DNA of 64,000 nucleotides from a bacterium. Lineage in GTDB: Bacteria > Myxococcota_A > Bradymonadia > UBA7976 > UBA1532. The notes under the pieces were generated by a model. The model saw nothing but the letters and a program-made list of their open reading frames with translations. It was not told where the DNA came from and did not search any database. The DNA is taken from contig JAUHYW010000008.1 in NCBI GenBank assembly GCA_030426085.1, positions 124,001 through 188,000 on the forward strand, in the 5' to 3' direction. Positions 1 through 64,000 of the stretch are shown in pieces; position 1 is the stretch's first letter; each line of letters begins with the position of its first letter. The translations under genes were made by a program, and so were the position numbers.

Positions 1-1298
1 AGGCCGGCCAGGGTCGAGCTCGAGATGCGGTTGAGCGCGTTGCGCAGCGCCTCGGGGCCGTCGACGGCGAAGTAGACGTCCTCCACGTCCCGATCGTCCC
101 GGCCCTCCTCGGGATCACCGGCCGCCACCAGGGCCCCGAGCGCGGCGCTGCGGGCCTCGTCGGCCTCGGGATGGTCGAAGCCGATGACGTACAGCTCGAC
201 CCCCTGCTCGGCCAGCCGGGCGATGTAGGTCGACGGCGGCTGATAGGGGAAGCCCTCCCGCCGGCAGTCCCCGACGCACGGATCGGCCCCCGCGTCGGCC
301 GTCGGGTCGCGGTAGTACTCGGTGCTGCCCCCGTCGGTGAACAGGACCGCCACCCGCCGTCGGCACTCGAAGGCCGGATCGGCCTCGTCGTCGCCGCCGT
401 TCTGCAGCCGGTCGTAATACGTGACCATATCGGCCAGCATCGCAGCGGTCGGGGTCGGCCCCTCGGGCACGAACGCCCGGAGCTGATCGAGCACGAAGGC
501 GTTGTGCCGGCGCACGCTGTCGGGGTCTTCACCCACCGACACGTCGGGCCGCAGATTGCCGTCGTTGACCACCCCCCGATGCCCCGAGATGAGGGCCCCC
601 GGCACCGGCGGCTGGGCCGCGGCGGTCGGCGGGCGCACCCCCAGGTTCGGCCGGCGCACGCCGCTGGCGATGACGTCGGCCTGGGCGGCGAGGGCCGCGT
701 CGACCTGGATCGCGTCGTGCTCGGCCCCGTACGACGCCGCCACCGAGGGGTCGCCATCGCTGGTCATCAGCCCGAACTTGATGCGCGACTCATTGGCCAC
801 GATCAAGCCGTCCCGCCGGATGTGAAGGTCGGGATCGGCGAGCTGATCGTCGTAGGTCGCGCTGTCGTCGGCGCACGGCCGCCAGACCGCGCAGGCCGGC
901 CCCGCCCGCAGCGTGCAGCACAGCGAGCGGCGGTTGACGGCGACCCGATCGGCGGCGAGCGCCGGCTTGTCATAGCGGGGGTCGATCGCCGCCGGCTCGG
1001 CCATGCAGGCGTACTGCTCGATCGGCTCGGGGGTGCCGGTGAGCACCGCCTTGAGCAGGTTCATGCGGCTCATCATCCGCTGGTTGCCCACCGGGGCCGG
1101 CGCGGGCAGCGCGGCGCCGGCCCGGGGCAGGCAGGCGTCCCCCTCGGCGAGCGCCGGCCCGTGCATCGAAGCCGAGCCGTCGATGACCAGCATCAGCTCC
1201 GGCTTGAGGTTGCGGTCGTCGTCCTGAGCGTACGCCGGGGCCACGCCGAACCCGGCGGCCACGGCGACGAGCGCCCATCGATATGCGAAGTGCTTCAC
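1..1298 (-). CDS. PilY1-like vWA type IV pilus tip protein (3' end off window)
   Basis: The frame runs open from a GTG start at 1298 to the left edge, so only about 432 N-terminal residues are seen. A signal peptide (roughly residues 1-25, ending near AYAQ) is followed by a vWA domain. Its metal-ion site reads LVIDGSASMHG, and a second vWA strand reads VLFTDGG. A purine-rich Shine-Dalgarno (GGGGGGGAGAG) ends 3-4 bases before the GTG. The gene is last in a minor-pilin operon, 19 bases after the PilX-like gene, which is where PilY1 genes usually lie. PilY1 proteins combine an N-terminal vWA domain with a C-terminal beta-propeller and act at the pilus tip in adhesion, mechanosensing and retraction control. 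The propeller would lie outside the window, so PilY1 rests on position plus the vWA domain. Confidence 0.75.
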   Translation of the reverse strand, partial: MKHFAYRWALVAVAAGFGVAPAYAQDDDRNLKPELMLVIDGSASMHGPALAEGDACLPRAGAALPAPAPVGNQRMMSRMNLLKAVLTGTPEPIEQYACMAEPAAIDPRYDKPALAADRVAVNRRSLCCTLRAGPACAVWRPCADDSATYDDQLADPDLHIRRDGLIVANESRIKFGLMTSDGDPSVAASYGAEHDAIQVDAALAAQADVIASGVRRPNLGVRPPTAAAQPPVPGALISGHRGVVNDGNLRPDVSVGEDPDSVRRHNAFVLDQLRAFVPEGPTPTAAMLADMVTYYDRLQNGGDDEADPAFECRRRVAVLFTDGGSTEYYRDPTADAGADPCVGDCRREGFPYQPPSTYIARLAEQGVELYVIGFDHPEADEARSAALGALVAAGDPEEGRDDRDVEDVYFAVDGPEALRNALNRISSSTLAG

Positions 1299-1317
1299 GT
1301 CTCTCCCCCCCGCCGCG

Positions 1318-2016
1318 TCACAGGGCCTGGCACGAGGCGCCGTCGAGCACCTCGAACACCATACCCGCCCGCAGGGCGTACTCGGCGAACCGGACGTCGT
1401 CCCGGGCCGCCTCGAACCGATCGCTGCCCACCGCCTCGCCGGCGACGTACCCCCGCGAGGTCAGGTGCAGCAGACAGTAGTCCGAGGAGTCCTCCCGGTT
1501 GGCGGTGATGTCGTTGCCCGGCGGCGGCCCCCAGAGCTGGAAGCCCTCCACCGTCACCTCGAAGCTGCTGACGAGCCCCGAGGTCTCGCCGTAGCGACCC
1601 AGGGGGTTCGGCCCCGACGAGATGAACGCCGGCAGGCCCACCGGCGCCGGCGAAGTGTAGACCGGGCCGCCCACCGGCTGGCCGTCGGGCCCCACCCGCA
1701 GCACCCGGGCCCCGCCGCGATCGTCGACGACGACGACCGCCTGATTGCCGTCGATGCGGGCCGCCTGCCACTGCGCGATGAGCGCGCCCGACAGCGGCGA
1801 GGCGCTGTTGAACAGGGTCAGCACCGAGTACAACCCGCTCTCGGCGACGTAGCGGGCCTGCTTCTGCAAGCGCACGTTGCCCGCGCTGGCGATGTTCTGG
1901 GTCGTCGAGCGCATCGCCAGCAGCCCCAGGGCCAGCATGGCGAACAGGATCAGGATCGCCAGGACCAGCGCGCTGCCCCGCTCCCTCCGGCGCCGTGGGC
2001 GGTCAGTTGCCCGCAT
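1318..2016 (-). CDS. PilX-like minor pilin
   Basis: This 232-residue protein begins with a short Arg-rich stretch, then ERGSALVLAILILFAMLALG and a helix containing QKQARYVAESGLYS. That is the pattern of the PilX N-terminal domain: a hydrophobic helix after a charged segment, and the conserved 'AESG' region. PilX-family proteins are minor pilins that help prime type IV pilus assembly with PilV, PilW, FimU/GspH and PilY1. The ATG at 2016 has a good upstream GGGAGGG, and the first 14 bases overlap the end of the PilW-like gene, indicating translational coupling. No Glu at position +5 after a classical Gly cleavage site is obvious, as is common for this family. Confidence 0.82.
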   Translation of the reverse strand: MRATDRPRRRRERGSALVLAILILFAMLALGLLAMRSTTQNIASAGNVRLQKQARYVAESGLYSVLTLFNSASPLSGALIAQWQAARIDGNQAVVVVDDRGGARVLRVGPDGQPVGGPVYTSPAPVGLPAFISSGPNPLGRYGETSGLVSSFEVTVEGFQLWGPPPGNDITANREDSSDYCLLHLTSRGYVAGEAVGSDRFEAARDDVRFAEYALRAGMVFEVLDGASCQAL

Positions 2017-3211
2017 TGAGCCCTCCCAGATCGCCCCGGAACAGGTTGGTCGCCTCGACGACGGTCTTGAGCGTCATCACCCGGGCGAACCCGACCTCTT
2101 GATCGTCCACCTCGAACCACGACCGATCGGCCGCCAGCCGGTCGTCGCCGGCCAGGGCCCGGTCGGGGGCCACCACGAACTCCGGGTCCTCCCGGGGGGT
2201 GCGCACGGCGAGCAGCAGCCCCAGGGCGCGCACGTCCTGGATGCGCTCCCGGAAGACCCGGGCCCCCTGGCGCTCGTCCTCCCGGGCGTCGGCCCGCTCC
2301 CGCTCCTGGTCCATCGTCGTCGGCGCCGCGTCCCGGGTCAGACCCCAAGCCTGGAAGTCGACCACATGGTCGGCCATGACCAGCTCCGAGTCGTCGAGGT
2401 AGGCCGGATCACCCGGCTGATCCTCGACCGCGTCCACCAGCCGGCGCACCAGCCGGGTCACGGCCGCGTCGTCCTCGTCCGTCGTGATCACGTACTCCAC
2501 CTCGACCACCGCCGAGGCGAGGCAGCTCTGCCCGCAGCTCCGCACCCGCACGTCGCCGCACAGCCGCACGTCGTCGCCCTGGGCCAGCGTCAGCCGGGTG
2601 CCGTCGGCGGCGAAGTCGACCTGGGTGATCGGGACCATGTCGAAGGCGTTGTCGGGGGTCGAGATCGAGACGTAGCTGCCCGGCTGGAAGTGCGCCAGCA
2701 TGCGGGCCCGGGACAGCGCGATGGCCCGGGTCTCGGCGGTCGGCTGCTGGTCGGCCGGGGCCAGGGTCACCGCGTCGGCCGCGACCCGGCGGGTGCGGAA
2801 CATCGTGCCGTTGCCCGCGTCGATGAGCAGCCGCAGCCGGTCGGCCTCGATGTCGTTGGGCGCGTCGAAGATGTCCGGCTGACCGTTGGCCTCGGGGTCG
2901 CCGCCCTCGGCCCCCTCGAACAGCTCGACCGCCCGCATCAGCGGCCGCTCCCGGCACAGGCGGGGGTCGCGGCCGACGCCCTCGCCCCGGACGACCGCCA
3001 GCCGCCCGGCGTTGCGCAGGTCGCTCTTGAGCAGCTCCACCGCGAAGCGCATGCTCTCCTGCATCTGCACGATCTGCTCCTGCCGATAGTACTGCGCGGT
3101 GTTGGCGATGAAGACGAAGTACACCGCGAGCAGCACCAGGGCCGACATCAGCCCGGCGATGAGCAGCTCGATCATCGTGAAGCCGGCGCTCGACCGACGG
3201 CGGCGACTCAC
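2003..3211 (-). CDS. PilW-like minor pilin
   Basis: The product has 402 residues. It starts with a basic leader and the prepilin peptidase motif AGFTMIELLIAGLMSALVLL (cleavage after Gly, Phe at +1, Glu at +5), followed by the N-terminal pilin helix. The large C-terminal part holds a Cys-containing region (near LCGDVRVRSCGQSC) and is mostly beta/loop, as in PilW proteins. A GTG start at 3209-3211 overlaps the stop of the PilV-like gene in the arrangement GTGA. PilW proteins belong to the minor-pilin priming complex at the inner membrane and pilus tip. The family is inferred from length, motif and gene order. Confidence 0.82.
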   Translation of the reverse strand: MSRRRRSSAGFTMIELLIAGLMSALVLLAVYFVFIANTAQYYRQEQIVQMQESMRFAVELLKSDLRNAGRLAVVRGEGVGRDPRLCRERPLMRAVELFEGAEGGDPEANGQPDIFDAPNDIEADRLRLLIDAGNGTMFRTRRVAADAVTLAPADQQPTAETRAIALSRARMLAHFQPGSYVSISTPDNAFDMVPITQVDFAADGTRLTLAQGDDVRLCGDVRVRSCGQSCLASAVVEVEYVITTDEDDAAVTRLVRRLVDAVEDQPGDPAYLDDSELVMADHVVDFQAWGLTRDAAPTTMDQERERADAREDERQGARVFRERIQDVRALGLLLAVRTPREDPEFVVAPDRALAGDDRLAADRSWFEVDDQEVGFARVMTLKTVVEATNLFRGDLGGLNAGN

Positions 3212-3756
3212 AGATCACCTCCCTTGGCCCGCAGCGCGACCGGCACCGTCAGGGCGTAGAACCGGGTCGGATCGACCACGAAGCCCGCCGCGGCGGCGTC
3301 GGGGCAGACGTCGTCCATCTCGTCGGGGTCCAGCGACGCCCGGGACCACACCACCCGCACCCGGCCGTTGAGGCCGCCCGAGTAGCGGGCGTCGGGGAGC
3401 TGGTCGACCCGATAGTGCACGCAGAAGCGGGACAGCGGGCGGTCGACCCGGTTGTTGTGATCGACCGGGCCGTCGGGGGTCAGCGAGCGCCAGCGGCCGG
3501 GCGCGCCGGAGATGTTGCCCGCGTTGGCCGGCACGACGCCGTTCCAGGCGTAGGCGTTGAGCCGCAGCCACTCGGCGTGCAGCTCGGCGAGGTTGACCGC
3601 CGCCGAGGTCTCCCGGGCCGAGATGTTGCCCTGCATGCTGCCGATCTGGAGCGAGAAGATCGCCGCGAAGCCGAAGGCGGTGATGACCACCGCGATGAGC
3701 ACCTCGATGATGGTGAAGCCGCGGTCGGCGGCCGGTCGATGCGTCGGGCGCGGCAT
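3208..3756 (-). CDS. PilV-like minor pilin
   Basis: A 182-residue prepilin with the leader and cleavage motif DRGFTIIEVLIAVVITAFGF near residues 12-31. The 'EVLIA...G' pattern after the cleavage site is typical of PilV/GspI-type minor pilins, and the length fits. The ATG at 3756 overlaps the stop of the GspH-like gene by one base (TGATG), so translation is probably coupled. A longer in-frame opening upstream (to 4644) runs through the preceding gene and is not used. It would act with its neighbours in initiating the pilus fibre. Confidence 0.82.
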   Translation of the reverse strand: MPRPTHRPAADRGFTIIEVLIAVVITAFGFAAIFSLQIGSMQGNISARETSAAVNLAELHAEWLRLNAYAWNGVVPANAGNISGAPGRWRSLTPDGPVDHNNRVDRPLSRFCVHYRVDQLPDARYSGGLNGRVRVVWSRASLDPDEMDDVCPDAAAAGFVVDPTRFYALTVPVALRAKGGDL

Positions 3757-4391
3757 CAGTTCACCCTCATGCGCGCGCCGCCGGCGAAGCTCAGCTCCAC
3801 CCGGCGGGGCGGGCCGACCCGGGCCCAGCCGCCGCGGTCGATCTGAAACCGCTGCACCCGGACCTCGGTGGTCCCGGTCAGCGGCCGGACGCCGGCCCCG
3901 AGCAGGCGCGAGGCCGAGCCGTCGGGCGCGATGCACAGGCGCAGGGGCTCGCGCTGCTCGTCGTCGTCGACCGTCGACCAGCCGCGCAGGCCGGCCGTCG
4001 GCTCGACCGGGCCGACGTAGGTGTCGACGACGGTCCCCCCGAACGGCTGGGACTCGATCAGCGCCACGAAGCCGTCGTCGTCCACCCGGGTGGCCGTCTC
4101 GCCGCAGCTCGTCGAGCGGCTCTCGGAGATGTCGATGCGCCCCCCCGGCTCGTCGGCGAGGAAGAGCGACAGCTCGACCACGTAGGCCCGGTTGCGCCGG
4201 CGGGCCTGATCGATCACCCGGTTGTAGACCCGCACCAGCCGGGTCGCCGCGCTGGCGTCCTTGTTGGCCCCCTGGAACGTCGTCAGCGCGGGGTAGGCCA
4301 CCAGCGTGATCAGCAGGGCGATGGTCATGACCAGCAGCAGCTCCGAGAGGGTGAACCCCTCGGTCGCCGGTCGGCGGCGGGCGTGTGGCAT
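3756..4391 (-). CDS. GspH/FimT-like minor pseudopilin
   Basis: This 211-residue protein has a short basic leader followed by EGFTLSELLLVMTIALLITL, a prepilin peptidase site with Glu at +5. The rest resembles GspH/FimT/FimU proteins: a long N-terminal helix, then a beta-rich globular domain. It is the first gene of the minor-pilin operon (GspH, PilV, PilW, PilX, PilY1-like), all tightly packed on the minus strand. A GGGGGAG lies about 11 bases before the ATG, a slightly long spacing. The operon is divergent from the outer-membrane gene at 4625. Confidence 0.8.
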   Translation of the reverse strand: MPHARRRPATEGFTLSELLLVMTIALLITLVAYPALTTFQGANKDASAATRLVRVYNRVIDQARRRNRAYVVELSLFLADEPGGRIDISESRSTSCGETATRVDDDGFVALIESQPFGGTVVDTYVGPVEPTAGLRGWSTVDDDEQREPLRLCIAPDGSASRLLGAGVRPLTGTTEVRVQRFQIDRGGWARVGPPRRVELSFAGGARMRVN

Positions 4392-4429
4392 GTGGCGACG
4401 TCTCCCCCGGCGGCCGTGGCCGCCCCTCC

Positions 4430-4480
4430 GCGATCGCTCGAGCGCGGTGGAATATTACACCACGAGTGACAGCAAGGATC
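4430..4480 (-). promoter_or_regulatory. Candidate promoter of the minor-pilin operon
   Basis: In the 233-base divergent gap between the pilin operon and the gene at 4625 there is an unusually AT-rich patch. On the minus strand it reads TAATAT at 4457-4452, a near-consensus -10 box about 60 bases before the GspH-like start. No good -35 box lies at the proper distance. A second AT-richer patch near 4545-4570 could serve the plus-strand genes, but no clear boxes were found there. Confidence 0.3.
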
Positions 4481-4624
4481 GGACCAGGGCCCGCGGCCCG
4501 GCCCCGCGGGCCCCGCCCGGCGCCCCGGGCCGGGGGCGGTGCGCAAAAATTGCGTGATCCCGTATTGATTGCGCACCCCGCCCCGAGATGGTGTCGCCGC
4601 GGCGCGCCCTGTACCATCGCGCCG

Positions 4625-6016
4625 ATGTCCCCCGCCCGCACCACCCGCCGCCCGGCCCTGACCGCGATCGCGGCGCTCGCGCTCGGCGGCCTGCTCGGGG
4701 GCCCGGCCGCCGCCGATCCGGCCGACCACCCGCCGGGCTATCGGGTTCACGGCGAGACCCTGCTGATCCTCGACCGCTGGCGGGGCACCCGGGCGGTGAC
4801 CGTCGAGCGCACCGACATGCGCCAGCGGCTGCGGCTCGACGCGTGGCGGCTGGGGCAGGACCCCGACACCCGCGGCGGCCCCCGCCTCGATCTGGCGCTC
4901 GACCTCGAGATCGGATCGGACCTCGGCCCCACCGCCGACGTGCTCGACGCGGTGCCCGACGGCCGGCGGGTGATCCTCGACCTCTACGCGGCCCACCTCG
5001 ACCTGCGGGGCGCCTTCGACGTGCTCGACGTGCGCCTCGGCCGGCAGCGCACCCTCGACGCGCTGGGCTTCGAGGGGTTCGACGGGGCGGCGGTCGAGGT
5101 CCGCGCGCTGCCCTACGTCACGCTGCGGGCCCACGGCGGGCTGACCATCCACCGGGCGTGGAGCACCTTCGGCCCCGAGCTGTACGAGACCGACGATACG
5201 CGGCTGCGGGACGCCCCGGGCGGCGTGGTCGGGGTCGGCGCCCGCACCCGGGGCCTCGACGCGGTCGCGGCCGACGTCGTCTGGCGCCGGGTCCTCGACG
5301 ACGGGGGCACCCTCCAGGACGCGGTCGCCGCCGCCGCGCTCGCCCGGCTGGGCGACGCCTTCGACGCCTCGGCCGGCGCGGTCTACGACCTGCTCTACCT
5401 GCGCCCCTCCGAGCTGCGGGCCGGCCTCGGCTGGCGGGCGAGCGCCGCCACCCGCCTCGACGCCGAGTGGCTGCGGTCGCACCCCACCTTCGCCGGGGAC
5501 AGCATCTGGAGCGCCTTCGTCACCGAGGCCCACCACGCCGCCCGGCTCGCCGCCCACCACCAGACCGGCCCCTGGCGGATCTCGGGGGACGCAGAGCTGC
5601 GCCTCTTCGACGGCGGCGCGGGCGGGGCGGCCGAGGACGACCGGGCGTTCGTCGGCGGGGCCCGCGTCCAGCGGGCCTTCCGGGTGCTGTCCCGGGCCGC
5701 GCACGCCGGGCTCGACGGCCGCCTGGGCCTGGGCTACGGCGGCGCCCGGCACCACCTCGACGCCTTCGGCCGGCTGCCGATCCGGCTCATGGGGCCCGAG
5801 TCCCCCCTCTGGCTGCGCATGCGCCTCGGCGCGATGTACTTCGACGTGCCCGACCGCGACGACTGGGACGGCTGGGCCGGCTGGCTGGCGGTGGCCGGCG
5901 AGTGGTACGCCGCCGATGGCCTGCGGCTCGACGGGGTGCTCGAGGGCCACACCCACCGGGCCGAGGCGCTGCGGGTCCGGGCGATGGCCCGGCTGACGGT
6001 GGAGGGCTTGTGGTGA
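4625..6016 (+). CDS. Predicted outer-membrane beta-barrel protein
   Basis: The product has 463 residues. A signal peptide (Arg-rich start, then a hydrophobic Ala/Leu stretch, cleavage near PAAADP at about residue 30) precedes a long sequence of alternating short amphipathic strands rich in Arg, Asp, Leu and Tyr. There are no transmembrane helices, which fits a porin-like barrel. A charged strand such as LDVRLGRQRTLDALGFEGFDG resembles bacterial barrels of the DUF/porin type, but no family is recognised with certainty. The ATG at 4625 was chosen because the signal peptide begins there. Its stop overlaps the cytochrome gene (GTGA), suggesting the two act together, perhaps as a barrel that houses or exports electrons to the multiheme protein. 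Confidence 0.6.
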   Translation: MSPARTTRRPALTAIAALALGGLLGGPAAADPADHPPGYRVHGETLLILDRWRGTRAVTVERTDMRQRLRLDAWRLGQDPDTRGGPRLDLALDLEIGSDLGPTADVLDAVPDGRRVILDLYAAHLDLRGAFDVLDVRLGRQRTLDALGFEGFDGAAVEVRALPYVTLRAHGGLTIHRAWSTFGPELYETDDTRLRDAPGGVVGVGARTRGLDAVAADVVWRRVLDDGGTLQDAVAAAALARLGDAFDASAGAVYDLLYLRPSELRAGLGWRASAATRLDAEWLRSHPTFAGDSIWSAFVTEAHHAARLAAHHQTGPWRISGDAELRLFDGGAGGAAEDDRAFVGGARVQRAFRVLSRAAHAGLDGRLGLGYGGARHHLDAFGRLPIRLMGPESPLWLRMRLGAMYFDVPDRDDWDGWAGWLAVAGEWYAADGLRLDGVLEGHTHRAEALRVRAMARLTVEGLW

Positions 6017-7176
6017 TCGCGCTGTGGCTCGTCGCGGCGCTGGCCGCGCCCCCCGTCGGCCCGGTCTACCCCGCCGGCGCGACCCCCCTGCGCTTCGCCC
6101 ACGCCCAGCACGGGGCGGTGCCCTGCGGCCGATGCCACGCCGCCGCCGAGACCTCGGCCCGCCCCGGCGACCGGCTGCTGCCGGCCGAGGCGGTCTGCTT
6201 CGAATGCCACGACCCCCGCGCCGCCGCCGCGCCCGCCGCCGGCTGCGCCACCTGCCACCCGGGCTACACCCCGACCACCCTGCCCGCCGACCCCCGGCGC
6301 ACCGCCCTGGCGAAGCCCTACCCCCCGCCGGTCGAGATGCCCGTCGCCGCGCTGAACTTCGGCCACCGCCCGCACCTGGCCCGGGGCGCCGCCTGCGCCG
6401 ACTGCCACGCCGGGGTCGAGGCCTCCACCGACGCCGGGCAGCGGTTCCTGCCGTCGATGGATCTGTGCGTGGCGTGCCACACCGCCCGCGGGGCCTCGAC
6501 CGCCTGCGCCACCTGCCACCCCGCCGGGCCCGACGGCCTCTTGCAGACCGCCCTGCCCGCCGGCCCGCTGCGCCCCCGGGGCCGCTTCCACCCGGCCGAC
6601 CACCGGGGCGACTTCACCCGGCGCCACGCCGCCGCCGCCCGGGCCGACGCCGCCTACTGCGCCGAGTGCCACCGCCCGAACGACACCCTCCGCCGCCCCG
6701 GGTGCGACGGCTGCCACGCCGACCAGCGCAAGCCGCTGGCGCTGCACCCGGCGGACTACGTGCGGACCCACGGCATCGACGCCCGCCGGGCCACCGACTG
6801 CGCCGGCTGCCATCGCGCGCAGACCTTCTGCGTCGACTGCCACACCCGCTCGGGCGTCACCCCCGCCGCGGGGCCGACCGGCTTCGGCTCCACCGACGGG
6901 GCCGCCCGGTTCCACGGCCCGGGCTTCGTGGGCGACGTCGGCGCGCCCCCCGGGCCGGGCCACCACCGCCACGCCGCCCGGCGCAACCTGAGAGAGTGCA
7001 CGAGCTGCCACCAGGAGGCCGACTGCGTGGTGTGCCACGGGGCCGACGCGCCGAGCGGCTTCGCCGCGCCGAGCCCCCACCCCCCCGGATTCGACTGCCG
7101 GACGCTTGACCGCAACGCCCGGGGGTGCTTGAAGTGCCATCGCGACCGCGGCGCGCTCGACCGGCTGTGTCGCTGA
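6013..7176 (+). CDS. 13-heme c-type cytochrome (cytochrome c3/c7-like)
   Basis: The 387-residue product starts at a GTG overlapping the previous stop by four bases. A short hydrophobic signal (VIALWLVAALAAP) is followed by thirteen CxxCH heme-binding motifs, including CGRCH, CFECH, CADCH, CVDCH and CLKCH. Early repeats carry the 'F-x-H-x-x-H' element before the CxxCH (RFAHAQH, NFGHRPH), as in c3/c7 class multihemes, where those histidines are distal ligands. The protein is probably periplasmic or bound to the outer membrane and moves electrons. Its tight coupling to a barrel gene upstream and envelope genes downstream recalls porin-cytochrome conduits, though no known PCC/Mtr family is claimed. 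Heme count and secretion are read directly; the electron partner is unknown. Confidence 0.9.
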   Translation: MIALWLVAALAAPPVGPVYPAGATPLRFAHAQHGAVPCGRCHAAAETSARPGDRLLPAEAVCFECHDPRAAAAPAAGCATCHPGYTPTTLPADPRRTALAKPYPPPVEMPVAALNFGHRPHLARGAACADCHAGVEASTDAGQRFLPSMDLCVACHTARGASTACATCHPAGPDGLLQTALPAGPLRPRGRFHPADHRGDFTRRHAAAARADAAYCAECHRPNDTLRRPGCDGCHADQRKPLALHPADYVRTHGIDARRATDCAGCHRAQTFCVDCHTRSGVTPAAGPTGFGSTDGAARFHGPGFVGDVGAPPGPGHHRHAARRNLRECTSCHQEADCVVCHGADAPSGFAAPSPHPPGFDCRTLDRNARGCLKCHRDRGALDRLCR

Positions 7177-7196
7177 GCCCGCCGCCCGGAGGTCCG

Positions 7197-8375
7197 GTGC
7201 CCCGTCCGCAGCTCCGCATCGCCGCCCCGCTGCTCGCCGCCGCCCTCGGGCTGATCCCGCTGGCCGGATGCGGCGCCGACGACGACGCGCCGGCCCCGCC
7301 CCAGACGGTGACCCCCGCCACCTGCCCCCCGCTGCCCGAGCTGGCCCCGAACACCTTCGCGCTCGTCGAATCCGAACAGCTCCCCGCCCTGCGCACCCTG
7401 GTCGCCGAGCGCATCACCGACGCCCAGCTCTCGGCGCTGCTCGACGGGGTCATCACCCTCATCGGCGGCCTGAGCCTCGACGAGCTGGACGCCCTCGCCG
7501 CGCTGGTGCAGAGCGACGCCGTCGCCGACCTCGCCCCGCTGCTGCTCGACCTCGTGCGCTGGCTGGCCGGCGACCCCGACGACCCCACCAGCTTCCGGGC
7601 CGACCTCGTCGGCGACCTGCGGCGCATCGTGGGCACCTGCGACACCCCGTCCCTGCTCGGCGTGCTCGAGACCGCCGCCACCGCGCCCGAGCTGCCCCGC
7701 CTGCTCGCCGGCCTGGGCGACGTGCTCGCGCTCGACGTCGTGCAGCAGCTCCTCTCGGCGGGCGATGCGCTCGACCGGGCCGGCTTCACCGTGCTGGTGT
7801 GCAACATCCTCGCGAGCCTCGTGCGCCCCGGGTTCAGCGTGGCCGGCGACATCATCCAGCCGCTGTCGGGCGTCGACCTGCTGCCGCTCGACGAGCCGCC
7901 CATCGCCCCGTTCCTGGCCGACCTCGACGCGGTGCTCGACCCCGAGGGCCCCATCCTGCCGGTGCTGGCCGACCTCGTCTGCTGCGACGTCTACGGCGTG
8001 CGCCACTGCGCCGCGCTGACCGCGCAGAGCGAACCCCTGCCCCGCGACCCGACCTTCACCTGGGCGATGCACGGGCTGTTCACCGGGGGCATCATCGACA
8101 TCGAAGCGGCGCTGGCCGCCGCCGGAGGCCTCGTCGGCGACCCCGACGTCAAGGCCACCCTGCGCCCGCTGAAGGTGCTGCTCGACCGGATCATCGCCGA
8201 CCCCCAGCTCCAGGGCGTGCTCGACAGCCTGCTGGTCACGCTGCTCGACCCCAACACCGCCCGCCCGCTGCTGCTCGAGCTGCTGACGCTCATCGACGCC
8301 GGCGCGGTGGACGAGCTGTTCGCGGTGCTCGAGGCGGTGGTGGACGGCTGCTCGCCGGACGACCTCGCCCCGTGA
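7197..8375 (+). CDS. Lipoprotein of unknown function
   Basis: This 392-residue protein opens with PRPQLRIAAPLLAAALGL and a lipobox LAGC, so it is a lipoprotein with the lipidated Cys near residue 24. The GTG at 7197 is chosen because GGAGG sits four bases upstream and the signal peptide begins there; a longer opening reaches 7125 but overlaps the cytochrome gene. The mature part is Leu- and Asp-rich and looks mainly alpha-helical, with repeated patterns of the type LxxLLDxLxxLL, perhaps a helical-repeat solenoid. No family is recognised. It is third in the envelope operon and overlaps the FadL-type gene by four bases (GTGA). Confidence 0.65.
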   Translation: MPRPQLRIAAPLLAAALGLIPLAGCGADDDAPAPPQTVTPATCPPLPELAPNTFALVESEQLPALRTLVAERITDAQLSALLDGVITLIGGLSLDELDALAALVQSDAVADLAPLLLDLVRWLAGDPDDPTSFRADLVGDLRRIVGTCDTPSLLGVLETAATAPELPRLLAGLGDVLALDVVQQLLSAGDALDRAGFTVLVCNILASLVRPGFSVAGDIIQPLSGVDLLPLDEPPIAPFLADLDAVLDPEGPILPVLADLVCCDVYGVRHCAALTAQSEPLPRDPTFTWAMHGLFTGGIIDIEAALAAAGGLVGDPDVKATLRPLKVLLDRIIADPQLQGVLDSLLVTLLDPNTARPLLLELLTLIDAGAVDELFAVLEAVVDGCSPDDLAP

Positions 8376-9676
8376 GACACCTCGCCCTCACCCTCGCGCT
8401 GATCGGGCCCACCGCCGCCGGGGCCAGCGTGCTCGACATCTTCGGCTTCGACCCCCGGGGCGCGGCGATGGCCAACGCCCAGACCGCCGTCGCCGACGAC
8501 TTCACCGCCGCCTTCTACAACCCCGGGGCCCTCGCCCGCCGCAAGCGGATCGTCGCCGGGGCCGGCTTCATCGCCGGCTTCTCGGCGCTCGAGATCAACC
8601 GGGCGCTGAGCGACAGCCCGTTCGAAGAGCGCCTGCCCGAAGACTTCGCCGGCCTCACCATCGGCGCGCTCTTCCCGCTCGGCGAGGCGCTCGACAACCG
8701 CATCGCGCTGGGCCTGGGCATCTACGTGCCGCTGGCCCAGCTCGCCGAGGGCGACATCTCCGACGGCCGGATCCCGCAGTTCTACCGCTACCAGAACCTG
8801 CCCGATAAGTTCGTCGTCGCCGCCGCGCTGTCCGCCGAGCTGACCGACTGGCTCAGCATCGGCGGCGGGGTGCAGGTGCTCGCCGGGCTCGCCGGGGGGG
8901 TCGACTTCCAGGTGGCCATCGCCGACCGGGCGGTGCGCGAGCAGCAGGTCGGGGTCGAGGTCTCGCTGACCCCCGCCGGCACCGCCGGCCTGCACCTCGC
9001 CCCGCTCGACGGCCTGAGCATCGGCCTGAGCTGGCGTCAAGCCATCGCCCTCGACTACGCGCTGCCCAGCTCGATCGTCATCGACGACCTCGTCTCGATC
9101 GCCCTCGACCTGCGGGGCACGGTGCTCTACACCCCCGAGAGCTACAACCTCGGCGTGGCCTACGCCATCGCGCCCATCGACCTGCTCGTCTCGGCCGAGC
9201 TGAGCTACGTGCGCTGGTCCGAGGCCCCCGACCCCAGCATCGAGATCGCGCTCGACCTCGAGGGCGAGCTGCTCGAAGGCGTCGGCCTCGACGAGCGCCT
9301 CGACATCGCCAGCGGGGCCCCGGTCGACCTGCAATTCCGCGACGTCGGCGTCTGGCGCCTCGGCCTCGAGTACCGGGTCGACGAGACCCTGGTGGTGCGC
9401 AGCGGCTACGCCTGGCGCCCCAGCCCGGCCCCGGTGCCCGACGGCGCGTTCAACTACATCGACGGCGACGCCCACCTGTTCGGCGCCGGGCTGGGCATCA
9501 CGTTCAACAACCCGCTCGAAGAGCAGGGCAACCCGGCCCACGTCGATCTGGCGTGGCAGGGCACGCTGATGCAGCAGATCCAGGTCACCAAGCGCGCCGC
9601 GGGCGACCCGGTCGGCGACTACACCGCCGGGGGGCTGGTGCACGCGATCAGCATCGCGTTCCGGCACGACCTGTGA
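8372..9676 (+). CDS. FadL/OmpP1-family outer-membrane transport protein
   Basis: The product has 434 residues, from a GTG start overlapping the previous stop. A signal peptide ends near AAGAS. The N-terminal hatch region reads GAAMANAQTAVADDFTAAFY followed by NPG, the hallmark of FadL/TodX/OmpP1 channels (family PF03349). The remainder alternates beta-strands and ends in a strand finishing AFRHDL, as expected for a barrel of 14 strands. FadL proteins take up long-chain fatty acids or other hydrophobic compounds across the outer membrane. The substrate is not known here. The operon link to a multiheme cytochrome is unusual for this family. Confidence 0.85.
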   Translation: MRHLALTLALIGPTAAGASVLDIFGFDPRGAAMANAQTAVADDFTAAFYNPGALARRKRIVAGAGFIAGFSALEINRALSDSPFEERLPEDFAGLTIGALFPLGEALDNRIALGLGIYVPLAQLAEGDISDGRIPQFYRYQNLPDKFVVAAALSAELTDWLSIGGGVQVLAGLAGGVDFQVAIADRAVREQQVGVEVSLTPAGTAGLHLAPLDGLSIGLSWRQAIALDYALPSSIVIDDLVSIALDLRGTVLYTPESYNLGVAYAIAPIDLLVSAELSYVRWSEAPDPSIEIALDLEGELLEGVGLDERLDIASGAPVDLQFRDVGVWRLGLEYRVDETLVVRSGYAWRPSPAPVPDGAFNYIDGDAHLFGAGLGITFNNPLEEQGNPAHVDLAWQGTLMQQIQVTKRAAGDPVGDYTAGGLVHAISIAFRHDL

Positions 9677-10113
9677 TGCGCGCGGTGCTCACCGCCGCCC
9701 TGCTCGCCCTCGGGGCGCTCCCGGCCCACGCCCGGCACGGGTTCGACGTCAGCGGCGACTACCTGATGGCCGGGCTCGACCTGGGCGTGACCATCGACGA
9801 CGACGCCGGGGCGCTGCTCGGGGTCGAGCTGAGCTACGTCGAGCTGGACGCCGCCGGGCCGTGGATCGGGCTGTTCGTCACCGGCGCCTGGGCCAGCGAC
9901 CTCGACGTGGGGCGGTTCACCGTGGGGCCCGAGATCGGCTACGGCTTCGGCGGGATCGACGGCGGCGTCAGCGTGGACACCGACGGCACACTCGGCGGCC
10001 GGGCGCGGGCGATGCTGAGCGTCGGGGTCGCCTCGCTGTACGTCGGCGCGGCCTTCGGCGGCGGCACCCGGGCCGAGGTGGGGCTGCTGATCAAGGCCCC
10101 GCTCGAGCTGTAG
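9676..10113 (+). CDS. Small outer-membrane beta-barrel-like protein
   Basis: This 145-residue protein has a clean signal peptide (residues 1-20, cleavage near AHARHG). Short amphipathic strands follow, alternating hydrophobic and Gly/Asp residues (for example IGYGFGGIDGGVSVDTDG and GRARAMLSVGVASLYVGAAF). The final strand resembles those of small eight-stranded barrels. The ATG overlaps the FadL stop (TGATG), making it the last gene of the envelope operon. It is not recognised as a named family. Confidence 0.6.
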   Translation: MRAVLTAALLALGALPAHARHGFDVSGDYLMAGLDLGVTIDDDAGALLGVELSYVELDAAGPWIGLFVTGAWASDLDVGRFTVGPEIGYGFGGIDGGVSVDTDGTLGGRARAMLSVGVASLYVGAAFGGGTRAEVGLLIKAPLEL

Positions 10114-10186
10114 AGTCCAGAGCGGTGGCGATTCGCCGCGCTCGGGTTATCTTGATGCGCAAGACCCGGAGACGACGAGCCTCGTG

Positions 10187-11068
10187 ATGCAACTGACCGC
10201 GTTCGTCCGCGCACTCTCACCCAATCGACCGCTGGACGGCGACGACCAGCGCTACGTCGAGCGCCCGGACAACGGCGGGGAGCAGCTCGCGCGCATCGCC
10301 GCGCTCGATCCCGACCCGATCGCCGTCTTCGGCCCGTCGGGGGTCGGCAAGAGCACCGAGCTGATCCGCGCAGCTCGCCGACTGGCCCCGATGGCCGCGC
10401 CGGTGCTGGTGCAGCTCGACCGGAAGCTCGACATGAGCCGACTCACGCTGGACGGCGTCTTCGACGCGTGCGCCGACGCGATCGAGTCGACCACATGGCC
10501 CCTCGACCTCGCCGCGCCCGAGCCTTCCGAGGGGGCGGGTCGCCCCTCGATCGATCGTCTGCTCGACCTCATCCGCACGCGGCTGAAGAACGACGGGCGC
10601 CCCGTTCTGCTGATCGACGGCCTCGAGAAAGCGGACGAGGGCGCCGCGCGCTCCGTGCTCAAGGGCCTCCTGCTCCTCGCTCCGGAGACCGGGCTGGTAG
10701 TCGTGATGCCACCGAGCCTGGTGATCGGGCCTGCGTCGTATCGAGCAGTCGAGGACTATCGCCAGTTCGCGATCGGCCCGCTGCCGCTCCGTGTCGCCCA
10801 ATCATTCTTCCGAGCGGTGCTGGATCGGCGGCTGGCCGGCGCGGCCATGCCGCACGAGGCGCTGGTCGACCGAGCGACACTCATGAGCGGCGGTATCACC
10901 CGCACGTTCCTCAGCCTGCTCAAGAGCGCCGCACTCTACGCCGCGTTGGCCGACCGGGAGGAGACCCGGGTGCCGGTGCCCTTCATGTCGCCGCCCGACG
11001 CCCTGGCCTGGGTCCTCGCCACGGCCGACCCCGACCTCGAGCCCTGCGGGTGGATCGACCCGACGTAG
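10187..11068 (+). CDS. P-loop ATPase (AAA-16/STAND-like)
   Basis: A protein of about 293 residues with a Walker A motif GPSGVGKST near residue 50 and a Walker B-like strand PVLLIDGLEKAD near residue 143. An N-terminal segment (ALSPNRPLDGDDQRYVERP) and a C-terminal helical part complete it. No effector or sensor domain is fused, and the Walker B region has Asp-Gly rather than Asp-Glu/Asp. It resembles the stand-alone 'GTGKSTEL' ATPases often seen in Myxococcota. The start could also be the GTG at 10184, three bases upstream; GGAG at 10168 is rather far from either. It follows the envelope operon after 70 bases but is probably a separate function. Confidence 0.7.
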   Translation: MQLTAFVRALSPNRPLDGDDQRYVERPDNGGEQLARIAALDPDPIAVFGPSGVGKSTELIRAARRLAPMAAPVLVQLDRKLDMSRLTLDGVFDACADAIESTTWPLDLAAPEPSEGAGRPSIDRLLDLIRTRLKNDGRPVLLIDGLEKADEGAARSVLKGLLLLAPETGLVVVMPPSLVIGPASYRAVEDYRQFAIGPLPLRVAQSFFRAVLDRRLAGAAMPHEALVDRATLMSGGITRTFLSLLKSAALYAALADREETRVPVPFMSPPDALAWVLATADPDLEPCGWIDPT

Positions 11069-11205
11069 CAAATCTGCGTCCGGCTCGCTCCGCTCATCGG
11101 GATCGCCCCGAGGCCCCCGGGACCACCCCGTCGGCGCCGGCTCTACCACATGAAGGCTCGCCCGGCGCTTGACGCCGCCTCCCGCGATCTCCACGATGCC
11201 CGGCC

Positions 11206-12783
11206 ATGGGACGCATCGACGAACTGAAGCGGCGGCGCACGTTCGCCATCATCAGCCACCCGGACGCCGGCAAGACCACCATCACCGAGAAGCTGCTGCT
11301 GTTCGGCGGGGCGATCCAGATGGCGGGCGCGGTCCGGGCCCGGCGGGCCTCGCGGCACGCGGCCAGCGACTTCCTCAAGATGGAGCAGGAGCGCGGCATC
11401 TCGGTCAGCACGGCGGTGATGTCGTTCGACTACGAGGGCTTCGCGGTCAACCTGCTCGATACGCCGGGCCACGCCGACTTCAGCGAGGACACCTACCGGG
11501 TGCTCACCGCCGTCGACAGCGCGCTGATGGTGCTCGACAACGCCAAGGGCGTCGAGAGCCGGACCCAGGCGCTGATGGACGTCTGCCGGCTGCGCGATAC
11601 GCCGGTGGTGACCTTCTCGAACAAGCTCGACCGGGAGGGGCTCGACCCCTTCGAGCTGATGGAGAACGTCGAGGAGAACCTGAACCTCGCCTGCGCGCCG
11701 CTCACCTGGCCCATCGGCATGGGCAAGCGCTTCGAGGGCATCTACGACCTGGTGAACAAGCGGGTGGTGTTCTACCAGCCGACCGAGCGGGGGCGGCGCA
11801 ACGAGCAGGTGTTCATCGACGACCTGTCCGACGATACGCTCGACGGCCTCATCGGCACCCTCGCCGCCGACAAGCTGCGGGAGGACGTCGAGCTGCTCGG
11901 CGCGCTCGAGCCGTTCGACCCCGAGCTGTTCGCCACCGGGCAGCAGAGCCCGGTGTTCTTCGGCAGCGCGATCAACAACTTCGGGGTCAAGGAGCTGCTC
12001 TCGCAGTTCGTGCGCCTCGCCCCGCCGCCCCAGGCCCGGCCGACGAAGACCCGCGAGGTCGAGCCCGCCGAGGATCCGTTCACCGGCTTCTGCTTCAAGA
12101 TCCAGGCGAACCTCGACAAGCGGCACCACGACCGCATGGCCTTCGTGCGCATCACCTCGGGCAAGTACGAGCGGGGCATGAAGCTGGCCCATGTGCGCAC
12201 CGGCAAGACGGTCACGGTCAACAACGCCACGACGTTCCTGGCCCAGGCCCGGGTGATCACCGAAGAGGCGTTCCCCGGCGACATCATCGGGCTGCACAAC
12301 CACGGCGGCATCCGCATCGGCGACACCTTCACCGAGGGCGAAGAGCTGAAGTTCACCGGCATCCCGGCCTTCGCCCCGGAGCTGTTCCGCCGGGTTCAAC
12401 TGCTCGACCCGCTCAAGGCCAAGGCGCTGATCAAGGGGCTGACCGAGCTGTGTGAGGAGGGCGCGGCGCAGTTCTTCCGCCCGGTCGAGGGCAGCGACTA
12501 CATCGTCGGCGCGCTCGGCGCGCTGCAGTTCGACGTGATCGCGTCGCGGCTGGAGAACGAGTACCGGGTGCGGGCCCGCTTCGAGTCGGTGCCGCTCGGC
12601 GCGGCCCGCTGGATCACCTGCCCCGATCGGGACAAGCTCGACGCCTTCGTCGACCAGAACAAGCGCCGGGTCTACACCGACATCGCCGACAACTACGCCT
12701 ACATCGTGCAGAGCGAGTGGGCGGTGAACTACGCCGCGGAGCAGAACCGCGACATCCAGTTCCACAAGACCGTCGAGATCTGA
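11206..12783 (+). CDS. prfC: Peptide chain release factor 3
   Basis: The 525-residue product matches RF3 in length and motifs. The G1 loop is HPDAGKTTITEK, followed by FGGAIQMAGAV and the switch region RGISVSTAVMSFDY. G3 is DTPGHADFSED, G4 is NKLD and G5 lies near SAINNFG. RF3 is a translational GTPase that removes RF1/RF2 from the ribosome after peptide release. The insertion ARRASRHAASDFLKMEQE matches the RF3-specific segment (usually KxRKS...TSDWMxxEQ), here with Ala in place of the usual acidic start. The ATG at 11206 has no strong Shine-Dalgarno. The gene stands alone and converges with the SDR gene. Confidence 0.95.
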   Translation: MGRIDELKRRRTFAIISHPDAGKTTITEKLLLFGGAIQMAGAVRARRASRHAASDFLKMEQERGISVSTAVMSFDYEGFAVNLLDTPGHADFSEDTYRVLTAVDSALMVLDNAKGVESRTQALMDVCRLRDTPVVTFSNKLDREGLDPFELMENVEENLNLACAPLTWPIGMGKRFEGIYDLVNKRVVFYQPTERGRRNEQVFIDDLSDDTLDGLIGTLAADKLREDVELLGALEPFDPELFATGQQSPVFFGSAINNFGVKELLSQFVRLAPPPQARPTKTREVEPAEDPFTGFCFKIQANLDKRHHDRMAFVRITSGKYERGMKLAHVRTGKTVTVNNATTFLAQARVITEEAFPGDIIGLHNHGGIRIGDTFTEGEELKFTGIPAFAPELFRRVQLLDPLKAKALIKGLTELCEEGAAQFFRPVEGSDYIVGALGALQFDVIASRLENEYRVRARFESVPLGAARWITCPDRDKLDAFVDQNKRRVYTDIADNYAYIVQSEWAVNYAAEQNRDIQFHKTVEI

Positions 12784-12785
12784 GC

Positions 12786-12797
12786 GCCCGCCCGGGC
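12786..12797. terminator. Short hairpin between convergent prfC and SDR genes
   Basis: The 14 bases between the two convergent stops contain GCCC-GCCC-GGGC, a four-base-pair stem with a four-base loop. It could help terminate transcription from both sides. There is no T tract and the stem is short, so support is weak. Confidence 0.22.
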
Positions 12798-13589
12798 TCA
12801 GTGATCGTTGGCGTCTTCGAGCAGCGACCCCGCCGCGTGGGTGATGAAGCCGCGGTGGAAGACCTCGCTGAAGAAGGCGTTGAGCTTGTTGATGATGCCC
12901 GGCACCACCGCCCGCTTGCCCTTGAGCATGGCCTTCACCCCGATCCGGGCCACCGCCTCGGCCGACAGGATCGACAGGTTCATCAGCGGGGGGGTCTTCG
13001 CGTCGGCGACCGCGTTGAACTCGGTGCGGGTGATGCCGGGGTAGAGCGTGGTGACGCTGACCCCGGTGCGGCGCAGCTCGAAGCGGATCGCCTCGCCGAA
13101 CGCCTTCACGTAGTGCTTGCTCGCGGCGTAGGCCGCCACGTAGGGCGAGGGCAGGAACGCCGCCGCCGAGGCCACCTGCATGATGCGCCCCCGCCCGGCG
13201 GCGACCATCGGCCGGGCGAAGCACAGGGTCAGCTCGGTGAGGGCGAGCACGTTGAGCCGGATCATGCGCTCGATGTCGGCCATCTGCTGGTCGACGAAGC
13301 GGGCCTGCAAGCCGAATCCGGCGTTGTTGACCAGGATCTGCACCGGCAGGTCGGCCTCGACCACCGCGTCGAAGAGCTTCTGGCCGGCGCCGGGCAGCGC
13401 CAGATCCTGCTCGAAGATCTTCACGTCGACCGGGTGCTCGGCGCCGATGCGCTCGGCGAGGGCGGCCAGCCGGGCCCGGCGGCGGGCGGTGATGATCACC
13501 GGCCAGCCGCGGCCCGCCAGCTCGAGGGCGATCGCGGCGCCGATGCCGCTGCTCGCGCCGGTGACCAGCGCGTAGCCTCTGTCGGTCAT
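12798..13589 (-). CDS. Short-chain dehydrogenase/reductase (SDR)
   Basis: The product has 263 residues, usual for a classical SDR. The nucleotide-binding motif TGASSGIG is at residues 10-17, NNAG lies near 90, and the catalytic Tyr-Lys motif is YAASK with an upstream Ser in QVASAAAF. The N-terminal Arg cluster (TARRRARLAAL) favours NADP(H). The C-terminal half resembles the YqjQ/'DltE' type SDRs that act on lipid-like ketones, with a hydrophobic end region (NAFFSEVFHRGFITHAA). It follows the membrane hydroxylase gene by 22 bases in one operon, so it may oxidise or reduce the same lipid substrate. The substrate is inferred only from this neighbour. Confidence 0.88.
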   Translation of the reverse strand: MTDRGYALVTGASSGIGAAIALELAGRGWPVIITARRRARLAALAERIGAEHPVDVKIFEQDLALPGAGQKLFDAVVEADLPVQILVNNAGFGLQARFVDQQMADIERMIRLNVLALTELTLCFARPMVAAGRGRIMQVASAAAFLPSPYVAAYAASKHYVKAFGEAIRFELRRTGVSVTTLYPGITRTEFNAVADAKTPPLMNLSILSAEAVARIGVKAMLKGKRAVVPGIINKLNAFFSEVFHRGFITHAAGSLLEDANDH

Positions 13590-13611
13590 GGGATCGGGCC
13601 TCGGCAGGGGG

Positions 13612-14532
13612 TCAGGCCGGCTGCCGGGCCGGCGCGGGGCGGGGCTTGCGGGGCGGCGCCTTGCGCTTGATGGGCAGCGGGATGCCGTGGTGGTGCAGGT
13701 AGTTCGCCGACAGCCGCCAGTCCTCGTAGTAGGTGCCCCACAGCCGGTCGTAGAACGAGAACGCCGCCGCGTGGTTGATCAGGTTGCCCCGCTTGCAGTG
13801 GTGCAGTTTGTGGGCGTGGTTGTCCATGAAGATGTAGCTCAGCGGCCCGATGTTGAAGGTGACCACCGTGTGGTCGGTGGCCTGCAACGCCAGGATGAGG
13901 AAGTAGGCCGCCAGCGTGGCCGGCAGATCCATGCCCAGGGCCCAGGCGATGACCACCATCGCCGGCTGGAACTGGCTGAAGGCGGTGTCGACGAGCGACG
14001 ACTGGTTGCCCCGCAGGAAGTCCATCTCGGCGACCGAGTGGTGGGCGGCGTGCTTCTTGCGCCAGTATTGCTTGATGCGGCCCCGGCCCACGCTGTGGCT
14101 CATCTTGCGGTGGATCCAGTAGTAGGCGAGGTCGTCGAGCAGCACCGCGGCGAAGATGAGCCAGCCGCTGTTCGACAGCGGGCCGTGCAGCGGCGCGAAG
14201 CTCGCCAGCCACCAGCCGGCGACCACGAAGCCGCCCCCGGCGAGGATGCCCTGCCAGAAGACCTGGGCCAGCCCCATCACCCAGTCCCGGGCGGTCAGCG
14301 CCGGCAGCTCGATGGCCGGGTGGCGCTTCTCGGCCGAGATGGTGAAGACCATGAAGACGAACGAGGTGACCAGGAAGCCGACGATGACGTGGAACAGCGT
14401 CACCCCGAAGAGCGCCAGCCACAGGATGTAGAAGACCGGCGAGCCGAGGTGCCCGAAGATGCCGTAGAGCAGGCCGGTGCGCTGCTCGGGCGGGGTCTCG
14501 GGGATCGCCAGCGTCTCGTAGGTGTGGGCCAT
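13612..14532 (-). CDS. Membrane fatty-acid hydroxylase / sterol desaturase family enzyme
   Basis: The 306-residue integral membrane protein has four or five hydrophobic segments and the His-box pattern of the di-iron hydroxylase family (PF04116): HRKMSH, HAAHH and HKLHH, plus single histidines. Such enzymes oxidise sterols, fatty acids, carotenoids or sphingoid bases. The ATG at 14532 is preceded by GGAGGATGC; an upstream open extension to 15468 is an antisense shadow of the metallo-hydrolase gene. The Lys/Arg/Pro-rich C-terminus (IKRKAPPRKPRP) is cytoplasmic-looking. It is co-transcribed with the SDR downstream and divergent from the lipoprotein hydrolase at 14776. Confidence 0.85.
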   Translation of the reverse strand: MAHTYETLAIPETPPEQRTGLLYGIFGHLGSPVFYILWLALFGVTLFHVIVGFLVTSFVFMVFTISAEKRHPAIELPALTARDWVMGLAQVFWQGILAGGGFVVAGWWLASFAPLHGPLSNSGWLIFAAVLLDDLAYYWIHRKMSHSVGRGRIKQYWRKKHAAHHSVAEMDFLRGNQSSLVDTAFSQFQPAMVVIAWALGMDLPATLAAYFLILALQATDHTVVTFNIGPLSYIFMDNHAHKLHHCKRGNLINHAAAFSFYDRLWGTYYEDWRLSANYLHHHGIPLPIKRKAPPRKPRPAPARQPA

Positions 14533-14775
14533 GCATCCTCCTCCGTGACGCACGATCCATGTTCCCGGGCTCCGAGGCAACCGTCCCGCCCCCGCGGCGG
14601 CCCCGCGCCGGCTCAACATCGTGAAATATTCAGCGCAACCCGCCGGAAATCCTGGACAATCCGCGGGGGGCGCCGCCGTGCGACGGCCGCCTCCGTTTGA
14701 CGGCGGGGCGCCGGGTGTCGACCCTCGGAGCCGTCCCCGACATCGCCGCCGACATCCGACCGCCCGGAGAACCCC

Positions 14776-15945
14776 ATGCGCCGCGCCCCCTCGCCCCTCC
14801 GCTCGCTCGTGACCCTCGCCCTCGCCGTCACCGGGGTCGTGCTCGCCGGCTCGACCGGCTGCGCCACCTTCGGCGGCACCCCCGACACCCACGAGATGGA
14901 CAGCGCCCGGGGGGCCATCTACGACGCCCGGCGGGCGGTCTTCGTCAACGCGCGGCGCCTCGAGCGCAAGGGGCCCCCGTGGAAGGCCATCGGGCAGACC
15001 CTCTTCGGCGACGCGCAGACCAGCCCCGAGGGCGAGGTGCCGATCGCGTCGCCGGTGGAGGCGTGGAAGAGCCCGCCGGCCAGCGGCCTGCGGCTCACCT
15101 GGATGGGCCACTCGACCGCGCTGGTCGAGATCGATGGGGCCCGGGTGCTGACCGATCCCATCTGGAGCGAGCGGGCCTCGCCCTCGACTCTGGTCGGCCC
15201 CCACCGCTTCCACGCGCCGCCGGCCCCGCTCGAGGCGCTGCCGCCCATCGACGCGGTGATCATCAGCCACGATCACTACGACCACCTCGACCACGAGACC
15301 ACCGTCGCGCTCGCCGCGCAGGGGGTGCCGTTCTTCGTGCCGCTCGGCGTCGGCTCGCACCTCGCGAAGTGGGGCGTGCCGGCCGATCAGATCACCGAGC
15401 TGGACTGGTGGGGCCGGGCGCAGGTGCCCGGCACCCGGGTCACCGTCGTCGCGACCCCGGCCCAGCACTTCTCGGGGCGGGGGCTCTTGTCACGCAACCA
15501 GACGCTGTGGGCCTCGTGGGTGGTGCGCGGGCCGCAGCACCGGGTGTACTTCGGGGGCGACACCGGCCTGTTCGACGGCTTCGCCGACATCGGCCGCCGG
15601 GAGGGCCCGTTCGACGCGAGCATCATCCCGGTCGGGGCCTACAACCCGGCGTGGCGCGAGATCCACCTCGACCCCGAGGAGGCCATCGAGGCCCACCGGA
15701 TGGTGCGGGGCGGGGTGCTCCTGCCGGTGCACTGGGGCACCTTCCAGCTCGGCACCCACGACTGGCGGGAGCCGGCCGAGCGCACCCTGGTCGCGGCCCG
15801 GGCCGCGGGGGTGGTCGCCATCACCCCGCTGCCCGGGGCCCCCATCGAGCCGACGACCGCCCGGGCCGACAGCACCGGCCCCTGGTGGCGGCTGGTGGAC
15901 GCGGTCGCCGCCCTGCTCGGCGATGGAGTCCTGGCCGGGCGGTGA
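14776..15945 (+). CDS. NAPE-PLD-like metallo-beta-lactamase-fold lipoprotein
   Basis: The product has 389 residues. A lipoprotein signal ends in STGC at about residue 28. The metallo-beta-lactamase fold shows WMGHSTALVEI, the metal motif ISHDHYDHLDH near residue 162, TPAQHFSGR, the bridging Asp in FGGDTGLFD, and the last His in LPVHWGTF. This set matches the N-acyl-phosphatidylethanolamine phospholipase D / UlaG-like branch (L-ascorbate lactonase-like). NAPE-PLD enzymes cut N-acyl phospholipids to N-acylethanolamines. Bacterial members may act on other lipids, so the substrate is not certain. It probably sits in the periplasmic face of a membrane. Confidence 0.85.
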   Translation: MRRAPSPLRSLVTLALAVTGVVLAGSTGCATFGGTPDTHEMDSARGAIYDARRAVFVNARRLERKGPPWKAIGQTLFGDAQTSPEGEVPIASPVEAWKSPPASGLRLTWMGHSTALVEIDGARVLTDPIWSERASPSTLVGPHRFHAPPAPLEALPPIDAVIISHDHYDHLDHETTVALAAQGVPFFVPLGVGSHLAKWGVPADQITELDWWGRAQVPGTRVTVVATPAQHFSGRGLLSRNQTLWASWVVRGPQHRVYFGGDTGLFDGFADIGRREGPFDASIIPVGAYNPAWREIHLDPEEAIEAHRMVRGGVLLPVHWGTFQLGTHDWREPAERTLVAARAAGVVAITPLPGAPIEPTTARADSTGPWWRLVDAVAALLGDGVLAGR

Positions 15946-16181
15946 ACGCGCTCGAGAAGACCCGAGAGGCGAAGATTCCTGACGGGCCTCGACAGGGCGG
16001 CGGGTGGGGCGGACGCGAAGTCCGCGTGATGAGTCCGCGAGCCATTTCGACCCCGATCGAGGCGGGCCGACGAAGGCGTGCCGGGGGCACGTCGAGGAGA
16101 ACCGACGCAGAGCGGGGGCGAAAGGGCCGTGGAATTGCCATGCGGATCTCGCGGACGCCCCACCTGGGGTACGATGACCCC

Positions 16182-17270
16182 ATGAACGCAACGCATACGA
16201 ACGCCGCCGGGCTGCGCAAGCCGCCCGCCCTCCGGCCGGGGGCCCGCCTCGGCGTCTTCGCCCCCAGCCACCCGGCCCACGCGCTCTTCCCCGACCGCTA
16301 CCGGGCGGGGGTCGCCGCCCTCGAGGCGCTGGGCTACACCGTCGTCGAGGATCCGCTCGTCGCCGCCGGCAAGTCACAGGGCTACCGCACCGCGCCGCCC
16401 ATCGAGCGGGCCCAGGCGCTGATGCACCTGTGGCTCGAGGCCGACGTCGACGGGCTGATCAGCGTCATCGGCGGGCAGAACTCGTCGAGCCTGCTGCCCC
16501 ACCTCGACTTCGCCGCGCTCGCCGCCCGGCCCAAGGTCGTCTGCGGCTACAGCGACGTGACCGCCCTGCACATGGCGCTGGCGAGCGAGGCCCGGCTGTC
16601 GACCTTCTACGGCCCGGCGGTGGCCCCCTCGTTCGGCGAGCCGGGGCCCCTGCCCTACACCGTCGACGCCTTCACCGCGGCGGTCACCGGCGCCGCCGAA
16701 GAGCGCCGCCGCCTCGAGCCGCCGTCGCGCTGGAGCCGGGAGGGCCCCCGGTGGAGCGGCGACGACTGGCGCGATCCGGCGAAGCGGGTCTGGCACGATC
16801 ACCCGGGCTGGGCGGTCGTGCGGGGCGGCGAGGCCCGGGGGCCGCTGCTCGCGGGCAACCTCAATACGATGCGGGCGCTGACCGGGACCCGGTACCTGCC
16901 GGCCTTCGACGGCGCGATCCTGATGATCGAGGAGATGAGCGCCCCCCTCGACCGCTGGGAGCGCGCGGTGACCCACCTGGCCCTGATGGGGGTCTTCGAC
17001 CGCATCGCGGGCCTGATCGTGGGCCGCCCCGAGGTCGCCGAGGTGGGCGACGCGCCGTTCGATCACACCCAGGTGCTGCTCGAGGTGGTCGGGGCCCACT
17101 ACGACTTCCCGATCGTCGAGGGCTTCGACTGCGGGCACACCCACCCGATGCTGACCCTGGCCCAAGGCACCGAGGCGAGCCTGAAGGTCGACGACCACGG
17201 GCCGGTCGAGCTGTGGCTGGAGGAGGCGATGGTGGCGCCGCCGGCCGAGGGCGGCGCCGAGGCCCGCTGA
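16182..17270 (+). CDS. LD-carboxypeptidase / MccF-like serine peptidase (S66)
   Basis: The product has 362 residues, close to the S66 norm. The nucleophile elbow is GYSDVTALH (Ser near residue 123), a Glu lies in MIEEMSAPLDRWE (near 250), and the His is in GFDCGHTHPM (near 317). These are the Ser-Glu-His residues of LdcA/MccF peptidases. LdcA removes the terminal D-Ala from tetrapeptide muropeptides during wall recycling; MccF cleaves microcin C-like adenylates. The central insertion (about residues 165-205, Arg/Trp-rich) is longer than in Escherichia coli LdcA and closer to MccF-type proteins. No signal peptide is seen, so it is cytoplasmic. The ATG at 16182 is chosen over an in-frame ATG at 16140, which lacks a conserved extension. 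Confidence 0.85.
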   Translation: MNATHTNAAGLRKPPALRPGARLGVFAPSHPAHALFPDRYRAGVAALEALGYTVVEDPLVAAGKSQGYRTAPPIERAQALMHLWLEADVDGLISVIGGQNSSSLLPHLDFAALAARPKVVCGYSDVTALHMALASEARLSTFYGPAVAPSFGEPGPLPYTVDAFTAAVTGAAEERRRLEPPSRWSREGPRWSGDDWRDPAKRVWHDHPGWAVVRGGEARGPLLAGNLNTMRALTGTRYLPAFDGAILMIEEMSAPLDRWERAVTHLALMGVFDRIAGLIVGRPEVAEVGDAPFDHTQVLLEVVGAHYDFPIVEGFDCGHTHPMLTLAQGTEASLKVDDHGPVELWLEEAMVAPPAEGGAEAR

Positions 17271-17313
17271 GGGCGGGCGTGGGCGGGCGAGGGCAGAGCG
17301 AACCGGCGGGCGC

Positions 17314-28938
<11,625 letters not shown>

Positions 28939-29102
28939 GTGATCCCCCCGGATGTGCGTCCTCGGCGCCTCACCGCGCCATTACAGACGGTGACGATACG
29001 TGGCCGACACGGCGGGGGCAATCTCTTCGTGGCCCATGAACGGTTCAACCGTATCGGGCGGCGGGGGGGATCGGGGGCGGGCGCGGCCGTCGACCGCGGG
29101 GC

Positions 29103-30779
29103 TCAGCGGCGGTTCAACCGACGGGCGCGCAGCGCGATCAGCAGCAGGCCGAACAGCCACCCCCCGGCCGGGGCTCCGCCCGATCCAGCGTCGCAGTGGC
29201 AGCCGCCCTCCTCCTCTTCGACCCCGACGCCCATGTCGGCGAAGCTCGGCGGGGGGGTGATCGGCCCGTTGCCGCCGCTGCCGCCCGCGCCGCCGGGGCC
29301 GCCCGCGCCGCCGCCGGCCCCCTCGCCCTCGCCCTCGCCTTCCCCTTCGCCCTCGCCCTCCCCCTCGGCGCCGCCGGCGGTGCACAGGCCCTGCTCGCAG
29401 ATCCCGCTCGCCCCGCAGTCGCGGTCGATGAGGCAGGTGTCGTAGCAGACCTCGCGCACGCAGCGCTGCCCGGCCCCGCACGCCGGGTTGCACGGCAGCG
29501 GCTCGCAGTAGCCGAGGCTGCACACGAAGCCGTCGGGGCACTCGTTGAACGGGCACGCCTGGAGGCACGACCCCGACTCGCCGCAGGTCTCCTCCCCGGG
29601 GCAGGTGGCCGCCTCGTCGACGGTGCCGTCGCAGTCGTCGTCCTCGCCGTCGCACAGCTCGCTGCCGTCCTGGGTGGCCGGCTCGGCGCTGCACCGCAGG
29701 AAGGCCCCGTCGACGCACAGCCGGCGCCCCTCGTGGCAGTCGACGCTGCACGGCTGATCGGTGCCCTCGTCGACCTGCCCGTCGCCGTCGTTGTCGATGG
29801 CGTCGCAGACCTCCTCCCGGTTGGGATCGTCGGGGGTGCAGTCCTCCGACGGCCCGCCGTCGACGCAGTCCCGATGCCCCGGCTGGCCCGAGAGGGTCAT
29901 GCACGGCTCGGTCGCCTGCTCATCGGTGATCGCGTCGCAGTCGTCGTCGAGCCCGTTGCAGGTCTCCATCGGGATCTCACCGCCGAAGCACTCGCTCCAC
30001 GCCCCGTCGGCGCAGATCTGGCGCCCGGTGCCACAGCCGCTCTCGCACGGCTGCTCGTTGACGCCCTCGTCGAGCAGCCCGTCGCAGTCGTTGTCGGCCC
30101 CGTCGCAGACCTCCTCGCTGGCCTGATCGGCGATGTCGGAGAGCGCGTCGAGGAGCTGCTGCCCGTCGCCCACCTGATAGGCCCGCTCGGTGCCCCCGGC
30201 GAGCGCCATCTGGTTGAGCACGTTGGCGTCGACCCCGTTGCCGAAGCCGATCACGAACACCGGGATCTCGTCGTTCTGGAACGACTGCTGGGCGGCGACG
30301 ATGGGGTTGCCCCGGCAGGTCTCCATGCCGTCGGTGATCATGACGATGAAGCTGCGCCGGGTCTGGTCCTGGAGCATGCGGAAGTAGGCGGTGGCCTGGA
30401 AGATGCCGTCGCCGATGGGGGTGTTGTTGCCCCGCTCGGGGGCGGTGCGCCGGTCGAGCAGCTCCTGGCGGATGGCGTTGGCGTTGCCCGATACGCAGGG
30501 GTTGCGCAGGGCCTCGTTGACGACGACCCGGCACTCGCCGTTCCAGGGGAACGTCAGCAGGCCGAAGCGGATGCGGGGCTCGAAGACCTGGGTGAGCTGG
30601 GTGACCGCGTCGACCGCCTGGTTCCACTTGTCGAACTCGAGCATCGAGCCCGAGCGGTCGAGCACGAGCAGCACGTTGGGCTCCTCGCAGGCGCCGATCC
30701 CCTGGGCCGTCGCCGGGCCGGCGAGCCCCACGAGCATCAGGGCAGCGACGAGCGGGGCGGACGAGAGAGCGGGTCGCAT
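29103..30779 (-). CDS. vWA / MopE-repeat surface protein with MYXO-CTERM-like tail
   Basis: The 558-residue product has a signal peptide (residues 1-26, cleavage near ATAQG). A vWA domain follows, with metal site LVLDRSGSM (Asp41) and a second strand MITDGMETC. After it come four MopE-type repeats (for example [10 protein letters not shown] and CNGLDDDCD) and a Cys-rich EB-like block. A low-complexity Gly-Glu repeat linker leads to a tail reading GGCHCDAGSGG, then a hydrophobic segment WLFGLLLIALRARR. This Cys-Gly-hydrophobic-Arg layout resembles MYXO-CTERM sorting signals processed on the way to the surface. The ATG at 30779 has GGAGG just upstream. It is probably a secreted or anchored adhesin. 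It shares its layout with the gene at 58450. Confidence 0.85.
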   Translation of the reverse strand: MRPALSSAPLVAALMLVGLAGPATAQGIGACEEPNVLLVLDRSGSMLEFDKWNQAVDAVTQLTQVFEPRIRFGLLTFPWNGECRVVVNEALRNPCVSGNANAIRQELLDRRTAPERGNNTPIGDGIFQATAYFRMLQDQTRRSFIVMITDGMETCRGNPIVAAQQSFQNDEIPVFVIGFGNGVDANVLNQMALAGGTERAYQVGDGQQLLDALSDIADQASEEVCDGADNDCDGLLDEGVNEQPCESGCGTGRQICADGAWSECFGGEIPMETCNGLDDDCDAITDEQATEPCMTLSGQPGHRDCVDGGPSEDCTPDDPNREEVCDAIDNDGDGQVDEGTDQPCSVDCHEGRRLCVDGAFLRCSAEPATQDGSELCDGEDDDCDGTVDEAATCPGEETCGESGSCLQACPFNECPDGFVCSLGYCEPLPCNPACGAGQRCVREVCYDTCLIDRDCGASGICEQGLCTAGGAEGEGEGEGEGEGEGEGAGGGAGGPGGAGGSGGNGPITPPPSFADMGVGVEEEEGGCHCDAGSGGAPAGGWLFGLLLIALRARRLNRR

Positions 30780-31045
30780 GGGGCCTCCGGAGGGCGGTGA
30801 CGGTCGAGCATAGCCCGGCGGGCGGGTGCCGCGCACCGCCCACCGACGCCGGTCGGACGATCAAGATGCGTGCCGGGCTGCCGGGCCCGGCCGGTGGTGA
30901 TCGGACGGCGGCCGGTGTGACATCGGGAGCACAGAGCCCGCTCGGGGGTGGGGTCGACCGACCCCTGCGCCGGCCGCGACGACGCTTGTGACCGACGCGC
31001 GGGCGATGGTAGATGACCGCTTCATCTGGTCCGGGGGGACGCACG

Positions 31046-32386
31046 TTGAAGACACTGACAGGGCGCGCCCTGGTGCTGGCGCTGGGCATCGCGACGATCT
31101 GGGGCTGCGACGACGAGCCGGGCGGCGACGACATCGACATGCAGCGCCTCGACACCGGGGGCATGCTCGGCGACCCCGACGCGCAGCCCGACATGCCGCC
31201 GATGGCCGACATGGCGCTCGACATGGCGCCCGACATGGCGTCGGTCGAGGCCGACATGGGCCCCGAGCGCCCCGAGTGCGACGAGCGGGCCAACTTCGGC
31301 CTCGAGGCCGACCCGGTGGCCGTGCTCGACGCGCTCGCCTTCGCCCCTCGGGTGCACTTCAACGGCGAAGAGTACGGCCTCGCGTGGCAGACCGAAGGCC
31401 CCGGCGAGCGCAACACCGTGTGGTTCCAGCGCTTCGACCGGGACGGCGCGGCCCTCGGCTCGCCGGCCGAGCTGGGGGTCGCCGAGGTGCCCCAGCACGC
31501 GGTGGCCTACGACGGCTCGGCGTGGCTGGTCGCCTGGCTGGCGGTGCGCACCGAAGACACCGTCTTCGACGGCATCCGGATCAAGGTCATCGCCGCCGAC
31601 GGCACCCCCTCGGCGGCCCCGGCCATCGAGGTGCCGGCCACCTTCGACGTCGAGCAGCTCGGCTTCGCCTGGGCCCGCTTCGGGGGGGGCATGCTGGTCT
31701 ACAGCCGGGGGCGCAACGGCATCGGCGGGATCCACGCCAACGCGATCGACATGAGCTTCACCGTCGGCCCCCAGGTGCAGCTCACCGAGAGCCCGTCCCA
31801 GAGCCCGGCGGTGACCTTCGGCGACGGCGCGTGGGGCGCGGCGTGGCTCGCCCGCGACGGCGAGGAGCCCGGCGAGCTGGCCTTCGTGCTGCTCGACGAT
31901 CAGGCCCGGCCGCTCATCGAGGAGCGCCGGGAGCAGGGCGGCGGCATCGGCAACGTGCGCATCGGCTACGGCCAGGGCATCTACGGCGTCGCCTGGACCC
32001 GCCTCTTCGGCGCCGGGCTGCCCCAGGCGGCGATGACCCTGGTCGACGGCGGCGGCGACCCGTTCGCGACCCCCCCGCTGGCCGGCCCCGACGGGGTGGC
32101 GACGGTCACCGAGGTGGCGTTCGTCGCCCCCGACCGCTTCGCCATCGCCTGGCAGGAGAACCGCCCCGAGGGCACCCGGGTCGGCCTGAGCCGCCTGACC
32201 ACCCAGGGCCTGATGACCGACCCGGTGCCCCTGAACCCCGCCAGCGGCCGCGCCCGCCTGGGCATGACCCTCGGCGGCACCAGCAGCCGGCTCGGGGTGT
32301 GGTTCACCGAAGATCCGGCCCCCACCCCGCTCGGCTTCTCGCCCGACGCCCGCCTGATGGGCGGGCACCTGGCGCCCTGCGACTGA
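31046..32386 (+). CDS. Lipoprotein with Met-Asp repeats, beta-propeller-like
   Basis: From a TTG at 31046 (GGGGGGA upstream) the signal LKTLTGRALVLALGIATIWGC ends in a lipidation Cys, giving 446 residues. An ATG at 31013 would add 11 residues without signal character. The early mature part is a spacer of repeated 'DM' units (PDMPPMADMALDMAPDM). The main part has repeats of the type GxxWLVAWL, GAAWLARD and FAIAWQENR, with Trp at regular intervals of about 50 residues, as in beta-propellers of the FG-GAP/WD-like surface type. It is divergent from the vWA gene, and the two may share control. Function is unknown; it is probably exposed on the outer membrane. Confidence 0.7.
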   Translation: MKTLTGRALVLALGIATIWGCDDEPGGDDIDMQRLDTGGMLGDPDAQPDMPPMADMALDMAPDMASVEADMGPERPECDERANFGLEADPVAVLDALAFAPRVHFNGEEYGLAWQTEGPGERNTVWFQRFDRDGAALGSPAELGVAEVPQHAVAYDGSAWLVAWLAVRTEDTVFDGIRIKVIAADGTPSAAPAIEVPATFDVEQLGFAWARFGGGMLVYSRGRNGIGGIHANAIDMSFTVGPQVQLTESPSQSPAVTFGDGAWGAAWLARDGEEPGELAFVLLDDQARPLIEERREQGGGIGNVRIGYGQGIYGVAWTRLFGAGLPQAAMTLVDGGGDPFATPPLAGPDGVATVTEVAFVAPDRFAIAWQENRPEGTRVGLSRLTTQGLMTDPVPLNPASGRARLGMTLGGTSSRLGVWFTEDPAPTPLGFSPDARLMGGHLAPCD

Positions 32387-32537
32387 CGGGGCCGCAGGGC
32401 CGGCGCCCGCGGGCCGGTTCGAGGCGCCTCGCAGTCGGCGCGGACGGCGTGGAGCCCGCGCCGCCACCCCCACCTCCACCGCAGAGCGCCCGCCCGGAGC
32501 CGGGGCCACACCGCCCCGGACCGGAGGACGCCCGCCG

Positions 32538-33120
32538 CGGTGTCCGCAGACACCCGGCTCAGCCGTAGGACGCGACCCGGGGGTGTCCGAGGACACCCCG
32601 GCCGCCCGTAGAGCGCGACCCGGGGCCTGCCCGGACACCCCCACCGCCCGTAGAACCCGACCGGAGGTGTCCGCGCACACCCCGATCACCCGTAGAACAC
32701 GAGCCGAGGGTGTCCGCGCACACCCCGATCACCCGTAGAACACGACCCGGGGGTGTCCGCGCACACCCCCACCGCCCGTAGAACACGACCCGGGGGTGTC
32801 CGCGCACACCCCCACCGCCCGTAGAGCGCGACCCGAGGGTGTCCGCGCACACCCCCACCGCCCGTAGAATCCGACCCGGGGGTGTCCGCGCACACCCCGA
32901 TCACCCGTAGAGCGCGACCCGAGGGTGTCCGCGCACACCCCGATCACCCGTAGAGCGCGACCCGAGGGTGTCCGCGCACACCCCGAGCACCCGTAGAGCG
33001 CGACCCGAGGGTGTCCGCGCACACCCCGATCACCCGTAGAGCGCGACCCGAGGGTGTCCGCGCACACCCCGATCACCCGTAGAATCCGACCCGGGGGTCT
33101 GCTCGGACACCCCGGTTCGC
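32538..33120. repeat. Tandem 42/43-bp hairpin repeat array, about 14 units
   Basis: The word GTAG recurs at 32565, 32608, 32650, 32692, 32735, 32778, 32821, 32864, 32907, 32950, 32993, 33036, 33079 and 33121, that is every 42 or 43 bases. Each unit reads GTAGA, a variable pair, CGACCCGRG, then GGGTGT-CCGCGC-ACACCC, a hairpin with a six-base stem, then CCGATCACCC or CCACCGCCC. Central units are nearly identical; the edge units diverge but keep the hairpin (for example GGGTGTCC-GA-GGACACCC near 32581-32598, with perfect eight-base arms). Unit length is not a multiple of three, so the array is not a protein repeat. There are no unique spacers, so it is not CRISPR. Confidence 0.92.
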
Positions 33121-33281
33121 GTAGAGCGCCCGCCCGACCTCTCCGGCGACACCCGGCCCGCCGTTCGCTTCGCTCACCCCGGTGTCCGGCCTCGCCTCGC
33201 CCGCCGTTCGCGTGCATCACCCGGGTGCCCGGCCACGCCTCGCCCGCCGTTCAGCGGCCCCGCCCCGCGTCGCCCGTCTCC

Positions 33282-33323
33282 CCCGCCGGCGAAGGCCGCT
33301 CGCCCGCCGGCGAAGGCCGCTCG
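33282..33323. repeat. Direct repeat, two 21-bp copies
   Basis: The word CCCGCCGGCGAAGGCCGCTCG occurs twice back to back, at 33282-33302 and 33303-33323. It lies between the 42/43-bp array and the lower-GC stretch and may be a recent slippage product. Confidence 0.85.
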
Positions 33324-33605
33324 CCCGGCGCTCGGCATTCGCTGCCATCACGCAGGTGACCGGCTTCCTCTCGCCCGCCACTCGATTCGGCAAACTGGGA
33401 TGTCGCGTGCCGATCTGCCGCACATGGATGGGGCCGGTATGGTGTTGGTTCCTGGGAGATGCTCGACGCCAAGTGTCCGGGCCGGGCGATGTCGATCGAG
33501 CCCGTCGGAACGACTGACGGATACGGCGAGCACTCTGCTGATCATCCGGCCCCGCCGATGCTGATGGCGTCGCAGCCGCTCTCAGCCGAGAGGCCTTCCA
33601 CTAAT

Positions 33606-33634
33606 CGGCATTGACCAATGCCGGATGGTACAAT
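33606..33634 (+). promoter_or_regulatory. Perfect palindrome next to a candidate -10 box
   Basis: CGGCATTG-AC-CAATGCCG at 33606-33623 is a perfect inverted repeat with eight-base arms, fitting an operator for a dimeric regulator. TACAAT at 33629-33634 is a good -10 hexamer for the plus strand. TTGACC inside the palindrome is a fair -35 box but only 12 bases upstream, too close for ordinary sigma-70 spacing. The element lies 170 bases before the DUF5131 gene and could control the pair. Confidence 0.4.
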
Positions 33635-33686
33635 ACGGTGATGAGATGAGCATGAGGTTGAGTCGTTACAGGGTGGTGTGCAGAAA

Positions 33687-33725
33687 ACGGCGGATTCAAA
33701 ATCCTCCGTCTGAGTTCGGCCTCCA
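33687..33725 (+). other. tRNA-Leu-like anticodon-arm fragment (possible integration scar)
   Basis: The stretch CGGATTCAAAATCC with following CCGTCTGAGTTCGGCCTCCA resembles the anticodon arm of tRNA-Leu (CAA) and a TTC-x-x-CCA 3' end, but the acceptor and D arms are missing and the T arm cannot form properly. It is not a working tRNA. It lies at the left of the lower-GC gene pair, where tRNA fragments often mark integration sites. The likeness may be chance. Confidence 0.2.
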
Positions 33726-33803
33726 GCATGCGTTCGACCGTTCAGTCATATCACTGAGCATTCCCGATTCCGGTCGATATGAGAGTGACCGCCGGAGAAA
33801 TTC

Positions 33804-34613
33804 GTGAGCGACCGCAGCAAGATCGAATGGACCGACGCAACCTGGAATCCTGTCCGGGGCTGTCAAAAGGTCAGCCCAGGCTGCAAACACTGTTATGCTG
33901 AGACCTTCGCCAACAGATGGGTCGGTGTTCCGGGACACCCGTACGAGCAAGGCTTTACTCCGCGGATCGTGGAGACGAAGCTCTTCGAACCGCTCAGTTG
34001 GGTTCGTCCGCGCAAGATCTTCGTCAACTCGATGAGCGACCTCTTCCAACCCTTCGTTTCTGATTCGTTCATCAGGCAAGTGTTCGAGGTGATGGCGCTG
34101 GCCGACTGGCACGTCTATCAGGTCCTGACCAAGCGAGCCGGTCGAATGCGGTCGGTGGTCAACGCCCTGCCGGCCCGGCTGCGAGGACTTGCTCACGTAT
34201 GGCTCGGGACAAGCGTCGAGGACAGAAAGTACGGGGTGCCTAGGATTCGTGAACTGGCCCAGACCGACGCCAGCATCCGATTTCTGTCGGTCGAGCCGCT
34301 CCTTGAGGACTTGGGGCAACTGAACCTCGAGGGCATTGGCTGGGTCATCGTTGGTGGAGAGAGCGGCCCGGGGGCGAGGCCAATGGAACAAGCCTGGGTC
34401 ACATCAATGCGGGATCAATGCGCATTGCATACTCCTGCGGTCCCGTTCTTCTTCAAGCAGTGGGGTGGGGTTCAGAAGAGCCGATTTGGCCGCCTTCTCG
34501 AAGGTCGTGAGCACAACGGATTCCCGGAGCCTCCTCTCCAAGAGGCTCCCCCGCGCGGAAACCGATTGGCGCGTCGCGAACTTCTGGAGCTTCGGTTGGA
34601 CGCCGTAGCCTGA
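33804..34613 (+). CDS. DUF5131 (phage Gp37/Gp68-like) three-Cys-motif protein
   Basis: The 269-residue product begins SDRSKIEWTDATWNPVRGC and has Cys20, Cys27 and Cys30 in the pattern C-x6-C-x2-C followed by Tyr-Ala-Glu. This is the family PF07505/DUF5131, whose Cys cluster resembles radical-SAM [4Fe-4S] ligands. Other conserved stretches are KIFVNSMSDLF, VYQVLTKRAGRM, HVWLGTSVEDR, LSVEPLLEDLG and VIVGGESGPGARPM, then PFFFKQWGG, typical of the family. The biochemical role is not established. The GTG start has GGAGA six bases upstream. It is paired with TcmP 18 bases downstream. Base composition is clearly lower in GC than the surroundings, a sign of transfer. Confidence 0.92.
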   Translation: MSDRSKIEWTDATWNPVRGCQKVSPGCKHCYAETFANRWVGVPGHPYEQGFTPRIVETKLFEPLSWVRPRKIFVNSMSDLFQPFVSDSFIRQVFEVMALADWHVYQVLTKRAGRMRSVVNALPARLRGLAHVWLGTSVEDRKYGVPRIRELAQTDASIRFLSVEPLLEDLGQLNLEGIGWVIVGGESGPGARPMEQAWVTSMRDQCALHTPAVPFFFKQWGGVQKSRFGRLLEGREHNGFPEPPLQEAPPRGNRLARRELLELRLDAVA

Positions 34614-34631
34614 CCAGGAGGCAGGGGGGCA

Positions 34632-35900
34632 ATGCCCAAGAGCCACTACGAATGGGATCGCTGGTCTCCTCCTGTGATCGGTGAGCATAGCTTGGCAAAG
34701 CACCGTATTCTCCGTGAATACGTCGAACGGTATGTTCAGATTCTGATGGCCGATCCTCGGCGCGATTTACTCAAGCTTACGGTTGTCGATGGCTTTGCTG
34801 GTGGCGGTATCTACCAACTCGCGACGGGTGGCGAGCATCTTGGCTCGCCCCTCATACTCATGGACGCTGTTGAGTCAGCGGTCGCGAAACTCCAGAGGAA
34901 ACGCCTCAAGCGAATCAAGGTCGCAGCCGACTTCGTGTTCATCGAGAAGAAAGCCGATGCCCATGTCTGCTTGGAGTCTGTACTCGAAGAGCAGCGACCC
35001 GGGGTCCTCCAGTCGGACCATGTGAAGTCTGTCCATGGACTCTTCGAAGAAGAGTTGGACGGCGTCATCTCTCACATCAATAGCCGGGGACGAAAGCCAC
35101 GGGCCATCTTCATCTTGGACCAGTATGGCTATAGCGACATCCTCGTCGATACGCTCCGCAGCATATTCTCGCGCATCCCAAACGCCGAAATCTTCATGAC
35201 TCTGGCGGTCGGATGGATTGTGGCCTACATGAATGGCGAGACGAACGCAGGCCACATACTCCGAAAAAGCTTGGGTTTGAGCGCGGCCGAGGTAGAGGAC
35301 GCGTTCCTACGCGAAGACGCCGACGCAGCCAGGAAGCGCCGCACAGTTCAGGCCGTCCTACATCAGACGTTCTCGACCAAGCTCGGAGCCCAATACTATA
35401 CGCCGTTCTTCATACATTCGAGGGAGAGCAACAAGTCTTACTGGTTCCTCCATCTAGCAAACTCCTGGCGCGCCCATGACGAAGTGAAGAAGCTTCACTG
35501 GACCATGGAGAACCACTTCCGCCATTATGGCGACGCAGGGACCATGATGCTGGGCTTCGACCCTCGGAAGGACAATCCGGATCAATTGGACTTGGTGTAT
35601 GCGTTCGACTACTCGGCGAAAGGCCGGACGACAGACTCGTTGTTGGAGGAACTCCCCCGGATGATCACCGACGAGTACACCGACGGAATCCAACTCCGTG
35701 CTCTCGCTCAGTCTCTGGCGAACCAGACCCCAGCGACCGAATCCCTGCTCGGTGAAGTGGTCAACAAGGCATGCCAGGAGCAGCTATTGGTGAAGAAAGG
35801 TAGAGATGGCGAGGTCCGCCGACCGTCGACGACTACGAAGCCGAATGACATCATCTATCCTGCTCGGCAACTCAGGCTCCCGTGGCCCCACTCCAAGTAA
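34632..35900 (+). CDS. tcmP: Three-Cys-motif partner protein TcmP
   Basis: The product has 422 residues, close to the family length, and matches TcmP (family TIGR04474). Motifs are WSPPVIGEHSLAKHRILREY near the N-terminus, VVDGFAGGGIY (residues 51-61, like methyltransferase motif I), FIEKKADAH (motif II-like) and IFILDQYGYSD near residue 160. In most TcmP proteins the last reads LDPYG; here Gln replaces Pro. The fold is thus probably a Rossmann methyltransferase type. TcmP genes regularly pair with DUF5131 genes, as here, with 18 bases between and AGGAGG upstream of the ATG. One sampled 60-base row (34741-34800) has 32 G+C, far below the host genes. Partner and target are unknown; a mobile or defence role is a guess. 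Confidence 0.92.
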   Translation: MPKSHYEWDRWSPPVIGEHSLAKHRILREYVERYVQILMADPRRDLLKLTVVDGFAGGGIYQLATGGEHLGSPLILMDAVESAVAKLQRKRLKRIKVAADFVFIEKKADAHVCLESVLEEQRPGVLQSDHVKSVHGLFEEELDGVISHINSRGRKPRAIFILDQYGYSDILVDTLRSIFSRIPNAEIFMTLAVGWIVAYMNGETNAGHILRKSLGLSAAEVEDAFLREDADAARKRRTVQAVLHQTFSTKLGAQYYTPFFIHSRESNKSYWFLHLANSWRAHDEVKKLHWTMENHFRHYGDAGTMMLGFDPRKDNPDQLDLVYAFDYSAKGRTTDSLLEELPRMITDEYTDGIQLRALAQSLANQTPATESLLGEVVNKACQEQLLVKKGRDGEVRRPSTTTKPNDIIYPARQLRLPWPHSK

Positions 35901-35970
35901 AGGATACAGTTCCGGGATCCAGCGGATCGAACCGCTCGTAGATGCTCTCCCAGAGGGTCTCGCGATCCAT
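35872..35970 (-). pseudogene. Cut-off 5' end of a probable P-loop ATPase gene
   Basis: An ATG at 35970 opens a 32-residue frame, DRETLWESIYERFDPLDPG and so on, that turns into unrelated sequence and stops at 35872, inside the end of tcmP. The first 24 residues look like the start of a real protein. The 'LW..IYERFDP..P' opening resembles the N-termini of stand-alone AAA-type ATPases seen in this group, related to the gene at 10187. The conserved part ends near 35900, where tcmP ends, so the island probably inserted here or deleted the rest of the gene. The ATPase assignment is from memory of the family and is tentative. Confidence 0.45.
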
Positions 35971-36011
35971 GCTCGTCTTATAGCCCACGGCGGGCGGGGC
36001 GTCGACCGGCC

Positions 36012-36416
36012 TCAGCCGGCGGGCGCCGCGATCTCTTCGTCGAGGCGGGCGGCGAGCAGGCGGCCGACGGCCGGGGCCTGCTCGGCGAGCAGGGACAGCT
36101 CGAGGCGGCTGAGGTAGCAGGTGCGGTGGCCGTGCAGCAGCGGGAAGTCGACCCGCAGCGCGAAGGGGCCCGCCGCGCCGGCCTCCTCGGGCACGACCCG
36201 GCGCACCTCGACGTCCTCGCCGCAGGCCCGCACGTCGCGGATGACCGACTCCAGGTAGCGGTGGAGTTGGATCGCGCGGCGGGCGCGGGGGTCCTGGAAC
36301 AAGTAGAAGTTGCGGTTGCGGGACAGCCGGGCGCCGGAGCGCAGGGCGCGCAGGACGGTCCAGGTGGTGGGGTGCAGGCCGGGCGGGCAGGCGGCGGGGG
36401 CGTCGGAGTGCTGCAT
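36012..36416 (-). CDS. Hypothetical protein (134 aa)
   Basis: From the ATG at 36416 the product begins QHSDAPAACPPGLHPTTW and has an alpha/beta look with conserved-looking stretches SRNRNFYLFQDPRARRA and YLSRLELSLLAEQ. There is no signal peptide, membrane segment or known motif. The in-frame opening upstream to 37670 is antisense to the CoA-transferase gene and is not used. Base composition has returned to the very GC-rich norm, so it belongs to the host side of the island boundary. It is divergent from the CoA-transferase gene, with 66 bases between. No function can be given. Confidence 0.6.
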   Translation of the reverse strand: MQHSDAPAACPPGLHPTTWTVLRALRSGARLSRNRNFYLFQDPRARRAIQLHRYLESVIRDVRACGEDVEVRRVVPEEAGAAGPFALRVDFPLLHGHRTCYLSRLELSLLAEQAPAVGRLLAARLDEEIAAPAG

Positions 36417-36482
36417 GCGGCGATGGTAGCACCCCGCCGGACGGGGGGTGCAAGCGGGGGCGGCAGTCGATAGGCTGCGGCC

Positions 36483-37724
36483 ATGCACGATCCGACCGCG
36501 CCGCAGGCGCCCGAGAGCTCCCCCGCGAACGCCGCCCCGCTCGCCGGCCTCGAGGTCGTCGACCTGAGCCGGGTCCTGGCCGGGCCCTACTGCACGATGT
36601 GCCTCGGCGACATGGGGGCCGACGTGATCAAGGTCGAGCGGCCGGGGTCGGGCGACGACACCCGCCGCTTCGGGCCGCCGTTCGTCGACGGGGTCTCGAC
36701 CTATTATCTGGCCATCAACCGCAACAAGCGCTCGATCTGCATCGACCTCAAGAGCCCCGCCGGCAAGGCCGCGCTGTGGCGGCTGATCGAGGGGGCCGAC
36801 GTGCTGGTCGAGAACTTCCGCCCGGGGGCGATGCAGCGCCTCGGCTTCGGCTACGCCGAGGTCGCGGCGCGGGCGCCGCGGCTGGTCTACTGCTCGATCA
36901 GCGCGTTCGGGCACCACGGCGACCCCGAGTGGACCGGGCGGCCGGGCTACGACGTGATCCTGCAAGGCATGGGCGGCATCCCCTCGCTGACCGGGCCCCC
37001 GGACGGGGCGCCGTACAAGGTCGGGGCGTCGATCGCCGACGTGGTCTCGGGCATGGTGGCCTATCAGGGCATCCTGCTGGCGCTGCTGGCCCGGCAGCGC
37101 ACCGGGCGGGGGCAGATGGTCGACGCGGCGATGCTCGACGGGCAGGTGTCGCTGCTCGCCTACTGGGCCACCGCCTGGCTCAACGCGGGGCAGGCGCCCC
37201 GCCGCATGGGCAACCGCCACCTGTCGATCGCGCCCTACAGCACCTTCCCCACCGCCGACGGCTGGCTGAACGTGGGGGTGGCCAACGAGCGGCTGTGGCG
37301 CCGCTTCTGTCAGGCGCTGGGGCGGCCCGCGATGGCCGATGATCCGCGCTTCGCCAGCAACACCGACCGGGTGGCCCACATCGACGCGCTCGACGCCGCC
37401 ATCGAGGCGGTGCTGAAGACGCAGCCCCGCGATCACTGGGTCGAGGTCTTCCGCGAGGCGGGCATCCCCGCCGGGCCGGTGCTGACGGTTGATCAGACCC
37501 TGGCCCACCCCCAGCTCGCCGCCCGGGACATGGTCGTGACGCTGCCCCACCCCACCCTGGGCACGGTGAAGGTCACCGGGGTGCCGACCCGGCTGAGCGA
37601 GACCCCCGGCGCGGTGCGCACCCCGCCCCCGCTGCTCGGCGAGCACACCGACGCGATCCTGGCCGAGCACGGGTACGACCCGGCGCAGATCGCGGCGCTG
37701 CGGGCCGAGGGCGCGGTGGGCTGA
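36483..37724 (+). CDS. CaiB/BaiF family III CoA-transferase
   Basis: The 413-residue product matches the length and motifs of family III CoA-transferases: LAGLEVVDLSRVLAGPYCTM at the start, GADVIKVERPGSGDDTR, YYLAINRNKRSICIDLKSP, ADVLVENFRPG and SISAFGHHG. GRPGYDVILQGMGG near residue 157 holds the Asp that forms the aspartyl-CoA intermediate. The C-terminal small domain follows (DRVAHIDALDAAIEAVLK, then HTDAILAEHGY). It moves CoA between carboxylic acids in the cytosol. The acid substrate cannot be told; close relatives are often annotated as formyl-CoA or succinyl-CoA:mesaconate/benzylsuccinate transferases. It stands alone, converging with the esterase gene after 19 bases. Confidence 0.93.
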   Translation: MHDPTAPQAPESSPANAAPLAGLEVVDLSRVLAGPYCTMCLGDMGADVIKVERPGSGDDTRRFGPPFVDGVSTYYLAINRNKRSICIDLKSPAGKAALWRLIEGADVLVENFRPGAMQRLGFGYAEVAARAPRLVYCSISAFGHHGDPEWTGRPGYDVILQGMGGIPSLTGPPDGAPYKVGASIADVVSGMVAYQGILLALLARQRTGRGQMVDAAMLDGQVSLLAYWATAWLNAGQAPRRMGNRHLSIAPYSTFPTADGWLNVGVANERLWRRFCQALGRPAMADDPRFASNTDRVAHIDALDAAIEAVLKTQPRDHWVEVFREAGIPAGPVLTVDQTLAHPQLAARDMVVTLPHPTLGTVKVTGVPTRLSETPGAVRTPPPLLGEHTDAILAEHGYDPAQIAALRAEGAVG

Positions 37725-37743
37725 GGGCCGGCGACCCCCGCGC

Positions 37744-38838
37744 TCAGCGGATCGAGGACCACGCCGGATCGCCGTCGATCATCTGCTCGACCCAGCGCCA
37801 CAGCGGCAGGCCGTCGCGGGCCCGGACCCCGTCGAAGCCGAGGATCATGAAGGTGTGCAGCAGCCCGTCCACCAGGAAGTACTGGATGCCGTCGTCCTGA
37901 TCGGCCAGATCGGCGAGGTCGAGCAGGCGGCCCTCGAACTCCCACGGGCTCAGGCTCATGAAGGCCGAGATGATGCCGTCCTGCCGGTGGCTCATCAAGC
38001 CGAAGCGGCCCTGGCGGGTGAGGGTGCGCATGGCGTGCTCGATGATGGCCCCGACCCGCTGATCGCACTCGACGCAGCCCTGGGGCAGCTCGACCCCCCA
38101 CGCCTGCTGCCACTCGACCCACCGCCCGCCGACCGGATCGATGGGCGGGCCGCTGTCGTCGAGCACGTCGACCCGGGCCCAGGGCATGAAGTCCTTGATC
38201 GTCCACCAGTGGAACGCCGCCCCGAAGCCGCCGGCGCTGCTGCCCGAGAGCACGATGTGGTCGACGTCGGCGAAGGTGGGCGCCAGCCGGCGCATGAAGG
38301 CCCGGATGTTGGCCGCCCCGGCGAAGTGCATCTCCCGCTCGATGACGCCCAGCGGGCCCCGCATGCGGGTGACCGCGTCGCCCATGAAGACGTCGCCGGT
38401 GCAGTAGGGCACGAAGATCTGGTGGGCGTCGGCCAGCGGGTTGCGGGCGTCGCGGCGGTCGAACAGCGTCTGGCTGAGGTAGACCTCGCTGAGCATGCCT
38501 TCGAAGTCGCCCTCGTCGAAGCCGTCGAGGTGGAACGCGATGGGCAGGGTGAAGCAGGTCTCGTAGTTCCAGCAGGCGCCGCCGCCTTCGAAGTAGACGA
38601 ACGCCTTGGTCGCCCCGGGGCTGAGGTTGACCCCGATGCCGGTCGCCGATCCGTCGGCGCAGGCGCTGTCGGGGAAGTCGACCCACCGCCAGACGTGGGG
38701 CGCGGCGACGATGGGCTCGCCGACGTCGTCCGGCCAGTCGGGCACCGGCTCGCCTTCGACCGGTTTGCAGGCAGCCAGGGCCAGGGTCAGGCCCAGCGCC
38801 AGCAGCGGGAGGAGGCTGCACGGGGATGTCTTCTGCAT
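37744..38838 (-). CDS. Pectinacetylesterase-family lipoprotein
   Basis: The product has 364 residues. A lipoprotein signal ends in LAAC at about residue 24. The hydrolase core shows FVYFEGGGACWNYETC, then VPYCTGDVFMGD, the nucleophile elbow VLSGSSAGGFG (Ser near 203) and a final His in VDGLLHTFMILG. This is the layout of the pectinacetylesterase/Notum family (PF03283), alpha/beta hydrolases with Ser-Asp-His that remove acyl esters from carbohydrates or, for Notum, a lipid from Wnt. A bacterial lipoprotein member would act outside the inner membrane, substrate unknown. The ATG has GGAGA upstream. It lies 102 bases after the fusion gene on the same strand and might belong to that operon. Confidence 0.85.
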   Translation of the reverse strand: MQKTSPCSLLPLLALGLTLALAACKPVEGEPVPDWPDDVGEPIVAAPHVWRWVDFPDSACADGSATGIGVNLSPGATKAFVYFEGGGACWNYETCFTLPIAFHLDGFDEGDFEGMLSEVYLSQTLFDRRDARNPLADAHQIFVPYCTGDVFMGDAVTRMRGPLGVIEREMHFAGAANIRAFMRRLAPTFADVDHIVLSGSSAGGFGAAFHWWTIKDFMPWARVDVLDDSGPPIDPVGGRWVEWQQAWGVELPQGCVECDQRVGAIIEHAMRTLTRQGRFGLMSHRQDGIISAFMSLSPWEFEGRLLDLADLADQDDGIQYFLVDGLLHTFMILGFDGVRARDGLPLWRWVEQMIDGDPAWSSIR

Positions 38839-38940
38839 CGCGTTCTCCGGGTCCGGGTTGCGCCGTCCGGGATGAACGGCAGTTCAGCGTAGCGAACACC
38901 GGGTGATGCAGAGTACCGCCGAGCGCACACAGCGCCCGAT

Positions 38941-41900
38941 CTACGGGCCGCCGCGCAGCACGCCCCAGCGGCGGCCGGCGGCGCGCAGGGCCCCGACCGC
39001 CGCCGGGTCGATGGGGCCGATCAGCGCAGATCCCCCGGCGAGGGTCGGGTCGAGCGCCAGCAGCAGGCCCTCGGCGGCGCAGGCGAACAGGGCGCCGGGG
39101 CGGCCGACGCCGGCGAGGCGCACGGTCGGGTCGCGGGGCAGCGCGACCCGGGCGCCGTGGGCGATCCGCACGTTCGGGCGGGCCCGGCGCAGGCCGGGGG
39201 GGATGACCGACGGGGCGCTGACGTCGATCAGCAGCACCGGGCGATCGGCGGCGAGGTGGCCCGGCTCGATGGGCGCGGCGCTGTTGACCGCGGCGATGAT
39301 CACGTCGGCGTCCGCCAGCGCCCGAGGGTCGTCGGCGGTGGAGATCGGGCTCCGATCGAGCGCATCGGCCAGCGCGGCGAGCCGGGGTCCGCTGCCCGGG
39401 CGCCCGACCAGCAGCAGCCGCCCCGGGGCATCGGGCGCGGCCGCGATCCCCCGGGCGATGGCCCGCCCCACGTTGCCCGCGGCGCCGACGATCGCCAGGG
39501 TGATCTGCGCCGGGTCGAAGCCCGCCGCCCGCATCCGCCCGGGCAGCGCGTCGAGCACGGCGGCGGCGGTGAAGGTGTTGCCGGTGACGACCCGCAGCCC
39601 CGCCGGCGGCAGGACCGCCCGGCCGGCGTCGGTCACCACGCTGGTCAGCCCGCCGAGCACCGCCACGGTCGCGCCCCGATCGCGGGCCAGGGCCAGCGCG
39701 GCGTCGACCGCCGCCCGCAGCGGCCCGGCCTCGCCCCGACGGTGGGCCAGGGTGAAGGCGGCCGGCGGGGCGCAGATGGCGAGGCCGTCGAGCAGCACCC
39801 GGCCGTCGAACAGGGCGTGGGCGTAGGCCGGCAGCGGCGCGCCGGGCAGCAGGCGCAGCAGGCGGCCGAGCAGGCGGCGGCGGTCGGCTTCGGGCAGCCG
39901 GGCCAGCCCCGGCGAGATGCGGGTCAGCGCCCGGGCGGCGGATTGCAGCGGGTGCAGGAAGGCCACCCGGGCCGGCGGATCGGGCGCGGTCGGCGGCGCG
40001 GGGGCGGTCACCGGCTCGATCGGGGATCCGATCCACGGGCCGAGCAGCGCCGCCGGGTCGCGGCTGGCGAGGGTCGCGCAGAGGGCGTCGAGGGCGGCGG
40101 CGAGGCGGTCGATCGCCGGCGGGTCGAAGTGGACCGAGGGCTCGATGCGCAGGACGTCGGGGGCGCCGGTCGTCGGCAGCGCCCGGATCCGGTGGCGGTG
40201 CAGCAGCCAGCTCGCGGCGACGAGGCCCCACCCGCGCTCGGCCAGCGCGCGCACGATCGGATCGGCGGCGTCGGGGCGGGCCAGCTCGACCCCGAAGAGC
40301 AGCCCCCGCCCGCGCACCGCCCGGATCACGCCCGGCCAGCGGTCGGCGACCCGCCTCAGCGCGGCGCCCAGCCGGTGGCCGATCGCCGCCGCCCGGCCCG
40401 GCACGTCGTCGGCCTCGACCCGCTCGATCACCGCTTGCGCCACCCGGCAGCCGACGGCGTCGCCGGCGAAGGTCGATCCGCGCGCGTCATCGAAGCCCGG
40501 CTGGAGGTGCCGCCGGTGGATCGCGACCGCCGCGATCTTGGCCAGCCCGCCGCCCAGCGCCTTGCCGAACAGGTAGACCTCGGCCGGCGCCCGCCCGGCG
40601 GCGATCAGGGCCCCGCAGCGGCCGAGCCCGGCCTGGATCTCGTCGATCACCAGCGGGGCGTCGAGCGCGCCGACGGCGTCGAGGGTCGTCTGCGGGATCG
40701 GGCGCACCCCGCCCTCCCCCTGCACCGCCTCGGCGAAGACCGCCAGCAGGTTCGAGGGCCGCCAGTCGGCCTCGACCGGGCCGTCGGGGCCGTCGACCAG
40801 CGTGCGCAGCGGGATGCGCTCGGCGCGCAGCGGCGCCAGATCGGGGGCGTCGCGGGCGACCGCGATCGTGCGGGCGGCGACCAGCGGGGCGATCAGGCCC
40901 CGGCGGTCGGGGTCGCCCAGGGCGCAGCGGGCGGCCAGCGTCATCCCGTGGAAGCCGCCGTCGAGCGTCACGATCACCGGCGGGTGGCGCCGGGCCCGGT
41001 CGCGGTTGTCGGCGATGAGCGCCCGGAGCCGGGCCGGCGCGGTGGCCCCGAAGCGGGCCCGCAGCGCGGCGTGGTGGGCGTCGATCCGCGCCGCCCGGCG
41101 CAAGAGGCAGTGGCGCAGGGCGAGGTCGACCGCCTCGGCCCCGGTGCTGGCCAGCGCGACGGCCCACGCCCGGTCGGTGTGGCGGGCGAGCAGGCGGGAC
41201 AAGGCCCGGCAGAGGTCGGTCTCGGGGGCCCGGGCGGTGGCCTGATCGCAGATGGGCACCCCGTCGAGCGCGGCCCGGGCGACCTCGATCAGCGCCGGGT
41301 CGCGGTGGCCGAGCAGGTTCACCCCGAAGCCGCCGACGACGTCCAGCACCCGGAGTCGGGCGCCGCCCCGCTCGACGGTGAGGTGGTCGCCCGCCCCGTC
41401 GATCACCCGCACGTCGAGCCCCAGCGCGGCCAGGGCCGGGGCCCGCCGGGGCCACGCGGGGTGCGGGTCGCCGTCGGGGTCGACCAGCGGGATGCCGACG
41501 GCGCGCTCGGGGTCGGCGAGGGCGTCGAGCAGCGGGCGATGGTCGGCGGCGATGGCCCGGCGGTCGAGCTTGCCCGGCCCGATGCGCGGCGGGTGACCCG
41601 GGACGAGCCCCACCGCCCACAGGCGGTCGGCGTCGAACGGCGCCTGCGGCGGGTGGGCCTCGGCCCGGGCCCGCAGGGCGTCGGTCAGGGCCGGCCGCAC
41701 GCGGTCCGGGTCGCGGTCGCCGACGAACGCCAGCCCCAGCAGGCCGGGGCAGTCGGGGTGGGTCGCGATCACCAGCCGCTCGACGCCGGGCAGGTCGCGG
41801 AGGCGCGCTTCGACCGGGCCCCGGGCCAGCTCGACGCCCAGGCCGGTCGAGACGCAGTCGTCGGAGCGCCCGGCGTGGCGCAGGCGGCCGGCGTCGTCGA

Positions 41901-43050
41901 CGGTCACCCGGTCGCCGGGGCGGTGCCACGCCGGCCAGTCGGGCGCGCCCAGCGGGCCGGCGGCGGCGAACGGCGAGCGGACCTCGAGCGCGCCGTCGAC
42001 GACCCGCCACTCGACGCCGGGCAGCGGGCGCCCGAGGGTCTCCAGCGGGGCGTCGGGGTCGAGCAGGGTCGTGCTGATCTGCTGGGTCTCGGTGGTCCCG
42101 AAGGCGTTGGCCAGCCGGGTGTGCGGCAGGCGCGCGGCGAGCCGGGGGTCGAACGGGGCCCCGCTCGACACGGCGATCGTCAGGCCCCGGACCACCCGCC
42201 GCAAGGCCGGCTCGGCGTCGGTCGCCGCCGGCAGCAGGCTCAGCAGCGCCGGGCCGCCGGTGATGTGCCGCGGGGGGTGGGCCAGCAGCAGCCGGGCGGC
42301 CTCGTCGGGGGCCGCGGCGGGCCACTCGGGCTGCACGAAGACGATCGGCGCCCGGGCCCACAGGGCGAGCATCGCCGCCCGCACGCCCATCGAGTGGCAC
42401 AGGCCGGGGCACAGCGTGGGGCCGCCGAGCCGGTCGGGGGTGAGCAGGCCGGCCGCAGCGAAGGCGGCGCCGCAGGTCATCCAGCTCGACTCGGGGTAGC
42501 GCAGGGCCCGGGGCGGCCCGGTGGTGCCGCTGCTGGTGAGGCACAGGATGTCGGCCAGGGGCGCCCGGGGGGTGGCATCCGGGGTGTCATCCATCACACC
42601 GGTCGGGGTCCAGCCGAGCGACGCCAGGCATGGCATCAGGTCGAGGTATGGGATCCCGCGGCGCGCGGCGAGCCCGGCGAGGCGGCGGTCGGTCTGCTGG
42701 CCGATGGCTTCGAATCCGGGCACCCGGCGGCGGTCGCCGATGATCGCGGCCGGCCGCCAGTGTTCGAGGTGGCCCGGGGTGTGATCGCCGATCGAGGCCG
42801 GCAGGTACACCCGGATCCCGGCGGCGAGCAGCGCGAAGAGCAGCCCGGCCAGCGGCGCCTCGGGGCTGGCCGGGGTCCGGGCCAGCATCACCGCCGCGCC
42901 GGGCGGGAAGCGGTCGGGGATCCGGGCGGTGATCCGGCGCAGGTCGGCCAGGGCGAGCCCGTGGTCCCCGTCGCCGTCGGCCCCGACGAGCAGCGGGCGC
43001 CCGGGGTCGGGCCCGGCGAGCAGGTCGGCGAAGGTGCGGGGCGCGCTCAT
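38941..43050 (-). CDS. Adenylation-aminotransferase-reductase fusion enzyme (putative fatty-amine synthase)
   Basis: The product has 1,369 residues in three parts. Residues 1 to about 530 form an acyl-adenylating (AMP-binding) domain: LTSSGTTGPPRALRY near 168, NAFGTTE near 313, HRPGDRV near 375, GRSDD, and the catalytic-Lys motif GPGKLDRR near 490. Residues about 540-1000 are a class III PLP aminotransferase: GFHGMTLAARCA, VIDEIQAGLGRCG, and FGKALGGG with the PLP Lys near 828. Residues about 1010-1369 resemble long-chain acyl-ACP reductases: VTGNTFTAAAVLDAL, the Rossmann loop VGAAGNVGRAI near 1186, and a final LFACAAEGLLLAL. No carrier-protein domain is visible. Expected chemistry: acid to acyl-adenylate or thioester, to aldehyde, to primary amine. 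The ATG overlaps the desaturase stop (ATGA). The domain calls are firm for the first two, fair for the third; the product is inference. Confidence 0.85.
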   Translation of the reverse strand: MSAPRTFADLLAGPDPGRPLLVGADGDGDHGLALADLRRITARIPDRFPPGAAVMLARTPASPEAPLAGLLFALLAAGIRVYLPASIGDHTPGHLEHWRPAAIIGDRRRVPGFEAIGQQTDRRLAGLAARRGIPYLDLMPCLASLGWTPTGVMDDTPDATPRAPLADILCLTSSGTTGPPRALRYPESSWMTCGAAFAAAGLLTPDRLGGPTLCPGLCHSMGVRAAMLALWARAPIVFVQPEWPAAAPDEAARLLLAHPPRHITGGPALLSLLPAATDAEPALRRVVRGLTIAVSSGAPFDPRLAARLPHTRLANAFGTTETQQISTTLLDPDAPLETLGRPLPGVEWRVVDGALEVRSPFAAAGPLGAPDWPAWHRPGDRVTVDDAGRLRHAGRSDDCVSTGLGVELARGPVEARLRDLPGVERLVIATHPDCPGLLGLAFVGDRDPDRVRPALTDALRARAEAHPPQAPFDADRLWAVGLVPGHPPRIGPGKLDRRAIAADHRPLLDALADPERAVGIPLVDPDGDPHPAWPRRAPALAALGLDVRVIDGAGDHLTVERGGARLRVLDVVGGFGVNLLGHRDPALIEVARAALDGVPICDQATARAPETDLCRALSRLLARHTDRAWAVALASTGAEAVDLALRHCLLRRAARIDAHHAALRARFGATAPARLRALIADNRDRARRHPPVIVTLDGGFHGMTLAARCALGDPDRRGLIAPLVAARTIAVARDAPDLAPLRAERIPLRTLVDGPDGPVEADWRPSNLLAVFAEAVQGEGGVRPIPQTTLDAVGALDAPLVIDEIQAGLGRCGALIAAGRAPAEVYLFGKALGGGLAKIAAVAIHRRHLQPGFDDARGSTFAGDAVGCRVAQAVIERVEADDVPGRAAAIGHRLGAALRRVADRWPGVIRAVRGRGLLFGVELARPDAADPIVRALAERGWGLVAASWLLHRHRIRALPTTGAPDVLRIEPSVHFDPPAIDRLAAALDALCATLASRDPAALLGPWIGSPIEPVTAPAPPTAPDPPARVAFLHPLQSAARALTRISPGLARLPEADRRRLLGRLLRLLPGAPLPAYAHALFDGRVLLDGLAICAPPAAFTLAHRRGEAGPLRAAVDAALALARDRGATVAVLGGLTSVVTDAGRAVLPPAGLRVVTGNTFTAAAVLDALPGRMRAAGFDPAQITLAIVGAAGNVGRAIARGIAAAPDAPGRLLLVGRPGSGPRLAALADALDRSPISTADDPRALADADVIIAAVNSAAPIEPGHLAADRPVLLIDVSAPSVIPPGLRRARPNVRIAHGARVALPRDPTVRLAGVGRPGALFACAAEGLLLALDPTLAGGSALIGPIDPAAVGALRAAGRRWGVLRGGP

Positions 43051-44003
43051 CGGTCGCCCGGGTCGCCCAGCCGGGGGCTCATCACCCGGTGGGCCGGCCC
43101 TCGATGGCGCCGCCACAGCCCGAGGCGGGGGTCGGTGAACCGGTAGATGTCGGGGCGGGCGGTGGCGAGCGCCCGGTGCAGCGCCGGCAGCCGCTGCCAG
43201 TGCAGGCCGGGGGCCAGGTGGTGCTCCTTGTGCAGGTTGAAGTGCAGCACGGCCGCCGCGCCGGGCAGCGCGGTGCTGCGGGCGAAGTGGGTCTGGCTGC
43301 GCGGGCCGTGCACCCCGGGGCGGTCGGGGCGCAGTCCGAGGTGCTGGGTGAAGGTGAACAGGTGCTCGTAGAGGATCCCCCCGCCGAGCCAGCCGAGGGC
43401 CAGCGGGGGGCCCAGGTCGACGTCGACCGCGACGATGGCCGCCCACAGGCCGAGGCCGGCGCCGGCTTCGGTGATCCAGCGGGCGATGACCCGCGGGCGG
43501 CGGGGCTCGGCGGTGGGCAGCGCGGCGTAGAGCGCGTAGCGGCCGTAGACCCCGGCCCAGTAGAAGACGGGCAGCACCCGCAGGCGCATCAGGCCGGTCA
43601 GCAGCGCGCTGGGGGCGACGGGCTGCGCCGGGGCCGGGGCCGGGTCGCGGTCGGTGCCCACGTAGCGGTGATGGGCCCGGTGCCCCCGGCGGTAGGCCCC
43701 GAACGGGGTGAGGGCCAGGGCGCCGGCGAGCGCCCCGATCACGCGGTCGAGCGGCCGGCCGAAGAGCGCGTCATGCGCGCAGGCGTGCACGACCACCGCG
43801 AGCTGCAGCATGCCCCCGGCGATGGGCAGGGCCCAGACGGCCGGGGGCAGCGGGGCGTGGTGGGCGGCGACGAGCGACAGCCCGACCAGCGCGAAGGCGG
43901 AGAGCGTCACCGCGATCGAGGGCCACCGGCGGATCGGGATCCGGCGGGCGGCGTCCAGCGCGCGGCGGGCCTCGGCGGGCGTCGGAACAGGGGGCGGGCT
44001 CAC
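43047..44003 (-). CDS. Membrane fatty-acid desaturase
   Basis: The 318-residue membrane protein has hydrophobic segments near residues 30-75, 85-105 and 165-210. It carries the three His boxes of the fatty-acid desaturase family (PF00487): HACAHD near 94, HRAHH near 115 and NLHKEHH near 268. A further QHLG..R element resembles carotenoid ketolase/desaturase members. It uses a di-iron centre to introduce a double bond or hydroxyl in an acyl chain. The GTG start at 44003 lies 10 bases after the hydrolase stop, and the end overlaps the fusion gene by four bases, so it likely acts on the same lipid. The very long antisense opening on the other strand is ignored. Confidence 0.87.
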   Translation of the reverse strand: MSPPPVPTPAEARRALDAARRIPIRRWPSIAVTLSAFALVGLSLVAAHHAPLPPAVWALPIAGGMLQLAVVVHACAHDALFGRPLDRVIGALAGALALTPFGAYRRGHRAHHRYVGTDRDPAPAPAQPVAPSALLTGLMRLRVLPVFYWAGVYGRYALYAALPTAEPRRPRVIARWITEAGAGLGLWAAIVAVDVDLGPPLALGWLGGGILYEHLFTFTQHLGLRPDRPGVHGPRSQTHFARSTALPGAAAVLHFNLHKEHHLAPGLHWQRLPALHRALATARPDIYRFTDPRLGLWRRHRGPAHRVMSPRLGDPGDR

Positions 44004-44013
44004 GCTGTGCGGC

Positions 44014-46584
44014 TCACCCCGGAGGGCGCAGGGTGAGGGTCTGGCGGGTCGGGCCCGGCCGGTACGGCTGGCGATCGCCCTCGGCCCAGGCCCGGTATTG
44101 ATCGAGGAAGTGCGGCGACAACGGGTGCCCGCTCTGGCCGCCGGGCAGCAGCAGGTAGCCCTGATCCTCCTTGCCCGGCGAGACGGCCAGCCGCTCGGAG
44201 GCGCCCGCGCCGCTGCTCTGCACCCGGGGCATGTGGCTGTCGCCGGGCAGCGGGTCGCGGGGGGCGCCGAGCGCGTCGCCGAAGACCGGCACCGCCCCCG
44301 CCATCGGGTGGCGCACCGCCATCCGGTTGGCCTCGCCCCAGGTCCGCTGATCGAGCGCGGCGACCGGATCGGGCGCGCCCTCGGTCAACCGGGCCAGCGT
44401 CTCGTCGATCAGCGCGAGCTGCCAGTCGGCCCAGCTCGGATGCTTCGGGTGCAGCAGGTGGGCCGGCTCGGTGGTCACCATCTCCCACAGCGGGCCCTCG
44501 GCGCCGGGCTCGGCGTAGGCGAAGTCGGGGTGCAGCGCGACGGCGGGCGCGGTCAGGGCGCCGAAGACGCCCCGCAGGATGGCCAGCCGCAGGTCGTGCA
44601 CCAGCCGATAGCCCACCGAGTCGACCGAGGCCCGCCCGGTCCAGCCGGTGTCGAGGTGGTGCTTCGCCCGGGTCCGCAGCGGGGTCGGCTCGGCCTCGGC
44701 CAGCAGCTCCTGGAGGTGCACCCGCCACGGGGTCAGGAAGAGCGCCCGGTCGTCGAGCTGGATGGCGAGCATGTCGTCTTCGGTGAGCTTGCGCTCGGCG
44801 GCGCGGGCCCGCAGGCCGTCCCGGATCTGCTTCTGGCGGGGGCCGAGCGCGTAGCGGGTCTCCCCGAGCAGGGCGTAGGCCTCGCCGCCGACCATGCGCC
44901 CGTTGCCGTTCCACAGCAGGCCGCCGGGGGGGTCGACGATCCGGGGGTAGCGCTCGGCCGGCAGGCGGCCCTTCCACCCGACGTCGCCGGCGGCCCACCC
45001 GCGCGGGATCCGACCGTCGAAGCCGGCCCACAGCGGGGGCTCGGGGGGCTCGGCGGCTGCGGGCGCGGGCTCATCCGGCGCGGCGGGCTCGGCGCCCTCG
45101 GGCGCGGCGGGCGCCTCCGGCGCAGGGGGCTCTTCCGGCGCAGGGGGCTCTTCCGGCGCCGGGCCGAAGCGCTCCGGCACGTAGCCGAAGATGGTCCACC
45201 CGATGCGTCCGGTGTGATCGCCGACGACGAAGTTCTGCGGCGGGGTGCCCCCCCGATGGGCGACCGCCAGCGCCGCGTCGAGGTCCTCGGTCGCCTCGAG
45301 GTCGCGCACGGCGAGGTTGAGCGCCTCGGGGTCGTGCCCCACCCAGCGGATGGCCGTCGGCCGGCCGTGCTCGGCGTCGACCACCGGCCCCCAGATCGTC
45401 CACCGGTGCGCCATCGTCACCGGGTCGCCCCCGGCCACCTCGATGGTCTCGGTGTGGGTGACGAACGGCCGGGGCCCCTCGGGGGTGCGGTAGGTGTCGC
45501 CCTCGACCTCGAGCGGGATGGCGTCGACGCTGTCGATCTGGCTGTTGGTGAACGCCCAGGCGATGCGCCCGTTGCTGCCGACCACGATGACCGGACCGCC
45601 GGGCAGGCTCACCCCCTCGACCCGGCGGGTCGCCTCGCCGTCGCTCCACTCCAGCGCGGCCCGGTACCAGATGATCGGCACCCGCAGCGACAGGTGCATG
45701 TCGTTGGCCACCAGCGCGCCGCCGTGCCGGCTGCGGGCCCCGGCGACGGCCCACGAGTTGCTGCCCATCATCACCTGCCCCGCCCGCACCGGGGCCCCGC
45801 TCTGCTCGCCCCGGCGCAGGGCCTCCCACTGGGGCATCGTGCGCAGATCGGCCACCTCGGGGCCGGGCATCGGCACCACCGGCAGCGCCCCATCGTCCAC
45901 CGGCGCGTCCCACCGGGGGTTGCTGCGGGGCATGAGCCACTCGGCCAGCTCGCGCGGCAGCGCCTCGCGCATCACCGCCCGCCGCCGGTCGTAGCTCGCC
46001 GTCTCGTCCTGCAAGTCGTAGAACATCGCCAGGATGACCAGCGCGGTGTCCACCGGGGCCCACGGCCGGGGGTCGACCCGCAGGAGCTGATACTCGAACG
46101 GGTCGGCGTCGAGGGCGTCGAGCCCGGCGTTGACCCCCGCCGCGTAGCGCTCGACGAGGGCCCGGTTCTCGGCGTCGAACCCTTTCAGCGCCTGCTCGGC
46201 GACATGCCGGCTGCGGTGGATGCGGCGCGACGTGTCGAAGTCCACCGCCCGCTCGCCAAACAGCGCCGACAGCTCACCGGCCGAGGCCCGGCGCATGAGA
46301 TCCATCTGGAAGAAGCGCTCCTGCCCGTGGGCGAAGCCCATCGCGAAGGCGATGTCGGCCCGGTCGGCGGCGCGGAAGGTGGGCACGCCGCGGGCGTCGC
46401 GCTCGATGGTCACCGGCCCCGACAGCCCCTCGACGGTGAGCTCGCCGGTGGTGGTCGGCAGGCTGCCGCGCAGCACCATCGTGAGCGCCGCGCCGACGAG
46501 CACCAGCAGGATCGCCAGCCCGCCGAAGATCCATGCCAGGATCCGGGGCCATCGCCGCCGCTTGGGGGCCGCCTCGTCGCTCAT
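44014..46584 (-). CDS. Penicillin acylase-family Ntn hydrolase
   Basis: The 856-residue product has one N-terminal membrane helix (about residues 15-40, WPRILAWIFGGLAILLVLVG), an alpha-chain region and the self-cleavage and nucleophile site MMGSNSWAVAG (Ser275, which becomes the beta-chain N-terminus). Later stretches include NDMHLSLRVPIIWYRA, GVSLPGGPVIVVGSNGRIAW and HRWTIWGPVV, typical of PF01804. These enzymes cut amide bonds of acyl-amino compounds, including penicillins, acyl-homoserine lactones and N-acyl peptides. A Pro/Glu/Ala-rich insertion near residues 470-515 (repeats of PAPEEP) is a low-complexity loop not usual in the family. GGAG precedes the ATG at 46584. It is first in the operon with the desaturase and fusion enzyme, and a tie to amine or amide lipids is plausible. 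Confidence 0.88.
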   Translation of the reverse strand: MSDEAAPKRRRWPRILAWIFGGLAILLVLVGAALTMVLRGSLPTTTGELTVEGLSGPVTIERDARGVPTFRAADRADIAFAMGFAHGQERFFQMDLMRRASAGELSALFGERAVDFDTSRRIHRSRHVAEQALKGFDAENRALVERYAAGVNAGLDALDADPFEYQLLRVDPRPWAPVDTALVILAMFYDLQDETASYDRRRAVMREALPRELAEWLMPRSNPRWDAPVDDGALPVVPMPGPEVADLRTMPQWEALRRGEQSGAPVRAGQVMMGSNSWAVAGARSRHGGALVANDMHLSLRVPIIWYRAALEWSDGEATRRVEGVSLPGGPVIVVGSNGRIAWAFTNSQIDSVDAIPLEVEGDTYRTPEGPRPFVTHTETIEVAGGDPVTMAHRWTIWGPVVDAEHGRPTAIRWVGHDPEALNLAVRDLEATEDLDAALAVAHRGGTPPQNFVVGDHTGRIGWTIFGYVPERFGPAPEEPPAPEEPPAPEAPAAPEGAEPAAPDEPAPAAAEPPEPPLWAGFDGRIPRGWAAGDVGWKGRLPAERYPRIVDPPGGLLWNGNGRMVGGEAYALLGETRYALGPRQKQIRDGLRARAAERKLTEDDMLAIQLDDRALFLTPWRVHLQELLAEAEPTPLRTRAKHHLDTGWTGRASVDSVGYRLVHDLRLAILRGVFGALTAPAVALHPDFAYAEPGAEGPLWEMVTTEPAHLLHPKHPSWADWQLALIDETLARLTEGAPDPVAALDQRTWGEANRMAVRHPMAGAVPVFGDALGAPRDPLPGDSHMPRVQSSGAGASERLAVSPGKEDQGYLLLPGGQSGHPLSPHFLDQYRAWAEGDRQPYRPGPTRQTLTLRPPG

Positions 46585-46679
46585 CGTCGTCTCCGGAGCC
46601 GTGGGGGCACAGGCTCGCACGATCCGCCGGCCGGCGCACCCCATTGCAGCGGCGGGCGACACCGGGCACGCTCGACCGC

Positions 46680-47096
46680 ATGCGATATACGCCCCTGCTC
46701 GCCCTGGCCCTGCTCGCCCTGCCCGTCGCGCCGGCCCGGGCCGAGCTGCCCCCCGACGCCTACCGCGACATGCAGCGCGCGGCGCCGGAGGCGGTCGAGA
46801 TCCGGGTCGCGGCGGTCGACGTCTCGATCTGCTGGTTCTGGCTGTGCGACGGGCGGGACGTCGAGGTCGAGGCCGAGGTGGTCGGGGTCACCCGCAGCGC
46901 CGCCGGGCTGAAGCCGGGGGCCCGGATCACGATCCGCTACCGCCACGTCCCGCTGGGTGATCGGTCGGGGCCCCGGGCCATCCGCGTCGTGCGGGTCGGC
47001 GAGACGACGCCGGCCTTCCTCGAGAAAGCGGCCGCGGGGCACTTCGAAGCGGCGGCCCGGGGGGCCAGCTTCGATCCGCCGGTCAAGGGGCGGTAG
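46680..47096 (+). CDS. Small secreted protein of unknown function (138 aa)
   Basis: An ATG at 46680 opens a signal peptide (residues 1-21, cleavage near ARAEL). The mature part contains AVDVSICWFWLCDGRDVEVEAEV with two Cys close together, then GLKPGARITIRYRHVPLGD. This pattern, a short beta-rich domain with a motif 'G..I.I.Y', resembles small secreted oligosaccharide-binding-fold domains, but no family is recognised. It is divergent from the penicillin-acylase gene (95 bases between starts) and its last 14 bases overlap the convergent DUF885 gene. Confidence 0.65.
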   Translation: MRYTPLLALALLALPVAPARAELPPDAYRDMQRAAPEAVEIRVAAVDVSICWFWLCDGRDVEVEAEVVGVTRSAAGLKPGARITIRYRHVPLGDRSGPRAIRVVRVGETTPAFLEKAAAGHFEAAARGASFDPPVKGR

Positions 47097-48906
47097 CCGC
47101 CCGCTCGGTGACCCATCCGGTCATCTGCGCCCGCAGCACCGTCAGCGGGATCGCGCCGTCGCGCAGCAGCCGGTCGTGCCACGCCTTGAGGTCGAAGCGG
47201 TCGCCCAGCGCGGCCTCGGCCTCGGCCCGCAGCTTCGAGATCTCGAGCTGCCCCAGCTTGTAGGCCAGCGCCTGCCCGGGCCAGACGATGTAGCGGTCGA
47301 TCTCGTTGATCACCTCGGCGGGGGGGTGGCCGGTCTGCGCTTGCAGGTAGTCGATGGCCTGCTGGCGGGTCCAGCCGAGGTGGTGCAGGCCGGTGTCGAC
47401 CACCAGCCGGGCCGCGCGCCAGATCTCGTAGGTGTAGGCCCCCAGGCGCTCGGCGGGGGTGTGGTACAGGCCCAGCTCGCCGGCGAGCTGCTCGGCGTAG
47501 AGCGCCCAGCCCTCGGTGAAGGCGGTGAAGCCGGTGCTCTGCATGAACGTGGGCAGCGCCTCGGCCTCGCGGGCCAGCGCGACTTGGAGGTGGTGCCCGG
47601 GGATCGCCTCGTGCCACGCCAGGGCCGGCATCGTATACAGCGACCGGGTCTCGGGGGCGTGGGTGTTGAGGTAGTAGTAGGCCGGCCGGCTGCCGTCCTC
47701 GGGGGCCGAGTAGTAGTAGCCCGCGGGGGCGTCGGGGGCCCGGAACGGCTCGATGGCCTTGGGCTCGATGGGCGTCTTCGGCAGGCGGCCGAAGGCCCGG
47801 GGCAGCGCGGCGCGGGCCCGGTCGAGCAGCGCGGCGTTGTATTGCAGCAGCGCCTCGCCGGTCTCCCGCCGCTGCGCGGGGTCGTCGGCCAGCGCGGCGA
47901 GGGCCGCCTCGACGCTCGGGTGGCCCAGCTCGGCGGCGACGGCCTTCATCGCGGCCCGGATGCGGGCCACCTCGTCCAGCCCGATCCGGTGGATGGCCTC
48001 GGGCTCCAGGTCGAGCCCGGTGTAGCGCCGGATCGACGCCCGGTAGCACGCCGCCCCACCCGGCAGGCCGGCGAGCCCCGGCGCGGTGCGGCTGGCGGGC
48101 AGGACCGAGTCCACCAGGAAGTCCCGATAGCGGGTCAGCGCCGCCCGCACCGGGCCCTCGACCGCGGCCCGGATCTCGGCGTCGAACGCGGGGTACGGCG
48201 GGGCGTCGAGCTTCGCCGCCTGGGCCAGCGGTCGGGCCAGGAACGGGTCCTCGTCCAGCGGCGTCTTCAGCATCCGGTCGAGCTGGGCGATGGTCCGGGT
48301 GACGTTGATCCGGGCCGCGGTGCGCCCCGCCTTCAGCCCGCCCCGCAGGTTGGTGATGTGCTGCTCGAACAGCCGGGGCAGGGCCCGGTAGCGGGCGACC
48401 AGATCACGGGCCCGCTGCGCGCCGTCGACGATGTGATACGCCGGCAGCTCGCCGAGCCAGCTCTGGGGGCCGTCGAGCTGGTCGACGACCCACGCGTGGC
48501 GCCCGCACGCCTCCTGGTCGTCGAAGTGCAGGATGAGGCGCTCGAGCAGCGTATCCCGGACGAGCCACCGGCGCTCGGTCAGCGACGGGGGGTCGAGCGC
48601 CCGGGCCCGCTCGGCGAGGGCCGTCAACGCGGCGTCGTGGGTCGCCCGCGCCGCGGCCGAGAGGTCGGGCAGCGCGGCGTCCCGGCTGCGGTCGCCGCGG
48701 TAGCTGGCCCAGGTCGGCGAGACCCGCATCAGCTCGGCCCAGTAGTCTTCGGCGAGCACGGCGATCGGGGCCGGCACCTCGGTGGCCTTCAGCCCCGGCT
48801 GGGGTTCGCTCTCCACCGGCGGCGCCGGATCGGGGGGCGGAGCGCCGCCGCAGGCCAGCGCGCCGAGCAGGGTGAGGGGGCAGGCGAGGCGGGCGATGGA
48901 TCGCAC
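47083..48906 (-). CDS. DUF885 metallopeptidase-like lipoprotein
   Basis: The 607-residue product, from a GTG at 48906 with GGAGG four bases upstream, has a lipoprotein signal ending in LLGALAC (about residue 19). It matches the DUF885 family. The zinc motif is HEAIPGHH near residue 431, followed by STGFTAFTEGWALYAEQ near 460, where the Glu is the third ligand. Upstream ALPD and RRYTG..LEPEAIHRIGLDEV stretches and downstream VWPGQALAYKLGQLEI are also conserved. Family members are thought to be zinc peptidases; substrate unknown. The gene is 32 bases after the M24 peptidase on the same strand, so the two may form a peptide-degrading pair. Confidence 0.9.
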   Translation of the reverse strand: MRSIARLACPLTLLGALACGGAPPPDPAPPVESEPQPGLKATEVPAPIAVLAEDYWAELMRVSPTWASYRGDRSRDAALPDLSAAARATHDAALTALAERARALDPPSLTERRWLVRDTLLERLILHFDDQEACGRHAWVVDQLDGPQSWLGELPAYHIVDGAQRARDLVARYRALPRLFEQHITNLRGGLKAGRTAARINVTRTIAQLDRMLKTPLDEDPFLARPLAQAAKLDAPPYPAFDAEIRAAVEGPVRAALTRYRDFLVDSVLPASRTAPGLAGLPGGAACYRASIRRYTGLDLEPEAIHRIGLDEVARIRAAMKAVAAELGHPSVEAALAALADDPAQRRETGEALLQYNAALLDRARAALPRAFGRLPKTPIEPKAIEPFRAPDAPAGYYYSAPEDGSRPAYYYLNTHAPETRSLYTMPALAWHEAIPGHHLQVALAREAEALPTFMQSTGFTAFTEGWALYAEQLAGELGLYHTPAERLGAYTYEIWRAARLVVDTGLHHLGWTRQQAIDYLQAQTGHPPAEVINEIDRYIVWPGQALAYKLGQLEISKLRAEAEAALGDRFDLKAWHDRLLRDGAIPLTVLRAQMTGWVTERAATAP

Positions 48907-48938
48907 GAGACCTCCGGGGTGGGGTGTATCGGGCCGGA

Positions 48939-50249
48939 TCAGACCCGGGGCAGGGCGTCGGTGAGCACGTCGGCGCCGCTCTCGGTGACCAGCACGTCGT
49001 CCTCGATGCGGATGCCGCGCACGTCGGCGAACTTCGCCAGCGTGGCCCGATCGAGCCGGTCGCCGGGGTCCCGGGCGGGGTCGTTCAGGATGGCCGGCAC
49101 TTGATAGAAGCCGGGCTCGATGGTCACCGCCATGCCCGGCTCGAGCACCCGGTCGAGCCGCAGGTAGCCCAGCCCGAAGCGCTCGCTGCGGGTCCGCCCG
49201 GGGCCGTAGCCCGCCCGGTCGCCGAGGTCTTCCATGTCGTGCACGTCGAGGCCGATGAGGTGGCCGACGCCGTGGGGGAAGAACAGGGCGTGCACGTCAT
49301 CGGCGACCAGCTCGTCGACGTCGCCCCGCAGGATGCCGAGGTCGACGAGCCCCGCGGTCAGGGTCCGGGCCGCGGTCAGGTGCACCTCGCGGTAGCGGGC
49401 CCCGGGCTTCACCGCCGCGATGGCCGCCGCCTGCGCCTCGCGCACCACCCGGTGCAGCTCGGCCTGGGTCGGGGTCATCGGCTGGCCCACCGGCCAGGTG
49501 CGGGTGACGTCGCCGGCCCAGCCGTCGGCGGTCTCGGCGCCCACGTCGATGAGCACCAGATCGCCCGCCTCGAGCGTGCGGTGCAGCCCCCGCTCGTGCA
49601 GCACCTCGCCCCGGCGGGTCACGATGGGCGGGTAGGCCCAGCCCATGCCCCGGCGGGTGAACTCGAACTGCATCGCGGCCCACACCTCGTGCTCCCGGAC
49701 GCCGGGGGCGATGGCCGCCCGGGCGGCCTCGTGGGCCGCGACGGTGGCCTCGGCGGCGGCCCGCAGCCCGGCGATGGCCGCCTCGTCGTGGCGCAGGCGC
49801 AGGTCGATCATCGCGTCGGCGAGGGGCAGGTCGCGCGCGTCGAGCAGGCCGGCGGTGAACGCGCGCCCCAGGCGGCGGGCCTGCTCGGCCCGGGTCGCGG
49901 CGTCCATGGCGGGCAGGCTCAGGGTCTCCGGCGGCGGGGTGAGGGCGTCGAGGGGGGCGACCGGCAGGCCGAGATCGTCGGCCAGCTTCGCCGGGTCGAG
50001 CGGGGGGCCGTGCCACAGCGCGTCGTCGGCCGGCGGGCGCTCGAGGTACAGCGTCGGGGCGCCGTCGGTCAGCATCAGCCACGCCCCGGGCAGCGGGCGC
50101 CCCACGAGGTACAGGAAGTGGCTCGACGCCCGGAACGGCTGGAGGTTGGCCGGGTAGTTGCGGGGCTGCGGGGCGCCGGCGGGCAGGAGGATCGGGCGCT
50201 TCAGGCGAGCGAGCAGGCGCTCGCGGCGGGCGGCGTGCACGACGGACAT
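48939..50249 (-). CDS. Xaa-Pro aminopeptidase-like M24B peptidase
   Basis: The 436-residue product has an aminopeptidase P N-terminal domain (about residues 1-150) and the M24 'pita-bread' domain. Metal ligands are visible in LIDVGAETADGWAGDVTRTW (two Asp), FFPHGVGHLIGLDVHD (His), MAVTIEPGFY (Glu) and GIRIEDDVLV (Glu). It removes N-terminal residues before proline in the cytosol, with two Mn or Co ions. The ATG at 50249 lies seven bases after the stop of a 47-residue gene, with GAGG before it, so it is translated within the kinase operon. No signal peptide is seen. The assignment to aminopeptidase P rather than prolidase follows from the N-terminal AMP_N region. Confidence 0.9.
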   Translation of the reverse strand: MSVVHAARRERLLARLKRPILLPAGAPQPRNYPANLQPFRASSHFLYLVGRPLPGAWLMLTDGAPTLYLERPPADDALWHGPPLDPAKLADDLGLPVAPLDALTPPPETLSLPAMDAATRAEQARRLGRAFTAGLLDARDLPLADAMIDLRLRHDEAAIAGLRAAAEATVAAHEAARAAIAPGVREHEVWAAMQFEFTRRGMGWAYPPIVTRRGEVLHERGLHRTLEAGDLVLIDVGAETADGWAGDVTRTWPVGQPMTPTQAELHRVVREAQAAAIAAVKPGARYREVHLTAARTLTAGLVDLGILRGDVDELVADDVHALFFPHGVGHLIGLDVHDMEDLGDRAGYGPGRTRSERFGLGYLRLDRVLEPGMAVTIEPGFYQVPAILNDPARDPGDRLDRATLAKFADVRGIRIEDDVLVTESGADVLTDALPRV

Positions 50250-50256
50250 CGGGACC

Positions 50257-50400
50257 TCAGAGGAGCAGGAAGCCGGCGAGCACGCTGCCCATCGACAGGG
50301 CCGCCGGCGGCAGGGTGGCGACGCCCACCGGTACGAAGGGCAGGGCCAGGGCCAGAGCCAGGACCTCCTGGAGCTCGGGGCCGGCGCTCATCTCGCTCAT
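50257..50400 (-). CDS. 47-residue hydrophobic small protein
   Basis: An ATG at 50400 with a strong GGAGG six bases upstream opens a 47-residue frame that overlaps the PDZ gene stop as ATGA. It starts SEMSAGPELQEVLALALAL and has a hydrophobic middle and end (LPFVPVGVATLPPAALSMGSVLAGFLLL), enough for one or two short membrane segments. The next gene starts seven bases after its stop. The coupling and the ribosome site argue for a real gene; it matches no family known to me. Confidence 0.6.
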   Translation of the reverse strand: MSEMSAGPELQEVLALALALPFVPVGVATLPPAALSMGSVLAGFLLL

Positions 50401-50954
50401 GGGACCTCCTGTGGCGGGGGCGGCGCGTCGGGCGTCGCCTTCGGGGGCGCGGCCTCCGGGGGCGCGCCCGCTGTCCGGGGCGCGGTCACTGTATACCGCA
50501 GCGTGCGCGGCTGACCATCCCGGACCAGCTCGGCGGTGAAGCCCCAGCCGGCGCCGTCGGCCAGCCGGGCCCGCAGCCGCAAGGCCACCGCGATCAAGGT
50601 CGGCAGGCCGTCGATGGCGGTCCCGTCGAGCCGCTGGAGCACGTCGCCGGCGCGCAGCCCCAGCCGGTGCACGTTCGAGCCGGGCCGGATGCCGCGCAGC
50701 TCGAGGCCGGCCGGCGGCGGGGGCCCGGCGACCGCCTCGCCCCGGGCCCGGGCCTTCATCGCCTCGGCCCCGGGGTGGGCCAGCCACAGCTCGCCGGCGA
50801 GGCGGTCGGGGCGCCCGAGCAGCGCGAGCGCCGCCTCCCGCTCGATGGTGATCGGCGCCTCGACGGGCGGCGCGGCCGGCGGGGTCACCGGCGGCGCGGC
50901 GGCGGCCGGGCCCCCGAGGGCGAGCGCCGCGCACAGCGCGATCGATCGGCTCAT
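50397..50954 (-). CDS. Secreted PDZ-domain protein
   Basis: The 185-residue product has a signal peptide (residues 1-20, cleavage near AAAAPP). After a Pro/Ala-rich stretch there is one PDZ domain: LRGIRPGSNVHRLGLRAGDV, then LQRLDGTAIDGLPTLIAVALRL, matching the peptide-binding loop and helix of PDZ domains (residues about 80-165, GspC-like form). The C-terminus is low-complexity Pro/Ala/Glu. It is probably a periplasmic scaffold. It overlaps the kinase stop and the next small gene by four bases each, so it belongs to the signalling operon. The protease domain often fused to PDZ is absent. Confidence 0.78.
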   Translation of the reverse strand: MSRSIALCAALALGGPAAAAPPVTPPAAPPVEAPITIEREAALALLGRPDRLAGELWLAHPGAEAMKARARGEAVAGPPPPAGLELRGIRPGSNVHRLGLRAGDVLQRLDGTAIDGLPTLIAVALRLRARLADGAGWGFTAELVRDGQPRTLRYTVTAPRTAGAPPEAAPPKATPDAPPPPQEVP

Positions 50955-52960
50955 GGGAGCGGGGGCCACTTGCCCGCCTCGCGCAGCAGCCGCCCGAGCT
51001 GCGACTCGAGCGCGGTCGGCAGGAACGGCTTGGCCAGGAACGCCGTGCGGTCGTCGAACGAGCGGTTGCCGCTGCGCCGCTCGCCGTCGGCGTACCCCGA
51101 ATACAGCAGGATGGGCAGCTCGGCGTCGAGCGAGCGCAGCGCGTCGTGGGTCTGGTAGCCGTCCATGCCGGGCATGAGGATGTCGAGCACCACCGCGTCG
51201 ATGCGATCCCGCCGGGCCTGATAGGTCTCGACGGCCTCCGGGCCCCCGCAGGCGGTGAACACCGTGAACCCGAGCCGCTCGAGCAGCCGGGTGGTCGAGC
51301 GGCGCACCGAGTCGTCGTCGTCGACGAGCAGGATGGTCGCCTCCCGCTCGGCGGACATCAGCGGCACCGGCCGGGTCTCGGCCCGGTCGCGCACCCCCGG
51401 CTCGAGCGCCGGCAGGAAGAGGATGACCTCGGTCCCCTGCCCCGGCGCGCTCTTGATGCGGGCCCAGCCGCCGTGGCTGCGGGTCATGCCGTAGACCATC
51501 GACAGCCCGAGCCCGGTGCCGTCGCCGGCGCCCTTGGTGGTGAAGAACGGCTCGAAGGCCCGGGCGACGGTGGCCTCGTCCATGCCGACCCCGTCGTCGG
51601 CGACCCCGATGCGTACGAAGGCCGCCTGATCGCTCACCTCGTCGGGGGCGTGGCTCGGCCGCTCGACGACCCGCCCGGTGATCCGGATCTGCCCCCCGCC
51701 GCCCATCGCGTCGCGGGCGTTGATGCACAGGTTCATCAGCGCCCGGCTGAAGTTGGTCTTGTCGACGTGCAGGTCGATCTCGTCGTCCACGTCGATGACG
51801 TACTGCACGTCGCGGGTGGTGCGCCGCAGCAGCCCGACGACCTCGTCGATGACCTCCCGGGCCCCCATGCGCTTGCGGACGAACGTCGACTTGCGGGCGA
51901 AGCCGAGCAGGTTGCGGGTCAGCTCCTGCCCCCGGCGGCACGCCTGGAGGATGTCGGCCAGATCCTCGGCGTAGGCCGCGTCCTCGCCGAAGTCGTCCCA
52001 CAGCACCGAGGCGATCGACGAGATGACCGTCAGCAGGTTGTTCATGTCGTGGGCCACCCCCCCGGCCAGGGTGCCGATGGCCTCGAGGCGGTGGGCCTCC
52101 TGCAAGCGGGCTTCGAGCGTGCGCCGCCGGGTCTCGGCGGCGAGGCGGTCGGCGATGTCCCGCAGGCTGACGAGGTTCATCGGGCGCCCGTCGAGCACCA
52201 CCGGCGAGACGGTGACCTCAACCGGCGTCGCCTGCCCGGTGCTGCGCCGGGCCCGGGTCTCGCGGGGGATCTCGCCCCCGGCGCCCATGGCCTCGACGTC
52301 GTCGAGCATCTCGTCGAGATAGCGCCCCGTCAGCGAGCCGGGCAGCCCCCCGAGCAGCGAGGCGGCGGCGCTGTTGGCCTCGGCCACCCGCCCGCCGGCC
52401 CGCACGAGCAGCAGCGCGTCGCGGCTGGCGTCGAAGAGCTGGCGGTAGCGCTCCTCGCTCTCGAGCAGGGCCCGGGTCGCCTCCCGCTGCTCGGTGACGT
52501 CGACGAACGCGGCCATCACCAGGCCCCGGCTCTCGTCGAGGGTGACGAACTCGCCCCGCACCGAGCGCTGGCGGGCCCGGATGCCCACCAGCTCCAGCTC
52601 GAGCACCTCCCGGTGGTGGGTGCGCAGGGTGTTGGCCAGGCAGCTGATCAGCGAGACGTGATGCCGCTCGGTGATGAACGCCAGCAGCGGCTTGCCGCCG
52701 GCGGTGTCGACGCTGAGCCCGAGCATCGAGGCCCCCACCCGGTTGATGCGCCGCACGACGCTGCCCCGATCGAGCACCACGAAGCCCACCGGCGCCACGT
52801 CGAAGAGCCGCAGGTAGCGCGACCGGGAGTCGGCCAGCGCGGTCTGCGCCTCGCGCAAGGCCATGTTCTGGGCCTCGAGCTCGAGCTGCGAGCTGCGCAG
52901 CTCCTCGAGCACGTGGTCCAGCCGGGCCTCGTCGAGCCCCGATGGGTCATCGATCGCCAT
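50951..52960 (-). CDS. PAS-domain hybrid sensor histidine kinase
   Basis: The 669-residue cytoplasmic protein has, in order, a short coiled segment, two PAS domains (about residues 45-160 and 170-280), the dimerisation/phosphoacceptor helix GTLAGGVAHDMNNLLTVIS with His near 303, an HATPase with NLCINARDAM, DDGVGM and GTGLGLS, and a C-terminal receiver domain with the phosphoacceptor in VVLDILMPGMDG (Asp near 589) and Lys in FLAKPF. It autophosphorylates on His and passes the phosphate to its own receiver, and perhaps to others. No membrane segment is present, so PAS domains sense an internal cue. It overlaps the CheB/CheR gene upstream by 14 bases and the PDZ gene downstream by four. Confidence 0.93.
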   Translation of the reverse strand: MAIDDPSGLDEARLDHVLEELRSSQLELEAQNMALREAQTALADSRSRYLRLFDVAPVGFVVLDRGSVVRRINRVGASMLGLSVDTAGGKPLLAFITERHHVSLISCLANTLRTHHREVLELELVGIRARQRSVRGEFVTLDESRGLVMAAFVDVTEQREATRALLESEERYRQLFDASRDALLLVRAGGRVAEANSAAASLLGGLPGSLTGRYLDEMLDDVEAMGAGGEIPRETRARRSTGQATPVEVTVSPVVLDGRPMNLVSLRDIADRLAAETRRRTLEARLQEAHRLEAIGTLAGGVAHDMNNLLTVISSIASVLWDDFGEDAAYAEDLADILQACRRGQELTRNLLGFARKSTFVRKRMGAREVIDEVVGLLRRTTRDVQYVIDVDDEIDLHVDKTNFSRALMNLCINARDAMGGGGQIRITGRVVERPSHAPDEVSDQAAFVRIGVADDGVGMDEATVARAFEPFFTTKGAGDGTGLGLSMVYGMTRSHGGWARIKSAPGQGTEVILFLPALEPGVRDRAETRPVPLMSAEREATILLVDDDDSVRRSTTRLLERLGFTVFTACGGPEAVETYQARRDRIDAVVLDILMPGMDGYQTHDALRSLDAELPILLYSGYADGERRSGNRSFDDRTAFLAKPFLPTALESQLGRLLREAGKWPPLP

Positions 52961-54971
52961 CGGTCTCCAGGTGCTCGATGAGGATCCAGGTGCCCGGCTC
53001 GCCGATGTACAGGTCCGACCGGGCGGACAACCGCAGCGCGGCCTCCTCCACCATCACCCGGGCCTCGCTCACGTCGCGGGTCGGGTCGATCAGCAACTCC
53101 AGCGCCCGGGCCAGCGCCAGATCGTCCAGGTCGTCCACCCCCAGGCCGGCCCACATCGGCAGGCTGTCGACCAGCCCTGCCGGGGCCCACACCCAGCGGA
53201 TGGTGCCCCGGGCGTCGATCTGGGCGGCGCCCATACCCTGCTCGCCGAGCAGGGTGGCCAGCAGCCGGGTCAGGCGCTGCTCCTCGCGGATGGTGCGCTC
53301 GAACGACTGGGTCAGCAGCGACAGCCGCTCGTGCTCCACCTGGAGGCCGGTGTTGGCCCCCCGCAGCTCGGCCAGCGAGGCCTGCAGCTCGGCGTTGAGC
53401 GCCCGGAGCTGCTCGTTGGCCAGCTCGCTCGCCTCGAGCTGAGCCCGGAGCGCCTCGGGCGTGCTCGGCGTCGACGGCTCGTCCGGATCGCGCAGCCGGG
53501 GACGCAGGGGCTCGCCGTTGTGCCCCAGGGCCTGCCGCCGATGGATGCGGGCCCGGCTGTCGACCACCTCGAAGTCGCCCGACTCGAGGGTGTCGGACTC
53601 GCCCACCGCGAGCAGGCCCCCGTCCCGCAGGGCGAACAGCAGCCGGGAGACCAGCCGCCGCCGCATCACCGGGCGCAGCCGCCCGAGCAGGCCCCGGCAG
53701 ACCACCAGATCGAGCCGGGCGAACGGCGGGTCGCGCAGCACGTCGTGGCGGGCGAAGATCACGTTCTTGCGCAGCCCCCGGCGGATGCGCGCCGTCTCGC
53801 CTTCGAGCATCAGGTGCCGCTCGGCGCGCCACGGGCTCACCTCGGTCATGACCGACGCCGGATACTGCGCGTCCTGGGCGTAGGCCAGGGCCGCCTCGTC
53901 GACGTCGGTGGCGAAGAGCCGCAGCTCGACGCCCCGCGCGCCCCGGCGCTCGAGCGCCTCGGCGATGACCATCGCCAGGCTGTAGGCCACCTCGCCGGTG
54001 CCGCAGCCGACGCACCACACCCGCAGCTCGGTGCGCTTGCCCATCTGGGTCAGGAGCTGCGGCAGGATGCGGGTGTCGAAGGCTTCGAAGAGCGCAGCGT
54101 CGTCGAAGAAGCGCCCGGTGGTCCGCAGCAGCGCGCCCCGCATCGCCTCGAGCTCGTGGGGCCGATCCTCGAGCAGGTCGAGGTAGGCCTCCACCGAGGC
54201 GACCCCGACGGCCCGCATCCGGACCCGCAGGGCCTCGGTGAACACGGTGGGCTCGAACCGGTGGAAGTCGATCGGCCCGCCCGGCGAGAGCCGATCGGCG
54301 AGGGTCTGGGCCAGGGCCTCGTCGACGCTGGCCACCCGGGGGGCGTCGGCGTCGGCCTCCGAGGCCGCCTGGAGCCGCCGGGCCAGCTCGGACGCGGAGG
54401 CGACGGTGTCGACCATGCCGGTGGCCAGCGCCGCCCGGGGCATGCCGTCGAAGCGGGCGTCGTCGGGGGACTGCACCAGCACCGCCCCGCCCGACCGGTG
54501 CACCGCGCGGATGCCGCGCACCCCGTCGCTGCCGGTGCCCGAGAGGATGACCCCCGCGCAGCGCCGCCCGCAATCGGCCGCCATCGAGATCAGGAAGCGA
54601 TCGATCGGCATCGACAGGGGCCCGCCGTGGTCGATGCGCAGCCGCAGCCGGCCCCCTTCGAGGCGCACCAGCCGGCCGGGCACCAGGACGTGCACCACCC
54701 CCCGCTCGAGGCGCAGCCCGTCGTGGATCGCGCGCACCGTCAGGTCGGTCTGGCGGGCCAGCAGACGCACCATGCCCGAGGGCTGCTCCGGCGCCAGGTG
54801 GGGCACGACCACCACCGCCGCGTCGATGTCCTCGCCCAGCGCCGCGCAGAACGCCGACAGCGCCGAGAGCCCCCCCGCCGACGCCCCGATCGCGATCACA
54901 TACGGCGCGCCCCCCTGGGCCGACCTCCCCCGTGCTCGCGATGCCCCGACGCGCGTCTGCCTGTCCCCCAT
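52947..54971 (-). CDS. CheB/CheR methylesterase-methyltransferase fusion
   Basis: The 674-residue product starts with a CheB methylesterase domain: IGASAGG (Ser31), PHLAPEQ (His58) and SGTGSDG (Asp149) form the triad. A CheR part follows: TTGRFFDDAALFEAFDTRI, CVGCGTGEVAYSLAM (SAM-binding), and ATDVDEAALAYAQDAQYPAS. The C-terminal third has a coiled coil (SELANEQLRALNAELQASL) and a PAS-like region. CheB/CheR act on receptor Glu residues in chemotaxis-like adaptation. A usual CheR 'CRN' motif reads VVCRGLLGRL, with Gly for Asn, so methyl transfer may be weak or altered. No receiver domain is fused. GGAGGAGG precedes the ATG. It is the first gene of the signalling operon. Confidence 0.92.
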   Translation of the reverse strand: MGDRQTRVGASRARGRSAQGGAPYVIAIGASAGGLSALSAFCAALGEDIDAAVVVVPHLAPEQPSGMVRLLARQTDLTVRAIHDGLRLERGVVHVLVPGRLVRLEGGRLRLRIDHGGPLSMPIDRFLISMAADCGRRCAGVILSGTGSDGVRGIRAVHRSGGAVLVQSPDDARFDGMPRAALATGMVDTVASASELARRLQAASEADADAPRVASVDEALAQTLADRLSPGGPIDFHRFEPTVFTEALRVRMRAVGVASVEAYLDLLEDRPHELEAMRGALLRTTGRFFDDAALFEAFDTRILPQLLTQMGKRTELRVWCVGCGTGEVAYSLAMVIAEALERRGARGVELRLFATDVDEAALAYAQDAQYPASVMTEVSPWRAERHLMLEGETARIRRGLRKNVIFARHDVLRDPPFARLDLVVCRGLLGRLRPVMRRRLVSRLLFALRDGGLLAVGESDTLESGDFEVVDSRARIHRRQALGHNGEPLRPRLRDPDEPSTPSTPEALRAQLEASELANEQLRALNAELQASLAELRGANTGLQVEHERLSLLTQSFERTIREEQRLTRLLATLLGEQGMGAAQIDARGTIRWVWAPAGLVDSLPMWAGLGVDDLDDLALARALELLIDPTRDVSEARVMVEEAALRLSARSDLYIGEPGTWILIEHLETDGDR

Positions 54972-55112
54972 CGTCCTCCTCCGACATTCCCGGCCATCGA
55001 CCGCCGATGCGGCCTTCGCCCGGCGCCCCGGTCAAGATGGCAGATGGCCGCCCCCCATGCTACCCGGCGACCGCTTTGTGGGGAATCATTCGATGACGGT
55101 GAAACGAACGGC

Positions 55113-55131
55113 ACCGAACCCGGTGTTCGGT
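55113..55131 (-). terminator. Hairpin after the MopE-repeat operon
   Basis: On the minus strand ACCGAAC-ACCGG-GTTCGGT forms a perfect seven-base-pair stem with a five-base loop, 17 bases after the stop of the lipoprotein gene at 55148. The following bases (GCCGTTCGTTTC) have only a partial T run. It could stop transcription before the promoter region of the CheB/CheR gene. Confidence 0.45.
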
Positions 55132-55147
55132 CACCGACAGAATCAGC

Positions 55148-58100
55148 TCACCGGGGGGGACCGCAGCAGCGGAACCCGATGTTCGAGCGGAAGGTGCCCG
55201 GCGGGGCGGCGTTCTGGAAGCCGCAGGTCAGGCCGCCGTCGATGTTGCCCGCGCTGCCCCCGCGCATGCCGAGCACCCCGTTCTGCCCGGCGCCGGCGAT
55301 CCACTCCCAGACGTTGCCGCTGAGGTCGAAGACCGGGCCCCCGCCCAGATCGCGGCTGCAGCGGGGCAGCGCGCCGGTGGGCAAGGTGTCGTCCTCGTTC
55401 TCCGCGGTGTCGGGGTCGGTGTCGTAGTCGGCGCCGTTGCACCGGTCGGGCACGTAGAGGTCGCCGTAGGGGTAGGCCTCGTCGTCGGGGCCGGCGCAGG
55501 CCCGCTGCCACTCGGCGGCGGTGCACAGCCGCATGCCCGCCGCGGCGCACGCCTCGGCCGCGGTGTCGTGGCGCACGGTGACCCAGGGCAGCACGTCGGG
55601 CTTGGAGCACGCCCGGGCGAAGCTCTGCCCGGCGGCGCCGTCGGTGGCGTCGGTGCGGCTGGCCTCGTAGACGTAGATCGAGAACGCCCCCACCCCGCCC
55701 CCGCCGGGCACGTTCACCACGATGTCCGAGTTCTCGTCGACCACGCCGTCACAGTCGTCATCGAGGCCGTTGCACGTCTCGCGGCGCATGCGATCGTTCT
55801 GCGCCTCGGCGGTGCAGGCGATGCCCTCGGGCCCGTCGCAGGCCAGCCGGCCGTCGTCCCGGCAGATGCCCTCGCCCTCGCTGCACGGCCGGCCGAGCTG
55901 CTCGAAGGCCTCGTCGACCCGCCCGTCGCAGTCGTTGTCGCCCCCGTCGCAGCGGGTCTCGTTCAGCTCGTAATCCTCGCCGTAGGCGCAGGTCCAGCCG
56001 GCGTCGACGCAGGTCGGAGCCACCCCCCGGCACACGCCCCGATCGAGGCAGCGCACCTCGGGCGGCGGCACCACCCGGTCGGGGTCGTCGACCACCCCGT
56101 TGCAGTCGTTGTCGAGCCCGTCGCAGATCTCGATCGCGCCCTCCGAGGTCCGGCACTCGCAGCCGTTGGCCGGGTCGTCGTCGAGGTCGACCGCCCCCGG
56201 CAGGCAGCTCAGGATGCGGCAGGCGCCGTCGCTGCAGAACGGGTTGGCGTTGGCCACATCGCACGGCGCCTCGCAGGCCCCGCAGTTCTCGATGTCGGTG
56301 AGCAGGTCGAAGCCCTCGTCGATGGCCCCGTCGCAGTCGTCGTCGACCTCGTTGCAGAACTCGGCCCCCCCGGCCTGCCCCTCGGGGCAGGCGTACTCGC
56401 AGCCGTCGAGCGGATCGCGGTTGACGTCGGCCCAGCCCGGGTTGCAGTTGCCCAACGCGCAGCGCCCGCCGACGCAGCGCGGCTGGGCGTTGTCGAAGGC
56501 GCAGGCGTTGTTGCAGGCCCCGCAGTGGTCGAGGCTGCTCGTCAGATCGGTCTCCTCGTCGACCGCGCCGTCGCAGTCGTTGTCGAGGGTGTCGCAGACC
56601 TCGCCCCCGCCGTTCGAGCGCACGCAGCGGTACTCGCAGCCGTCGGCGTCGTCCCCGTTGGCGTCGTACCACCCGTCGAGGCAGCCCTCGACCCGGCACG
56701 CCGAGTCGACGCACGCGGTGCGCCCGTTGGGGTACAGGCACGGGTTGTCGCACGCCCCGCAGTTGAACACATCGCTCGTGAGGTCGAAGATCTCGTCGGT
56801 CTGGCCGTTGCAGTCGTTGTCGACGCCGTCGCACATCTCGGGCCCGATCTCGGGCGTCGGGCAGTCGTACTCGCAGCCGTCCTCGACCTCGCCGTTGACG
56901 TCGAACCACATGGGATCACAGCCCCCGATCTCGCACACCCCGATGTTGCACACCGCGATGGCGTTGGGGGTCACGCACGCCTGATCGCAGCCGCCGCAGT
57001 GATCGAGATCGGTGAAGACATCGAAGCCCTCGTCGAAGAAGGTGTCGCAGTCGTCATCGCGCTCATTGCACACCTCGATGCCATCGGCGCTCGGGGTGCA
57101 TTGGTACTCGCAGCCGTTGGTGGGATCCTGATCGGCGTTCACCCAGCCCGGATCACACCCGTCGGCCGGCAGGGCGCAGCGCCCGCTCTCGCAGCGGCCG
57201 GTGGCGTTGTCGTAGTCGCAGGCCACCCCGCAGCGCCCGCAGTGCGCGACGTCGGTGTCGAGGTCGGTCTCCTCGTCGACCCGCCCGTCGCAGTCGTTGT
57301 CCTCGCCGTCGCACAGCTCGGTGGGATCATCGATCGGCGGGCACTGCTCCTCGCAGCCGTTCTCCGGCACCCCGTCCCGGTCGACGAAGCCCTCCTCGCA
57401 GTTGGCGGTGGTGCAGCGCCCGGCGGTGCAGGTGGGCACCGTATTGGGCAGGCGGCAGGTGTTGACCTCGCCGTCGCCGCAGCCCCCGCAGTTCTCGGGA
57501 TCGGTCGCCAGATCGTAGCCCTCGTCGGTCTGCCCGTCGCAGTCGTTGTCCTGCCCGTCGCACAGCTCGGGCCCCGGGTCGCGGGGAGCACACTCCGCCT
57601 CGCAGCCGTTCTCGATCTCGCCGTCGCGGTCGACGAGGCCCGGATCGCACGCCTCGAGCACGCACGCCCGATCGATGCAGCGGGCGGCCGCGTTGGGGAT
57701 GGCGCACCGCTCGCCGCAGCCCCCGCAGTGCTCGGGGTCGGTCTCGAGGTCGAAGTCCTCGTCGATCAGGCCATCGCAGTCGTTGTCCTCGCCGTCGCAC
57801 CGCTCGGGCCCGGGGTTGCTCGGGGCGCACGGCTCGCAGCCGTTCGACTCGTCGCCGTCGGGGTTGCCGTAGCCCGGATCGCAGCGCCGGATGCGGCACC
57901 GCCCGCCGTCGCAGAACGGCGTCGCGTTGGCCAGCCGGCAGGGGCTGTTGCACGCCCCGCAGTGCAGCACGTTGACCATCAGGTCGAAGTTCTCGTCGAC
58001 CCGGCCATCGCAGTCCTCGTCCCGCCCCTCGCCGTCGCACATCTCGGCGCTCGGCTCGCCGGTGCACTGGATCTCGGCCTCGCAGCCGTTCTCCGGGTCG

Positions 58101-58450
58101 CCGTCCCGATCGTAGAAGCCGGGGGGGCAGCCGAGCAGCTCGCAGGTGCTGTTGGCGCAGGCGACCCGGTAGTTGCCGAAGTCGCAGGCCGCGTTGCACC
58201 CCCCGCAGTGCTCGGGGTCGTTGGCGAGGTCGAAGCCCTCGTCGGCCCGGCCATCGCAGTCGTTGTCCCGCCCGTCGCACGTCTCGGGCTGCGGCGGCTC
58301 CCCGGTCGCCTCGCACACCTCGACCGGCGGCAGATCGGCCACGTCGCCGTCGCCCCCCGCGCTCGGGCCGACATCGTCACACCCGATCGCGCCGCCCGCG
58401 ATCCCCACGAGCAGCAGACACATCCATCGGGCCCAGCACCGGACCGGCAT
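55148..58450 (-). CDS. MopE-repeat lipoprotein with C-terminal formylglycine-generating-enzyme-like domain
   Basis: From the ATG at 58450 (GGAGG upstream; start overlaps the previous stop as TGATG) the product has 1,100 residues. The lipobox ends in GAIGC near residue 24. Then come twelve MopE-type units such as CDGRDNDCDG and CNGLDDDCDG; most are followed by a second Cys module of the form 'DLxTDPEHCGGCGxxC'. Residues about 915-1100 form a sulfatase-modifying-factor/FGE-like domain with MRLCTAAEWQRACAG, DLSGNVWEWIAG, MRGGSAGN and NIGFRCCG. FGE enzymes oxidise a Cys in sulfatases; many bacterial relatives act otherwise, and in lipoproteins this domain may just bind. MopE units are thought to bind metal. 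It is the second gene after the vWA protein and probably its partner on the surface. Confidence 0.87.
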   Translation of the reverse strand: MPVRCWARWMCLLLVGIAGGAIGCDDVGPSAGGDGDVADLPPVEVCEATGEPPQPETCDGRDNDCDGRADEGFDLANDPEHCGGCNAACDFGNYRVACANSTCELLGCPPGFYDRDGDPENGCEAEIQCTGEPSAEMCDGEGRDEDCDGRVDENFDLMVNVLHCGACNSPCRLANATPFCDGGRCRIRRCDPGYGNPDGDESNGCEPCAPSNPGPERCDGEDNDCDGLIDEDFDLETDPEHCGGCGERCAIPNAAARCIDRACVLEACDPGLVDRDGEIENGCEAECAPRDPGPELCDGQDNDCDGQTDEGYDLATDPENCGGCGDGEVNTCRLPNTVPTCTAGRCTTANCEEGFVDRDGVPENGCEEQCPPIDDPTELCDGEDNDCDGRVDEETDLDTDVAHCGRCGVACDYDNATGRCESGRCALPADGCDPGWVNADQDPTNGCEYQCTPSADGIEVCNERDDDCDTFFDEGFDVFTDLDHCGGCDQACVTPNAIAVCNIGVCEIGGCDPMWFDVNGEVEDGCEYDCPTPEIGPEMCDGVDNDCNGQTDEIFDLTSDVFNCGACDNPCLYPNGRTACVDSACRVEGCLDGWYDANGDDADGCEYRCVRSNGGGEVCDTLDNDCDGAVDEETDLTSSLDHCGACNNACAFDNAQPRCVGGRCALGNCNPGWADVNRDPLDGCEYACPEGQAGGAEFCNEVDDDCDGAIDEGFDLLTDIENCGACEAPCDVANANPFCSDGACRILSCLPGAVDLDDDPANGCECRTSEGAIEICDGLDNDCNGVVDDPDRVVPPPEVRCLDRGVCRGVAPTCVDAGWTCAYGEDYELNETRCDGGDNDCDGRVDEAFEQLGRPCSEGEGICRDDGRLACDGPEGIACTAEAQNDRMRRETCNGLDDDCDGVVDENSDIVVNVPGGGGVGAFSIYVYEASRTDATDGAAGQSFARACSKPDVLPWVTVRHDTAAEACAAAGMRLCTAAEWQRACAGPDDEAYPYGDLYVPDRCNGADYDTDPDTAENEDDTLPTGALPRCSRDLGGGPVFDLSGNVWEWIAGAGQNGVLGMRGGSAGNIDGGLTCGFQNAAPPGTFRSNIGFRCCGPPR

Positions 58451-61400
58451 CACCTCGACCTCCGCCGACGGATCGCCCACAGGGGCAGCAGCACCAGCAG
58501 CCACGACGGTCCGCCCCCGTCGCCCGCGTCACACTCACAGCCGTTCGGCTCGGTCTCGCCCGCGTCGCCGCCGGACGGCGGGCCGCCGTCGAGGTCGACC
58601 GCCATGTCGACCCCCATCTCGACCGCCGCGTCGGGCGACGGCTCGCAGATGCCCATCGCGCACACCGTGCCCGGGTCGCAGAACACGCCCACGCACAGCG
58701 GATCGATGCACACCCCCCGCTCGCAGAGCTGCCCGTCGGGGCAGTCCATCTCGGCGCAGGGGTCGCTCGGATCCTCCCCCTCGACGCACTGCTCGTCGAC
58801 GCACTGCTGACCCTCGGGGCAGTCGATCTCACGGCAGCCGTCGTGCACGCAGTTGCCGTTGCGGCACACCGCGTAGGTCGGGCAGGTCACGTCCCCGCAG
58901 GGGTCTTCGATGCACACCCCCTGGGCGCAGACATCGCCGAGGGCGCAGGTCACCGGGCCGCAGGGATCATCGACGCACGCGCCGTCCTCGCAGCGCTCGT
59001 CGGCGGCGCAGGCCACCCCGGCGCAGCTCTCGACGCACAGCCCCCGGCGGCAGAACGCGCCCTCGGCGCAGCCGATGCCGGCGCAGGTGTCCTCGACGCA
59101 GGCCCCGTCGATGCAGACCGTGCCCGGCACCTCGCAGCCGGTGAAGTAGCAGTCGCGCACGACGCACACCCCGTTCGAGCAGACGTCGCCCTCGTTGCAC
59201 GGCACCCCGATGCACGCCTGATCGACGCAGTCGCCGTTGAAGCAGAACAGGTCGCCCTCGCACTCGACGTCGTCGCAGGGATCGGCGATGCAGAAGCCCT
59301 GCACGCATTGCAGCCCGATGCCCTGGCACTCGCCGTTGCGGCACGGCTCGGCGCACTGACCCTCGTAGCAGGTGCTGCCCGCGCCGCACATCGAGCCCTC
59401 GTCGATGGCCCCGTCGCAGTCGTTGTCGACCCCGTCGCAGATCTCGTCGGCCCCCTCGGGCACGTTGCACTCGCCGAGCGCGCCGTCGATGCAGCGCCGC
59501 ACGCCGGCCCCGCACTCCCCGCGGCAGGCGATGGTCAGCCCCTCGTCGACGATGCCGTCGCAGTCGTCGTCGACCCGGTTGCAGGTCTCGTCCTGGGGGT
59601 CGGGCGACGAGCAGTCGGCGAAGACCCCGTCGATGCACTGCTCGACCCCCCGGCCGCAGGTGGTCACGCACGAGCGGGTGACCTGCTCGTCGACCAGATC
59701 GTCGCAGTCGTCGTCGGCGAGGTTGCACTGCTCGGCCCGGGGCTGGGGCGCGTCGCAGTCGCGGTAGACCCCATCCCGGCAGGTCGCCGTGCCCTCGCCG
59801 CAGACCGTCTCGCAGGCCCGGGTCAGGCTCTCGTCCACCGAGCCGTCGCAGTCGTTGTCGACCCCGTCGCACACCTCGTCGCCCGGCTGGGGCGCGTCGC
59901 AGCCGACGAACTCGCCGTCCTCGCAGCGCTCGACCCCCGCCCCGCAGGCGTTCTCGCAGGGCCGGGTGACCCGCTCGTCGATCGCCCCGTCGCAGTCGTC
60001 GTCCACCAGGTTGCACAGCTCGTCGCCCGGCTGGGGCGCGTCGCAGCCCACGAAGGCCCCGTCGACGCAGGTCTCGGTGCCCGCGCCGCAGTTGGTGCGG
60101 CAGGCCCGGGAGACCTCCTCGTCGACCGCCCCGTCGCAGTCGTTGTCCTGCCCGTCGCAGCGCTCGTCCTGGGGCACCGGCGCGTTGCACGCCGAGAACT
60201 GCCCGCCCTGGCACCGCCGGCGGCCCACGCCGCAGTCGGTCTGGCAGTCGGTGAAGACGTCCTCGTCGACCTCGCCGTCGCAGTCGTCGTCCACCGCGTT
60301 GCACTGCTCGGCCTCCGGGCGGCGGGCGTCGCAGGCGCCGAACGCGCCGTCGGTGCAGACCTGCTGCCCCGCGCCGCACACCGAGTTGCACGCCCGGGTG
60401 ACCCCCTCGTCGGCCGATCCGTCGCAGTCGTCGTCGGCCCCGTTGCACACCTCGGGCTGAGGCTGGGGCCCCGAGCACTCGAGCCAGTTGCCGCCGAGGC
60501 ACAGCTCGACCCCCGGCCCGCAGACCGTATTGCACGCCCGCTCGATCGCCTCGTCCGAGGTGCCGTCGCAGTCGTTGTCCCGCCCGTCGCACACCTCGTC
60601 CTGGGGGGTCGGCGCGTTGCACCCGATCCAGGCCCCGTCGTTGCACGTCTCGAGGCCCGGCGCGCAGCCCCGATCGCACGAGCGGGTCAGGCGCTCGTCG
60701 ACGCTGCCGTCGCAGTCGTCGTCCGACCCGTTGCACACCTCGTTCTGAGGCAGCGGCGCGTTGCACTCGCCGAAGGCGCCCCGATCGCAGACCCGCTCGC
60801 CGAGGCCGCAGCCGGTCTGGCAGGCCCGGGTGACCCCCTCGTCGATGAGCCCGTCGCAGTCGTCATCGAGGTTGTTGCACGCCTCGGGCCCCGGCTCGGG
60901 GGCCGAGCAGCGGTTGTAGGCCCCCTGCACGCAGATGCGCTCCCCCGGCCCGCACGCGTTGGCGCAGTCCTCGGTCAGCGCCCCGCCGCCCTCGGCCTCA
61001 TCGGTCACCCCGTCGCAGTCGTTGTCCTGCCCGTCGCACACCTCGTCCGACGGCAGCGGCGCGTCGCAGCCCTGGTACTCGCCGGCCACGCACGCCTCGC
61101 TGCCCGCGCCGCAGGCCGTCTCGCAGGCCCGCAAGAGCCCCTCGTCGATGCGGGTGTCGCAGTCGTCGTCCAGCCCGTTGCACGCCTCCTGGGGGATCGC
61201 CTGCTGGATGACCTCGGCCAGCGCCACCTGCAAGCTCTCGCGGTCGTCGGCGAAGAGCGCCTGCCCGGTGCCCCCCGCCTCGGCCAGCGCGTTGAGGGCC
61301 GGGCTGCCGGCGGTGTTGTCGCCGAAGCCGATGACGTAGGTGCGCACCGGGGTCTGGCGCCCGCCCACCTCGAGGTCGAGCAGGGCCCCCGCCGCGCCCC

Positions 61401-62295
61401 GCAGGGCCGCGTCGCGCTGCGCGGAGGGCACGCAGCTCTCCTCGCCGTCGGTGAGCAGCAGCACCAGGTTGTTGCGGCACTCCGCCCGGGGATCGTTGGG
61501 GATCACCTCGTCGCGGAAGTAGGCCAGGGCCTCGTTCAGCGAACCGACGATGGGCGTGCCCCCGTCGGCCCGCAGCTCGCGGTCGCCCGCGGCGTCGTAG
61601 GGCACCGCCTCCCGGTGGTCGAGCCAGCGGCGGATGGCCGCGGCGTTGCGGGGCGCGATGGGCTCGAGGATCTCCCCGCCCTCGGCGCAGCTCACCTCGA
61701 AGCCGTCGTAGTTGATCTGCCCCGCGCCGGCCGTCGCCGGGACCGCCGCCCCCGAGCGCCGGGTCGCGTCGTAGGGCGAGACCTGATTCCAATCGCACGC
61801 GCCCTCGCAGCCGGTGCACGCGCACGTCGAGCGGATGCCCGGCCCCTCGTTCTGGGCGTAGCGCATCAGCCCGAACTCGATCTCCGCGGTGCCGAAGAGC
61901 GCCGTCTTGAGCGCCTCCTTGGCGATGTAGATCCGGGAGTCGTCGGTGGCGCCGTTGCCATCGTAATCGATGCCCGGGTGGCTCTCCGAGCCGTCGCCGT
62001 AGGTCACCGGCAGGCACGAGAAGCCGTCCTGCTGCCGCACGCAGGGCACGCCCACCGGGCAGTTGCGGCCCGGGTTCGGCCCCTGCTGATAACACAGCGG
62101 CCAGAAGTCGTCCCCGCACTGCCAGTCGCAGACCCGATCCCGCCGCGGGGTCAGGGTCATGCTGCCCGACGTGTCGAAGATGACCAGCAGCTTGGGTTTG
62201 ACGATGTCCTGGGCGTCGGCGGTCGAAGCGGCCGCCACGGCGAGCACGACCCCCACCAGCGCCAGGGCGACCCGGCCCGTCGATTCAGAAATCAC
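58450..62295 (-). CDS. vWA / MopE-repeat surface protein with MYXO-CTERM-like tail (1,281 aa)
   Basis: A GTG start at 62295 with AGAGGA upstream opens a signal peptide (residues 1-29, TADAQ). The vWA domain spans about residues 34-370, with metal motif VIFDTSGSM (Asp41) and VLLLTDGEESC near 282. Thirteen MopE-type repeats follow (CDGQDNDCDG, CNAVDDDCDG and so on), each with a paired Cys-rich half such as ACNTVCGPGVELC. Then about ten EB-like units follow, of the form 'C....CEGDLFCFNGDC'. The tail NGCECDAGDGGGPSWLLVLLPLWAIRRRRSR-like end (Cys-rich, Gly, hydrophobic, Arg) resembles MYXO-CTERM. Layout matches the protein at 29103. It is probably surface-exposed and calcium-stabilised. The stop overlaps the next gene by one base. 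Confidence 0.87.
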   Translation of the reverse strand: MISESTGRVALALVGVVLAVAAASTADAQDIVKPKLLVIFDTSGSMTLTPRRDRVCDWQCGDDFWPLCYQQGPNPGRNCPVGVPCVRQQDGFSCLPVTYGDGSESHPGIDYDGNGATDDSRIYIAKEALKTALFGTAEIEFGLMRYAQNEGPGIRSTCACTGCEGACDWNQVSPYDATRRSGAAVPATAGAGQINYDGFEVSCAEGGEILEPIAPRNAAAIRRWLDHREAVPYDAAGDRELRADGGTPIVGSLNEALAYFRDEVIPNDPRAECRNNLVLLLTDGEESCVPSAQRDAALRGAAGALLDLEVGGRQTPVRTYVIGFGDNTAGSPALNALAEAGGTGQALFADDRESLQVALAEVIQQAIPQEACNGLDDDCDTRIDEGLLRACETACGAGSEACVAGEYQGCDAPLPSDEVCDGQDNDCDGVTDEAEGGGALTEDCANACGPGERICVQGAYNRCSAPEPGPEACNNLDDDCDGLIDEGVTRACQTGCGLGERVCDRGAFGECNAPLPQNEVCNGSDDDCDGSVDERLTRSCDRGCAPGLETCNDGAWIGCNAPTPQDEVCDGRDNDCDGTSDEAIERACNTVCGPGVELCLGGNWLECSGPQPQPEVCNGADDDCDGSADEGVTRACNSVCGAGQQVCTDGAFGACDARRPEAEQCNAVDDDCDGEVDEDVFTDCQTDCGVGRRRCQGGQFSACNAPVPQDERCDGQDNDCDGAVDEEVSRACRTNCGAGTETCVDGAFVGCDAPQPGDELCNLVDDDCDGAIDERVTRPCENACGAGVERCEDGEFVGCDAPQPGDEVCDGVDNDCDGSVDESLTRACETVCGEGTATCRDGVYRDCDAPQPRAEQCNLADDDCDDLVDEQVTRSCVTTCGRGVEQCIDGVFADCSSPDPQDETCNRVDDDCDGIVDEGLTIACRGECGAGVRRCIDGALGECNVPEGADEICDGVDNDCDGAIDEGSMCGAGSTCYEGQCAEPCRNGECQGIGLQCVQGFCIADPCDDVECEGDLFCFNGDCVDQACIGVPCNEGDVCSNGVCVVRDCYFTGCEVPGTVCIDGACVEDTCAGIGCAEGAFCRRGLCVESCAGVACAADERCEDGACVDDPCGPVTCALGDVCAQGVCIEDPCGDVTCPTYAVCRNGNCVHDGCREIDCPEGQQCVDEQCVEGEDPSDPCAEMDCPDGQLCERGVCIDPLCVGVFCDPGTVCAMGICEPSPDAAVEMGVDMAVDLDGGPPSGGDAGETEPNGCECDAGDGGGPSWLLVLLPLWAIRRRRSR

Positions 62296-62393
62296 GCGCG
62301 TCCTCTCTCGTGGGCGCCAGCATACGGCCCATTCCGGGCGAGGGTATCAGCCGACATCCAACCGTTGCCAGAGCACCGACGACCCCCCGGGCG

Positions 62394-64000
62394 TCAGTCC
62401 AACTCGGGCTCCCACTCCCCCTGCTCCCAGCGCAGCCAGCCCTCCCGCTCGGGATCATCCGTCGACTGCTCGGAGAGGTCGTCGCCCTCACCGAGGTCAT
62501 CGACCGCTTGATACTTGATGTGGTCCGCGGTCGCACCATACTGAGCGGCGAAGCGGGCCTCGAGCTGCTGGTCGGCCTGGCGGGCCTTGCGCAGCTCGGC
62601 CCCGTCGAGGGCCTCGGCCTTGGCCCCGCCCTTCTCCACCGCCCGGGCGCCCTCGACCACCGCCAGGTAGGTCGCCAGCGCGATGGGGTGGTAGGCCCAC
62701 ACCAGCCCGTCGGCCGGCAGCTCGGCGTGCTCGGTCACCGCCTCGTCCCACCACAGGAACTTGCGGATGCGGTCCATATACCGCCGGGCCTCGTCTTCGA
62801 CGTACCACTCGAAGTCGACCCCGCCCCCGAAGAGCCCGCCGAAGCGGGTGCGGGTGTTGTACTCGGTGACGTGGCGGGCGGCCATCCAGCGCATCGACAC
62901 CGCCTTGCGCGGGGTGCGGAACACCGCCCGGATCTCGGCCGCCGACATCGGGAACCCGCCCTCGACCAGCCCCCGCAGGGCCTCGGGATCCTCGGTGAAC
63001 TGCTTCCACACCTTGCGCGAGTTGCACAGGATGTCGTCGTCGTCATCGTCTTCGACCGGCTCGAACGTGATCTCCGACTTGGGGAAGAGCGGCCGGGGCG
63101 CGATGATCGCGAAGTCGAGCACCCCCACCGGCTCGGCCCCCGGCTCGACCGCGAAGCGCCCGCTGTAGCCGATCAGATCACCCGCCTTGACCTCGACCTC
63201 GGCCAGGGCCACCCGGTCGTTGTACAGCGCGATGTGACCCGGGGCCGCCGGCGGGTGGCGCACCACCTCGTTCTCGGGCAGCTCGCGGGCCCCCTTGGGG
63301 TCGAGGGCGAAGCGGCGGATCCAGTCGATGGCGCTGGTGCGCCCGATCTCGACCTGCTGCAAGTGCGAGATGACCGAGAAGAAGGTCACGTCCTGCTCGG
63401 CGATGGGCAGCTCGTGCTTGATCACCACCACGTTGGGCGAGCCGAGCCCCTCGACCTCCTCCGAGACCCGGGCCGCCACGATGACCCCGTCGGCCGGGGC
63501 CCGCACCTCGGTGCCCGGCTTGATCTCGAGGTGCACCCCGGTGTGCCAGCTCTGGTTGACCCCCAGCGGGAAGAACCCGCCCTTGCCCATCTCGATGGCC
63601 CTGAAATACGTCTCGGCGTTGCGCAGCGCCTTGGTCCGGGGCACCCGGTCGAGGTTGGGCGCACCGGGCAGCGTGACCGGATACACCAGCCGGGTGCCGC
63701 GGACCCCGATGAGCACCCGCTCCCAGTCGAAGCCGGGGCCCGGATCCCACTTGGTCGCCGAGACGTGCAGGTGGCCCACCAGCCCCACGAAGCCCGGGTT
63801 CTGCAGCTTGTTGCGCCGCACCTGCCCGTCATCGCCCACCGGCGCGGTCAGGTTGGCCAGCGGGGGGAAGATGCGCCCCAGCCCGCGCAGCACCGCGATC
63901 AGGGCATGGTACTGCAGGTCGGTGTAGCCCAGGGACGACACCCGGGACCCGTTGAACTCACCGGAATAGAGTCCCCGACTCTGCTTCTGCTGTCCTTTGG
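62394..64000 (-). CDS. Probable peptidoglycan hydrolase: amidase end plus M23-like domain (5' end off window)
   Basis: The frame is open from the right edge to the stop at 62394, at least 535 residues; a start at 63941 is possible but the bases before it also read as protein (GLYSGEFNGSRV). The first part, SSLGYTDLQYHALIAVLRGLGRIFPPL, resembles the last helix of N-acetylmuramoyl-L-alanine amidase (PGRP/amidase_2) domains. Next, WHTGVHLEIKPGTEVRAPADGVIV and AGDLIGYSGRF resemble the M23/LytM endopeptidase fold, though the usual HxxxD reads HTGVH, so activity is uncertain. An acidic stretch (EDDDDDD) and a C-terminal domain of unknown type (about 300 residues) follow. It is probably cell-wall active. 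Confidence 0.7.
   Translation of the reverse strand, partial: KGQQKQSRGLYSGEFNGSRVSSLGYTDLQYHALIAVLRGLGRIFPPLANLTAPVGDDGQVRRNKLQNPGFVGLVGHLHVSATKWDPGPGFDWERVLIGVRGTRLVYPVTLPGAPNLDRVPRTKALRNAETYFRAIEMGKGGFFPLGVNQSWHTGVHLEIKPGTEVRAPADGVIVAARVSEEVEGLGSPNVVVIKHELPIAEQDVTFFSVISHLQQVEIGRTSAIDWIRRFALDPKGARELPENEVVRHPPAAPGHIALYNDRVALAEVEVKAGDLIGYSGRFAVEPGAEPVGVLDFAIIAPRPLFPKSEITFEPVEDDDDDDILCNSRKVWKQFTEDPEALRGLVEGGFPMSAAEIRAVFRTPRKAVSMRWMAARHVTEYNTRTRFGGLFGGGVDFEWYVEDEARRYMDRIRKFLWWDEAVTEHAELPADGLVWAYHPIALATYLAVVEGARAVEKGGAKAEALDGAELRKARQADQQLEARFAAQYGATADHIKYQAVDDLGEGDDLSEQSTDDPEREGWLRWEQGEWEPELD

Follow-up and report, generated by a model that had tools for sequence, protein, structure and literature searches.

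A conserved barrel and 13-heme cytochrome gene pair, probably an outer-membrane electron conduit core, beside a separate lipoprotein-FadL pair

Five open reading frames (A to E), which all lie on the plus strand at positions 4625-10113 of the 64,000-nucleotide stretch of bacterial DNA analysed here (the window), raise the question of whether they make up a single electron-transferring system or a row of separable units. A sequence-only reading had treated them as one system, consisting of a barrel-like protein, a secreted cytochrome, a lipoprotein, a FadL-type channel, and a small barrel, and had suggested either a new electron conduit or a module for oxidising a hydrophobic substrate at the cell surface. 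The compact arrangement that it described is indeed present, with five co-directional genes separated by overlaps of 1-4 nt and one small gap (Table 1). Thus, the overlap is 4 nt both between A and B and between C and D, while C follows B after about 20 nt (if the GTG at 7197 is its start) and E overlaps D by 1 nt (if the ATG at 9676 is its start).

Table 1. Genes of the locus and the operon diverging from it (window coordinates)
Feature	Position	Strand	Description
A	4625..6016	+	predicted outer-membrane beta-barrel, 463 aa with signal peptide, 22 predicted strands
B	6013..7176	+	exported 13-heme c-type cytochrome, 387 aa
C	7197..8375	+	helical lipoprotein, without heme motif, without named family
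D	8372..9676	+	FadL/TodX-family outer-membrane channel
E	9673..10113 (ATG start at 9676 possible)	+	small exported protein, probably a small barrel
Minor-pilin operon	3..4391	-	FimT, PilV, PilW, PilX, PilY1-like; divergent from A

An outer-membrane electron conduit has been defined by three parts, namely a multiheme periplasmic c-type cytochrome, an integral outer-membrane barrel, and a redox lipoprotein (PMC6148476). As regards the cytochrome, we counted exactly 13 CxxCH motifs in the 387 residues of B, against about 0.15 expected by chance (estimated from the Cys and His content), and in an alignment of 73 distinct B homologues the heme-motif positions are 96-100% conserved, so the thirteen-motif secreted cytochrome of the sequence-only reading stands. 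A further 11 histidines are at least 90% conserved among these homologues and are candidate distal heme ligands. With 53.3 bits, B lies well over the Pfam gathering cut-off (24.8) of the Cytochrome_C7 family (PF14522). Here, the N-terminal six hemes resemble two c7 triheme units, with matches to c7-type families and to solved multiheme proteins such as 3ov0, while the C-terminal seven-heme half gave no match comparable to that of the N-terminal half. The motif number itself is stable, being exactly 13 in B at 66 of 84 loci, and B homologues from Neomarinimicrobiota retain the full set of 13 and have one more. In the window, B has a short signal peptide with no basic start, which speaks against the conduit reading, and several lineages carry B with a lipobox-like anchor. 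Judging from its N-terminal export signal, B would be located in the periplasm, and would thus be the multiheme periplasmic c-type cytochrome of the three-part definition. Moreover, in part of family f6, B consists of the seven-heme C-terminal half alone and still adjoins A, which suggests that this half is the partner of the barrel. At four loci of this family (L038-L041), B is often just the seven-heme half with a lipobox-like start, and some f6 genomes have separate six-heme homologues of the N-terminal half located elsewhere.

For A, an AlphaFold2 model computed from an eight-sequence alignment gave a barrel of 22 strands (pLDDT 72.9, pTM 0.67), in which we place moderate confidence, the loops being uncertain. 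In a structural comparison, this model matched solved barrels of the outer membrane (Z 15-18); the best rows were TonB-dependent receptors and OprD-type porins, and usher barrels were also among the matches listed. The barrel-like character ascribed to A, which had been made to depend on a barrel being predicted, is therefore upheld. No Pfam or NCBIfam family matched A, and the MtrB chain appeared neither in the sequence search nor among the structural matches listed, though its absence from that listing is no evidence of difference. According to the model, A is probably an integral outer-membrane protein with transmembrane beta-strands, as the barrel part of the conduit definition has it (PMC6148476).

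The two genes belong together well beyond the window. In fact, at 74 of the 75 loci with enough flank, A immediately precedes B, and the sole exception (L056) is a weak 19-motif match; since the loci were picked largely among the best matches to B, intact pairs may be over-represented. Among 377 genomes sampled from the phylum of the window, B is present in 158 (E 1e-40 or better) and A in 111 (E 1e-20 or better). Given this adjacency and this spread of B, A-B is a conserved barrel-cytochrome pair. Moreover, the evolutionary distances of A and B correlate with r 0.92 over 66 loci (at most 0.23 in 1000 permutations), a value inflated by shared ancestry. We found no description of the pair in the literature searched (13-heme cytochromes, Myxococcota conduits, and Bradymonadales cytochromes and pili), which covered few subscription papers and makes this absence weak. 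Downstream of A-B at another locus (L142, 10892-11860), we noticed a lipoprotein without a Pfam match, which belongs to a cluster found at nine loci of the phylum-wide sample.

The company that the pair and its relatives keep bears on the conduit question as well. On another contig of the window's genome (C61, locus L043), there is a B paralogue that likewise has 13 hemes. Its cluster, at 5874-14146 of that locus, comprises an 18-heme lipoprotein, a protein in the barrel position, the 13-heme paralogue, a 30-heme protein, and a collagen-repeat protein with an MtrC/MtrF-like domain, and so resembles a complete extracellular electron transfer locus. The MtrC/MtrF-like domain is found there in a 10-heme protein (PF22113, 2.4e-38), and the 411-aa protein beside the paralogue, which does not match the A profile, is a putative barrel by its position. 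In families f11 and f15, genes for 26 to 34 hemes are located 4-6 kb upstream of A-B. Both this paralogous cluster and these giant-heme-gene neighbourhoods are contexts expected of conduits. At the window locus and in most families, no redox lipoprotein or surface cytochrome was found near A-B, nor was there a further multiheme gene within the flanks searched around A-B in the window. The one lipoprotein at the locus, C, is without a heme motif, and the redox-lipoprotein part of the definition is thus absent there (PMC6148476).

The next two genes were correctly recognised as encoding a lipoprotein and a FadL channel. C has a LAG-C lipobox, and its lipidated cysteine is followed by glycine in 13 of 13 aligned rows, which share six further conserved cysteines. 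No Pfam or NCBIfam family matched C, and its AlphaFold2 model, built from three sequences, was too poor for use (pLDDT 38.9). D scores 58.5 bits against PF03349 (FadL/TodX), over the gathering cut-off of 29.7, while its best NCBIfam match, the AupA equivalog NF041571, reaches 40.2 bits against a cut-off of 840. Wherever we examined a C locus, D is directly downstream of C, and even distant C homologues (families f5, f11, f40, f43, and f47) directly precede a FadL gene in 17 of 17 loci. A profile search for A and B near these distant C-FadL loci found neither (0/16). C-D is thus a separate lipoprotein-FadL pair that occurs independently of A-B, and the two pairs are joined only in the window's family. 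There, one member (G009) has A-B directly followed by prfC, without C-D. In two loci of family f33, prfC is near A-B and no C-D lies between, so a later insertion of C-D between A-B and prfC would fit. The pair may then combine an outer-membrane lipoprotein with a FadL channel through which hydrophobic molecules would pass, and may have come to lie between B and prfC in one family.

As for E, it is small, in keeping with the earlier reading, and looks exported, but its assignment as a barrel is weak (13.8 bits against 28.7). In a sister genome, E is shifted by about 2.3 kb and follows an ATPase gene. Since other E homologues are found on unrelated contigs, E is a passenger outside the conserved unit. 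The stretch after D (9676-11206 in the window, 11779-14536 in L045) is unlike between the sister genomes, with other ATPase genes and E moved, which suggests an insertion-prone site. Farther along the window, a stretch at 33804-35900 with a GC content of 58% versus about 73% contains two genes. Presumably, these resemble DUF5131 and three-Cys-motif partner proteins, and the low-GC stretch is a possible acquired island.

How, then, should the five genes be read? A single machine might be envisaged, in which A-B acts as a wire for the oxidation or reduction, at the outer membrane, of a hydrophobic compound delivered by the FadL channel, and C is the lipoprotein that docks. The A-B-C-D order does recur in 10 of the 11 B-bearing genomes of the window's family, in several genera, where C identity falls as low as about 30%. 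Yet C-D stands without adjoining A-B in several families, A-B stands without C-D across the phylum and in G009, E is unlinked elsewhere, and C has no redox motif, all of which leaves such a machine quite improbable. Looking for the five-gene order in other genomes, as the sequence-only reading had proposed, did not bear out the five genes as one system, and the five-gene module was rejected because C-D and E are separate from A-B elsewhere. As to its other suggestion, that the cytochrome may oxidise a hydrophobic substrate, no finding spoke in favour.

A different view would have B as a free periplasmic cytochrome for storing or shuttling electrons and A as an ordinary porin, their adjacency reflecting co-expression and no complex. 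This would agree with a locus that encodes no surface partner and with the likeness of the N-terminal half of B to soluble c7-type multiheme proteins, but the almost invariant A-B adjacency in the phylum, which extends out to Neomarinimicrobiota, and the lipobox-like anchors that would hold B at a membrane in several lineages make it rather unlikely. Alternatively, A-B might serve the divergent type IV pilus, by feeding electrons to PilY1-tipped pili or by sensing redox state for them. The operon upstream of A does contain PilX_N and N_methyl domains, and a minor-pilin/PilY1 operon adjoins A-B at all 8 testable loci of the window's family and at 6 of the 7 f6 loci, once in the same direction. 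The pilin operon is therefore conserved beside A-B within the class, though it was seen in none of 56 loci outside it. Such linkage could be mere inherited neighbourhood, and the pilin genes are by sequence not electron carriers; we regard a pilus-serving role as very improbable.

We therefore favour A-B as the core of an outer-membrane electron conduit, with C-D as a separate pair that one family has between B and prfC, a reading that we consider probable as a whole. For A-B itself, a trans-outer-membrane electron conduit is the most likely function. The conduit proposed at the outset thus survives for A-B, given the predicted barrel, the near-invariant adjacency, and the paralogue among surface-type multiheme cytochromes, but is not supported for all five genes together. 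In the complex envisaged, B would be a 13-heme wire, threaded into or docked on barrel A, that relays electrons across the outer membrane. Its hemes would be oriented such that the seven-heme C-terminal half is lodged inside the barrel or lies against it, and the six-heme N-terminal half reaches into the periplasm and exchanges electrons with soluble carriers. A bolder version would see in A-B a class of trans-outer-membrane conduit of its own, spread over the phylum and without relation to Mtr, Omc, and Ext, which dispenses with a dedicated surface cytochrome, also in large-genome members, and in one family is functionally coupled to a FadL channel handling a hydrophobic redox compound; we hold this to be unlikely.

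If A-B does conduct electrons, a large share of the phylum (the B-bearing genomes counted above) would possess an outer-membrane redox route, the barrel of which has no name in the family libraries searched and no description in the literature searched. The range of possible extracellular electron exchange would then grow by many lineages at one stroke. Keeping C-D apart from A-B also averts a misleading substrate hypothesis and defines the lipoprotein-FadL pair in its own right.

Set against known systems, C-D recalls the alkane uptake pair AupA/AupB of Marinobacter, a FadL-family channel with a partner envelope protein (PMC5989066), in being a two-gene unit of such a channel and an envelope partner. 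Here, however, the gene order is reversed, and the partner C bears a lipobox, while AupB is recovered with the inner membrane on fractionation (PMC5989066). B shares its N-terminal half with the cytochrome c7 and class III multiheme domains (PF14522 and the dodecaheme 3ov0) but differs from them in its seven-heme C-terminal half, which goes with a barrel. With Shewanella MtrCAB, A-B has in common a barrel and a multiheme cytochrome, and the B paralogue in the window's genome adjoins an MtrC/MtrF-like protein; the differences are the predicted 22 strands of A versus the 26 of MtrB (PMC12133095) and 13 hemes versus 10. No profile match of A or B identified MtrB or MtrA, and the best match of B to an MtrA chain (6r2q_A, E 0.011 over about 54 positions) is far below its c7-type matches. 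In the Geobacter porin-cytochrome conduits (OmcB-type, ExtABCD, and ExtEFG), ExtA and ExtG have 12 hemes and ExtB and ExtE have 18 and 21 transmembrane segments, respectively (PMC6148476), so that the modelled 22 strands of A would lie within the range reported for other conduits. Because the redox lipoprotein of the three-part definition (PMC6148476) is missing at the locus, we call A-B conduit-like and not a proven member. While its locus differs from those of Geobacter in lacking a redox-cofactor lipoprotein, and is set beside Ext and Omc by description and not by sequence, it shares with them a barrel gene that adjoins the gene of a periplasmic multiheme cytochrome.

Follow-up and report, generated by a model that had tools for sequence, protein, structure and literature searches.

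A candidate carrier-less fatty-acid-to-amine synthase in a single chain, encoded next to a membrane desaturase in Myxococcota and Planctomycetota

The window, meaning the whole 64,000-nucleotide stretch of DNA analysed, contains a gene for a protein (Table 1) composed of an adenylation domain (A), a class III aminotransferase domain (AT) and a reductase domain of the acyl-ACP reductase (AAR) type (R), in that order; both the domain content and the order proposed for the 1,369-residue chain by a sequence-only reading of this DNA hold up in Pfam, in profile matches to AAR and PigE, and in motifs. Translation gives one uninterrupted frame from ATG to stop with 0 internal stops, and a single reading frame is retained across genomes of 50-75% GC, which excludes a GC-bias artefact and also the frameshift joining separate genes that the sequence-only reading had considered. 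Directly upstream is the gene of a membrane fatty-acid desaturase with three histidine boxes (HACAHD, HRAHH and HKEHH), and the stop codon of this gene shares bases with the ATG of the enzyme gene (ATGA). The sequence-only reading recognized the enzyme, but missed this overlapping neighbour and the homologous family elsewhere. The flanking penicillin-acylase and pectinacetylesterase-family genes are syntenic in a congener, G001 (67% and 78% identity, respectively), and are kept within the genus only; they are left out of the functional argument, and their role in the unit is uncertain. No pyrrole-type gene was evident among the called window genes that were scanned, a subset of the genes.

Table 1. 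Features of the tri-domain enzyme locus (positions in the window).
Feature	Position	Strand	Basis or remark
Tri-domain enzyme (A-AT-R), 1,369 aa	38941..43050	-	ATG start, stop included; translation, Pfam, homologues
Adenylation (ANL) domain, residues 1-515	41506..43050	-	Pfam PF00501, profile, AF2/Foldseek, motifs
Class III aminotransferase domain, residues 516-1015	40006..41505	-	PF00202, CrmG 5dds, AF2/Foldseek, motifs
AAR-type reductase domain, residues 1030-1369	38944..39963	-	Profile vs 6jzu/PigE, TIGR04058, motifs
A10 Lys494, adenylation domain	41569-41571	-	Motif alignment
Predicted PLP lysine Lys830	40561-40563	-	Motif alignment
Predicted catalytic Cys1324, AAR-type	39079-39081	-	Motif alignment
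Membrane fatty-acid desaturase, 318 aa	43047..44003	-	PF00487, E 6e-28
Ntn hydrolase of the penicillin-acylase family, immediately upstream of desaturase	44014..46584	-	PF01804, E 4e-137
Pectinacetylesterase-family protein, downstream of enzyme	37744..38838	-	PF03283, E 2e-19

The adenylation domain is recognized by Pfam above the cut-off (AMP-binding, PF00501, residues 159-355, E = 6e-16), matches ANL enzymes of the PDB as a profile (E = 2e-29), and has an AF2 model (pLDDT 85) that retrieves the ANL fold in Foldseek. Its motifs include A3 (TSSGTTG), A5 (NAFGTTE) and A10 (GPGKLD), and the tri-domain chains in general possess the A3 P-loop, A5, the A7 aspartate, the A10 lysine and the fold expected of ANL enzymes, the A10 lysine being absent from L027 alone in the motif comparison. 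The A4 region reads HSMG or HTMG in tri-domain chains, compared with HDMG in a fatty-acyl-ligase-like domain of a Sphingomonas homologue (L031); it lacks what we take to be the aspartate of alpha-amino-acid A domains, and specificity for alpha-amino acids was rejected on this comparison, which is drawn from general knowledge. The domain is divergent, and its substrate is not firmly predicted by sequence. The aminotransferase domain also scores above the Pfam cut-off (Aminotran_3, PF00202, residues 567-940, E = 4e-42) and matches CrmG (5dds, E = 4e-46); its AF2 model (pLDDT 82) retrieves the CrmG/PigE-type aminotransferase fold in Foldseek.

The C-terminus gives only a weak Rossmann signal in Pfam. 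A single-sequence search with the C-terminal third finds AAR (6jzu, E = 1e-10), and a seven-member reductase profile matches both cyanobacterial AAR (6jzu) with E = 4e-28 and the reductase at the N-terminus of PigE (4ppm, residues 23-337) with E = 8e-27, bearing out the AAR/PigE-type kinship proposed earlier for the last domain. The catalytic cysteine of AAR aligns with a conserved FACAAE motif, and GNTFT and Rossmann (VGAAGNVG, from residue 1188) motifs are present. The score against the NCBIfam model for cyanobacterial AAR (TIGR04058, AcACP_reductase, E = 3.5e-17) is 62.7 bits compared with an equivalog cut-off of 449.7, by which the predicted reductase is a homologue of AAR and not a cyanobacterial AAR. 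The reductase part is missing from the best 50 structural matches listed by Foldseek for the AF2 model, and the AAR assignment rests on the profile match.

In agreement with the sequence-only reading, a search of the window protein for a PP-binding carrier domain (PF00550; Pfam, E <= 0.001) found none. Five homologous chains with the three domains likewise gave no match (E <= 0.05), whereas the same scan finds a carrier in the Sphingomonas homologue, where it lies between A and AT. A free-standing carrier gene next door was rejected because PF00550 matches nothing on the window's contig. The genome has 18 PF00550 matches outside this contig, and so a carrier acting in trans is possible.

Homologues were sought in 57 genomes of the class, in a 141-genome sample in place of the whole phylum, and with the conserved C-terminal alignment; a full-length alignment gave no usable pattern, a single-protein scan of genome contigs returned 0 matches, and a search of plasmids returned aminotransferase matches only. 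Eight further genomes have the A-AT-R layout, most of the homologues being from metagenome-assembled genomes: the congener G001 (67% identity), another member of the family (G006), two genomes from a different family (G043 and G049), two Deltaproteobacteria MAGs (L027 and L028) and two Planctomycetes (L025 and L029, 50-53% GC). The G043 and L029 chains are cut by contig ends and that of G049 is split over two contigs, but every tri-domain chain complete at its N-terminus has the ANL domain there. Since the same layout recurs in this way, the window gene is not an assembly artefact or a local oddity. A tree built on the AT-R part unites the tri-domain sequences in a single clade (95/98) and leaves the Sphingomonas chain and two AT-R didomains from Myxococcota outside it; the branching order of the subgroups is unresolved. 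The fusion thus probably arose once, and either descent or transfer would account for its presence in two phyla. One Myxococcota genome encodes an AT-R didomain and two PEP-utilising/PPDK-like proteins consecutively, with no adenylation domain nearby (L040:2461-11394), and Myxococcota proteins of 717-728 aa (L037:523-2673 and L039:347-2530) combine a C-terminal AAR-like reductase with an uncharacterised N-terminal half.

The desaturase gene is directly upstream of the enzyme gene in six of the nine loci (the window, G006, G043, G049, L025 and L029), the two genes overlapping or abutting in most of these, and a linked desaturase is missing from the other three; G001 retains its desaturase on a different contig. 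Homologues of the desaturase (E <= 1e-15) and the tri-domain enzyme are present in the identical five of the 57 genomes of the class, a coincidence with a naive chance of 2e-7 that ignores relatedness, two of the five sharing a genus. A CopD-like membrane protein of 155 aa is encoded near the desaturase (L021:3392-3856, L020:6574-7035 and L047:5157-5627). It occurs in G043, in G049 and near the G001 desaturase, that is, in three of the five cassette genomes and nowhere else in the class sample, and is a possible electron-transfer partner. In the two Deltaproteobacteria MAGs, the 3' end of the tri-domain gene is overlapped by a DUF3419 (BtaA-like) gene (L027:8451-9554) and by a PEMT/ICMT-like methyltransferase gene (L028:10599-11171), respectively; these may modify the predicted amine product. 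A homologue of betaine-lipid synthase carries the DUF3419 annotation (PMC10685587).

The closest described natural route found is the two-protein, carrier-bound cascade of tambjamine synthesis. Its fatty acid is activated by TamA, an adenylation-ACP protein, and not by TamT as the sequence-only reading had it, TamT being a predicted FAD-dependent dehydrogenase (PMC5939613). TamH was rightly identified as the amine maker with both activities, but the true order in its chain is aminotransferase then reductase (PMC9594044), the order of the window protein, which has in common with TamH (PtTamH of tambjamine YP1) the class III aminotransferase followed by an AAR-like reductase, the catalytic cysteine and, by prediction, the relay from aldehyde to amine, a likeness drawn from the published description of TamH. 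TamH is a didomain with no further catalytic domain, supplied with acyl chains by the ACP of a separate TamA (PMC9594044), whereas the window protein has an adenylation domain fused in front; it would share fatty-acid activation for an amine tail with TamA, which is separate and has a carrier. The desaturase of the window occupies the place of TamT, but belongs to a different enzyme class. TamA and TamH together turn the C12 acid into the C12 amine in vitro, and PtTamH alone does not reduce C12-CoA but requires the carrier of TamA (PMC9594044); a carrier-less chain must therefore differ in this respect or borrow a carrier. PigE is a related pair, as had been noted, with profile matches to both its AAR-like reductase and its class III aminotransferase, but its domains are in the opposite order, it has no adenylation domain, and its product is different; in cell lysate it converts a thioester to a reduced, transaminated product (PMC8341465).

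All of the activities are also united in one chain by the Sphingomonas protein (L031:6157-10770), which is distant (branch 2.1) and contains a carrier, unlike the window protein; with an acyl-CoA dehydrogenase gene next after it, it resembles a TamA-TamH fusion that has retained the carrier, beside a TamT-like neighbour. Carboxylic acid reductases (A-PCP-R) likewise take an acid to an aldehyde in one chain by adenylation and then reduction, but contain a carrier and end in an SDR-type reductase, whereas the window protein has an AAR-type reductase, no carrier and an added aminotransferase. LuxC/LuxE, which belong to unrelated protein families and have no aminotransferase, are a precedent for transfer from acyl-AMP to an enzyme without a carrier. 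This fatty acid reductase (outlined in PMC3260636) converts acid to aldehyde by way of acyl-AMP and enzyme-bound acyl. No description of an A-AT-R chain was found in the open-access literature, subscription papers lying mostly outside the coverage.

The window protein is probably a carrier-less, single-chain synthase of primary amines from fatty acids that works with the desaturase. We infer its substrate, its steps and their direction as follows: the adenylation domain would convert a free fatty acid and ATP to an acyl-adenylate; the acyl group would reach Cys1324 via CoA, via an ACP acting in trans, or directly, with roughly even odds among these routes; the reductase, with NAD(P)H, would free the aldehyde; the aminotransferase, with PLP and an amino donor such as L-glutamate, would make and release the primary fatty amine; and the membrane desaturase, presumed to act on the same chain, would add a double bond before or after. 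This reading draws on the domain assignments and catalytic residues (Lys494, Lys830 and Cys1324), on AF2 models matching ANL, CrmG and PigE folds, on the chemistry of TamA plus TamH and of PigE lysate, on the separation of the tri-domain clade from AT-R didomains, on the resemblance of A4 to that of the L031 fatty-acyl-ligase-like domain, and on the linkage and identical distribution of the desaturase. By analogy, the protein most likely works like TamA and TamH with the carrier omitted. The one-protein route from fatty acid to fatty amine suggested earlier is supported, along with the domains, their order and the kinship to AAR, TamH and PigE, the amine product itself being a prediction. Counting against it are the dependence of PtTamH on the TamA carrier, the divergence of the A domain, the missing A10 lysine of L027, and the three loci without a linked desaturase.

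The adenylation domain offers starting points for two other explanations. Its best Foldseek match, the stand-alone amide bond synthetase McbA, and the existence of AT-R didomains without an A domain nearby would suit an enzyme in which AT-R aminates acyl-ACP or acyl-CoA of primary metabolism, while the A domain activates a second acid for an amide with that amine; this is unlikely, as ANL enzymes all score almost equally (TM 0.57-0.73), which makes the McbA match unspecific, and the A domain of the Sphingomonas homologue precedes the carrier and AT-R as in TamA plus TamH. Somewhat less improbable is the same cascade acting on a non-fatty (aryl or short branched) acid, with the desaturase-like protein hydroxylating or desaturating some other compound: NRPS, aryl and short-acyl ligases are about equally similar to the A domain, and the NCBIfam model closest to the L025 desaturase is the arginine hydroxylase GntB. 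That match, however, is far below the cut-off and is accompanied by matches to fatty-acid desaturase models, and the AAR kin of the reductase act on long-chain acyl thioesters. It is very unlikely that the main product in vivo is an aldehyde or alcohol, or that the enzyme serves amine breakdown; transaminases are in principle reversible, but activation at the expense of ATP and the reductive step both speak for biosynthesis, the direction in which the pairing of AAR and aminotransferase operates in TamH and PigE.

With the amine synthase preferred, the recurrence of its layout among further Myxococcota and among Planctomycetes, in most cases next to a desaturase, suggests that the two genes form a genuine and hitherto undescribed route to long-chain amines with unsaturated tails. 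A more specific version is tentative and rather doubtful: the acyl-adenylate would pass straight onto the AAR cysteine without CoA or ACP, and the enzyme and desaturase would make unsaturated long-chain amines in Myxococcota and Planctomycetota, possibly as parts of undescribed aminolipids, considering the BtaA-like and phospholipid-methyltransferase-like genes that overlap the enzyme gene in L027 and L028. If the single chain does operate without a carrier, it raises a well-defined question about how the acyl group is transferred. Direct conversion of fatty acids to amines is wanted in biocatalysis, and a natural carrier-less version in one chain would simplify a cascade of the TamA/TamH type. 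The cassette predicts long-chain, probably unsaturated, amines in its host bacteria, from which, to our knowledge, none have been described, and offers lipid chemists a genetic marker in the search for them.

Elsewhere in the window, a TcmP protein (three-Cys-motif partner, TIGR04474) adjoins a radical-SAM-mobile-pair-A-like protein (33804-35900, forward strand), the two matching PADLOC candidate systems PDC-M30/M41, and the reverse strand encodes a very large protein (17317-28917; predicted length about 3,867 aa) with a secreted or lipoprotein-like start.
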